Below are positions 1 to 64,000 of a DNA stretch of 64,000 nucleotides, piece after piece. This DNA comes from Beroe ovata (Eukaryota; Ctenophora; Nuda; Beroida; Beroidae): assembly GCA_946803715.1 (NCBI GenBank), contig CAMPET010000198.1, positions 37,848 through 101,847 on the forward strand. Direction: 5' to 3'. Each line of letters begins with the position of its first letter. Within the stretch, counting starts at the first letter, position 1. The translations under genes were made by a program, and so were the position numbers. Below the pieces are notes generated by a model, which saw only the letters and a program-made list of their open reading frames with translations, was not told where the DNA came from and did no database searches.

Positions 1-1208
1 TATGAACATTGGACAAAGAGGGGGTTATGTGCAGGATCCAAGCATTGACTAGACTAGCCAACGGCGTTCTGACCATGCTCATACTATCCGGTGTCGAAAA
101 CGGGATAATTTGCGTGAAAAGTGGCTGAAGTGGCAATTAACACGGAACTATTGTTTCGAGAACTAGCCTCCTCACGGAAAGTTCTAATTTCACGATGATT
201 GTTCACTGTTCAGCACAATCATATACCAGCGTCCAGCATATTATATGAACCTGAGTTTAATGTGAACCTATTCGCTATTGTCACTTCTTAGTTTGTGCCG
301 TGTGGTCATAAGAACGAATTCACAGGATAATATCCAGTAAATGCATTCTCATCTATGGTTTTTCATTTCATTCGAGCTTCTCATGGACGTGATGTCAATA
401 ATAGCAATGTTTTGTTGAACACGATACCTATAGAGCTATAGGAACAACATCTTGTTTCAATCTCAGCTGAAAGTTCGGCAGAAATGCCTGATCATGAGCC
501 ATCCTAGTAACATAATAGTGAAAATACCTATCCATCAAACAAATTGTGTAATCACACCACTCTATTCTAGTGAATGATCAGTTTATACCATATTTTGTAG
601 GTATGATGGAAAGTTGCTATAGATAGGTACTCGTGGCATCTTTACATCTCTTGAAGGTCTTAGATTACAACATTACAAAAATCGCTCTTCTGACTTCTTT
701 TCATTGGCATATTCCTTCCCATGATACTCTGATACGTTGACACGATTTGCGTATGCTGTTCATTTCCCCTGAGTGCATCTTCCTACATTGCCGAAATCCC
801 GTTTTCATTCAGATCAATTGTTGATGGTGGGCAACGCCCTATGTTCAGTCTTTCCTAGAAATTAGCATTAAACCAATCGCCAAACCAACTCGTACAACTA
901 TTCTCTTGGTACCGCAATCGTAATAGTCCTAAAACCGCTCGAAATGCTATCCAACCATGTTATAAATGGAGATCATGAAATCGTATTATGAATTCCCAAC
1001 TTCCGACGAGTTAATCATCATCATCATGATGTGATTATGAACTCATGTTGCAACAGGTGGGACGCTCTTTCTCCTCTCTCGATACTGCTGCTCGATACCC
1101 ATTCATAATACTATAATAGCTGAATTGCTTGCGAAGCTGTCTCCATTAGTTAGCACGAGTGTCTTTGTTTGTGTGTGTTTGTGTTTGTGTGTGTATGTGT
1201 TTGAGTGT

Positions 1209-1281
<73 letters not shown>

Positions 1282-1994
1282 GTGGGTGTGTGCAACTTTT
1301 CAGGACAAGAACTTTACCACCTGCCACAATATTGTGATAACTTTTCATTAGAATTGATACTTTATCATCAAACCAGTGTTTGATTTATTGCTGGATAACG
1401 GAATCGTTCCAATCTATAACTAGTAACTTTTCTTTGTACTGTAGCTGAGTTTCACAGATTTTATACGAATTAGAAGCTTTTTCAAATCTTTTACAATGTT
1501 TTAGGAAGCATTAAGACACATTAGTCTCCATTTTCACTGCTGTTATTGGGCTTTAGTTGAACATATAAATGTAGCGAACACATCGGATCGAGGTCAATTT
1601 TCATATTAGTCAGAGATCGTATAACTCGCATAATGAACACATATAGATTGGCAAATTATTATGGCAGTAACCTCGCACCAGTGTGGGGAGGGAGGGATGT
1701 TCAAGCTAAAGTTGATCGGTTGATTTAACTATCTCAGTTCAAAACATGTATCACATGTGATGGATTGTAATAACTATTAACCAATAACCGGTAGTAGTTA
1801 TTATCAGTTAACACAGGACACTTAACCTTCATAGCAACTGAATAATGACCTCTGATCATATAACCTTAAACAATGGCAGAGCTAAGGACTGAAGCACTCA
1901 GGACATGTTATTTGGGGTGTGAACTATAGTGTAGGTTTCATTTAAGCATCATTTGTTTGACTTTAGTTGACCAAATGTTTACGTCCAGGTCGCA
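1..1994. other. Gene-free flank with GT microsatellite
   Basis: I find no convincing exon on either strand in these 2 kb. The one distinct element is a long (GT)n tract at about 1160-1278 whose cysteine/valine or histidine/threonine reading frames are artefacts. The stretch just before the GPCR has a possible splice acceptor (acgtccag at about 1981-1988), so a non-coding 5' exon of that gene may lie here. Missing 3' exons of the antisense QRICH2-like gene could also lie here or beyond the window, but I could not recognise any. Confidence 0.5.
1160..1278. repeat. (GT)n microsatellite
   Basis: Imperfect GT-rich DNA becomes a near-perfect GT run between about 1218 and 1278. Similar tracts occur throughout the window, mostly in introns and intergenic DNA. 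Confidence 0.9.
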
Positions 1995-3083
1995 ATGATA
2001 CACGAGATGTCCCCCGAATACAACGCTGTGAGGCCAGGAGAGGTGTCTATTGGACTTCTGCTCCTGCTCTGCTCCATTCTCGGGGTACTGCTCAACATTC
2101 CTTCCCTCGTGTACTTTTGCAACATGAAGACGAAGAGCAAGAATGGGACATACTTCCAGCGGACTTATCAGATAATCTGTGTGACAGACATTCTCATTTG
2201 CACCACTCTCTTCCCCTTTATTGACACTGCTTTCTCACCTGCTAGAAAAGGAAATCTCTATTCAAATGAGGTTTTCTGTGGCATCTGGGCCGTTTTGTGG
2301 ACAGTGCTTCCTGAGATGACCGTGTTCATGGTCGCCTTCCTCAGTCTCTCCAGACTGGGAATTCTGATATTCCCTCACGCAGAGTACAAGCCATTGGTGG
2401 CATGGGCAGTGCCACTGGGGTACTGCACCGCCACCACTGTGTTCAAAGTGGCACTACTCGCGGTGGGGATCACTGATTCCCGGTATGTGCCCAATATCAT
2501 GGCATGCACAAGTGTAGTGGACATGGGAAATGGTGGACCAGACACCAAACCAAGTGCGGTGCAGTGGATGTGGGATATCTGCATCAGAGTGCTGTCCAGC
2601 ATACAGACAGGCATGACAGTGATGCCCATTCTCCTGTCCTGCTGTCTCTCAATATTCATCCTCTACCGATCTAAGATGGCGAACACAGCGATCCAGAGGA
2701 AGGTGTCCGATCGTAAACAAGACCATGCTACCCTAACTGTGATACTTATAACCGCTGTGTACATTATCTTCAACATTCCCATCTTCGGATACTACATCTA
2801 CTATGCCCGGTGGACATTCTCTGTGAACAGTGACATGACTATCGCCGAGATAGGTGCAAGTAGAGCAGACTACCTGGACACAAAGTTCATGAGGTTCTAC
2901 GCAATCCCGGTCCTAGGAACAACCCTCGTTGCCATGAACAGTGCAGTTAACCCAGTGGTCTACTACGCTAGGATCTCTCAGTACCGAGAATTCATTGGCA
3001 AGATTGTCCAGAGGATCAAAGGACAGAGGGAAAGTATTAAACTGAGCAGCTTAATCAACATCAACTCAACTCACGAGAGTTAA
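1995..3083 (+). CDS. Rhodopsin-family GPCR, orphan, intronless
   Basis: A 362-residue seven-transmembrane receptor in one exon. Visible landmarks: TM1 with the conserved Asn (GVLLNIPSL), TM2 with the conserved Asp (CVTDILIC), a Cys before TM3 (EVFCGIW) and a partner Cys in loop 2 (IMACTS), and the TM7 motif NSAVNPVVYY followed by a basic amphipathic helix 8. The usual DRY box after TM3 is replaced by SLSRLGILIF, so G-protein coupling may be atypical. The family is rhodopsin-like with unknown ligand. The start was chosen because the ATG directly follows an acceptor-like site and gives a short extracellular N terminus. The next gene upstream on the other strand has its last visible exon at 3323-3407 and is still open, so this receptor may sit inside that gene's intron. 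Confidence 0.85.
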   Translation: MIHEMSPEYNAVRPGEVSIGLLLLLCSILGVLLNIPSLVYFCNMKTKSKNGTYFQRTYQIICVTDILICTTLFPFIDTAFSPARKGNLYSNEVFCGIWAVLWTVLPEMTVFMVAFLSLSRLGILIFPHAEYKPLVAWAVPLGYCTATTVFKVALLAVGITDSRYVPNIMACTSVVDMGNGGPDTKPSAVQWMWDICIRVLSSIQTGMTVMPILLSCCLSIFILYRSKMANTAIQRKVSDRKQDHATLTVILITAVYIIFNIPIFGYYIYYARWTFSVNSDMTIAEIGASRADYLDTKFMRFYAIPVLGTTLVAMNSAVNPVVYYARISQYREFIGKIVQRIKGQRESIKLSSLININSTHES

Positions 3084-3281
3084 GACTGACGAACTCGACA
3101 GTTTACGCTCAATACTGCTCCTTAGGGTTTCAGTTTAGTCTTTTTTATAGTTGTTTTTCGATATTTTGGTGACGAAAAGGTCAATTAACTGTTGAATTTT
3201 CCTGTTGGTAAAAAGTTTATCAAGTGTCTGTGTTTGTAACTTCAAGAATGGGTGAATCTCCCACAGACACAGGCACAGAGA

Positions 3282-3312
<31 letters not shown>

Positions 3313-3322
3313 CCACACAAAC
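3084..3322. repeat. GPCR 3' flank and (CA)n tract
   Basis: Short spacer between the GPCR stop codon and the last visible exon of the antisense QRICH2-like gene. It contains a (CA)n run at about 3284-3312. No coding exon was recognised. Confidence 0.6.
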
Positions 3323-6300
3323 CTCCTCATTCCAGCAGGGTCGTTCTCATCCGAGGGCGGGGGTGGGGCGGCAGGTCCACTCGCTTTCAACTTGTTCAGC
3401 CTGCTCTCTAAATAATGTATGAAGATGAGATGGCATCCCAATTGTGACATGTAGCAACGGCACCTACTATGTAGGTATGTGAACATTCAAACTGTAGGAA
3501 AGTACCTAATAGCTTACTAGGTACCTATCTAATTCACCCGATTTTACCTTTTTTCCACATGTGTATAAAATAATCGTGTGGTACCTTAGTAACTACCTAT
3601 AGACAGTTACTCACCAAGGAAGTCCTTCACATTCTGCAATTCCATCCTATCAAGCTTGCCCTCGACATCATTGGAAATCTGGTTGATCGCCAGTTTCAAG
3701 GCCTCCTCCTGGCCTTCACATCGCTTCAGTGCTGACTCAAGACCACTGTTCAGCTTCTCAAAGTGATTGTCCACAAACACTCTGTTGGCTTTGTGGTCCA
3801 TGGAACGTTTGTCAGCCTTGTCTTCCATTTCCATGACAACGAAGTCCTTATCAGCTTTCATTTCTCTCAGATCATCAACACCAGTGTACAAGGTCTGGAG
3901 AGTTGAGTTGAGGTCAAGCATGCATCAAGCAATATTGAATAGAGCTGACTCAGACTGAGCCAGAGGCCCATAATGTACAACACTACAAGTACAACAGCTG
4001 AACTATGTCTGAGAAAAAACCTTGAGATGAAGATCCTTCTGAGTTGCATCATCAGTCAGCCGTGTGATGTGTTCATGGTGTGCTTCTTGTTCTTCTCCCA
4101 GAGCCTTGATTGTGTCCTTCAATGCTTGGAGAGCTTCGCTATCCAGGTCCTGGTCAACAGAATTTGTCAGTCGCGCTTTTTGGAACAAACGCGCGCGAAC
4201 TGAAATAGACCAAGCGCGCTAAAAACGACCAACATTCACAGAAATGTTACCGCGCGCGCTCGATATGTTTGAGAATCGCTGAGACAAGTTTCAAGTGGCA
4301 AATCTATTCATCTTTTCTTCAATCTTCTTACTTCCACTCATTAGCGAGAAAGATGGTCAGTAAAGCTGGTAAGACGAAAACTACCCAAATTTTATTGGTG
4401 TCTACTCGGACCCAACTTGGTGTCAACTCACCGCAGTTGGTTTGGGAGCATTTTCCATCGTATCCTGAAGAATCTTGTATCTGTTGAGTAAGTCCTCAAT
4501 CTGACCATTGAGTTCGGCGATAGCTGCCTTGTTCGTTTCGTTCTCTTGGCTGACATTGCTTATCTGATAAAGAGAAACTCGTCAGTGTGGTGCTAATTAG
4601 TGACGTAATTACCTCAAATTAATGATAGACATAACTTTCATTCAGAACAATACTCCATTGACAACGAGCCATCCTTGAATTTAAACATTGGTTAAAATAC
4701 CTATCTGCGACAAATTCTGTGATATTGAGGACATAGGTTAAAAATAGACACACACACAAATACACTTACTGTTACCATAGAGGTTACTTACAATCCAGCT
4801 AACAACAACACTATAATAGACACACAGATGGTTGTTATTTGAAACATGATACACTGCAATACGGCACAGCAGCAGTACCCTGGTAAATGGTAGGAGTGAG
4901 CTTCCTCACGACGTATTTCACATGATAGTTCTGTGCAGTTTAAGGATGGTATTGGCATCATCACATGCAGTACTAAGTGGCATTTTCCACGGGGAAAACA
5001 CATCTTTAAAAGTTTGAAGGACATCCCCCAGCTGTTATTTAGAGCATATCTCGGACATAAGCACCAAATAGATAAACTTTTGCTACATCTATTGTACTAT
5101 CTGTTACAATGTATATAAGCAACAAGTTCATCGTATACGTATGCTCAGTAAGGATTTGTGTGTTCAGGGCAGACCACCGCATAGCTGCGGCAAGCAGCAA
5201 TCATGATTAATAAACACAAATATTATGTTTTGTGAGAACACAATAAACACGTGTGCACTATTTCCTATCAGGTGTAATGTGCCTCATTTCATTTGTTGTT
5301 CAACTACTGTAGTTTACACTGTTTGGACTATGCCTCAGACACAGATACTCACACACACACAGGTCACAGATACACAGATACACACACACCGAATTCATCA
5401 GTACATCAAGACGAGTGTGAAAGTGTGGGAAGTGTTTATGGTGTTCAGTGGACAACAACTCTACCCTGGGCACTCTGTACTTACCAATTCAGCTGCGTGG
5501 AGTGCCTCCTTCATACCAGCTGACAGAGCTTCCAGTTGATCCTTCAGATCGTTAGGTAGGGCTTTGCCACCGAACTCAGCTGTGAAAATATAGGTTATTT
5601 AGGTATACCTTTCGCTCCTGTCGATAAGTTTTGTAGAATAAACGGATTTCCCCAAATTTCCGATTAAACAACATGCTAGTGCATGCTCAACCGATATAGC
5701 TGGTTTAAAACCCAGCACGTAATATATGGGAGGGCTGCATGCTGCGTGGACAGCAATTAATTGTCGATTATAATCGATACACTGTAACGAATGATATAGG
5801 TACTGAATCAGGAACATAATTGGGGTTCATCATTTCACACTCAAGTAGCAGCATTAGCAGGTGACGATGGACTGACAATCGTGTTGTTACCGTTATAACC
5901 CGTGCTTACATGAGAAGATCAAGTTTGTGACAGAGGTGACTAGCTCGTTTGATACAAGTGACGCTAGCTATCGTGTCATTAGTGATCATTGTGACGTTCG
6001 TGACCAGATAGTAAACCTCACGTCTCCCGAAATATACGGGATATTATCAGAATAGCGCATCTAAAAATGAACAGTGATGTTCATTTATAAATGTGAGGGG
6101 GTTGATTCATGTTAGAGGCAAATTTGGCAAGGTTGGGGAGTGATGCGAAAGGTGATTAGTAATATCGAGGAATGAAAGTGATGAAATACCGATCATATTT
6201 TGATGTGAGTTGCGCAGGCAAATCTGTTTATCCCTCAGGCTATCCAGGAGCGAAGCGTTATCGGTGGCCTCTATCGGAGGTATTACCGAGAAATCGGAGA

Positions 6301-9300
6301 ATTCCGAGACCCCATCTCCGCCGTCAAGAGGTTGCGTGATGAGGGTATGCGTGGTAAAATCGTGTTGTGGTGAGGTAAAATCGTCGAGAGGTTGTGGTTG
6401 AGTGAATGGGTCAGCGTACTCTGTGACTGAATCTGCAGATGGAGAGGACAGTCAGGTGGAGATGGCGGATTGGCGGGGATGATTTCTTCAGAAATGTGAT
6501 ATTTGGCAGCCATTCTACTAGAGGATATGGGGGCTTGGCAGGATGGGAGTGGGGTGATATGAATTGGGGGCCGGGGTGAGAGTTTTCAAAATGTGGTGTG
6601 GACGAAAATGCTGATAATATCCCATGTATCGGCGTGAATCATTATATGTGAATCGTTTGCTATGATCTCGTATGTGTGTGTGTGTCTGTGCCTGTGTGTG
6701 TGTGTGCGTGTGTTTGTGTGTGTGTGTGTGTGGCTGTACAAAAAGAGTATCAAGTACTACTCGATGAGGGTTTTGAATAAGATCATCACGAATGGTGAAG
6801 TAATATTTGCAGAGTTATAGATTCGATGCTGCAGTCTGCACATGAGTCAAAAGTTATGAAGATTGTGTGTGGTTGTGTGGGTGTGTTTCTGTGTAGCTGT
6901 GTAGTGTGTGTGTGTTTGTCTGTTTAAAGTTTTCTAACGCATGTGGCATGTGTATGAAATATGCTTTGTTTAGAAAACGTAGATATCCATAATTACTCTT
7001 GTCAACTGAGAGAAAATTGGACGAAGGTACANGTGTGAGTGTCTGTGCGTGTATGTGTGTGTGTGTGACGTTCAGAGTTGGTTTAAAGAAACATGCCATA
7101 ACTAATCATGCCTTCAGAACTTGAAAACTGTCATTCCAAACAGCCAGTAGCCAGTAGCCACCACATGCAATACGCCACTACGCCAGTAGTTCAGTCAAAA
7201 TTCCGCCACACTGTTGTCATAAGTATGGAACATGCTGTGATACTACATGAAAATCGGCTGATATTCAGCCGTTAAATCTTTCCAAAGGGACAGCACTACG
7301 ATAAGCCACCGACAAATAGCAATTTGATAATTGTACAAGTGTGAAAGAGATGTTTTGTTAGCACGTGTCTACAGCAGTTGTTAACAGTAGTTGTAAACAG
7401 TAGTTGTTAACAGTTGTTGTTAACAGCAGGTGTTAACAGATGATTTACACGAGTATTATAGCACGGGTATATACTCACACCCCTCACTCTCAACATGGGT
7501 GTCAACATGAGTGTCAAAACTGGTGTCAGTGCTATCAACTCTATTGACCAACTCAGGATGGGAGACCAAGAACCTACCTATGCATGTTGAAATAATTAAT
7601 TATGATTTGTAAATGGCTTTATTCATCGAGTGGTATGGAAATTCTCAATTCGTATTGCTATAATACAACGGTCATGCTTGCAAAGATTCGCATACTTGAG
7701 AATGACCTTTCCAATTTAAATTTCGATGGATGCGTGTCACACTCATATTTAAGTAATAGATTTTGTAGCACTCCATCATGATTGTATTACGAAAGATAAC
7801 TTACTGCCCAAGTGGCCCTAAGAAAGCCCAAACATTTTGAATATTATTATGTAAATATTTGAATATCAAATAAATGTGGTTTGCGAAATACTACGCATCA
7901 TAACCGTTCTGAATAGCTAGCAAGCACTCATGTTTTGGAAGGAGATTCATTTTGAGCTCAGATCGCATAATGTCTGCCTCATTCCTTCCTAAATAACTGA
8001 GAAGTGAGATAGGTACGCCGAAATAACCGGTTACACCCAAGATTCTACATTGTTGCAGTTAGATTCTCTATCTCAAAATCCATGACTTGCAGAATTTGAA
8101 ATGGTGATTGAGTTTAGCGATCAGGTTGCAGCTCTAGATTTGAATGCAAACCTTGCATTAGGTAGTTATTAACTTAATACACGTAGAGATTTTGTTAATT
8201 GATGACAGTGTTATGTTGGCATGGCTACAGTCCAAATGTTACAGTCCGATAATGCTAGCCAATAGCCTACCTATGTATCAAGACTATTCTAGCCAGACTA
8301 GATAACTGACATGACGAAACTCTGTTGTTCCCCTTCCTGACCCACCAGAATTTAACAGTAAATTAACCCAAGAACGGAAGATAATGAGGACACATAACTC
8401 ACATTCTAATCGGTTGATCCTATCCTGCAGCTCCTGCAGCGCCTCAGTGAATCTAGCCCTTGCCATCTCTGTTCTGGAAGAAGGGGGACGTTTCTGTTTG
8501 ATCGCTTCCTCAATCTTACTGTCCAGGCCATCCTCATCTATCTTTGTCTTAACTTCCTGTTCTAGTCCGGTAATCTTGTTTCCCAACTCGTCCGTCTTTC
8601 CTTCCAGTTCGCCCGCCTTCTGGAGCGCCTCCACGCCCTCGCGGGATGGCGGTATGGGCGATCGTGGCGGCTTGTACGCCTTGAGAATCTCGTCCAGTCC
8701 TATCCAGGTAACGTACAGCTCGTGAATGTTATCAATGTCCGCTTTGGTAGGTAGCGTCAGTATTTTATCATCGATTTCATCCTTCAGCTTCATGAGTCCT
8801 TCAACCTTTTTAGCCAGTTCCTGAGCCAGTGCTTCGTCTGAGGAATGAACAATTAGTACCTATATGGATAATGAGTGGAATAGTCACAAATATGGGAAAC
8901 AATGAGCAATTTATTGGGTATATACGGGTCGTATCATTGGACTCATTCCGGAAATGTAACTCTCCCGATGCCATGAAAGAGAGCAATGTATCATTTCCTG
9001 GATAGACTATGCCGGATGCTTTGAAAACACAATGTTTCTTCAATATATATTGGGAACATTCGCTACAAATGATATGGAACTATCATGACTATTTGGGAGA
9101 CATTGTACAGACATGTTCATTGTACAATGTACAATGTGCATTGCAGACATTTCATTTTGATAATAAATGTTAGACTGTTAGACTGTTTCACCGTCTAAAA
9201 CAAGATAGCTATACTTATCATCATGATGGCCGATGATGATGTTATGCCAAGATATCATGTTTTCGCTATGGCGACTGAACATTGAACAGCAGTGAACATT

Positions 9301-11856
9301 TTAACAGATATATTTACGGCTGTATCGCATACAATGGAGTCTACTTATCAGCAGAGATAGTGTGAGGTATTGTGTGGATAATGGAGCAGCCACAACTGCG
9401 ATACTCATACATTGGCACCGATAATACATGTCTCTTGTTATCATGAAGGAGTAATTTGGTACATTTTATGAAGGGGCAAATGTGCTTGTAGTCATAGTTA
9501 CGCCCTTATAACGCTATAGGATATCGTTGCATCAGGAATTTTAGAGCTCAAGAAAGTCGTGATTTTCATAATTTACCCGGTTTAGAGTTTTCCAATGCCT
9601 TAACCTTTTCCGATAGAGAGTTGATCTTTTTGGTTTTCTGAACAGATTAAGGTTGGTAAGGGAATGTCAGACAACAATTTGAAAGATGATTATCTCGATT
9701 AGAAGTAGATCAAACCTCGCCCATGTCGCTAACAAGTCCGTCAATCATGGTACTCAAGTCGAGGGGAGAGGTTTCTTTCAGCTGATCCAAGTAGAATTTG
9801 TATGCGTTCAGGTCCCGTATTTCTTTCCGTAGTCCGTCAATCAGTTTGGCATGCTGATACAATTGGGGATTTGAGTTTGGATGAGTTGCACACACGTATC
9901 CAATATCATTCATAAAACCTACTGTGACCTAATTTAGGTTTTTCCTTACCGCTTGTAGAGTTTCCTCACAACCGTCAACACGTTTTCCCAGGTTCACGAA
10001 GTTCCACATATCACCAATCATTGATTCCGTATGTTCGACCTGAATCAGAGTTCAGCTCAGAATTATATAGCTCGTTATGTGGTAACAGAGTCAGAATTCA
10101 TCGAATGACGTAAAGTTAGTACTGAGTCACATTGACCTACTAGAAGAAGATCAATATAGCACGAGCTCAACTCTGATACACCTCTTACCTTAGTCTCCTC
10201 TGGGACCAGATCTTCCATGACGCTCATCTTCTTTTCAATTTCCGACATTTTTTCCTTCAGTTCCGAGATTGTTTTGTTGTCCTGTTCCGATAGAGTACTG
10301 ACTCCTGATTGTGTTCGGCCACGTTTGGAGGATTTGGCTGACGCAACTCTTTCCTCTTTGACGGCTGAGCTAGGTCGAGATGATCCTGAAAAGAACACGG
10401 GGTAGAGATTGCAATACTTGATATCTAGGGAATTCACAATACAATCATGTGAAGGATGGGATAGATCTCAGATCTAGAATATGAATTATGATGAATGAGA
10501 TGTATGATTTGACTGGTACTCGATGGTAATTTGGGTTTAATCCTGTTCCTACAACGTCATACATTGTGTATCACACAGTATAACTATTATCATCAATAAA
10601 TGCAGTTTAATAATATGCATCTTCAAAAACATTACATCTTGCATTGCTCTAACGTATGTCTGTGTTTGTAAACAATTCCAGCCAATCAATGATGCGTATA
10701 ACATTCATCTTTCCAATCAATGCTCTCGTAAGAAACACACTGTTTGGACCCACGGGGGCTCGCAGGGGGCAACCATGACTAAGCGTGTGGAATTTTGTGC
10801 AATATTAACCGCACAGTTTGCAAGAACAGAATTTTTAACACATCGAAACGGTAAAACGTGGAAAATTTAACTTTCCTCGGTGTTTAAATCTTGTTAAACT
10901 CTGGCCACCTTCTTGAATTGGATAACAGTGAGTGTGAATCGAAAAACGTGCGGAAATCAACTGTGTTTTTTTCAATTCACAGACGATAAGGAGTTTTCGA
11001 TCTTCCGTTTTAAAACGGCCACATAGAATGTGGTGGAAAATGATAAAGTAGATAATTCAGCTTTTCACAGAGATATCATCATGATGCTAACATGAAAAAA
11101 CACTCCACATACACTTATCGACATGCAGTATTTTGATAAATGGAGTGGCCAATAAAATTACACTTCGATGAGCGAGAGATTTCTGCTCCACTCTCCCATG
11201 CAAGTAATTTGAAGTGCATGTCAGCAGCGTTTAGCAGAATTGGAGTGAGAAAACATAATCTGTGATTACAAAAGTCGGAGGTGTAATTGAATATGTATTA
11301 TCAAGCATGTCTCGATAGAATGCCTGATTGCTTCACTTTCTATTCTCAAAATTTTGTAGCAAATTCTAGGATTATGGATGGAGCCACGGCTGTGAAATGA
11401 TATACCTACAAGAAGGGGGCATTAACTAACACTGGTTTTGCCATGTAGTAGAAGGTACCTCTACAGATATGAATTTAGGTACGAACCTGACTGAGAAATA
11501 ACACTTGGCAGAGAGACCGTCTGTTTGGGTGGCGGTGCCGCATCACTGCCACCAAGGATTATCTGAGTGATTGAAGTTGATGACCGGAAAGTCGTCAAAT
11601 AAACATGATTTATTGACATCACATTGGGTCTCACATCCGATCTCCGATTGTCGGAATGTCGAAACCCATGCAACTGAACAGTGAACATGTCAAAATGAAT
11701 GAAAGTTGAACAAACCTCTTTGTCCGCTATTCCCATGTGATTGACCAGTTCATGAAGGATCCTATTTACATGAACGAAGTTGACTGTGGCCTGGCCATGA
11801 AAGACGTCGACAGCCACATCTATGAGGTTGTGCAGCGCTATCTTAGTTTCGCCCAT
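3323..11856 (-). CDS. QRICH2: QRICH2-like flagellar coiled-coil protein (DUF4795), 3' end open
   Basis: Twelve exons in consistent phase: 11716-11856, 11487-11562, 10189-10385, 9950-10039, 9716-9853, 9577-9637, 8403-8837, 5485-5579, 4432-4563, 4021-4149, 3615-3894, 3323-3407, encoding about 619 residues so far. The N terminus (MGETKIALHNLIDVA... VNFVHVNRILHELV) matches the start of QRICH2 relatives. The middle is coiled coil. The 3615-3894 exon is the recognisable DUF4795 core (KADKDFVVMEMEDKADKR, then EGKLDRMELQNVKDF), and the next exon ends with the conserved AGMRR. In mammals QRICH2 is a sperm-flagellum protein. The glutamine-rich repeat region of the mammalian protein is absent. The last exon ends in phase 2 at AG/GTTTGT, and the C-terminal exon with the Cys motif was not found. 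Several donors are GTTTGT rather than GTAAGT. Confidence 0.85.
6663..7080. repeat. GT microsatellites in intron 7 of the QRICH2-like gene
   Basis: Imperfect (GT)n tracts at about 6668-6732, 6863-6925 and 7034-7068 lie in the 2.8-kb intron 5580-8402. Base 7032 is an unresolved N inside this region. No exon was seen in the rest of this intron. Confidence 0.8.
7375..7442. repeat. Minisatellite, about 15-bp units
   Basis: Degenerate tandem copies of a unit like gttaacagtagtt, about four to five times, within an intron of the QRICH2-like gene. No function apparent. Confidence 0.7.
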
Positions 11857-13145
11857 CACTTGCCTATCTTCAACTCACAAAGGGACCATGTATGACCATC
11901 AACCTACAAAATAAGTCGATGAGGAACGTCGATAGGGAGAGCGAGATGTCAGCGAATGCACATTGCTCATGTTGGTGACTGGATTAACGAGCAGGAAAAA
12001 GATCAATGAGCATTGAGCAAGTGACAAAATGCCAGCGAATCACACATAAATCAAAATGGGACCCTTGACAAGCGAATCACCGGAATTAACGATCCAGATT
12101 ATTGTAATCTTTCAGCTCGGTCAAGAGCAAACATGCCTAGTATGATTCCTAATGGTTAATGGGTATTTGAAGCTGATGGTACCATAGAATATAGACCTAG
12201 CCATGTCTCGCGGTAGTTTCCTGACCGAATTTTGAACAATAAAGGTCCAAAAACTTGAAAAACAGCTACGTATCATCTCGCACTACAGGACGGAACAACC
12301 TGATGAACAAATTCAATCAAGTGTACACCCGAAGAGGCTCAACATTGTGACAAACGAAATAGTCTTCTTTCAATTACATTAGATATCGCCATAGAAATAC
12401 TCCGCAATCTCAACGAAACCACATTCGTATATTATCTGACTAGGCAGCGCGCGGCGCGTCATTTATTTGATCATGAAGAAGAGCGGTGGCAATGAGCATG
12501 CCTCACAAAATCAATGACATGGCAAAATCATTTTCAATAATTTTTATCAAACTCATAATTTAGGGCCCCGGGTTTTCCGAACTTCACTATTAATTCAGCG
12601 TCGCGCGGCGCGCAAGTCATTGCGCGGCGTAACCCGTAATTGCCGGCTATTATTTGTTTACAGTTTTGTGCTCAGTGCTTATGCTTCTTGCGTGCGCGGG
12701 CACGCGCGCGCCTTCGAAGAAGAAACAGTGGACAGATAACATCCGGCAAACCCGTGTCTGGATAATTCTGAAATAATTACTTTATTGCGACGAAGACAAA
12801 CTTTGAAACTTTTAGGCAGCCTTGAATATAACCTTAAATCAATAATGGTATTTAGAAATTTGTGCAAAGATAATACTGCACAATCACTCTTTATTGTGCA
12901 ATGCAATGTTCATGTTTGATTCTGTCAAGTATATGGAGAGATTTCCTACAACCCAATAGGATGCATGTATAGCATCCTATAAATTTCATTGTTGAGTGAA
13001 TAAAATTGAATAGGTTTGTGCTCAGCAAGCATTATTAAGACCAATCTTCTTAAATGAGATTTTTTCACATCATCACCCACTGATATCATTAAAGTAAATA
13101 GCAAATGATTTTTATACTAATTTATTGATATCCATAGGGGTAAAG
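11857..13145. promoter_or_regulatory. Divergent intergenic region, QRICH2-like / PI3K
   Basis: This 1.3-kb region separates the start codons of two oppositely transcribed genes, so it should contain both promoters. It includes a CG-rich stretch at about 12440-12720 with several GCGCG clusters, in otherwise AT-rich DNA. The last bases before the PI3K ATG read as a polypyrimidine-poor splice acceptor (atccatag at 13129-13136), which suggests a 5' untranslated exon upstream. No coding exon was recognised. Confidence 0.5.
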
Positions 13146-16100
13146 ATGCCATCCAAAATATATGGGTTGCCTAGGGAGGAAATTGAGATTGAATTCATGC
13201 TTCCGCAAGATCGTTCAGTTTTCATGAATGCACCTGTGAATGGAAAGATACAAGATATGAAGATAAAGCTTTGGCACTTTCTTGTTTCACAGGGGCTTGA
13301 GTTAAGTGGTGCACCAGCAGATTACATATTCAGCTACAGTTATGAACTTAATGTTTATGAAATAATTGATGAAAATGTATTGCTGTGCTGCTTAGATATA
13401 TTTAGACTTTGGAAAAGTGATGAAACCCTAATGAAATGGCTTGAAGTCAGGCCCAGAAATAGAATACTTTCAAGACATGAAAAAGATATGGTCAGTATGG
13501 TACAGTCTCTAATAGGCTTCACCTCTGCTGATCTTGGAGTTGAGGGGAATGTTGAAATGCAATGTGCAAGGAAAAATTTTGCAGCAGTCCGTCAAACAGT
13601 AGAAAAGCTTAGAGACCCTTATACTTATTATCATGGCCCACGAGTTATCCCCCACCCTCTCCCACTACATTTACTCAAACGTTGTAAAGATCAAATATTA
13701 TTTGTAGAGTTCTTTTTTCCCAGTGGAAGCACTAAAGCCCAATTGAATGAACTTTTTGATAAAAGTGCTGATTTTGTTAGAGATGAAATGTTCCCTAAAG
13801 ACCCTGTGAAAAGAACTCTTTATGGGCTTAATGAGGATTCAGAATCATCAGACTTTGTGCTCAAAGTTGCTGGGCTGGACGATTACCTAACTGGGGAAAT
13901 ACCTTTCATTGACTTCGTGCATGTTCGTGAGTGTTTGGTGAGAAAAGAGCATATAGACTTATGGTATTCAGAAAAACCCAGTGTCCCACCTGATGAAGAT
14001 CCAATGTTGAACACTCCTCTGCTAGATCCATCAGAAAAGTATAAACTGTACCAGTCAGACCTAAAAATTGTTGGAAAACTTCATACAAATATAGCCGCAC
14101 TGAGCCTTTGGGACATAAATCAAAAGTTGCGACTGAGGATAATCGGTTGTGAAGGAATTTCTGATCCTGAGGATGATTTATCACATATCTATGTGCAGTC
14201 AACTCTTTTCCATGGACAAAATCCGCTTTCTGCACCAGGTTCCACGAAACAGGTCGAGTTTTCAACATCCCCCTCTTGGTATCAATGGCTGACTTATGAT
14301 ATTTCTCTTAGAAATGTCCCACAGGATTTGAAATTTCACCTTCATGTCAAAGCAATAACTCGAGGTCAACGTAAGAAATCTCTCTCTGAAGAGAATAAGC
14401 CTAAAGTGTCAAAGAAGAATCAAGTGCCTGGAAAATGTGACAATTCTAAAGACATATCAGCTGCTGTTGATGGAGAAGACATATCCATTGCTTGGATCAA
14501 TCTCCCCTTGATAGATTTCAGATCTCAATTGAAGACTGGGAAAATATCACTAAAATGCTGGAGTATCAGTGATGATTCTGAGAATTCTGTTCCACCGTAC
14601 CCTGATGGTGTTGTAAGTGAAAACCCCAGTTCTAATTGTATTACACTGCATTGTGAGTTACCCGAGTTTATGTTCCCTGTCATAGTACCCTCATACCCAG
14701 AACCCCCAGAAAATATTGACCAGGGTCCAATACCTAGTCCATCAGAGCAGAGTAGACTAGAGGCCCTGATGTACAACGTTGATGCTTTGAATGGAATAAG
14801 TGATAAAGAGAAAGAACTTATATGGAAATACAGAAGGTTTCTCAAGAATTATGACCAAGCCTTGCCAAAACTCTTGCAAAGTGTTGATTGGTGTTACCAG
14901 GAGAATGTAGAAGAGATTATTCAAATGTTGCAGGTTTGGGCATCGCCACGGATTGAAGTTATCCTTGAACTTTTGTCATGCCGGACTCCTAACTCTGTGA
15001 TACGTGCATATGCAGTTTCTTGCTTAGGAAAACTTGACATTTACACTGTCAGTACTTATCTTTTGCAGCTAATAGAGGCTCTGAAATATGAAACTTACCA
15101 CGATTCCCCTCTTGCAAGACTTCTTCTGAGAAGAGCTTTAGAAAACAGAGAATTTGGACATTTCTTCTTCTGGCATTTGAGGAGCATGATAGACCGTTCT
15201 GAACACCAAGTGAGAATTGGCTTGATCTTGGAGTCATATATCCGTGGCTGTGGCGATGAACAGAGATTCAGATTGCTTGCCCAAGTTCGAACATGTTCCA
15301 TGCTGAAGAATATTGCACAGCAGCTAAAATCCGATAAATATCAGAATGATGCCCAACGCAAGTCATACCTAATTGAAGCACTCCAAAATGACGACTTTCC
15401 GAATAACTCTTCTCCCGTGTTCAATCCTCTGATTATTCTTGGGAAAATCATACCCCGGGAATGTACTTTCTTTGACTCTAAGAAGAAGCCTCTACTTCTG
15501 GTTTTCGAGAACGGCGATAGAAACAACACAAACAGGAAATCTGTAAGAGTGATATTCAAACATGGAGATGATATTACACAGGACATGGTTACCATCCAGA
15601 TGTTGAAACTCATGGAAGATATGTGGCAGCAAAGTGCACTTGACTTGTACATGATGCCATATGGGTGCATAAGAACCAGTAGGAATTGTGGCATGATCGA
15701 ATATATTGATGCCATGACCTTGTCCGATATAATGTTGGAGCATGGCGGAGTAACAGGTGTATTTCGTGCAGAGTTGCTGAAGGAATGGCTCAGCCAGCAG
15801 AACACGTACAAGATTGACCTCGATAGAGCCCTCCAGCTGTTTACCATGAGTTGTGCGGGTTACTGTGTTGCGACCTACGTGTTGGGAATTGGTGACAGAC
15901 ACAGCAGTAATATTATGGTCAAGCGTAACGGCGCCTATTTCCACATAGATTTCGGGCATTTTCTCGGTAACGTGAAATACTTTGAGGTCCTTGGATTGAA
16001 CATAAAGCGGGAGAGAGTCCCATTTGTCTTCACGTCTACTCTTGCATTTGTAATGGGTGGTAGGGATGGGGAACTCTTCAAGCAGTTCGAAGGGATGGCA

Positions 16101-16343
16101 TGCAGGGCTTTCGCAGTCCTGAGAAAGCACTCTCATCTGTTGGTGAATGCTTTATCGTTGCTGTTAAAGGCAGGCATGCCAGAACTGCAGTCAAGTAAAG
16201 ACATCGAATATTTGCACTCAACTCTGTTGTTACATAAGAGTGAGTCTCAAGCAGCGTATCATTTTCAATCGCTCATCAATGATACACTGAAGGACAAATC
16301 AACTGCTCTTAATTTCCTTGCACACACTCTAAAACATTTATAA
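13146..16343 (+). CDS. PIK3CA: Class IA phosphoinositide 3-kinase catalytic subunit p110, intronless
   Basis: About 1065 residues in a single exon. Domains in order: adaptor(p85)-binding domain (IEIEFMLPQDRSVFM), Ras-binding domain (about 190-290), C2 (about 315-500), helical PIK domain (about 540-720) and kinase. The kinase shows the affinity-pocket strand VIFKHGDDITQDM, MMPYGC, the catalytic loop GIGDRHSSNIMV and the activation-loop start HIDFGHFLGN, then KRERVPFVF, all intact. It phosphorylates PtdIns(4,5)P2 at the membrane when recruited through p85 to phosphotyrosine YxxM sites. The ABD and RBD mark class IA. It probably represents the single ancestor of vertebrate alpha/beta/delta, so the symbol is approximate. 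I chose the ATG at 13146, just after an acceptor-like site; an in-frame upstream extension has no ATG. A 3.2-kb intronless ORF is striking beside intron-dense neighbours. Confidence 0.93.
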   Translation: MPSKIYGLPREEIEIEFMLPQDRSVFMNAPVNGKIQDMKIKLWHFLVSQGLELSGAPADYIFSYSYELNVYEIIDENVLLCCLDIFRLWKSDETLMKWLEVRPRNRILSRHEKDMVSMVQSLIGFTSADLGVEGNVEMQCARKNFAAVRQTVEKLRDPYTYYHGPRVIPHPLPLHLLKRCKDQILFVEFFFPSGSTKAQLNELFDKSADFVRDEMFPKDPVKRTLYGLNEDSESSDFVLKVAGLDDYLTGEIPFIDFVHVRECLVRKEHIDLWYSEKPSVPPDEDPMLNTPLLDPSEKYKLYQSDLKIVGKLHTNIAALSLWDINQKLRLRIIGCEGISDPEDDLSHIYVQSTLFHGQNPLSAPGSTKQVEFSTSPSWYQWLTYDISLRNVPQDLKFHLHVKAITRGQRKKSLSEENKPKVSKKNQVPGKCDNSKDISAAVDGEDISIAWINLPLIDFRSQLKTGKISLKCWSISDDSENSVPPYPDGVVSENPSSNCITLHCELPEFMFPVIVPSYPEPPENIDQGPIPSPSEQSRLEALMYNVDALNGISDKEKELIWKYRRFLKNYDQALPKLLQSVDWCYQENVEEIIQMLQVWASPRIEVILELLSCRTPNSVIRAYAVSCLGKLDIYTVSTYLLQLIEALKYETYHDSPLARLLLRRALENREFGHFFFWHLRSMIDRSEHQVRIGLILESYIRGCGDEQRFRLLAQVRTCSMLKNIAQQLKSDKYQNDAQRKSYLIEALQNDDFPNNSSPVFNPLIILGKIIPRECTFFDSKKKPLLLVFENGDRNNTNRKSVRVIFKHGDDITQDMVTIQMLKLMEDMWQQSALDLYMMPYGCIRTSRNCGMIEYIDAMTLSDIMLEHGGVTGVFRAELLKEWLSQQNTYKIDLDRALQLFTMSCAGYCVATYVLGIGDRHSSNIMVKRNGAYFHIDFGHFLGNVKYFEVLGLNIKRERVPFVFTSTLAFVMGGRDGELFKQFEGMACRAFAVLRKHSHLLVNALSLLLKAGMPELQSSKDIEYLHSTLLLHKSESQAAYHFQSLINDTLKDKSTALNFLAHTLKHL

Positions 16344-16710
16344 CTGAATGATTTTATGCTATAAGTCCCACTTTATTTCTTCATTGATAACTTTTCTTAT
16401 TTTGAAATAACCTCCCCATTTTTCTAATCTTAATTCTATTTGCTTTTGATGTAATGATGTGTTGTGTCACCTATCCGACTATCGTGCTGTCTGCTGGTGT
16501 CTGCTAAATGTTTGAATTAGATTTCAAGTAGCACATAGATAGGTAGTTTTCGGATTTTTCAGTACATAGCGTTACCTAGGTACAGGATAAATAGCGGTGC
16601 ACATGAATCATCTCGAATCAAGCGTGATCCGTACACATATGATAGTGTCCTGACGTAAGGTGTCTCTGTCCCAATTCAATAGTTCGATGCAGCCAACGAC
16701 CAAGTGACTG
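16344..16710. other. Short PI3K / F-box spacer
   Basis: An AT-rich gap of 367 bp between two same-strand single-exon genes. I see no coding potential, no poly-A tract that would mark a retrocopy, and no clear AATAAA signal immediately after the PI3K stop. Confidence 0.6.
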
Positions 16711-17835
16711 ATGGATACATTAGATGACATAAGAAATTTCCTCGACTACATCGTAACGACTCCAGAAGATGAAGTTGAGGATAGCACCAAAGCATCAATA
16801 AATGTCCTCAATGATGACGTTTTGCGGATGATCCTTTTTAATCTGGACGAAAGCGTCCTACAATCTCCAAACATTCAATTGGTCTGCAAAAGGTGGTTTA
16901 TCCTTGCCAATAGAATATTATATTGTCACCCAAGGCTGACAATAACCTGTTGTGATTCACAGAAAACCGGATACAATCTTTTAGTTCGTATGAGACGTGG
17001 CATCTTCTGTCTTGTGCAAGCTCTGTATTTTTCAGATCATATTATTTCTGAGTTGGTTTTGTCATCTACTCACGACTTCAAAACTATGTTCTCAAAAGCA
17101 CTTTTCGAGGCCATCACAGAACTCTGTCCAAATTTAGAGAAACTGACATTGGATTGCTTCATTCACCTTTACAATATAAGTCCTGCTGAATTGCCATTCC
17201 CGTTTCCCAAAAATCTCCGAGAATTATCAGTGAAAGGCTCTTGGTGCCGGGACCACGTTCTGACGAACTTTCTCAATCCAAACAGCACAACTTTGCAGAA
17301 ACTGGTTTTTGTGCGGGGCGGTATATGTCGTGGACTATCAATAACAGAGAATTTAGCAAAATGCCAGCTCAAGGTTATTAACCTTACGCATTGCTGGCGA
17401 CTGAGTCCTCAATTGATATCTTTTATCTTCCAAACTTATCACGAATCTTTGGAGGAACTTCACTTGTCCGCGTGTCATATGGCCCTTGAGATTCCTTCAG
17501 GACTGATCATGAAAAAGTTAAGGTCTGTAACCATGTATGAACTCTACATGGATGGGTGCACAATACAAACTCACGATACTGGTGTTATGTGGAGCTATTT
17601 CAGAGCTATGGAAAACATTGAGGAACTTTATATCTTAACGTGCAGTACTGCTTTGTTTCAAAAGTTTCGACCATGTCAGTTCTTCGACTATTTGAGTATG
17701 ATCAAAACCCTGAGGAATCTGAGAGAACTAACTCTGCCCCTTGAGCCGATGAGGCATGGCATGTTTGGGGATAGCTCAGTAGTTACTGAACTTCGAGAGA
17801 GAGGGGTGAGGGTGAGGATAGACTGTAGCTTATAG
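16711..17835 (+). CDS. F-box / leucine-rich repeat protein, intronless
   Basis: A 374-residue protein. Residues about 30-75 form an F-box (INVLNDDVLRMILFNL ... IQLVCKRWFILANRIL). The remainder carries irregular FBXL-type leucine-rich repeats (for example CPNLEKLTLDCF, NLRELSVKGSW, TLQKLVFVRGG, LKVINLTHCWRL, SLEELHLSACH). In this family the F-box binds SKP1 in an SCF ubiquitin ligase and the repeats select the substrate. No close named relative is evident to me, so the substrate is unknown. There are no transmembrane segments. Like the PI3K just upstream it has no introns. Confidence 0.85.
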   Translation: MDTLDDIRNFLDYIVTTPEDEVEDSTKASINVLNDDVLRMILFNLDESVLQSPNIQLVCKRWFILANRILYCHPRLTITCCDSQKTGYNLLVRMRRGIFCLVQALYFSDHIISELVLSSTHDFKTMFSKALFEAITELCPNLEKLTLDCFIHLYNISPAELPFPFPKNLRELSVKGSWCRDHVLTNFLNPNSTTLQKLVFVRGGICRGLSITENLAKCQLKVINLTHCWRLSPQLISFIFQTYHESLEELHLSACHMALEIPSGLIMKKLRSVTMYELYMDGCTIQTHDTGVMWSYFRAMENIEELYILTCSTALFQKFRPCQFFDYLSMIKTLRNLRELTLPLEPMRHGMFGDSSVVTELRERGVRVRIDCSL

Positions 17836-18641
17836 GATGGTTTGTACGAACAGAACAAACTGTTGGATGAAGAGTAAGCACTTTGCATTATGCTGCATGT
17901 CCGCTTGCATGTTGAGCTAGGTGATCAATACGGACCATGAAATAAGTTAATAACGGCATGGTTACAATGCATGATAGGGATAAGATTTTCTTTGGATTCG
18001 ATACTCTACAGTATGCACAGTGACCACTCAAAACTCTACTAATATAAGTGTACTGTTGTTAGGAGACACCAGCACCAGAACACTTTTGCAAGGGTTGAAT
18101 TAGTTTCGAACACTATAAAATTACAATATATTTGAAAATATATGTAATTTGTGTTTTCAAAATGAAAACATAAAATAGTTTTAGGTAGAAAAGCTTAAAT
18201 TACCTAATAAATTAACGCTAAATATTGCAAGAGACTCCAAAATAGGAAGTGATGTAGTATTTTATTTTCCCCTAATTCAACTTTTGTACTCCATTTTCAA
18301 GAATGCGTTCTTGATAATTTGATAAAAATGAGATTTTTGATAACTGTAGAATATGCTATTTGTTAATGCATCATCATAGTTTGAAGATTACATTATTAAA
18401 TTTTGTTAATATCAATTGATACCTACTGATGTATTACATTTATACCTACTTCTTTTATATAAAAATGATTTTTCTGTAACAATCATTCCGAATCGCTTAA
18501 TTCCAGACCTGTGGGCTGTGTTTGATGAGACCTATCAATAAATAAACATTCTATCTATCAATATTCAATAGCACTATATGTCACGGCACGTCTAAAGAAC
18601 TACTGCATCTCACAACATTCGATACTGAGATCAAACAGATC
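17836..18641. other. AT-rich spacer, F-box / LBR-like
   Basis: About 800 bp of AT-rich DNA between two same-strand genes. Tandem AATAAATAAA at about 18537-18546 could serve as a distal poly-A signal for the F-box gene, or be chance. No exon was recognised. Confidence 0.5.
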
Positions 18642-19345
18642 ATGGCTGATGGTGATGTGCCTGAAATTGCTAAGCCGGGAATGAATTTAGTAAGTGCTAC
18701 CCACTCTTCTGATCATACACATGTTTGAAAAATGGACCACACACAGTACACACACACGAACACACACACACACNCAAACACAGTCACACACATACATTGT
18801 ACTAAACTCTCCCTGTCTCAGGTAGAAGAGACTCCCTCATCACCCAAAACGCCGAGGAGGAGAAGGTCCCGGTCCCCCGCCCCTCAGACCCCCAAGTCAA
18901 GGGGCAGGAGTCGGTCTCCTAGCAGGAGGCAGAGTATCAGACGGTCGCCCTCCCCTCACAGATACAATACGAGGAATAACCAGATGCAGAGTGGCGGAGA
19001 AACGTCTGCAGAGGGTTAGAGGGGGTGTTTGAACTCTTTTATTAACTCAAGTTTACGTATAGTTTTTGTATTTTGATGTCTAGCCCGCTTGTAGGTTTAA
19101 CCAACACCTATTCACTACTTCAGTAGCGACTTTTGTAGGTGTGTTTGCGACTACGAAGAGGTTGTCTCTCAAAGTGGTAGGATTGGTGAAACAGTACCAG
19201 AGTTTGGGTTTAGAACTGTGCAAGTGTATTGCAGCTCTTACTGTCATTTTTATAGCTGTCACTTTGTGCTCCAAACAGAAGTGCCAATTCCAGCTCCCGA
19301 AAGAGGTGTGTGCATGTGTTTTTGTGTGTGTGTGTGTCGGTGTCT

Positions 19346-19378
<33 letters not shown>

Positions 19379-22300
19379 AGTTTGTGTTTGTGCGTGTGTG
19401 TGCCTGTGTCTGTTTCTGCTTTTGTGTCTGCTTTTATGTCTGATAATTTGTTCCTTATTTTGTAATCACCAACCCACCTAGATTCCAGATCCTATGAAGC
19501 TGCTCGGTCTGTACGAAGAGGCTGTTTTCCTGAAGTCTGTGACCAGTTACCTTGTCTTTGCTCTGATATTCCTCGTTCCTATTGGTCAGGTAACTGCCTC
19601 AGTCCATCTTCCACACGTGTGTTTCCCCCACTCTCTGTTACCATGGTAACAATGTTGACTCATGGTAACAATATTACATAATGCTGGCACATGGTAACAA
19701 TGTCCACCAATTTCCAGGTTGTTGAAGGTCTACCCTTGGCACACGGCAAATACTCATATCTCTGTAACGGTAAGTACCCCGCGATTGGTTATGTATCTGT
19801 TTCAGACCTCTCCCCATGTCCTCCGACCCCGTGACCCCGGCTGTTTTATCGGTCCATAGCGTGGTCCATAGCTTGGTCTACAGCTATAACTAGTTGTAAT
19901 AGATTAGAGAGGGATTTAATCTCTGGCTCTACAATGTTGAGAGTTAAGCAAATTATTGGTCAGTAAAATAGAGTCATGCTTCACGGAAGTTGCTGTACGT
20001 CGGTGGAGAGTTAATTACCCCATTAGTTAATTACCCCATTAGTTAATTACACTCATCACTTCTCATTGTGTACGTATGGTGTCGTATGTTGAGTGTCATT
20101 AACAAAATATGAGATAATGCATTTGCGAATAACAAACAGCTAAATAGTTTTAAGCCAATGTGACATCGGAGAGATTGCTCTGTGGGGTCATGGAATTGTT
20201 CATGTGAATATGCGAAAAATTTTCGAGTCCATTGTGCGAGCAAAAAATAATCAAAATAATCTGAAGGTATCCTTCTAGGGTTCTGTATTATAGTATAAAT
20301 GATGTCATGAGTATACTCAGTCAACAGTGTATAGGAAGTGATAACGATGCACAGTGTTAACAGACTGTAATATACATACCACTGTACTATGAATTGTCTA
20401 TCTGTCGCCGTGCACTATACACAATACAATGTATAGTTCAGATACTAATGTACCTGGCTTTAATGATAGGTACCCAAAACATTGTGGAACGAACTTCCTT
20501 GATAACTCCGCGCGAATGAATATTTCTTGATAACCCCATGCGTCTCCATTATTAAACACGTGAAAGCAAACTGCAGTTCCGTGTACATTTTCCTGCGAGA
20601 TGATGTACACTTTTGTCTAATTATCTTCGTAATAGGCTTGACATTGTTGCACTGCACTAGTTATTATAACGTACAGTTTAAATTGACAATTATACTGGTA
20701 ATATGCGGTAACCACTTCATGAAATTCCGGTTCATTGTACATTCCCTTGCATTCTATTTAGTATATCAAAATCACGATGGAGTGTGATACTATTGGAGGC
20801 GACAGCCAATAAGAAGACCGAATACTTTGCACGTGGTATTTTATCATCCAATCAGAAGGCAGTATAGGATAGCTGTACTCATAGTGTACATTTCCTGTTG
20901 CAGTTTCCTGATGTTATACATCCCCTACATTTTACACTGTCGAATGAAGAATGTACGAAGGTACAATGTACAGATTACAGAATGCATCGACCAACATAGT
21001 TGGCCAAACAGTGGTCATTGCTCATTATGGAATTTATACTATTGACAGTGAAATTAGAGTTAGGGTTCATTGCTATTAGGCAAAATATAGAGTTGCCCCA
21101 TTACTGTATGGGAATTGTTTAATACTGACCTGAAAATGAACCGTCACAAAATGAACGGTGAAATGAGCAATATGTGCCTAGCAGGAAGTGGTTTCGATCC
21201 ACTGACCTTTGGGTTATGACCCCAATACGCTTCCTCTGCGCCATCCTGCTAGACAACCTATACAGTATCGACATAGCGATGTACAATGCAGACTGAAGTT
21301 TAAACCTGTCTGAATTATTGCTTTAGACTATCCTTTTAGATGGCCATCCGTAGACCTTAACTACGCTTTTTGAAAGAACTATAAGTGCTTCCCAAATAAG
21401 TACTATTAGGGACTAGGGTACCTATTTATTTGTAGACATGACAACTGCATCTTGGCCAATTATGGAATGTTGTATGGCAACGCACAACACTTGGCACAAA
21501 GTTATTTGCCGCGCTTCATCATAACTGTATTTCGCGTAAGGCGCGAGACATTTTTGACGCGAATGTCTGCGCGTCATACTAATTTGAAAATTAATTTGGG
21601 CGCGTGCGCGCGCTTCATTTCAGCCCAATTTCCATTCAACAATACTTTCAAAGAGGTCAAACAAGTCACAAGGTTTTTTCATACAGCCTAAACGTCCTAA
21701 GAACTCACAATGGAAGTGAGTATAGATCTCATAGTTTTTATCCAAATCAAAATTAAGCTTCCTGAATTACCAGTATGTATGGTGTCATAAGTACGGTGTC
21801 ACAAGTACGCTAAATGAAATGAAAGATTATCGATGAATATAATGACTTAAATTAGTTGCGGCAAAGCCGATTGTACAAAGCAAAAGTTTCTAGCAGGAAG
21901 TGGTTTCGATCCACCGACCTCTGGGTTATGGGCCCAGCACGCTTCCACTGCGCCACCCTGCTATCTGCCTGCAGCAGAAATTTGAATGATTTAGACGTTT
22001 TGCGAGAACATAGAGTAGAGTTCATGATTTAAATATCTGGCTGAAGATCGTTTAAATAAGGCTTCGTGCAATGAGAATCTAGCCATTGCAATTGGGGACT
22101 GGTCATCAAGCAGGGTGGCGCAGTGGAAGCGTGCTGGGCCCATAACCCAGAGGTCGGTGGATCGAAACCACTTCCTGCTAGCAACTTTTGCCGTTTGATG
22201 GACTGAATCATAGTGTCGCGGTACAGTCCGTTTACCATTCATACCACCGTCGCAGGTCCTGCAGTACTACTACTTTGCTTGGTGCTCCAGTATTTTGGAC

Positions 22301-25095
22301 ACAAGCACTATGGAGTTCTGGTCAGCGAGACAGGCAACCCCCTTCAGACACTGGCTCACTCCTGCATTGTTATTCTACTGATTGCTCTCTGTGCACAGTG
22401 GAAGTTCAAGTCACTGGGATTTGTCTACAATAGTGAGTATATCGTCAATGTGATATCATTGCGATTGATTCATGCAAAGGGTTCAATCCAAGGTTATAGC
22501 AGACTATGTTTTTCAGCTTCACTGATTGTTGTTTGCTGCTCACTGGTGGATGCCCGTTTCCACCTAACCCATCTGACTCCTCAACACTACACTGCCGCCC
22601 TGCTGGTATTTTCCATGGTCCTTAGCTTCATCGCGTTATCTCATGCTTTCCTAAATGATCCCAACGAGTTAGCCATTACAAGCGGTTAGTTTTGGCTTTT
22701 ATCGTTTATTGAAAAAGCATGACTCTCTAGTATGGATAGCATCGTGTTTTCATGATCTGTTCACACTATCCCCCTGCCCATAGCATCACGCGGGTTTTTC
22801 GTGCTGTGTGTCACGTGGACATTACGTCATGACGTATTCCCGATCCCTGACTTGGAGTGTTTCATCAACACTGCAGTGTGGATGAATGTCATCAATGTGG
22901 CCTTCATTCTCCTCGGTCTCGCTATCAAACACAGTGAATGTCTCAGTGAGTATTATATACATCATCTTGTTCTAGAGGGGGGTCCTGCTTTTACACAGGA
23001 CCCAACTGGAGAAGTAAAAAGAAAATCTTACGATCACGGTCGAGAACATCACTTAGGTTCTTGAATGATCCTGCGAGATATTTCCTTGTGTTTGAAGTTG
23101 TACTTCCTAACTAATAGATTTCCAATTCAGAAGTGTGTGGTGTTCTGATTGCGGTTATAGGGGTTGTCAGTGGAGCGCTGGTTCAGCAGGACTATCTAAA
23201 GATACCCACTGAGGTTCCGTACCTATCTCTTTGGTATGTTGTTAATCTGGCAAGTGGAACGGATACACTCTTTGTTATTGCTCGAGCTAATTGGAAAACC
23301 AACTTCTTCGGAGTTAATCCACGTGGGTTGATATTCATTTTTTCTCAATTTTTTCTCATTTTTTCTCAATTTCTCCAGTTTTTGAGTGATTTCCCCTCAT
23401 TCGGGTTCGTCTAATAATAACAACCTCACCCACAGTTCATTTCCTGAGTGATGTTTTGGTCGGATCACCAAACCCAAGAATCAATCTCTTCCCCCCTCTC
23501 CTCACATTCGACGTCAAATTCTTCTGTATCAGACTCGGTCTACTGTGTCCCATGCTCTACTCTGTACAAATCGGTTTGTCCCATTTTTCAGGTGTGTTTC
23601 ATTCCTGTGAGACGGTTGCTAAAACTCGCTAATTTTTGCTCAGGTTTGGACCAGTTCTATTCTGGCGAGTATTTACCGCTCAATGTAACCGCTGTGCTGG
23701 TCATGACCGGCCTATACCTCGCTTCTAAACTGATAAGTTTGGAGAAAACCCACGTTTCATCCACCGGTGAGTCTGAAAATGGGGCTGATAGATATAGTGC
23801 CGTCTTTTTGTCCAAATGAGAGTGTTATTTGACACCGAAACTCAACAAAACAACCTGACCCTAACAAATGCCCACAACAGATATAGTCGATAAGAAGTGT
23901 GGTATCGGTTTTATGCTCTGGACCATCTGTGCCCAACCTGCTCTACTACTCATACCTCTCAGATACCTTACTTCAGGTAAATATACATTAACAACAGCTA
24001 TAAGTATAACTACTTTAGGTAATGACTTATATCGAGATATCGACTAGGTATAACATGCAAATTTTACTATTATTATTGGTCAGTGACGAATAATATAAGT
24101 AAAATCGTCGCATATCTCAAAATTCCCCCGCCCATCAGGAAGTGCTGTGACGTCACCAATAGATGATAATGTGACGTCATCATCCTATCTGCTCACCGCT
24201 CTACTCTGCTCAACCTTTGCCATGGGACTCATGGTATATACATACTCCACACTTCAGGGTCACTACCTTATCACAGGTTATTGTGCACACTACACAAGTG
24301 AATGAGATATGTGACGGGTAGAGTGAACGGTTACTGGTTAAGAATAAGTGATTGTTCAGTGGTCATATGCTAAATTTTCGAGGCTGACTGATCTTACAAC
24401 TCGTTTCTCTAACTCTTTTCCTACCTTGAAACAACCTAGAAGTTAATTACCATGGTCCCCTATCTCCACCAGGTGAGAACCACCCCGTTACCAGGTGCCT
24501 GACCACCATTGCAGCGGCTGGTAATGAGAGGATACCAGTGTCCGGGCTGTGGCGCTTCATGAAGTACCCGTCTATCACCGGGGAGCTGATGATATTGGCA
24601 TCAATCGCCCTGGCCTGCGGTGAGAAAATCATTGATTTGTATCATGAATAATACTCACACGGTTCACAATTCCTGTGCTGAGAATACTGCATTGCTGAAT
24701 TGTTTCTCCTCTGGAAATATCTGGATTTCGGCCAAGATCCTTAACTGAAATGATTGACTCAAGAAACGTGTTCTCACTCCCAATAGGTCTGGATGAACCC
24801 TTGGTTTTCCTCCCATTCCTTGTTCACCTGGTTCATTCTGTGAAGCGAGTTGTCTCCTACAACAAACTGTCACCGGCTTTCTACGGGATCCGAGCATGGA
24901 AATCTTACCAGGAGGTAAATTTGGATTGTTGCCAGGATTATATCATTTGGTCCCTGACCCGGGACCCCTCACGCCTATGTTTTGAATCTGAAAAGGAGTC
25001 TTTTTATTGAAATTTATCCGTTAATTCCCACATCCCATGCCAACTAATGATATTTTCAGATGGTGAAATACAATGTGATACCGGGAGTTTGGTAG
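18642..25095 (+). CDS. LBR: Lamin B receptor / sterol C14-reductase family membrane protein
   Basis: Sixteen exons in phase: 18642-18689, 18822-19014, 19139-19305, 19482-19589, 19718-19769, 22256-22432, 22517-22684, 22784-22945, 23131-23322, 23436-23573, 23644-23766, 23881-23976, 24139-24276, 24473-24619, 24787-24914, 25060-25095, about 690 residues. Residues 17-80 are an RS-rich nucleoplasmic segment (RRRRSRSPAPQTPKSRGRSR) as in LBR, but the Tudor domain is missing. Then come many membrane helices and LBR landmarks: PIGQ/VVEGLPLAHGKYSYLCNG, SPNPRINLFPPLLTFDVKFF, VSGLWRFMKYPSITGEL and the short C terminus MVKYNVIPGVW. The segment between CNG and SPNPR is about 230 residues, longer than usual. 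The family anchors chromatin at the inner nuclear membrane and some members reduce sterols. The cofactor motif normally GWWGxxRHxNYxGD is altered. A TAG at 19017 is skipped by the donor at 19015. Confidence 0.85.
18735..18795. repeat. (CA)n microsatellite, intron 1 of LBR-like gene
   Basis: A CA-rich tract containing one unresolved base (N at 18774). It precedes the acceptor of exon 2. Confidence 0.8.
19306..19440. repeat. (GT)n microsatellite, intron 3 of LBR-like gene
   Basis: A GT-rich tract begins right at the exon 3 donor (GAG/gtgtgtgc), so its length could affect splice-site choice. Confidence 0.8.
21179..21250 (-). tRNA. Initiator tRNA-Met(CAT), divergent copy, possible pseudogene
   Basis: A 72-nt cloverleaf in intron 5 of the LBR-like gene, antisense to it. 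It keeps the A1:U72 end pair, the three G:C pairs of the anticodon stem (TTGGG/CCCAA), the CAT anticodon and the ATCGAAA T-loop that marks eukaryotic initiators. The anticodon loop is GTCATAA instead of CCCATAA, and several stem bases differ from the two copies nearby. It may be functional or decaying. Confidence 0.75.
21891..21962 (-). tRNA. Initiator tRNA-Met(CAT)
   Basis: Seventy-two bases, identical to the copy at 22109-22180 on the other strand. It has A1:U72, the anticodon stem-loop CTGGGCCCATAACCCAG and a T-loop with A54 and A60, all initiator hallmarks. The 3' flank has short T runs suited to Pol III termination. It lies in intron 5 of the LBR-like gene, transcribed against it. Confidence 0.93.
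22109..22180 (+). tRNA. Initiator tRNA-Met(CAT)
   Basis: Identical 72-nt sequence to the copy at 21891-21962, forming an inverted pair 146 bp apart. The first bases of the 3' flanks are also similar (acttttg in both), which suggests a recent duplication with flank. It lies 75 bp before exon 6 of the host gene. Confidence 0.93.
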
Positions 25096-26757
25096 GTTTT
25101 TAGTAGTCCCTACTGGTATCTAGATGGTCTAATGACAAAGATTCACGACAAGCAAAGAACAGGCCATGGTCAATGGTGATGGACAATGGACATAGTCGCA
25201 GATGCAGGCTATCAGTATTATCCCTGATTTGATAGTCTATGAACTAACTCAAGGCACTATTAGTATAGGCGTGTTTGGATGCAGTTTTTAGTATTGAAAT
25301 CGGGTGTTATGATGGGATTCGTTCAGTGTTCAATGTTCCATTTTCTTAGTTTTCCTAAAAAATTTTACTATTTTGTTTCAACTGATTGGCAGGATTCTCT
25401 AGCATTTGTCACTGTCAGTTCTCTGTTATATGAGGTTAGCGTTATCATTATTATACTCAACCAAATTATACTTATCAGACCCGTTTTGCAAGTTAGTTTT
25501 GTACGGGCTTACTTATTTTACGTTAACTGTTTGATACTCTCTTTTATTTCATTCTTTTATGATGATTAACATTTCTGTTTATCGAAATAGCAAAGAATCG
25601 AATCAATATCACGATGATTCAATAATTTATGCCTATAGTTATTACTTATTTGATTGCCGATGCGGATGAGGCTTCTTGTTGACTTCAGTTTTATTTGTAT
25701 TGCTGGTTAACTGCACAGATTGAGACAGTTAGGATGAAGCATTGAATTTCATTGGAACTGAAGTTTCGCAATCATTTTTAGTTTAAACCCCAGACGAAAC
25801 TATGAGCTGGTAGTGGTATTTCAATTATTGGATGAGAGCAACTTCATTATCATACCTTCCAGTGAATCGTTTTATTTAAGGAAAATAGATTTTAGGATGA
25901 ATATTATGTTGAATTGGTTAAATTAAATCTAAAATTTATTCATGTATTGAATTTGATGTTATTGTTATCCAATTGATATGATAAAGTCCGATTCAAGGAC
26001 ACGAGAAATAATAAACGATAGAGATTCATCCACGGTATCTTCATGGTATATTATTGTGTTCTTGAAGTTGGATATGCTGTATGCGATGACATGAATAATA
26101 CTCCTGTAATCAGACCATATCTTATTCTTATTCTTATATTTTTATTCATTATTGTAACTGTAAGATTACCTTTGTTTATTTAAAATTAATTTTAAATCAA
26201 CTTCATGACTTGAACTCGATGCGTCATTTTGAGTTTGACATGCCTGCGCCCGGCGGGCGCACGAGACAGAGGTGCTGGCGCTGACTTGCCCGGCGATGCT
26301 AGTCAGAGGGTCTAGCTCTGACTCTGACCCATGCCTATCAATCATTATCATCGCTGACGTTCAGGCGCGGCGGACGACGTCCACTGACACTCGACAAACT
26401 ATGAGTATGACTAATGCTATGACTATGAGTATGACTAATGCTGACATTGACAGGCCAAGACTAGAAGTACAACTAGAAGTAAGCACGCTTAATTGCTGAA
26501 ATTTTGAAGTAGACAAGCTTACATTAAAGCTTACATTTCAAAAACTCCGCAATGAAGAAGCATAACTATGCAATTTCATTGAAATTGTTCAGATTAAACA
26601 GTCTCCTGTGTATCTTAATCTGCACCTCTCATCACGTCTTCAATATGAACATTGTGATAGAGTTTCAAACTACTGAACATCAGCGATATTATTCATGTAC
26701 CCAGGGTACTACCCTGGTTCATGGCATTGGCACATGAAATTGAATAACGATGGTGCG
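25096..26757. other. Convergent intergenic region, LBR-like / fusion gene
   Basis: A gap of 1.66 kb between two convergent genes, so both 3' untranslated regions lie here. Most is AT-rich with no coding signal. A short GC-rich patch at about 26245-26395 (cggcgggcgc and similar) is followed by repeats of an atgagtatgactaatgct unit at about 26400-26445. Open frames across 25279-25569 look like chance. Confidence 0.5.
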
Positions 26758-29700
26758 TCAGTACTGGTAGTTTTTATTGAAATAATCACACTCGTGTTGA
26801 GGGAAAAGTTCCTCCAGTTTTTCCAAAGTACAGGGTGGGTCGCAGTCCGGTATTTCCACCAGCTTCTCATTGAGGAATGTCTGGACAACACGTGAACCAT
26901 TGTCCACGCCCTGACATCCGTCCATGGCAACGAAAGTAAGGATCCCGCTGTACGGCATCATGTCACCGAAGAACCTCCTTGCCATGATGTCATCGATCCA
27001 ATGGTCGAGCGGTTCGGAAACAATCCCAAGATACTCAAAGAACGGGAGTAAAGTTTGGGAGTGGCCGAACAGGAAGGATTTTTCGTTGTTCCTCAAGCTT
27101 CGTATAGCTTCCTGCATCAAAATGCAACTAGAAGCAATGCGTTTCTTCGTTACCATGGTTTCGTGTACAAGCATGTCCTGAGGATAGCACGGATGTGACA
27201 AGTTAATTTTTGCCATATCACTCATTTGACAACAGATTCTAACTTTGACATGAGCTTGTACAGCCTATACAGCGGTATAGGTGGTACTGGTATCTCAAGA
27301 GTCAGTGCCACTTTCGCATCATGAAATACTTACCTTGTAGAAGGAGAGGATTTCAAGTTCCTCTGGTTTGAAGAATGAGCAGAAATTCCCGTTATTCACC
27401 AGGTTTGGAAGGGTTTGCTCCGTGATACAGAAGAGATGCATGGTCGACATTTCGTCAAGCGTCAAACTGAATCCGAGGCGACCACTCATATCGTTCAGTG
27501 CTTGAGTCAGTTGCCTGCACAAACAATAAATATAATATAGTCATAACACAACGCAAAAACTCAAAATGTACAGTGTACAGACAATGTTCACACAATGTAC
27601 ACACAATGTACAGTGTACACACAATGTACACACAATTTTCATCCGCTGTATGATTTACATACTATGAAATAATGAACTTAAATTGTGTATACAATGTACA
27701 ATGTACATCCAAGGTAGTTTATAGTTGCAAAATATTGATTCAATGTACATCCAACGAACAAACCTGCTGCGAGATATATAAGCGGGGACACCCGATTCGT
27801 TTTCGAGTAACAAGTTGGTCGCTTTGACACAGCCCTCACATCGCTGATAGTACTTGATCTGGAGTACTTGATTTGGAGTAATTACAAGCCTTGTGTTGTC
27901 ACTATGTTCACAACAGTATACTAGCTACACAGTACACACCCTAGAAATACAAGGCACACCCTTACAGAATGAGAAATAGACACCCTTACAGAAAAACAGG
28001 GCACACCCTTAGTTAACTCACCAGGGCGTGGCGCCCCGGATTGAACATCTTCAGTGGCACGCTGTCTCGCGAAGGGGTGAGGAGCGGCTGGTATATCCGA
28101 CAGAGTAACTTGTTGCTCTCCTCTCCCTGACACTCCCCCACCGACACGCCATGTACACTAGCTGACACATCGCCACCCATGATGGCGGTGGCGTTAGGTG
28201 TGGAGTAGGTGCTTCCTAACATGCCGTAGAGTAGAGCAATAGCCGAACTAACACACCTGTGTTAATGTTAAAACGATCTTGCTATGAAATAATATGAGCG
28301 ATAGTTATTTCGAATTGAGGGTAATTAGTGAATTAATGAGGGTAATTAGTGAATGCTAACCTCGCTTTAGAGGAGGAGGAGACTTGAATACTACTCGGAT
28401 CTGAAATAAACGGGATATCAAGCAACCTTGTCAGGTTAGCTTGACAAGCAATGACGGCTGTCACGTGGTCAGGATAGGCTGTCACGTGGTCAAGATAGGC
28501 TGTCACGTGGTCAGGATAGGCTGCTCATCATTATGTTCCTACCTGACAGCAGACCGGGAAACGCTGCTCTGTATCGCTTTCCCTGGCGGAGAGGTTCCGC
28601 GTAGCCCTTCCGCGTGAGATCTGTGCTCGTAGTAAATCTGTACTCAACATCTGTGCGATAAAGAAGTCCTGTTATCACAATTAATGATAATATTCTAAAG
28701 AGGTTCCAAGATTGAAGTGTCTTTCAATGAGCAACAAATTGTCAAATTGCTCCTATATTTTAGTCTACCTAATATCCAGTCTGGTATTTCTGAGGACGAT
28801 CTAGAATGGATATCCTTTATCTTTGACATGAATTTCTTTATTCGAGTCTTGAAACCTGCCTTTGAAGCTGCATCCCTTATTCCATGGCGATGTATACTGA
28901 AATAGAATATGAGTGAAACAGGAGGTACTCAAATTTAATTTTATTGCTCGACACGGGTAATATATTGCTTGTGGCCCACTGGGTAGAATCAGCAATAGTG
29001 TTATATAGTGCATGGCTGCATGAGTAACCACCTGAATATAGCACTTGGTTCACAGGGAAAGTCATGCTGGTCTATATGCCCCCCAACACGAGAGTAGGGA
29101 GTCTTGGAGCCCGCCAATTCATGGTGTATGGGGACCACACCTCGGCTACTGGGTGGTGGGGCGGCGGGTGCCACACCACAGTCATATCCGAGCAGCTGGC
29201 AATCAGCCAGGTAGAACTCCTTATACCTCCTCTGGAGATCACTCGGCAACGACAGAAAGACCGGCTCCCACGCGAGTGCAGGCGGTGGTGTGTCTCCCAC
29301 TATTGATTGCGGAGGCAGTCCTAGAGTCTGGATAATGTAGTGTGTGTCTCGGGAGAAAGTGGCTAGATCCACAACGGCTAAGTAGTGGAATGAACATGGC
29401 GAACAGAGGGTGAAAAGTGGCTCCCATAGCTCGTCAGAGAGGCCACCTGATAGAATAGCGGCAGAGAACTCGATAAAAGTGGGGAAGGGCGGGTTATGGT
29501 AGGGGTTATTGCGGTCATAGTGGAGTTCAGACAACCCAGATTGGATAAAATCAGCAGCTGAAGACAAGAGAGCACGCTTCTCCTGGTCAGCAAGATGGCG
29601 GGGGTCACGCTGATCATACAATATCTGCCTGCCAAACTGGATGAAATTTCTGTGACATATCTCGGCGTGCTGTTTACACATGACCTCAAACAGCATGTGG

Positions 29701-30251
29701 TACACAGATACGATACGTTCGAATGGGTGCCCCGTTATCAGGAAGCTGTAACTTCGTCCTTGAGTCTGATTATCCCTGTCAAAAACATGACAGTTTTGAA
29801 ACGAGTTTGAGCCCTGACATCTACCGTTGTAGCTGGGCTGTGTCATGATACTGGTCCACTGAGCGCTAGCAGGGCTGGACACTGAGCACCAACTCAGATA
29901 TGTACTATTTGCCGGAATATCCGCCACCGATATCGGCAGGGAGGGGCGCACAGCGCCACAATATCTCTGCACTCGATCCAGCCTATCTGACATGGCCCGT
30001 GGGGCGGGAGATGAAACTGCATCCCATCCATCATGATGAGATGGATAGGCGGGGATAGGACTCCCCTCATCCACCAGTCTTTCAACACGGGTGGGGAGCT
30101 CCATATTGTGTCCAGAAATTGTCAGCTCCTGCTCACTTTGTCTACTGACACGCAGGTGCCATAAGGATATGATCACAAACACGGCGATTGAGAGGATAAA
30201 GAGTAATCTGGTGAGCCTGCATTGAGATATACTTCTCAGGAAGTTCGGCAT
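26758..30251 (-). CDS. MINPP1: Carbohydrate sulfotransferase fused to MINPP1-type histidine phosphatase
   Basis: Eight exons in phase: 29032-30251, 28769-28896, 28543-28650, 28361-28400, 28022-28247, 27764-27843, 27334-27514, 26758-27177, about 800 residues. Residues 16-31 are a type II signal anchor. Residues about 100-355 resemble Golgi carbohydrate sulfotransferases (Sulfotransfer_2: LITGHPFERIVSVYHMLFE; FYLADCQLLGYDCG). The same exon then continues into the MINPP N terminus (ELAGSKTPYSRV... FPCEPSAIF), and splicing AG/T gives SIHRHGIRD, the phosphatase catalytic strand. Later landmarks: TRKGYAEPLRQGKRY, IQVSSSSKASSAIALL, GHSQTLLP, FLNEK. If not spliced at 29032 the first exon ends at a stop at 29001, giving a stand-alone sulfotransferase of 416 residues. 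Fusion is an inference from phase and homology. Expected site: Golgi lumen. Several catalytic residues look altered. Confidence 0.75.
27560..27720. repeat. acaatgtacac-type short tandem repeats
   Basis: Irregular repeats built from acaatgtacac and gtacagtgtac, with local self-complementarity (gtacac/gtgtac). They fill the intron between the 27334 and 27764 exons of the fusion gene. Confidence 0.7.
28456..28520. repeat. Three 21-bp tandem repeats, each with a CACGTG E-box
   Basis: The unit ggctgtcacgtggtcaggata occurs at 28456, 28477 and 28498 with one mismatch. Each unit holds the palindromic E-box CACGTG. It lies in the intron between the 28361 and 28543 exons of the fusion gene. A regulatory role is possible but not shown. 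Confidence 0.85.
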
Positions 30252-31723
30252 ATTTCAGCGCTCCATTTCCTGTAAATTGACAATCAGTTCGGAATTCCAC
30301 GTTAACGATCAGGGTGAGGGGAGAAACATTCATTAGTCATGCATATTTGCATGCCAACATCTGATGTTTTCTACATTTATTTCTTAAATGTCGGATGGCA
30401 CATATATTGTCAATTATGAAAGCCAAGTTTTGGTATTTGTCTGTGGTTGTTAGATGGCGTTTAAATTGTATATCAATTGTATATCGGATGGGCACCTATC
30501 GCGCTATGCTGCAAGCTGTTGCAACGTTGCTATGGCTCAATTAAACGCGCATGCCCTGTAAGTGTACAATTGGTAAGTGTATAAATATCATATTATGAGT
30601 ACTGAGGTGGAACTGTAATCTTTGCGTAGCCGTCCCGTTACTAGCCACTCAGCCCGATATAATCATAGTATTAGATCAGCCAATCAGTAATCAATTATCG
30701 ATATAATATCTTGAGTAGCTATAACTATAAGCATCTCGGCTTCAACGGATTTACAGATAACTATCAGCTCGTTTGGAAGCTGGACCTCAGTTAATCACAC
30801 TGGCTATCAACTAGGTTTCCACTAATCCTATACCATTACATTCATAGGCTAATATAGACAATTGACATACATAGGTGAAGGTAGACAATTTCATGATACG
30901 ATCAGGACTTGACACAAGACGATACGAAGACTTATCAGAGTACTCGACAGATATTATTGTAGAGACATTGGAGAAGGGGTAGAAAGTAGGATAAGTGCCC
31001 AGATTTCACAACATTTCCTCGCATTGCTATTGACCTTGTCGGGACCTATATTGGCTCCTTTGATCGTACATCTCCCATTGGCAATCCCATTGACATGAGT
31101 GGTTCAATCGCGTTAATGAAGTTGAACTAATGCTCAGTGTAGCTATCATGACTTATCACGTTACTTTGCCCTTATTCAGCGTATAAAGTCATGAAACTTA
31201 AACCCTTCACCTGCTATATAACACGGACTAAAATAACCTAATGCCAACATTTATATGATTGCAATCGAATTAATGCCGATAACTGATGATTTTTGAGTGG
31301 CGTGCGCGGCTCACAACAGTAGCCAGCGGGTGTTTGTGTGTGTCATATCACCATGGCCGAGTGTTTGGTGTATCAGAGCGCAAACACGTAGGTCATACGA
31401 TAGCAGGGCAGCTCATCTGTCATCCTAGGATGACAGATGAGCTACCGCAGCATTCATCACCGTTTTACAATAGTTAGACCTACTTTCACCGTCAGTACTT
31501 TTATATTCCGAAGGTAGTTTTTGCTGTTGGAAGTGATTTTTTTACAGATTTTACCCCTGATATTTGTCGAATAATGTCGAGTTCAACACGAGACTGCGTA
31601 TCAAGGAGATTGCCATCGTTTTGATAATGTTATCTTGAGAGTTGAAAGGACGCAACATTCGCCTCAGCCAATCAACTGTAGGAATCTTAAAATTCCGTCT
31701 ACTCAGTATTCTCACAGACATAC
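30252..31723. promoter_or_regulatory. Divergent intergenic region, fusion gene / CNBD2-like
   Basis: Separates two divergent start codons by 1.47 kb, so both promoters should lie here. Apart from a 34-bp perfect palindrome at 31410-31443, I see AT-rich DNA without coding signal. Confidence 0.5.
31410..31443. repeat. Perfect 34-bp palindrome
   Basis: The arm agctcatctgtcatcct is followed directly by its exact reverse complement, with CCTAGG at the centre and no spacer. It lies 281 bp upstream of the CNBD2-like start codon. It could be a cruciform, a dimeric protein site or a foldback insertion remnant. Confidence 0.95.
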
Positions 31724-34700
31724 ATGAATCACCGGCTTGGGATTGACGATGACGTATGCAGCATCACGAGTAGCAGGGGCGGCACGTCACGCCGGAAGAC
31801 CTGCTCCGTATCTTGGGCGGGCGACAAGAACGGGTACCCGCGCGCGGGAAGCAGCGGAAGTGGTAGTACCACTTCCACCTTCAGAACGAACCGGTCACGG
31901 CAAGCTGGAAGGAGATCTAACCGGAAGACTAGCACTCCCGCACCCAGTTCGAGGCAAAATGGGCGGTATTCTCAAACCATGGTATACCCTTCCTTAAACA
32001 ATAAGAAGGGTCTGAGTATGGAGGAGATTGCCATGAAGAAAAAGAAGGTGAATAGAAATTAGAGTTGATCATTCCTGCTACACACAGTCACACGCAGTCA
32101 CACACACATACAGATACACAGTGCACACACACTGTCGCACACAGACAAACGAACACACTCACACACAGGAATACAAACACACAATACATACTCAATATTG
32201 CGGATTGTTTCAGGCGAGAGAAAGGTGGAAAAATGTCGGCTACTGCATGATAATGGTCAGTTCAGCTGCCTCAGAGTTCCAAAAACTGTGAGTTTTAATT
32301 GGGATGGATCTCCTAGATCAGGGAGAGGGAACATGGCGGAGTGCAGTGGGAACATGGGGGAGGGAACATGGGGGAGGGAACAATGGAACATGGGGAACAA
32401 TGGAACATTGGAAAGGAGGCAACATGGGGAACAATGGAACATGGGGAAGGAGGGATCAGGGAACATGGGGAAGGAGGGAACATCATGGAGGCCGGACACA
32501 TCAAGGAGGGCACACTTGAGTGAGAATAATGACTAATCATGCCTATTGCTAAGTTATGGGGAAACCAATCAGCCAATCAGTATCATCGTTTGCGGGTGAC
32601 TTGCGGCGTCGCATGAGTATGACATGGTATGACATGGTATGCTACAGTATGAGTATGACATGGTATACTACAGGGAGATGACTAGGAAGAAGATAGAAAT
32701 GCAGCAGGATAAAATCAAATCATTCCTCGGTGAAAAGGAACACGAGGCCGAGCGAAGACAGATGTTCGATCCATCGCTTTACAAAAGACGCAAAGACGAG
32801 GTATATAGTTCAAGATTTGAGAATTGAGACTAAAACTTGCGGCTGCCGCAACTGCTTCAAAAAGAGAAAACTTTGAAACACGCCACCTCAGATTTACTTC
32901 ACTCGAGAGCTTGAATATGTTGCCCGTAATAAAAGACGGGAGCGCACTGAGGCACACATCAGATCACTGAGACTGGTGTTGAGAGAGTGCACAGCTTTCG
33001 CCGCTTACCCGGACTACGTGAGTATAACTGTACAACAGACGCTGTGGTGACACTACGAGCAAGTGGCATATTGATGACACTACTTTTGACAGATCACTGA
33101 CACCACTCTACAGTCTATAGCATAGAATTGACACCGCACTATGTCATTCACTGACACTTAAGTCTATGACACATCGCGGACGTTGAACTGACACGTGGTG
33201 TAATAGTGGCTGACGCCTGACATACACGGTGTTAGCGACCTTTGCATATCACTGATCCAGGCCCAGATAGAGATGACAAGACTGGGTATACTGGAGGGGT
33301 ATGGGAGAGGCCGAGTTCTCCTAAGGGAAGGACACAGGCCAGAGAAAGTGTATTTCATACTCTCTGGAACAGGTTTTAATCCTTCACTGTGCTCCCTCTC
33401 TCTCATATATACTCTTTACTGGGGAAATATTAATTTGGACATCACAATGACAGTTGTACTGACAAAGTGTGACAAGGACCTTGGCAAGGACGTGACTGTA
33501 CAGATCATGGGGAAGGGAGAGATATTTGGAGATACAGAAGTTCTCGAGGGAGGGCGTCGTCCTGCTACTGTAACCACGTGTCTCGATGTACTCTTCTGGA
33601 GTGTTGATGCCGAGGTGATCCATTGATGAGCTCATCATTGAGTTTTTATTGATGAAAAACACTACGATGGCCATCGATTTTGTTACTTCAGAAATATTCC
33701 CTACATTTTTGGTAGAACCCGGTTCCTGCATCGTACTTAGAGCTTACGGCCACAATAATACCAAGGAATTACAGTTATAAGTGCAACATATTTCATAATA
33801 TTGAGCAATAATGCGGCAGGATTTCAAGAACTCCATGACAAAGAGTGAGGAAGAGTTCAGGAATGTGCCGAATCAAGAGAAGTCAGAGAACGGAGATCAA
33901 GCGACAAATGACGGCGGTGATACAGGTGATAAAGGTGACACAGGTGATATGTTGAGTGTCGCTGCTTGTGCAAGGTCCGCAGTATACCCTTTTCTCAGGT
34001 TAGCAATGTACAGCCGTGAAATAATGCTAAACATCTGTGCTACCTATGCACTGATAGTTCTCGAAAAAATGGGAAATGACAATGACAGTTGACAATAATC
34101 ATTCATCATGACCAGGTCACTCTCTTGGTTTAAAGATGTGCCAACAATGAAATTCCTTGAGGATCCAAAAGCTGCACCTTTGGTCTACTACAGGTACGGA
34201 AGCGCAATTTCTGGATGAAATGATTGACACAACGAAAGATAACCATGGAAATTATCGAACATCAAGCGTGGTTACCTACATGAAATCAGGATATTTATTG
34301 AGAGATCCAATATTGAGTTTCCCTTGCATAGGGAAAATTGAGAAAATGTTTCTAAACTATTATCTGACAAATTTCCCAATTTAGGAACAACAAATGCATC
34401 GTAGCAAGCAGCAAGCGAAACGATCATCTCTACTTTGTACGGAAAGGGAAGTGCGATGTTATCGCCAAGATCACAATCCAGACGAAAGCAATGTCACCAC
34501 CGCCCTCCCGGCCCAAATCTAGACGGAGTACACCCGGCTCCCGAGCTGTGTGCCGGAAACCCGCTGGGAGTCCGGACAAGAGCGGTGGAGAGGCAGCAGC
34601 TGTGGAAGTTCAGGCTGGTGAGGAGGCTGCCGACTCGGGGGCAACGGCGGCAGCAGTGAAGGCTATAGGTGAGAATGGACAAACATTATTTTAGTGATGG

Positions 34701-35647
34701 GCATTCTGGGGCCTGTGTGCTAAATAGCGCAACAATACAATGGGGACATACCTAAGTGTCAATATTCCTGTTCCACAGATCGGTTCATGCTGCTCCGACA
34801 AAGTTTCCCCATGATCAAGCTGAAGGAAGCAGTATCGAGCTACACGGACAGCGAGAGCGGCGGGGAACCACCCAAGAAACCAGTGGTGGAGACGAGTAGG
34901 AGGAGTGTTACCATGCAGCGGCGCGCATCACTGGCAGTTATCATCCAGCAACGACAGGCCTTGTCAGGGGATAATGAGGAAGAGGATGGGGAGGAAGAAG
35001 AGCCGGGGAAACAGCAGAGAGGGCGTGATTTGAAGGGATCTGCCAGATCTTCTCGATCTGATATTTACACCAAAAAAGTAATAATTGTCAAGAGGAGAGA
35101 AAGTTTACAGTGTACACTCGCTCTGTATATTCACAGATGCAGATGATATACATCACAGTGAATCTGCTGATAAACAGATGAGATATCATTATACGCAGGA
35201 GTTTCTACGTGTGTGTACACTACAGGCCGGTGACGTATTCGGCATGACTTCCCTATTCACCATGGACTCTGAGTTGGATACCAGTCTGGTTAGTCGTGGA
35301 TGTGAGTGTGTGGCGGTCAGCAAAACAACCTTCTCACGGCTACTCAACAAGGAACGCAAGGATGCTCTGAGGAACCAGGTTTGGCAGTTGTTATGGGCAT
35401 ATTTCACACAACAAATGATAAATTTAGTTTTCATTCATTTCATCATGGTGTATAATTAGGGGAAAACCGATAAAGCACGTCTATTTAAATCTTGTAACGA
35501 CGCGCATATTTTTGGTTTCAGGTATTGTTTTATCCGACGTATGCAGAAATGAAGAAGAAACTCCTCAACGCCTACTCGTGGAGTATCTACAAAGATAATC
35601 TCAGGGAGGATTCTTACCTGAAACGGGGCAAACTTGGGGTCAGATGA
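31724..35647 (+). CDS. CNBD2: CNBD2-like cyclic-nucleotide-binding-domain protein
   Basis: Proposed exons: 31724-32047, 32214-32255, 32648-32800, 32892-33017, 33261-33372, 33454-33614, 33820-33974, 34116-34193, 34385-34668, 34779-35077, 35178-35378, 35522-35647, about 686 residues. Residues 1-108 are a basic Ser/Arg-rich tail. ARERWKNVGYCMIM and RRQMFDPSLYKRR match conserved N-terminal parts of CNBD2. A first cAMP-binding-type beta barrel covers about 216-306 (LREGHRPEKVYFILSGT; GKGEIFGDTEVLEGGRRPATV). A second, about 360-645, is split by a disordered Pro/Ser/Glu-rich insert of about 165 residues. The C terminus ends NAYSWSIYKDNLRE, as in CNBD2. The relative in mice is a sperm cAMP-binding protein. 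The phosphate-binding FGE..L..RR.A pattern is close to intact (FGDTEVL...RRPAT). Exon 7 to 8 junctions (33974, donor GTCCGC) are uncertain. Confidence 0.78.
32066..32190. repeat. (CA)n-rich tract, intron 1 of CNBD2-like gene
   Basis: Interrupted CA repeats immediately after the first coding exon. Confidence 0.8.
32320..32500. repeat. Purine-rich gggaacatgg repeats, intron of CNBD2-like gene
   Basis: About a dozen degenerate copies of gggaacatgg/ggaacaatgg give strongly G-rich sense-strand DNA, with possible G-quadruplex-forming runs. Open frames through it are low-complexity artefacts. Confidence 0.75.
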
Positions 35648-36438
35648 TCCATTATCCAATGATGAACACAGTCCCATGTATCACTTGATAAGACCACGTG
35701 TTCTGGAGACGTTTCCTGGCAGCAGATACTGATCTTATCCTCATCGTGTTGGACACAGTTACCATCCGCTGTGCTAAATGGAGGAGTGTGGTTAAGAACT
35801 GGCTATGCGAGTACCACCAGACAGCAGAAATGCCACGAGAAATGAAGCTTAATCTCGTCCATATTGAGCAGGAAAATAGATAGAGATATAGGAAACGCTG
35901 TAATAGCATGGTCTGTAAAGTTGTTACAAATGTACGAATTAGAACGTACTGGAAATGATATTATATTTATCGTTAGTAATTTCGTTAGTAATATACGCTA
36001 TAGATACAAAGAAAAATAATGTCATATTATAATATCTCTGGCGACCTTAATCATTAATATAAAGCCATTATAGGGACCTAAATCATCAATAGGGACATTG
36101 CTCGTTTTCGAAATCGTCTAATAGCAGCTGAAAAGCTGAGTTTTCATCCGTTGTTGTTCAAATCCATAACTGTTCGTTTCATAAACAAAATATATCACGT
36201 TGCAATGGATGCGATCGAATATTGAGAACAAATATTGAGATCAAATATTGAGGGCCAAACATGACTTGAGAGCTTCGTATGTACTCGCATTTAAATGCAT
36301 ACAAGAACTCTTTGTCAAAAAGTATTCAAGAATTTGAGGAAAAATTTACGTTTGATAAGAATTTAGTTGCATGTTATTTACATCTGCCACAAATATGAAA
36401 ATATAATCAGTTCAACTAATCTAGGGGACCATATGAGG
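35648..36438. other. Convergent spacer, CNBD2-like / CEP72-like
   Basis: About 790 bp between two convergent stop codons, holding both 3' untranslated regions. A 61-codon open frame at 35698-35883 shows no recognisable family and I treat it as untranslated. The rest is AT-rich. Confidence 0.5.
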
Positions 36439-39400
36439 TCAGTTGTTCTCCGCGAACAATTTACTCATATCTACCAACTTCTGGAGTTTTACAAAGTTTT
36501 CATGACACAATTCAATCTGGTTCTTGTGCTTCTGAGCATTAACTGCAGCCTCTTCTTCATACCTCTGAGAAATTCACTCATTATATAACAGCTGGGACTG
36601 TAAGGTTTTTCACTATCGTCGGCGCCGCGCAATCAAGATTCCACCCTCGCCAGCGAGGTTAGGGAGTTATCCTACAACAGCTCAGAGTGGCGTATCAATG
36701 TTTCAGAATGTCATTGTCATCATCCATGATTACTGTAGCTATAGTTATCTAATATCAGAAAGAGCCCATTATCTCGAGGTTGCGAGATTTGCTATCGAAA
36801 TATTATCAGTTGTAGCGCAATTCTGCTAACCCAGGACGGGCTGAGGGAATGCTAACGGGTAACAGTTAGAGAGAAGGTTAGGGATGACCGGGAACATTGA
36901 TAGCTTGATTTACCTTTTCCATGTTTGAAAGTGTCTCTGTGAAAGTTTTGGTTAGTTCCTCATACTTGCTTGTAAAGTCCCCGATCTGGTTCTCGTGTTT
37001 TTCTCTGTCCCGAGCTAGGGTGTCTTGCAATTCTCTGGAATAATGGCAATAATGTGAGAAATTACTCAGAATTACAGCACTTATGAGAAGTGTTGCTAAA
37101 AGCTGCGCGCGCATCTCACACAAAGCTACGCTGCGCGTAATTCAACACATGCAAAACATAAACTGCAGTCATCTTTCTACTACCAACAAAAAAGTCACTT
37201 GCCGTTCGCGGCCGCTGTAAGGTCGTAGCAACCCGCACATTTTCGGTCATTTTAAATTGAAATCTAACAATTCGAAAACCTGCAAACAACCTTGATTTGC
37301 TTGTCAACCTCCGAAACCTGTTCTTTGATTGCTAACTCCTGAAATAATGGAATATCAAGTCAATAGAGAGTTGATTGTGGAGTGTCATTGCGAATGCTGG
37401 TCCCTGTGAATGAGACCGTGAATAAGACTGCTAATGATAAAGTCAGTTGACTTGAATTGAAATATGATATACACTCCGATATGATCTAATAGACCAGTGA
37501 GCACTTGTATACCACACCATGTATAGTTTGAATGTACTCTATATAATATATACTCTATAAAAGTAATCTATACAAGGTACACTATACAATGTATACGTGT
37601 GTCGCATATGCCGAAAATACCACCAATTTATGAACGAAAAATGACGCTAGCCTGTTTCAGTGATCTATTTTCTTTTGAGAGGTCCTCTATGTGTTGTTTT
37701 AGTGCCGCCAATTCCTCGGTAGATGTCCTCTGAATTTCCTCAATTTCCTCATTCCTCTTCAGAGATTTGTAGTAATCTTCCTGTAGCTTCACATAGCTCT
37801 CTTTCGATATTCTCTCAGCGAGCCTAGAGAGAAATTAGAGCGATGGCAAAAGGGGAGGGTTCAAATTCATGGTTAATCATTGAGGACTCGCAGCATCTTA
37901 AATCAACATTTTTTGGTAATGAAAATGTTTTTGGAGGTCAATGAATTGTCAGCAAAACTCGTGACCAATGTTTCGAAACATATGATATCTTGTCGATGGC
38001 CGATGATATCGAACATTACGATCATAAGTCTTTCAATGAGAGGTCAAAGTAACACCTACACTTTGTTATATCTATCCTTATAGCTTCGACATTTTTCCCG
38101 AAGTTTCTTGTTTTCCTCTGACAGCGTGGACCCTTCTTCGTACCTGACAATGTACCAGAAATGATTCAGTTTCACTGAATTTGTGTACAATGCACAAATG
38201 CCAACATGGAAGTGGCTATATGATCGGGTGAGTGTTACGGTCTCACTTGGATACCTCTCTTTAAGTGGGGATGGCATGGGCGTGTCCCTCTGCTCCTTGT
38301 TCTTACGCATCGGATTAGGAGTGAACGTCCCGTGCGTTGAGAACGCATCGTATGCGTCCCTCTTCGGTTGAAGGACGGTGAGTGGGGGACGTAACTCTTT
38401 GATAAACTTCTCACAGGAACTCGTAATGCTTACATCTGTGTTGAAATGAATTGATATTGGCGATCGGTTGCAAAGAAAGGAGTAATTGCAGAAGTAACGA
38501 CAGGATGAAGTGTACAAATTTACGAAATGAAATTCAGGAAGATACAGCAATAGGTACCAGGTCGACAATGTATCGAGAAGTGTTGTTCATGTTGTTATGA
38601 TAAGTTCCACGGAATGAATACCAAATCTAACTATGCAAACCTGACGCATTTGACCCCGATATTGATGACGCGTTCCTCCGTGAGCCAGATTCTACCGATG
38701 ACACGTTTTGTAACCTGGATGAAAAAAAGGACGATTGATATTGACGATTATCGAATTATTCGAAACCCTGAGGTGATCGATGTATGAAAGTCGGACATGT
38801 TGACATAATTTCGTGGAGTCCTCATCCCGAGTGCTCACCTGTAATCGTCTGCCTTGACACCGTCAGCATGACTCCCTGTCAACTGGTTAGCCTGATCGGT
38901 GCTGTGGTAGTTCAGTGACATCATCCGATCCTTGTCCGTCACAGCTACTTTATCTAGACAGATGACAGTTATCGATGGGACAAGTGTCACTGATAGACAC
39001 GTTATTAAAATCCCCACCAGACGGCTGTCTGAAGGAAGTTAGACCCCTTGAAAAGCGGATGTCCACTTTTCATGAGGCCAAGCATCCCCCAGGCAACGCA
39101 CACATCGTAATTCAATAATCAACATACCTAGCATAGTAAGCGATGTCAGAGCATGGACCAGCATCAATCTGTACTCGGTACTCATAGTCGATACTGGGTT
39201 TAGCCTCACGTCTACCTCACGTAACTTTGCATTCTGAGCGAGTCTCAGAACTTCCGATAGCACAGATATGTTATTGTAGTACACGTTGATAGTTTCAAGA
39301 GACTGAAATAGTAGACCTGACTCAGAATGGAGGCGACTGTTAAGAATGTTACGTGATTTGTTCCGGCGCGAAAATAGGAGCATATAATTACTTATAGATC

Positions 39401-39708
39401 CTCTATGGATAGCATTTTGATACCATTGAATGTAATGGAACTGTTCGCATCTATGCATGATTGTATGGGAGGATGGGGGCGGTGCAAATGGTCAAATACC
39501 TTGCAGTACTGCAGCCCGTCGAGTGAGCTGATGTTGTTCCTTGAGATGTCGAGATGTCGGAGTGAGAGACATGAGACAAGAGCTGTTCCAAGTCCACCAG
39601 ATATCTTCTCTCTGATACTCCCAGGCACTGATATACTCTCGACAACACCTATACAGTTGTCACGGTTCACACAGAAACAGAGACACGCAGACACAGACAC
39701 AGACACAG

Positions 39709-39746
<38 letters not shown>

Positions 39747-39855
39747 TTTTCATCATTATCTATAATATAGCCTACTTACAGATTTCCGAGGCGGGTAATG
39801 AGCATTTCTCCATTATCCATTCTTCCGTCACATTCTCAACATATTGGCAATCCAT
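36439..39855 (-). CDS. CEP72: CEP72-like centrosomal leucine-rich-repeat coiled-coil protein
   Basis: Eleven exons in phase: 39780-39855, 39500-39648, 39128-39302, 38839-38953, 38641-38714, 38255-38435, 38060-38143, 37652-37823, 37280-37338, 36914-37034, 36439-36564, giving 443 residues. Residues 26-135 hold the CEP72/LRRC36 leucine-rich repeats (SISVPGSIREKISGGLG; LRHLDISRNNISSLDGLQYC; SLETINVYYNNISVLSEV) and LRR cap (VDVRLNPVSTMSTEYRLMLV), followed by DKVAVTDKDRMM, which fits the DDRPV..SER segment of CEP72. The C-terminal half is coiled coil. CEP72 recruits KIZUNA and CEP290 to centriolar satellites in vertebrates, acting on microtubule organisation and ciliogenesis. The middle acidic region of vertebrate CEP72 is much shorter here. 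The 37652 exon ends CAG/GCTAGC, so that intron is either GC-AG or uses a GT six bases on (37646). Confidence 0.85.
36599..36677. repeat. Degenerate copy of TTGTAGGATTT terminal-inverted-repeat element
   Basis: Ends tgtaaggttttt and agttatcctacaa resemble the inverted ends of the elements at 48434-48504 and 60423-60518, with a GC-rich middle. Weak match. It lies in the last intron of the CEP72-like gene. Confidence 0.4.
39660..39745. repeat. (CA)n microsatellite, intron 1 of CEP72-like gene
   Basis: CAGACA units lead into a (CA)n run ending at about 39743. Confidence 0.85.
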
Positions 39856-41149
39856 CCTAAGATAAATTCGAGATTTGAGTCCATAGTCCATGGAATGAGT
39901 GAAGTGATGATTGGACTAATGGACTACAGTTAAAAGGTATCTACGTCCTACGCCCATGAATCTGGTACCTATATAATATATATCAAATAGATTCGTTACC
40001 CTATTCCTAGTTTCTGAAATGTACTAACAGCAAATATGATGACTAAGACATGATGACTAAGACATGATGACTAAGACATGATGACTTAGACATGATGACT
40101 ATGTTGTAGCGTGGGACCCGATTACCCTCGGGCCTCCACACCACTATATATCACACCATATTTCACATATGGGATTACGGGGTTATTAAGTTGCAAACCG
40201 ATTAGAGAGAGATGTGTGTGTGTGTGTGTGTTCGTGCGAGTGTGTGTGTGTGAGTGAGAGAGAGAGATAGCGAGTGTAAGACATTTCGATGATGATAGAG
40301 AGAGATAAGAAAGGGCATATAATTGGGACCCTTTCTGTTCATTTCAAGTTTAGTCATTCTTTCCATTAAAAGAGCTATCCTTTTCTTTTCTAGAGTTCGA
40401 AGGTCTTATTCAGTGTTGAATGTCACGTCACAGGTTTTATCATTCAATGTCAGTTTTAACACTGCCAGCCCCCACCACCGCTTTTCACTCGTATACTGCT
40501 GACTTGTGATTTGTTTATTCTCTTTTAATTTTACGAGACCCACCTCTCGATTATACGGAATTGGTTGAATTATCACGAATCCCACTATTCGTATAGAGCC
40601 CCACTGCTCAATCTCTCCACACGGGTTAGGGGAATCCGGGGAGGGATATTCGGTTAATTAACAGCGCCCCTCTGCGCACATACGCAATCGTCCCACTCTC
40701 ACATCTCACCAGGGGAAGCCCTTTTCACACGACACCCTGTAGAACTACCCCACAGTAGCTTCAAACACCGTACACACCCTTTTTAACTATAACTAAGACA
40801 TGATGACTAAGACATGACAATTACATGATGACTAAGACATGACTAAGACATGATGAAATCATGACTCAGTGAAGAATTTCAACAATAGACCATTATTCCA
40901 CAAAGATTAGTTCATTGTTATTGATTCCCATGCTCTCTATGACAACACGAGGTCATTCAGAAGAAACACTACTCTTAAGCAAAGTTGAGAACCTCTGCTA
41001 CTCAGGTGTATATGTCTATGTGATCTTAGTAAGTGATAGTGCTTCACACACTTGTAAAGCGGAAGTCACGAGTTTCTACTGTGTTCTGAGGGTAAAGTTG
41101 TGACTTGTGTCTGTTTTAGGTGCCTTTCCTTGCTTTTTACATTTTTTAG
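39856..41149. promoter_or_regulatory. Divergent intergenic region with two minisatellite blocks
   Basis: Separates the CEP72-like and receptor start codons. It holds a 15-bp minisatellite (unit gatgactaagacat plus one base) about five times at 40036-40101, and again in degraded form at 40794-40870. A mixed GT/GA microsatellite lies at about 40210-40270. Between them (about 40320-40780) is unremarkable DNA. No exon was recognised. Confidence 0.55.
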
Positions 41150-43097
41150 ATGTCGATATTTCTTCTTCAGCTCATTTGTCTATTGGTAAGTCAATTACTT
41201 TACGTTCCAAATAAGATGGGATTCGATAAATACTGCTTTATTGCCGACTACTTTATCGGTGATTCTTTGATTCTTTGATTCACAGTTCTCAGTTTTCGCC
41301 TCGTATGAGGAATGTTAGAAATGATGAATAATGATAGCAGTACTATCTGTTAGATAATATGTATGATTTCCTATGCATCATTGCCACGTATGAACCAAAA
41401 TTTCCCATCAGGCATCAACGCATCAGTTGGGGATAGGGCATATCAAATTCATTCAATATTACGACACCTCATACTGCGATAGTGCCGGCTGCGACTTTTA
41501 CTTCTATCAGCTGGAAGTGTTTGACTCAACAACTAGCAGGCTAGTCTATGTTGACAGAAATAGGGATGATGTTGGTAACAGCGATACTGTCAACTTTTCA
41601 GAAGTTGAAGAATTCAACTCCGAGTTCAAGTTTACACTCAACACAAATACAACTGTACAGCTTAAAACTGAGGTATGGGATGAGGAGAGAGGGACGGACA
41701 AAGAAATTCGAACCATACAAATAGTATTACCTTTCAATACCATTCAAGCAGGAAATTCATGGCTGAGAAAAAATTTTACACTTGATAATCCTTATGGATA
41801 TTTCAATATTGATATCAAGATTTCAAAATGCGATGACAATTTCACGGGATTAGGATGCAACTTTTGCTCGGCTTACTATTACTCAAGCACGTGTTCAAAA
41901 TACTGCGAGCCAGTTGTCGGTAACTACACGTGTAATCAAGATGGGGAAAAGGTCTGTGCTGAACATAAAACTGGACATAACTGCGATGTTTGCGAAAGTG
42001 GGTGGACTGGGGGTGATTGTGACAGATGTGCACCAAACTACTTCCCAGAGGGACAGTGCAATGTCACGTGCACACCACAAGAGGACAGGTATGAGTGTTC
42101 GAGTGTAGGATCGAGAGTTTGTCATGAGAACTGGACAGGGAGAGATTGTGATCGCTGTGCTAGACACCACATTGGAGATCACTGTGACCAGTGCATTGAG
42201 GGTTGGGATGGACAACAGTGTGATAGATGTGCACTCAACTACTACCCAGTGGGGCAGTGCAATGTCACGTGCACTGCAATTAGAGATAGGTATTCGTGTG
42301 GAGAAAACGGAGAGAAACTGTGCAATTTCAAGTGGCAAGGTGTGAACTGTGACAATTGTTCAGCAGGATATCATGGAAAAGATTGCACGGTCTTCTGTAC
42401 ACCAACTGAGTTTTACAACTGCAGCGAGACAGGATTGAAATTGTGTCTGGATGTATCTGCGGAGGAGCAGAATGACTGCCAGAAACCGTCTAAAATGATC
42501 CTGCTGACCGGAGCTTCGGCTGGTACAGCATTCCTAGTAATCATCATGGGTGTGATCATAGCATTGTATTTTGTACTGAAAAGGAAAGGGGACTTATTAA
42601 AGAAACATGTTCATAATGACATGGATAGCAAAAGGAAAGAGAAAAAAGAAGGTGTGGCTAACGTTTCCAATCAACTTCCACCAGTGTCTTCAACCGAAAT
42701 GAGAAAAGGTGAAGAGAATCACTCCAACGAAGCAACAAAGCATGGCGTTACAAGTCAAGTCAAAGAAAATAACTTTCCGGACCAGAGCCTGACTTATGCT
42801 GTCCTGAATAAGAAATCACAGGACGTGAGCATTCCCGAGTGTGCTAGTGACACATACTCATGTTTAGACCACAGCAATAGACCGGGTACTGCGGTTAGAG
42901 CAGAGGATCTCACCTATGCAGATGTAACAATTCTCACTGCTGATGATAAGCAGGATGATGGAGATTGTACTTATGCTGAGGTTTCTTTCTTCGGGGAAAG
43001 GAAGGGTTTATCAGTAGAAGTGTACACTCCTGATGACAGTGGTTCGAGCAGTCCAGTTTATCTACAGATGGGGTCAAATGATATACCTTTTCTTTGA
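41150..43097 (+). CDS. DSL-like type I receptor with ITIM-like and YxxM cytoplasmic motifs
   Basis: Two exons, 41150-41185 and 41412-43097, 573 residues. MSIFLLQLICLL plus a few residues form a signal peptide split by the intron. Residues about 20-150 resemble the MNNL/C2-like N-terminal domain of Notch ligands. From Cys154 to about 355 there are four tandem Cys-rich modules of DSL type (pattern YY..GQCNVTC....DRY.C...G..VC...W.G..C.RC). A transmembrane helix lies at about 374-401, followed by a basic stop-transfer. The 170-residue tail has five tyrosine motifs: LTYAVL (Tyr474), DTYSCL (494), LTYADV (514), CTYAEV (533), VYLQM (562). Two fit the ITIM consensus [SIVL]xYxx[ILV]; the last fits YxxM, the p85 SH2 site. 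Notch ligands do not normally carry such tails. Inferred role: adhesion or recognition receptor signalling through SH2 phosphatases and PI3K. AATAAA occurs at about 43503-43512. Confidence 0.82.
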
Positions 43098-43895
43098 GTC
43101 ATGATCTATGCAATTAGCAATATAATCATGTCAGGATCTGATGGAACACTATTATTGATGAACAAAATGCTCTTATCTGTGAGATTCAATTTTCATACAT
43201 CATATTTACATATCATCGATACAATAACTTATCAACTTGAATGTTTATTAAAGCTTTTAAGTCGATGAATACTGACGAGTCTTGATAAGTAGAGTGATTG
43301 ATCCAAGTGGCTAACATCGATTTTAGAAAGCTACTTTGTTATCAACCCAATCCTGATTACTCAAAAATTAAAACGTAGCCTTCATCTCAATTATATTGCA
43401 TATTTTGTTGTTGATTTAATTGAAACGTTTCCGAATTTTCTAAAGCCAGTCTTTAAATTGGATCAAAAATCGTCAGTACCAAGTCTAATCAAGCTTTTAC
43501 AACAATAAATAAATGAATGCGAATTTCAATACAAAGTACTCTAAAATTCCTTAACAATGTGCAAAACTGTACAGTACTGTTCCTTACACAATACTCATCA
43601 ACTATAAACATTAAACAGTAAGATGTAAACTACTCAAATCTTAATTCCAGGACTTAAATAAGTCCATTTCTCCCTTCAGTCAGTATCAATTTTCGATGCG
43701 CTGTAAATCTCCATCAATGTCTGATTCCGGAACGAGTCTTGGACATGATCTATTGAACTGACTATTACAGAGACTATCATGGCTATGTTATTCTGCCTCA
43801 AAAGGACAATGCTACAATGCTACATGCATCCTAATTGTTCGGCCCTGCGTTCTTGAAGCGGTAACCTACAGTAGCGCTCATGCTTAGCAAGTCCT
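43098..43895. other. Convergent spacer, receptor / MYND gene
   Basis: About 800 bp of AT-rich DNA between two convergent stop codons. Overlapping AATAAATAAA at about 43504-43513 is a plausible poly-A signal for the receptor. No exon was seen. Confidence 0.55.
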
Positions 43896-45609
43896 CTACT
43901 TGTTACAGGTTATCTGATGAACAAGCCAGTGTTTAGTTTGACATGACGTGTTACAGTAACGCATCTCATTACACTTTTTGCATACAGGCATCTTTGCTTT
44001 ACTTGTCCCGCAATTACCTGGAGAGAGTTATCTTGTGGAGAGGAAAAAGTACAAGATGAAACTGAAGTTTTATCTTGTGGAGAGGAAGAGACGCTAGGTG
44101 AAACTAAAGGTGTTTATTGCCATTCAATTAAGAAATGCTACTAAATTATAATAATGCAATAATCGGGCATGGAACAATAGGGTTGTGCAATAATTGTCTA
44201 AGACCTAAGTCCAAGCTGTAATAACAAGTGGTACATACCGCAAGTAAAAACTTTGTCATATTTTCGAGGTTGTTGAGGGACTTTCTCAGGAATAGAATAT
44301 GAATCCAGGTTTAGCATGAATCTGAAAAACCACGCATATCAGGAAGTATCTAAATCATATGGATGGTTAAAGCGCATTCAGGTATATCGGTTATGACTCA
44401 TCTGATGATTAACCTGTCAAAATGGTCGCGGCCCTGATGCATTGAACACTTGGGTCTGATAGCATGCAACCTCTCGTGTGGGTTATACGACAGGAACTTC
44501 TCTATTGCATCGGGTTCAGGATTATAGAGCAAACAGTGGTCAAGCAACTGTGCGATGCTATCACATATCACCGTGTTGTTTACTGTCTGTGATAATGGGG
44601 ATCATTATCTACCTCCTGCCTGGTATATCCGGTGACATTAAATGTGTTACCTCACACTTACACGCGATGTAACTATAAACTAACTGTATACATGTCACTA
44701 TATATGGTTCTATCTGGTAATCTAGCTGCAAGACGAAGCACTGTACCGTCGTAATCAGGATCACTTCGTGACCTAACAAGTTGAGCAGCTCTGTAGCAAG
44801 CTCAGAACTACCGAGAATAAGGTAGGACAAGCAGTAGAGAACTTTTTCCAGCAGCAGAAGTGTTTGGTCTTTGGGTGCGCCTGTGCTCAGATCCTCCCTG
44901 TGAACAGTAAGAACGCTTTAGTTTCACAGCTAACACCGGGTACCAGGAAAGAGATCCCATATCTCTACTGACCTGTCAGGTGAGAATTTTATGAGGTAAC
45001 CCATTCGCTTCGTGAAAAGTGCGCATAACTTGGGGAGAATTTTGAAGCCCCATATCCGGTGTCTGTATATCTCTATCTTAGCCATCTCCGCCAGGATGGT
45101 AAGGGATCCCACTCTGAGGCTGCCAAGCGGGGGTATGCCCCCAAGTGGCTCCTTCACAAACTCCTTCCCTTCTTCCTCGTTCTGCTCCAGGTAGATTAAA
45201 CGGTCTGTGAAAATGTAATGACATCAAATTAGATGGAAACAATTAGCATGGAATTGCCCATGGCATGTTATTAGGCTGTTCCTTGCGTAATATACTCGTA
45301 GCTACTATCGGCTGACAGAAATTACCCGATAAAGGTGATTTGGAAACGACAACAAAGCAGAGAACTTCCACTCCACCTGCCGCGAGGAACATCTTTGTGT
45401 TTTGATATGCCTGCAGAAATTTCATGATGTACGTTGTGTTTAATTTGGTTAATGAATCTTACTTAACATCACTATCAAACCTGTGTGCTTTGAATACTTT
45501 GAAGAATTTCCCAACGCTTGAAGACGTCGACTTCATCGTCACAGAGAAGGTCAAGTTCTGTTTTGAAGGTGATGAAATCTTTCGGATTGAGTGAATAGTC
45601 GACGTCCAT
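43896..45609 (-). CDS. Unidentified alpha-helical protein with C-terminal MYND-like zinc finger
   Basis: Seven exons in consistent phase: 45481-45609, 45326-45410, 44973-45204, 44651-44897, 44414-44586, 44239-44321, 43896-43996, encoding 349 residues. It starts MDVDYSLNPKDFITFKTELD. Most of the chain is amphipathic helix with armadillo-like character (AYQNTKMFLAAGGVEVLCFV; GSLRVGSLTILAEMAKIEIY; LLEKVLYCLSYLILGSSELA). The last exon encodes CKKCNEMRYCNTSCQTKHW followed by H...C, the second half of a MYND finger; the first zinc-binding pair is not obvious (a single Cys lies just before). MYND fingers bind proline-rich peptides or act in co-chaperone complexes. I do not recognise the orthologue. 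It lies head-to-tail 450 bp downstream of adenosine deaminase. Confidence 0.72.
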
Positions 45610-46059
45610 ATTGATACCCTAAAATCTTAATATTCCATGAAATGCTCACAGTAGTAATCATTAACTATCCGCATCGGAGTAGACCTTGAATAACAAAAAA
45701 CAACTTAAATATTATTGATTTGAATAGAATAACACTCAAGCCGAATCGGACAAAATAATAGATTATTATGAAATAGATTAATATGAAATGAGAAAATGTC
45801 AAATCAGATTACATAATTACATCGATATCCGTACAAACGTCAAAAGCATTATACAAAAGTGTTCATTATAATAAGTCGTATGTTTGATAGTCAACACAAA
45901 TTAAAATACAAAAACGAATCAAATGGTTCACAATGCTACCTACCTATTCAACCTATACCGATCCAGTATCCACACATATGTTTACCAAAATTAATTGTCT
46001 GTGATAACATTCACAATTAACGTATATTCAACAGAATGTGCTGGAAAGGATAAGTCCCA
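45610..46059. promoter_or_regulatory. ADA / MYND-gene spacer
   Basis: About 450 bp of AT-rich DNA after the ADA stop codon and before the MYND gene's start codon, both on the minus strand. It should hold the ADA 3' end and the MYND gene promoter. No motif stands out. Confidence 0.5.
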
Positions 46060-47753
46060 CTAGTCTTGCTCTGCTCCAAATTCGGCAACAATTTTATCAT
46101 AGTAAGTCAAGATCTTCTCAATGTACTCCTGAAAACAATAGACAAGCGGTGAAATTTCGAAGCATAGGACTTCAAGACTAAGATGTTTTATGCTTTTTGA
46201 CAAAAAGTTTCTGTAGGTACCATTTTAGATGCATAAGTTCCTGGCATAAAGCTCCACTTGAATCCAGCTCTGATAATTTTTCTTAGTTCACGTGTGTCAA
46301 GATCTAGTAAGTCAGCTGCTAGACGTATTTCGTCACAAATAGTTGTTTGTGAAACCATCCTGAAAAAAATGCAAATATTCAAATCTATGGGTGGACAATT
46401 TTCTCCCATTCAAGTAGTAACTTTCAGTCAACTGTTCTTTATCCATGCAGCCAAATCGATTTTATCTTACAAAACCTGTTATCAGTGTTGAGGCAAACAG
46501 GGATTTTCTCTTTCAATAGTTTCTTCAAGGGATGCAAATGAGGCTTTTCTCTGTAGACTGGATCAGTTTGGAAGTTGCTTGTTAAGCAAACCTTAGACAG
46601 TGTTGTTTCTTAAGAATTCAAACAGCAATTAAGATAAAAGCGGTTTGAAGTGATCAATCTAGTATACCTAACATATGTACCATGATACATGGCGTCCATC
46701 CATCCAACAGAACCAATTGTGCTTACCTCAATACATATCCTTCTGTTAGCAATAGAACGTATCAGTCCTTCCACATAACTTTTGGTATCATCAATGAGTG
46801 AAGAGGAAGGAATTGCTCCATGGTCAAAGAGCTTAAGTCCATGCCCAATCCTTTCTGCATAGCATGAGGTAACTGCCTGTTTTATTGGTGATGTTGGTTG
46901 ACATCTTTATTGATACAAAATAGGGTATTGAGTGAAAACAATTCACCACCAATCCCATTACCTGGAAAATACTCTCAGGGCCATACGCCTCGCCAGCATG
47001 AATTGTTCTATTCATGTGATTTTCATGGACATAACGAAAGGCTTCAGAATGATGGTCAGCAGGAAACCCATTCTCACATCCAGCAATATCAAATGCCACA
47101 ATGGGGATCTTCAGATTATCACGTAATTGCACTGATGCTTTTGCCAGTTCAAGAGAAGCTTTGCCATACATTGCTTTCTTTTTCAGATGCTGATTTTGGT
47201 CACAAAATTGTTTATAAAAGGGAGAAAGGTTTTCATCAAAATATCTCATACAGCATATTATGATTCCATACTTATACTCAGGCACCAATCCTTCAATGAC
47301 GTCATTCGACTGATTGAAGAGTTCTGTTGCTTTGGCAAGTCCCTTATTAACTGCTATTATGATGTCTTCAACTGAAAGCTTCCCAGGTATTGCATGCAAG
47401 TGTGGTCCAAATCTCATTTCAAAATATCTAACTCCTTCAGAATAGCAATCTTCAGCAAATTCAAATGCTACTCTCTCTAATGATTCCTGATCTCTGGTGA
47501 CCTTTGTCATGTAATCAAATGGTTTCAAATAAGCTTCAAGGCTCTCATAATGATCCTTGAAAACCTTTTCCCTTAACACTTCTTGATCATGTGCAGGCAA
47601 TTCAACATCTTGTTGTTGAGCCAAATCAATCAATGTACTTAACCTCATGGACCCATCAAGATGGCAGTGCAAGTCAGTTTTAGGAATAAGTTTTATCATG
47701 TCATTACAAATTTTCCCATTTGTAGCACTCTTAGGGAGGAATCTTGATGCCAT
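46060..47753 (-). CDS. ADA: Adenosine deaminase, TDNR-type active site
   Basis: Five exons: 46962-47753, 46727-46876, 46476-46591, 46221-46359, 46060-46128, 421 residues. It hydrolyses adenosine (or a related aminopurine) to inosine. Zinc and catalytic landmarks: TDLHCHLDGSMR (HxH), FDIAGCENGFP, HAGEAYGPES (catalytic Glu), ERIGHG (His), NTDNR (zinc Asp). The chain then continues MVSQTTICDEIRLAADLLDL and ends EYIEKILTYYDKIVAEFG. Vertebrate ADA has NTDDP at the last site; NTDNR followed by xS.T is, from memory, the pattern of many bacterial ADAs. I chose ATG 47753, next to an acceptor-like ccccag; an upstream in-frame ATG at 47798 would add 15 residues if no 5' intron exists. The first exon alone is 792 bp, long for this region. 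Confidence 0.88.
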
Positions 47754-49081
47754 ACCTGGGGATTTAATTTGAATAGAGATAAAGATATCATGCTTCATAA
47801 TTTTGATATTCTAATGATGCTAAAATCATCTTGAATTATTCACAATACTTCTTTCTTGCAAGGACCTGAGCCTGGATAAGGTCCTGTGCAACCACTTGAG
47901 ACTAATTATGATTCCTGATGGTCTGTGATGACAGCTTATGGTTCCCTATTTGGTCATTGGATAATTGGTCACTGATGGTCATGAATGGTCCAACTCGAAA
48001 AATAAAATCGATTATCGGTATTCCCAATTCGAGAAGTGGTATCTGTGGCTTGAATTGCAGTCATCGTCATAAGTTTGACTTAAAATCAACGTATTTCGGG
48101 GACCGTGTTGTGTTTCCATTCGCGCGTGCATTCATTAATAATTCGGCTTTGATGAAGGCGCGCAAATCGCACTTTGCTTTGCGCGGCACGGCAATTCCGT
48201 CGATTGAAATTTTTTTATACTTTTGTTGACGAAATTTAATCCGTAATCGGGTGGAATTACAATTGCGCGGCGCGGCGCCGACGGTAGGGGAACCCCCTAC
48301 AATGCCGTCAATTTATGTCAAACTTACTTCGTTTGTGGCGCTTGTCAGATTTCATTGGATCGCGCCGCGCGCGCGAGAAACAGAGGTCAAGTGAAATTGG
48401 AAAATCTTACAATGCAGCGCACTGCTTAAGTGATTGTAGGATTTTCATCCCGCCCGGATAAAATCCAGCCAGCAAGGGTAGGCCGGTAGGGTGAAATCCT
48501 ACAACTAAAGTCAGCTGCGATTGTTGTAAAGTTCAATGATTATTTGTACACTCGGAAGGGGAAAAACAATGGTCTTGGGAAAACAATTGTTTCAAGTTTG
48601 TTTTTCTCCATCAATTTTACATGGCAATATTAACAATAGCAAATTAACACACAATATTGCTGGGGTATTTCCTGCCTTCATGTGTGAATAGAAAACGCCC
48701 GTATTGTGCAGTTTCTTTCCATTATATTATCATTTTTTAACAGTAGAAACTGTCAGGGATGATTCCACACATTCAACTGCATATACCGTTTGATCTCAGG
48801 ACTAGAGGTCAAAAATTGATCGGGATTTTGCACTGCAGTGAGACTGGTTCAACGCAGTGCAAGATAATTGTTGTAGTGCAAAGGATAAATTTTAGTAATG
48901 ATACTCTTAACTTCACTTATTTTTTATCTGAAGTCTTCAAAGTGAATATTTATTATTATTAAATCCATTCAATTCAATTATAATTTGTATTGTGTATTGC
49001 AGAAAGAATATTTGACTTCATATTTATAGCTAGAAGGATTGATGATGCCACCCATCATGTGATTCTTTATTTGGAAACTGA
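47754..49081. promoter_or_regulatory. Divergent intergenic region with CG-rich clusters
   Basis: Between the ADA and GPANK1-like start codons. From about 48118 to 48370 there are CG-rich patches (gcgcggcgcggcgcc and similar), and at 48434-48504 a short terminal-inverted-repeat element. The rest is AT-rich. No exon was recognised. Confidence 0.5.
48434..48504. mobile_element. Short non-autonomous element with TTGTAGGATTT inverted ends (MITE-like)
   Basis: 71 bp: left end ttgtaggattttcatcccgc, right end ggtagggtgaaatcctacaa, an imperfect inverted pair. The interior (ggataaaatcc.gccagcaagggtagg) recurs in reverse orientation in the element at 60423-60518. No coding capacity. Flanking direct duplications are not clear, so the transposition mechanism is unknown. 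Confidence 0.6.
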
Positions 49082-50193
49082 ATGCTGCCATTTCTCCCGG
49101 TAGAATTCATAAAGAAAAAGCATTTAGAGTGTGCTAGTACAGAGGGAGCAGAGGAACAATGTGAAGAGGATGTAAGATTGATACCATCAGATTCAGCATC
49201 ATTTTATTCAAGCATAGTCAGTGATACTTCTTATCCTCCACCGGATTCTTGCCAAAAGAAGGAAAGGAAGGTTCCACCACCTATCATAACTGAGAAACAT
49301 TTCTTCCAGCTTTACACGAGTGTTTGCAATGATAGTATTGATGAAGTAAGAGCATGGTTCAAGGAATATTTGTGTGATGAGAAGGGACATTCAGAGGAAA
49401 TCTATGATAAGCAATTGGACAAGTTGTCTGACAGTCATGGCTGTAACATAGCAATGACAGCAGTTATCAACAAGAGCTATAAATCATTGAAATTTATTTT
49501 GTCATTTTTACCATCAATAGCTTATCTAAATGATAGGTATGGTAACTCATTCAATGACATCATTGAAAAAACTGGGGATTCAATAGTAAGGCATATTGTT
49601 GATTCGCATACTGCTCAACTAAAGTTATCAAAAAGAAAAAAAATTGGATAAGTGTGGTGCAACTAAATCTGCAGAAAAGTTCTGTGAAGTCTGTCAGATT
49701 ACGTATTGTGATATAGGCCATGACTCATCGATTGGCCATTTGATTGCTGAAAACAGAAAGGTCCTTGACATAAACCCTCATTTGGATACTAAAAGTGTAG
49801 GCTATAAGTTGATGGAGAAATGTGGATGGAATGAAAGCATGGGTCTAGGTGAGTTTTTCCTTTTTTGTTCATTGATGCATCTATAAAAGGTAAGATTATC
49901 AAAGTGTATCCATATCTGAATTGATAATTTCCACAGGTCCATCAGGAGAAGGTCGAAAACATCTCATCAAGACTCAGTTGAAGACTGATAGGAGGGGTTT
50001 GGGAGTTCCCGAGAAACACACTCCCAAAGTTACCCATTTCCAACCTAATGATGAGAGTGGTGTGACGGAGAATCTTATCCATAAGAGGAAAGTAAAATTA
50101 AAAACAGAATCAAAGAAGAAAAGGATGAGGGATCATGAAAAAAGTCGTCAATGGGAGATTGATTTGAGGAGGTCTATGAATGAATATGAATAG
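49082..50193 (+). CDS. GPANK1: GPANK1-like G-patch and ankyrin protein
   Basis: Exons 49082-49623, 49676-49848 and 49937-50193 give 323 residues. Residues about 75-170 are two weak ankyrin repeats (ITEKHFFQLYTSVCND; SHGCNIAMTAVINKS). Then comes a C2H2-like finger (FCEVCQITYCDIGHDSSIGH), a G-patch (GYKLMEKCGWNESMGLGPSGEGR) and the typical tail RQWEIDLRRSMNEYE, all as in GPANK1. The human protein has no settled function; G-patches usually activate DEAH helicases. The first exon's frame hits a stop at 49649, just after an A8 run (49636-49643). Either a 52-nt intron (49624-49675, weak donor GTTATC) or a one-base frameshift in the A8 run reconnects the frame. I list the intron model. The next gene, cereblon, starts 235 bp downstream on the same strand. 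Confidence 0.82.
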
Positions 50194-50428
50194 GTTGTCT
50201 GGCAGTTATCTCTGGCAACTATTTGTTTATTCCTGCAATATCGCACAATATCGTACAATAGTACACAATAATTCAGTTCCAAATTATCTGATTTTCTATA
50301 TCCGGCTGAATTCGTATCAATATATTGACGAATTTCTGGGAACATGCACAGTTCATCTCTTGTACCCATCCAATCTAGGATGGTCAATGATTGACGAGAA
50401 GAACACTCAGCAAGATTTTTTGTGAGAC

Positions 50429-59276
<8,848 letters not shown>

Positions 59277-59869
59277 TGATACCTGCAAATAGTACCTTCT
59301 GAGTTTCGATACAGAATTATGCGGTGAGTATTGGGATTACTTATCCTATATTCATGTTACGGAGGGCAACGAGATAAGTGGCAGCGAAACGTTAAAGTAA
59401 TAAAACTTAAGTGTAGAACTTAATAGTAAACATATTTGATAGTGATAGAAAAACTTAAAGTTCAAGTGCTGCTTTTATATGGGGTCAGAAATAGAAGTTC
59501 GAACGTTTGATCATTTGCCGTGCCCGCATGCCGTAATATTCTTTTATCTTATTCATATAATTTAAGTGTATATAATTTTCAGTGTGGTTCAGTATTACAG
59601 TAAATAATAAGTATAAATATTAATATCATTACTCTTACTCAATTTTCTCACCAGTTGTCTAGTGTCCACATTAAAATCTCCGCCTAGCTAATCACTAATG
59701 GCTATTGCTATTACTAGTCTACTATACTAGAACCTCCTGTCTCGAGCCGACCTGCCGACATGAGTCATTGAGTCAACCGCACATTGCAACATGACCCAGC
59801 CCGACTCACGACTGACCTGACATATAAAATTACCCCTGTTTGTCGTGCTTGTGACATGAGAAACGATGT

Positions 59870-59930
59870 GTCAGATGTTATACCTGTTTCTTGCGCGCGC
59901 GCGCAAGAAACAGGTCAGGTAACATCTGAC
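59870..59930. repeat. 61-bp hairpin with a perfect 32-bp palindromic core
   Basis: The core at 59883-59914 is an uninterrupted palindrome (cctgtttcttgcgcgc and its complement). Outside a short asymmetric spacer, gtcagatgtta (59870-59880) pairs exactly with taacatctgac (59920-59930). Confidence 0.95.
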
Positions 59931-59999
59931 AAAGAAACGATAAGACTGGCCATAGCGATGCTATTATAGCTAGACCCTTAATCGGTTCTGATGCAGGTC

Positions 60000-60320
60000 G
60001 CGAAGCGGTTGTCGCGGTCGGGCGATGCCAGACCGCTGATGCGAGCTGTCTGGGTTGTCGGGCGATGCCAGACCGCTGATGCAAGCCGCGAAGCTGTCTG
60101 AGAATAAGTTTGCGCCGCGCGCGCGCGAAACGAAATTCTCGACAGGGCCTATCATCGATCGACAATGTCTGGGATAAGTTTAAGCGCCCGCGCCGCGCGA
60201 AACGAAATTCTCGACAGGGTCTATTGTCGATCGACAACAAAGCGGCTATCTGCCCATGTGGTCTGAAAATAAGTTGGGGCCGCGCGCGCGTGGAAACGAA
60301 ATTCTCCGCGACGCAACTGC
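60000..60320. repeat. CG-rich tandem cassettes
   Basis: Two direct copies of gtcgggcgatgccagaccgc lie at about 60018 and 60058. They are followed by three degenerate copies of a roughly 80-100-bp cassette with a gcgcgcg block, then gaaacgaaattctc and, in the first two, gacaggg(c/t)ctat and tcgatcgacaa (about 60116-60310). Non-coding. Confidence 0.75.
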
Positions 60321-60422
60321 GCAACAGTGTTTATAATTGATCGAGCATGACAATGCGTGCCATTTGGCATGTGCGGCGCGCGGCTCGGGATTGTCATAAT
60401 TATCATTGGCCGCAATAATAAA

Positions 60423-60518
60423 TTGTAGAATTTCACCCTACCCTTGCTGGCGGGATTTTATCCCTGGCAAGGGCGGATTGAAAATCGCGCGCACCGACGG
60501 TAGGGTAAAATCCTACAA
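60423..60518. mobile_element. MITE-like element, reverse copy of the 48434 element
   Basis: 96 bp with inverted ends ttgtagaatttcaccctacc and ggtagggtaaaatcctacaa. On the minus strand the interior matches the 48434-48504 copy (ggataaaatcccgccagcaa). A 25-bp CG-rich insertion distinguishes it. No ORF. Confidence 0.65.
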
Positions 60519-60928
60519 AATAATAAATAGATATTTGCGCATGCACTGCACCTTGCGCAGCCCGGCAGCGTCCCCCCACCCTCGCATGCCTTGTAAAATA
60601 ATAAATATTTATAAGGCTCAGTTCCTGAGACGTGATCGTTTGTGATGATTCAATTATATCATATTTGTATTCTGTATATCATGTTATTTATGATTTATTT
60701 TCTTGTTTTTATTTGTTTATTGTTTATTAGTTTCATATATGTTTGTTTATTTTCCTGTTCTTGATCCAGATCGAAATCCCCAAAGAATCTCTCTTTTTGA
60801 AATATATCTTCCATAAATTATATTTTCCTGCATGACAAAATGTCATTAACAATCTATTCTCGTTTATAACTTCTATTTTAGTTTCCAATCCCTTTTAATA
60901 GGCTATAGGATGTGCATTAAATGAGGAG

Positions 60929-63406
60929 ATGCCTCTGGTAAAAGGTACGAGATCAAAGCTCTATACATCCTCAAGCACTCCAAAGCCATCTTACATCACT
61001 GATGTTGAGAAGTTACAAGATGCCCTTGTGAGGAGTCAGAATGAGGTGTTGCGGATGAGGGAACAAATGGAATTCCTGGCATTTCTAGTGAAACGTGCAT
61101 GGCAAGGAGATAAGGGTGCTATTAATGATGTTGCAAACATTGTGGGTGAGTGGCTGTGGACAGACAAAGTGGTTGTGTGCTTAGCCTGGTGAACATGGTT
61201 GAAATCCTTGCTGTATTGCATGTTAAACAAGAAATGGAAACAATGGGGTTCTTTACAGATCAATCTGTCACAGAAGATGATAGCCTCATCAAATTGGTAG
61301 ATTGTTAACCTGATTTTTTAGCAATGGATGTAGGTATGACACACTGATCATTTGTTGTACTTCAGGTTGTGACGTGGCAACTGCCAATGAAACATTGCTT
61401 CAGTTCAGTGACAAAGATGAATCAGTGAGTACAAGCCTCCATTATTACCTATATGACCATAGTATATGCATGGTATGCACTGAACTTATCTGTAATATAT
61501 CATTTCTCTTTATAGCTGATTATAGAAAAGGCTGTACATGTTAGGATGAGTGTTAAATGAGGAGTCTTATTACAACTCTGCTTCAATATGTGTGTTTCTA
61601 TGACAACCAATGCACTGCATCTGTTTCCCTAAGAGCATTGTATTGAACATTATATGGATGCACTCAATACACATAGAAAGCACACTCTGGCAATGAGATA
61701 ACAGACAAAAGTAATTTGATCAATATACCGTGAGCATTCCCCGATTCACTGCAAGAGCTCTGCTCCTGTTAAATACATCATCTCTACAGTGTGACGGGGA
61801 CAAGTGGGCATCCATGGTTGAGGGTATGCTGGCAGATGAGAGATCAAAGGACAAGGAACAGAGGAGTAATGTCAAGCTAACGGAACGAGAGGTGCTGCTC
61901 GAAGACGAGATTGCCAACCATAAACCGTGAGTCAGGGACATCTGCACAATGCTTCATATCTTGTCAAAATGGAGTGCAGCCATGATTCATCTTACACATT
62001 GAGGAAACTTCACGTGTTTGACGTGAAGGTTACCCTGTCATTACCATGTAATGGGACTAATGAGATATGCATCTGAATACGTCAGAGTATCACGTGTCGA
62101 CATTAAACCTGTGTTTCATTGTGCACATTATGATTGTCACGTCCAGGAGCATTGGTAATTTAGTACTCGAAACAGCAGAGCTCAAATAGACTGAGTCTTT
62201 TGTCTATCTTCTACTGTGCTTATGTTGCAGCATTTCTCTGAATGTGTATATCAATAAGCTTCTAGAGTATTTTCATCGCTCCTAAGCAAACCACTTTCCT
62301 AGAGTATTTTCATCGCTCCTAAACAAACCACTTTCCTAGGGTATTTTCATCGTTCCTAAACAAACCACGTGGGAATTACAACCAGAGGGCGCCTCGACCA
62401 AACACCACTGCTGTGCCATCGAGACCATCACACGCGAAATCGAGTGAGTAGGCGTACTCTTGATTGCTGGGGCGTACCCTATAGTGTGGAACTGACCAGT
62501 TGTCCTCTGACCTGTGGCACCAACAGCGTACACAATGGAAACAATGAAACACAAACTTCGTAACTCTCGAAGAAGTTTCTCTCTGATCATATTCTCAATT
62601 TTTAGGTTCGAATCTGATGTCGAAGCCGCCCACCGCGCCCGTCTCCTCGCCTCGGAATAGCGCCGTCGGACGGCCCAGCTCAGCGCCACATCACAACGCC
62701 CTGGTGGCAGTCCACGGGAGTGAAGTGATGATTCCCCATCGGAGCAAGGTGAGACACGTGATCACTGAGTCACGTGATCAGTGAGTGACCGTGTTACAAA
62801 GAATAGTATCCGAGTTGTGATAACCTTGTTGTTGATGTTTTTTGCACATCCACCTTTTGTCTTGTTCACTACTTGTCTTGTTCACTTACAGAGCTCACTC
62901 TTCTTGTGATGTTTCTGTCTGTAGTGTTGTCTTGCCTCACTCTGTGCACTGTGCAGCATGCCTTTCCTCTAATCCACTTACCTACCAATGCAATACACTT
63001 AATTAGTACAATAATACTAGGTCAGTTTATAACACACGCCCATGTTCTGCTTCTTGCCCCCATTTTTCCCCACTTTTAATCCTCACCACCTATTGCCCCA
63101 CTACAGCACGCCCTATACCTACTATAATAGTTCTATCGCAAAACAGCATAAACACGCCCCCTGAATTACGTAGGGCGATCCCGACTAACTCCAGCACAGC
63201 ATGGTAGGTGCGTACCGCACGCCGAGGCGTGCTCTTGCCCCGTTCTCAAATATAATAACGAGGAGGTGTGGCGGGGTGCGTCACGGTTCGGTGTGCCGAC
63301 GAGCGCCACAGCGTGGTCTGATCGCGGAAATCTCAAGTTCGGCATGGACCTGCTTAAGGAGAAGGATCAACTGATGGTCGCTATTTTGTGCTCCGCTGGA
63401 AAGTAG
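60929..63406 (+). CDS. Unidentified 272-residue protein, coiled coil and basic/proline-rich linker
   Basis: Six exons in consistent phase: 60929-61145, 61366-61424, 61790-61926, 62388-62443, 62606-62748, 63200-63406. The N-terminal 75 residues are basic, then helical/coiled coil (DVEKLQDALVRSQNEVLRMR, EQMEFLAFLVKRAWQGDKGA). A charged helix follows (KLTEREVLLEDEIANHK), then a Pro/Ser/Ala linker (PPTAPVSSPRNSAVGRPSSA) and a compact C terminus (VWRGASRFGVPTSATAWSD; LLKEKDQLMVAILCSAG). There is no signal peptide and no membrane helix. I do not recognise a family. The conserved-looking MREQMEFLAFLVK and MVAILCSAGK ends suggest a real, possibly ciliary or cytoskeletal, adaptor, but that is a guess. 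Exon 4 uses an AG acceptor at 62387, chosen because it alone keeps the frame open through exon 5. Confidence 0.68.
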
Positions 63407-64000
63407 ACAGGTTGACTCAGCGTGTGTCTTCTCTTTCGCGGAGTGTCTTCATTTTCTTCTGTGTGTCTTTTTCTGTGTGTCTTTTCTTAGTGCTGTGATG
63501 TGTTGTCTGAGAAGACTCGTGTCTTTTTCTCTTTATCATGTGTCTCATGAATTGACTACCTAAGCCCCATACTCATGATGATTGGATTAGTTAGTATCGT
63601 TCTCTTTTCTCTGTGTGAATAAGATGAAACCTCTGGATTTGTGATTGCCTGTCTGTATGATCATCAATGCTGCTATTCAAGTATTAAACGTGTTAATTTG
63701 TAACAACCTGAGTAAACGCCTAATAATCGCTCACATAAGATATGCTACTGATTAATCATGCTAACATCATACCTCTACACGATTGAGAGCTCAATACGTA
63801 TTGAATATGTTCTCTGTGTTTGTTATCCACGCCGCGCACGCACGCGCTCTGCAACAGATAATCGCCCACGGTGTGCACATTGTTTAGTTTTAAACAGAAA
63901 AAATGTGCTGGACGTTTTGTGCGTGGCAAGACTCTGCAACATTAGCCAGACACACATACACTGCTACCTGCATGACAAGTACATGTGGTTGTGTGTGTGT
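63407..64000. other. Right-hand flank
   Basis: Downstream of the last gene. It has T-rich tgtgtctttttct repeats at about 63421-63530, a CG-rich patch at about 63828-63850 and the start of a (GT)n tract at the window end. No exon was recognised. Confidence 0.5.

Follow-up and report, generated by a model that had tools for sequence, protein, structure and literature searches.

The question raised by this locus is whether a single gene can join a sulfotransferase to a histidine phosphatase, and what a protein of that kind would do. The window analysed here, a stretch of 64,000 nucleotides corresponding to C198:37848-101847, belongs to a genome assembly of 77.8 Mb in 534 contigs that we surveyed for relatives. 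On the minus strand of the window, positions 30251-26758 hold an eight-exon gene whose coding sequence, stop codon included, is 2427 bases long. Judged from the DNA, a sulfotransferase and a MINPP-like histidine phosphatase are joined in this one gene and in one predicted chain of 808 residues, with GT-AG boundaries in all seven introns and consistent phases throughout.

Exon 1 (29032-30251, 1220 nt) encodes an anchor-like N-terminus, the sulfotransferase domain and the first 31 residues of the phosphatase domain. The putative signal anchor (residues 13-31; 30159-30215) is the most hydrophobic 19-residue stretch of the protein (Kyte-Doolittle mean 2.37), a call made by hydropathy count and not by a trained predictor. 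The Sulfotransfer_2 domain (PF03567; residues 119-357; 29181-29897) scores 36.1 bits against a cut-off of 22 (E 1e-8), and the frame runs from it without a break into the MINPP-like start, HHELAGSKTPYSRVGGHIDQHDFPCEPSAIF (29032-29126), which reads HHELAGSKTPYSRV...FPCEPSAIF. The first-pass annotation had described the exon in these terms, and frame, hydropathy and Pfam all bear it out. Its splice junction, 29032/28896, is likewise correct to the base and in phase: the donor CAG/gtggttac meets the acceptor tttcag/TATACATCGCC to give ...CEPSAIF-SIHRHGIRD. Intron 1 (28897-29031, phase 2) contains an in-frame stop at 29003-29001 and an AATAAA at 28945-28940, 56 bases beyond that stop. An additional short isoform with only the sulfotransferase, ending at 29001 through intronic polyadenylation, is therefore possible.

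The remaining exons complete the phosphatase. Exon 2 (28769-28896, 128 nt) carries the RHGIR catalytic motif (28889-28875), exon 3 (28543-28650) encodes DLTRKGYAEPL... in the gene model, and exon 4 (28361-28400) contributes SSSSKAR, whose Arg is the third phosphate-binding one by motif alignment. These are followed in the model by exon 5 (28022-28256), exon 6 (27764-27858; IKYYQRCEGC...), exon 7 (27334-27514) and exon 8 (26758-27177), the last with an HSQ motif (27063-27055) replacing HAE and with the stop codon. Exon 6 was recognised by comparison with a paralog on contig C88; it matches the paralogs and is needed for exon 7 to stay in frame with exon 5, which would not be so in a seven-exon layout without it. 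The seven further exons that had been proposed downstream of exon 1 thus do form a single 808-codon frame. The profile check suggested at that stage gave scores above both curated cut-offs, the spliced protein matching His_Phos_2 (PF00328) with 39.3 bits against 23.6. Exons 5 and 8, searched singly against Pfam, matched no relevant family, and hence the phosphatase assignment depends on the spliced model together with the paralogs.

The surroundings of the gene have animal gene content, as indicated by neighbours within the window and by matches elsewhere in the assembly. A PI3-kinase catalytic subunit (RBD, C2, PIK and kinase) occupies 13098-16340 as one open frame of 1081 codons, and adenosine deaminase and tubulin are further neighbours of the fusion gene. 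A single ORF at 41394-43094 combines three DSL stretches with an EGF-like match and a hydrophobic segment recognised by eye, and it may encode a receptor of Delta-like or scavenger-like type. Four contigs of the assembly have Wnt-family matches, and TGF-beta matches are found too. A glass-sponge origin, suggested in part by the many single-exon genes (PMC10282587), was set aside on these Wnt matches, since a paper on two glass sponges bears the title 'Animal multicellularity and polarity without Wnt signaling' (PMC5684314). One apparent Wnt-matching open frame of 6033 residues (L049, C64:258000-267500) proved to be no giant protein but a short stretch of coding sequence next to a run of N. Three tRNA-Met (CAT) genes also lie within about 1 kb at 21178-22180, one of them on the opposite strand.

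The same genome contains two more fused genes, on contigs C6 (L003, 846 residues) and C17 (L004, 844 residues), each an uninterrupted ORF with both domains (Sulfotransfer_2 109.6 and 106.6 bits, His_Phos_2 54.3 and 53.1 bits, respectively; cut-offs as above). When the C6 protein was searched against 5.77 billion proteins, one match was found at E 1e-5 among 6340 candidates. This protein, P0001 (834 residues), has both domains and is 49% identical to C6 over 93%; it is absent from the present assembly, where its best match reaches 48%. A profile of four rows gave three matches at E 1e-3 among 3279 candidates, namely P0001, P0002 and P0003, of which the last is a distant crustacean sulfotransferase. 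P0002 (476 residues, on a contig of 636 kb) consists of a sulfotransferase followed by FGTKSPYHLVAGNISKHEFPCKPNTFFR and a stop; its end, '..FPCKPNTFFR' and then the stop, coincides with the position of the donor of exon 1 in the window. With a best match of 51% in this assembly, P0002 represents the counterpart of exon 1 in another genome, and from the protein sequence a donor may be expected there at the site of intron 1.

Stand-alone phosphatases give a second line of evidence. The paralog on C13 (C13:611150-612810), a predicted gene model, starts with a hydrophobic, signal-peptide-like stretch as judged by eye. Its introns 1 and 2 agree with introns 1 and 2 of the window gene in both residue and phase, and in each gene they flank an exon of 128 nt. 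These shared positions indicate that the sulfotransferase occupies the place of the signal peptide in C13. Two other stand-alone phosphatases, on C88 (L006/L047) and C10 (L048:4458-5882), are uninterrupted, have N-terminal hydrophobic segments and are 75% identical; the Pfam search had not detected the one on C10, which a further search recovered. Their alignment extends no further than the ORF and some 40 bases ahead of it, and both are probably retrocopies on this sequence pattern. The dN/dS of the pair, which has no sulfotransferase domain, is 0.335, 0.400 and 0.378 by three methods, indicating that the two genes are under constraint. We also observed two near-identical MINPP-like genes, on C480 (L001) and C227 (L002), which are perhaps uncollapsed haplotypes.

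Taken together, the uninterrupted ORFs of C6 and C17, the proteins P0001 and P0002 and the intron 1 common to C13 show that the fusion is neither a chance nor a mis-joined product; a chance open frame is ruled out by the uninterrupted paralogs and the introns shared with C13. A protein search with the phosphatase part only gave none at E 1e-3 among 7139 candidates, fusions such as P0001 exceeding its length limit, and no NCBIfam family was matched by four members. Among solved structures, C17 alone had no sequence match in the PDB at 0.01 and a sulfotransferase of contig C23 (L014) gave nothing useful, while the alignments had the fungal acid phosphatase 1qfx as their best match. An AlphaFold model of P0001 from four rows (pLDDT 33, pTM 0.22) was discarded.

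In the sulfotransferase tree of 23 rows, which comprises 19 of the 28 Sulfotransfer_2 loci (L014-L032), the window model and P0001-P0003, the sulfotransferase parts of the window gene, C6, C17, P0001 and P0002 form one clade (support 100/99). Loci L033-L041 were left out as short or broken matches, except that L035 is the window's own exon and was replaced by the model. The window sequence sits on a long branch (1.78) and deviates in composition, and its position inside the clade is therefore unsure. In the phosphatase tree, the window gene, C6, C17 and P0001 are united with C88 and C10 (98/98; 92/97 before C10 was added), with C13 as sister and C480 and C227 outside. A profile of this clade and C13 retrieves the C480 paralog at 7.6e-41, the best of 1000 shuffles being 1.2. 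The matches on C98 (RHGDRTPKQKM), presumably PPIP5K-like, were excluded from these trees.

The introns 1 and 2 common to the stand-alone C13 and the single sulfotransferase clade suggest that the fusion most likely arose once, by a sulfotransferase coding exon replacing the signal-peptide part of exon 1 in a MINPP-like gene, although the order of events is deduced. The uninterrupted C6 and C17 would then probably have arisen afterwards by retroposition. C88 and C10 either lost the sulfotransferase or represent a lineage older than the fusion.

Whether these domains are active is best considered for each copy. PAPS binding is the role of the Lys in the 5'-phosphosulfate loop and of the 3'-phosphate motif with its Arg and its Ser. 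The Lys is kept in 19 of the 23 sulfotransferase rows; C6 has Asn, and in the window the degenerate loop CSVSSPASAQW (29856-29888), aligned with CKISKVGSTSW of C17, has Ser at this position (29876-29874). The Arg is kept in 22 of 23 rows, the window being the sole exception: its degenerate motif LITGHPFERIVSVY, aligned with LIVRHPFQRIVSAY of C17, contains Thr-Gly at 29730-29735, with Gly (29732-29730) at the Arg position, while the Ser of the motif is kept. The loss of both PAPS residues makes the window copy probably a pseudoenzyme. C17, P0001 and P0002 retain both motifs (ISKVGSTTW and VRHPFERIVSAY in P0001) and are likely active sulfotransferase forms.

In the phosphatase half, the window gene has RHGIR with the nucleophilic His, together with the third Arg (KAR); C6 and P0001 likewise preserve RHGxR (RHGMR in P0001) and the third Arg. 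C17 reads RHGRS, and the loss of its second Arg makes a binding role less convincing for this copy. All six members of the clade have HxQ in place of HxE (HSQ in the window gene, C6 and P0001, HRQ in C17, HFQ in C88 and C10), and outside the clade the donor motif is HTE in C13 and HEE in C480 and C227. The losses differ between the fused copies: the sulfotransferase Lys in C6, the second Arg of RHGxR in C17, and both sulfotransferase residues in the window gene. For the MINPPs, the published account describes an RHGxRxh motif and a three-residue motif, often HAE, in which the Glu presumably donates the proton (PMC7762957). It also describes the E401Q variant of the bacterial BlMINPP, which is inactive and whose crystal structure shows the phosphohistidine, and reports that BlMINPP binds the sulfated analogue InsS6 (PMC7762957). 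Activity without a donor is also on record: AppA D304A still shows 1/3-phytase activity (PMC9181005) and yeast Vip1 E991A is more active (PMC11836120). Both cases count against reading the HxQ phosphatases as simply dead.

Our preferred reading, to which we give a probability of roughly 0.5, is that the family combines a type II membrane sulfotransferase with a phosphatase module that binds phosphate or sulfate without turning it over, the window copy being a pseudoenzyme. The window product would be a type II membrane protein, most likely of the Golgi, with a carbohydrate-sulfotransferase domain in the lumen and, behind it, a histidine-phosphatase domain derived from MINPP. Unless the start of P0001 has been called wrongly, its lack of an N-terminal hydrophobic stretch by hydropathy speaks against a type II topology common to the family. 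The HxQ domain may bind ring substrates that carry phosphate or sulfate, and might even become trapped by them, without turnover; binding is favoured over turnover because RHG is kept, as is the second Arg except in C17, but H-x-Q stands for H-x-E. It could thereby act for the sulfotransferase as a module that binds acceptor or product. The window copy might bind substrate or partner its active paralogs. With key catalytic residues replaced in both of its halves, the window protein is less likely to be a dual editor than a protein for binding or scaffolding. The first-pass annotation had proposed that one polypeptide might edit sulfate and phosphate on glycans; one chain with both domains is upheld, but editing by the window copy is not supported, given the lost PAPS Lys and Arg and HSQ for HAE.

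In a more elaborate form of this proposal, an animal lineage evolved sulfotransferases whose MINPP domain is 'E-to-Q trapped' by nature and recognises sugar rings by their phosphate or sulfate, perhaps while holding a long-lived phosphohistidine. Such a reader would steer sulfation in the active members, while the window copy would be a pure binding scaffold with both enzymes dead. We offer this as a tentative possibility. We consider it unlikely that the window copy is a recent pseudogene in decay, derived from a fusion family that works: the long sulfotransferase branch and the loss of two widely kept residues would fit such decay, but all 808 codons, the eight exons and every splice site are intact, and the phosphatase part keeps its His and three Args and is 43% identical to that of P0001. 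Quite improbable is a truly bifunctional enzyme, at least in P0001-like relatives, whose sulfotransferase would add sulfate and whose phosphatase would remove phosphate on the same glycan. P0001 does keep the PAPS motifs and RHGMR, and the donor-less AppA and Vip1 variants stay active, but Gln is at the donor position throughout the clade, the same change inactivates BlMINPP (PMC7762957), and the window sulfotransferase lacks both PAPS residues. A phosphatase domain clearing PAP, the inhibitory by-product of sulfation, at its source would account for a sulfotransferase and a broad-specificity phosphatase on one chain, yet it seems very improbable, as HxQ predicts poor turnover and the window copy should produce no PAP. 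Two separate genes that merely look fused, with the sulfotransferase ending at 29001 and the phosphatase having its own 5' exon, are scarcely credible. The uninterrupted paralogs and the introns shared with C13 led us to reject this reading: although the stop and AATAAA of intron 1 allow a short isoform, C6, C17, P0001 and P0002 are fused, intron 1 is common to C13, and immediately ahead of AGSKTPY the window exon has neither a Met nor a hydrophobic stretch.

Among the papers listed by searches of the open-access literature aimed at a sulfotransferase-histidine phosphatase fusion, we found no description of one. If the HxQ domain does read phosphate or sulfate, it would represent a new kind of glycan-reading module and the natural counterpart of the laboratory E401Q trap. 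The family in addition provides a fusion that can be traced through shared intron positions, uninterrupted copies and active-site losses that differ from copy to copy.

Several known systems resemble the window protein in part. Its phosphatase half is like MINPP (histidine phosphatase clade 2) in passing the His_Phos_2 cut-off and in having RHGxR and the third Arg. MINPP is a soluble ER protein with a signal peptide and a retention signal. The window domain, in contrast, lies C-terminal to a sulfotransferase, has HxQ instead of HAE and no signal peptide of its own, ends in KNYQY with no ER-retention motif, and has 1qfx rather than a MINPP as the best sequence match among solved structures. The family score, the anchor-like N-terminus and an HPFERIVS stretch are shared with the Golgi carbohydrate sulfotransferases of Sulfotransfer_2, from which the window protein differs by the added phosphatase domain and by the absent PAPS-loop Lys and 3'-phosphate Arg. 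NDST (N-deacetylase/N-sulfotransferase) is a Golgi chain with a sulfotransferase and a second glycan-modifying domain; the arrangement on one chain is similar, but the partner in NDST is a deacetylase and not a histidine phosphatase. PPIP5K/Vip1 likewise couples a histidine-phosphatase domain to a second catalytic domain and has an unusual residue near the donor site, whereas there the partner is a kinase and the residue is Glu, not the Gln of the window protein.
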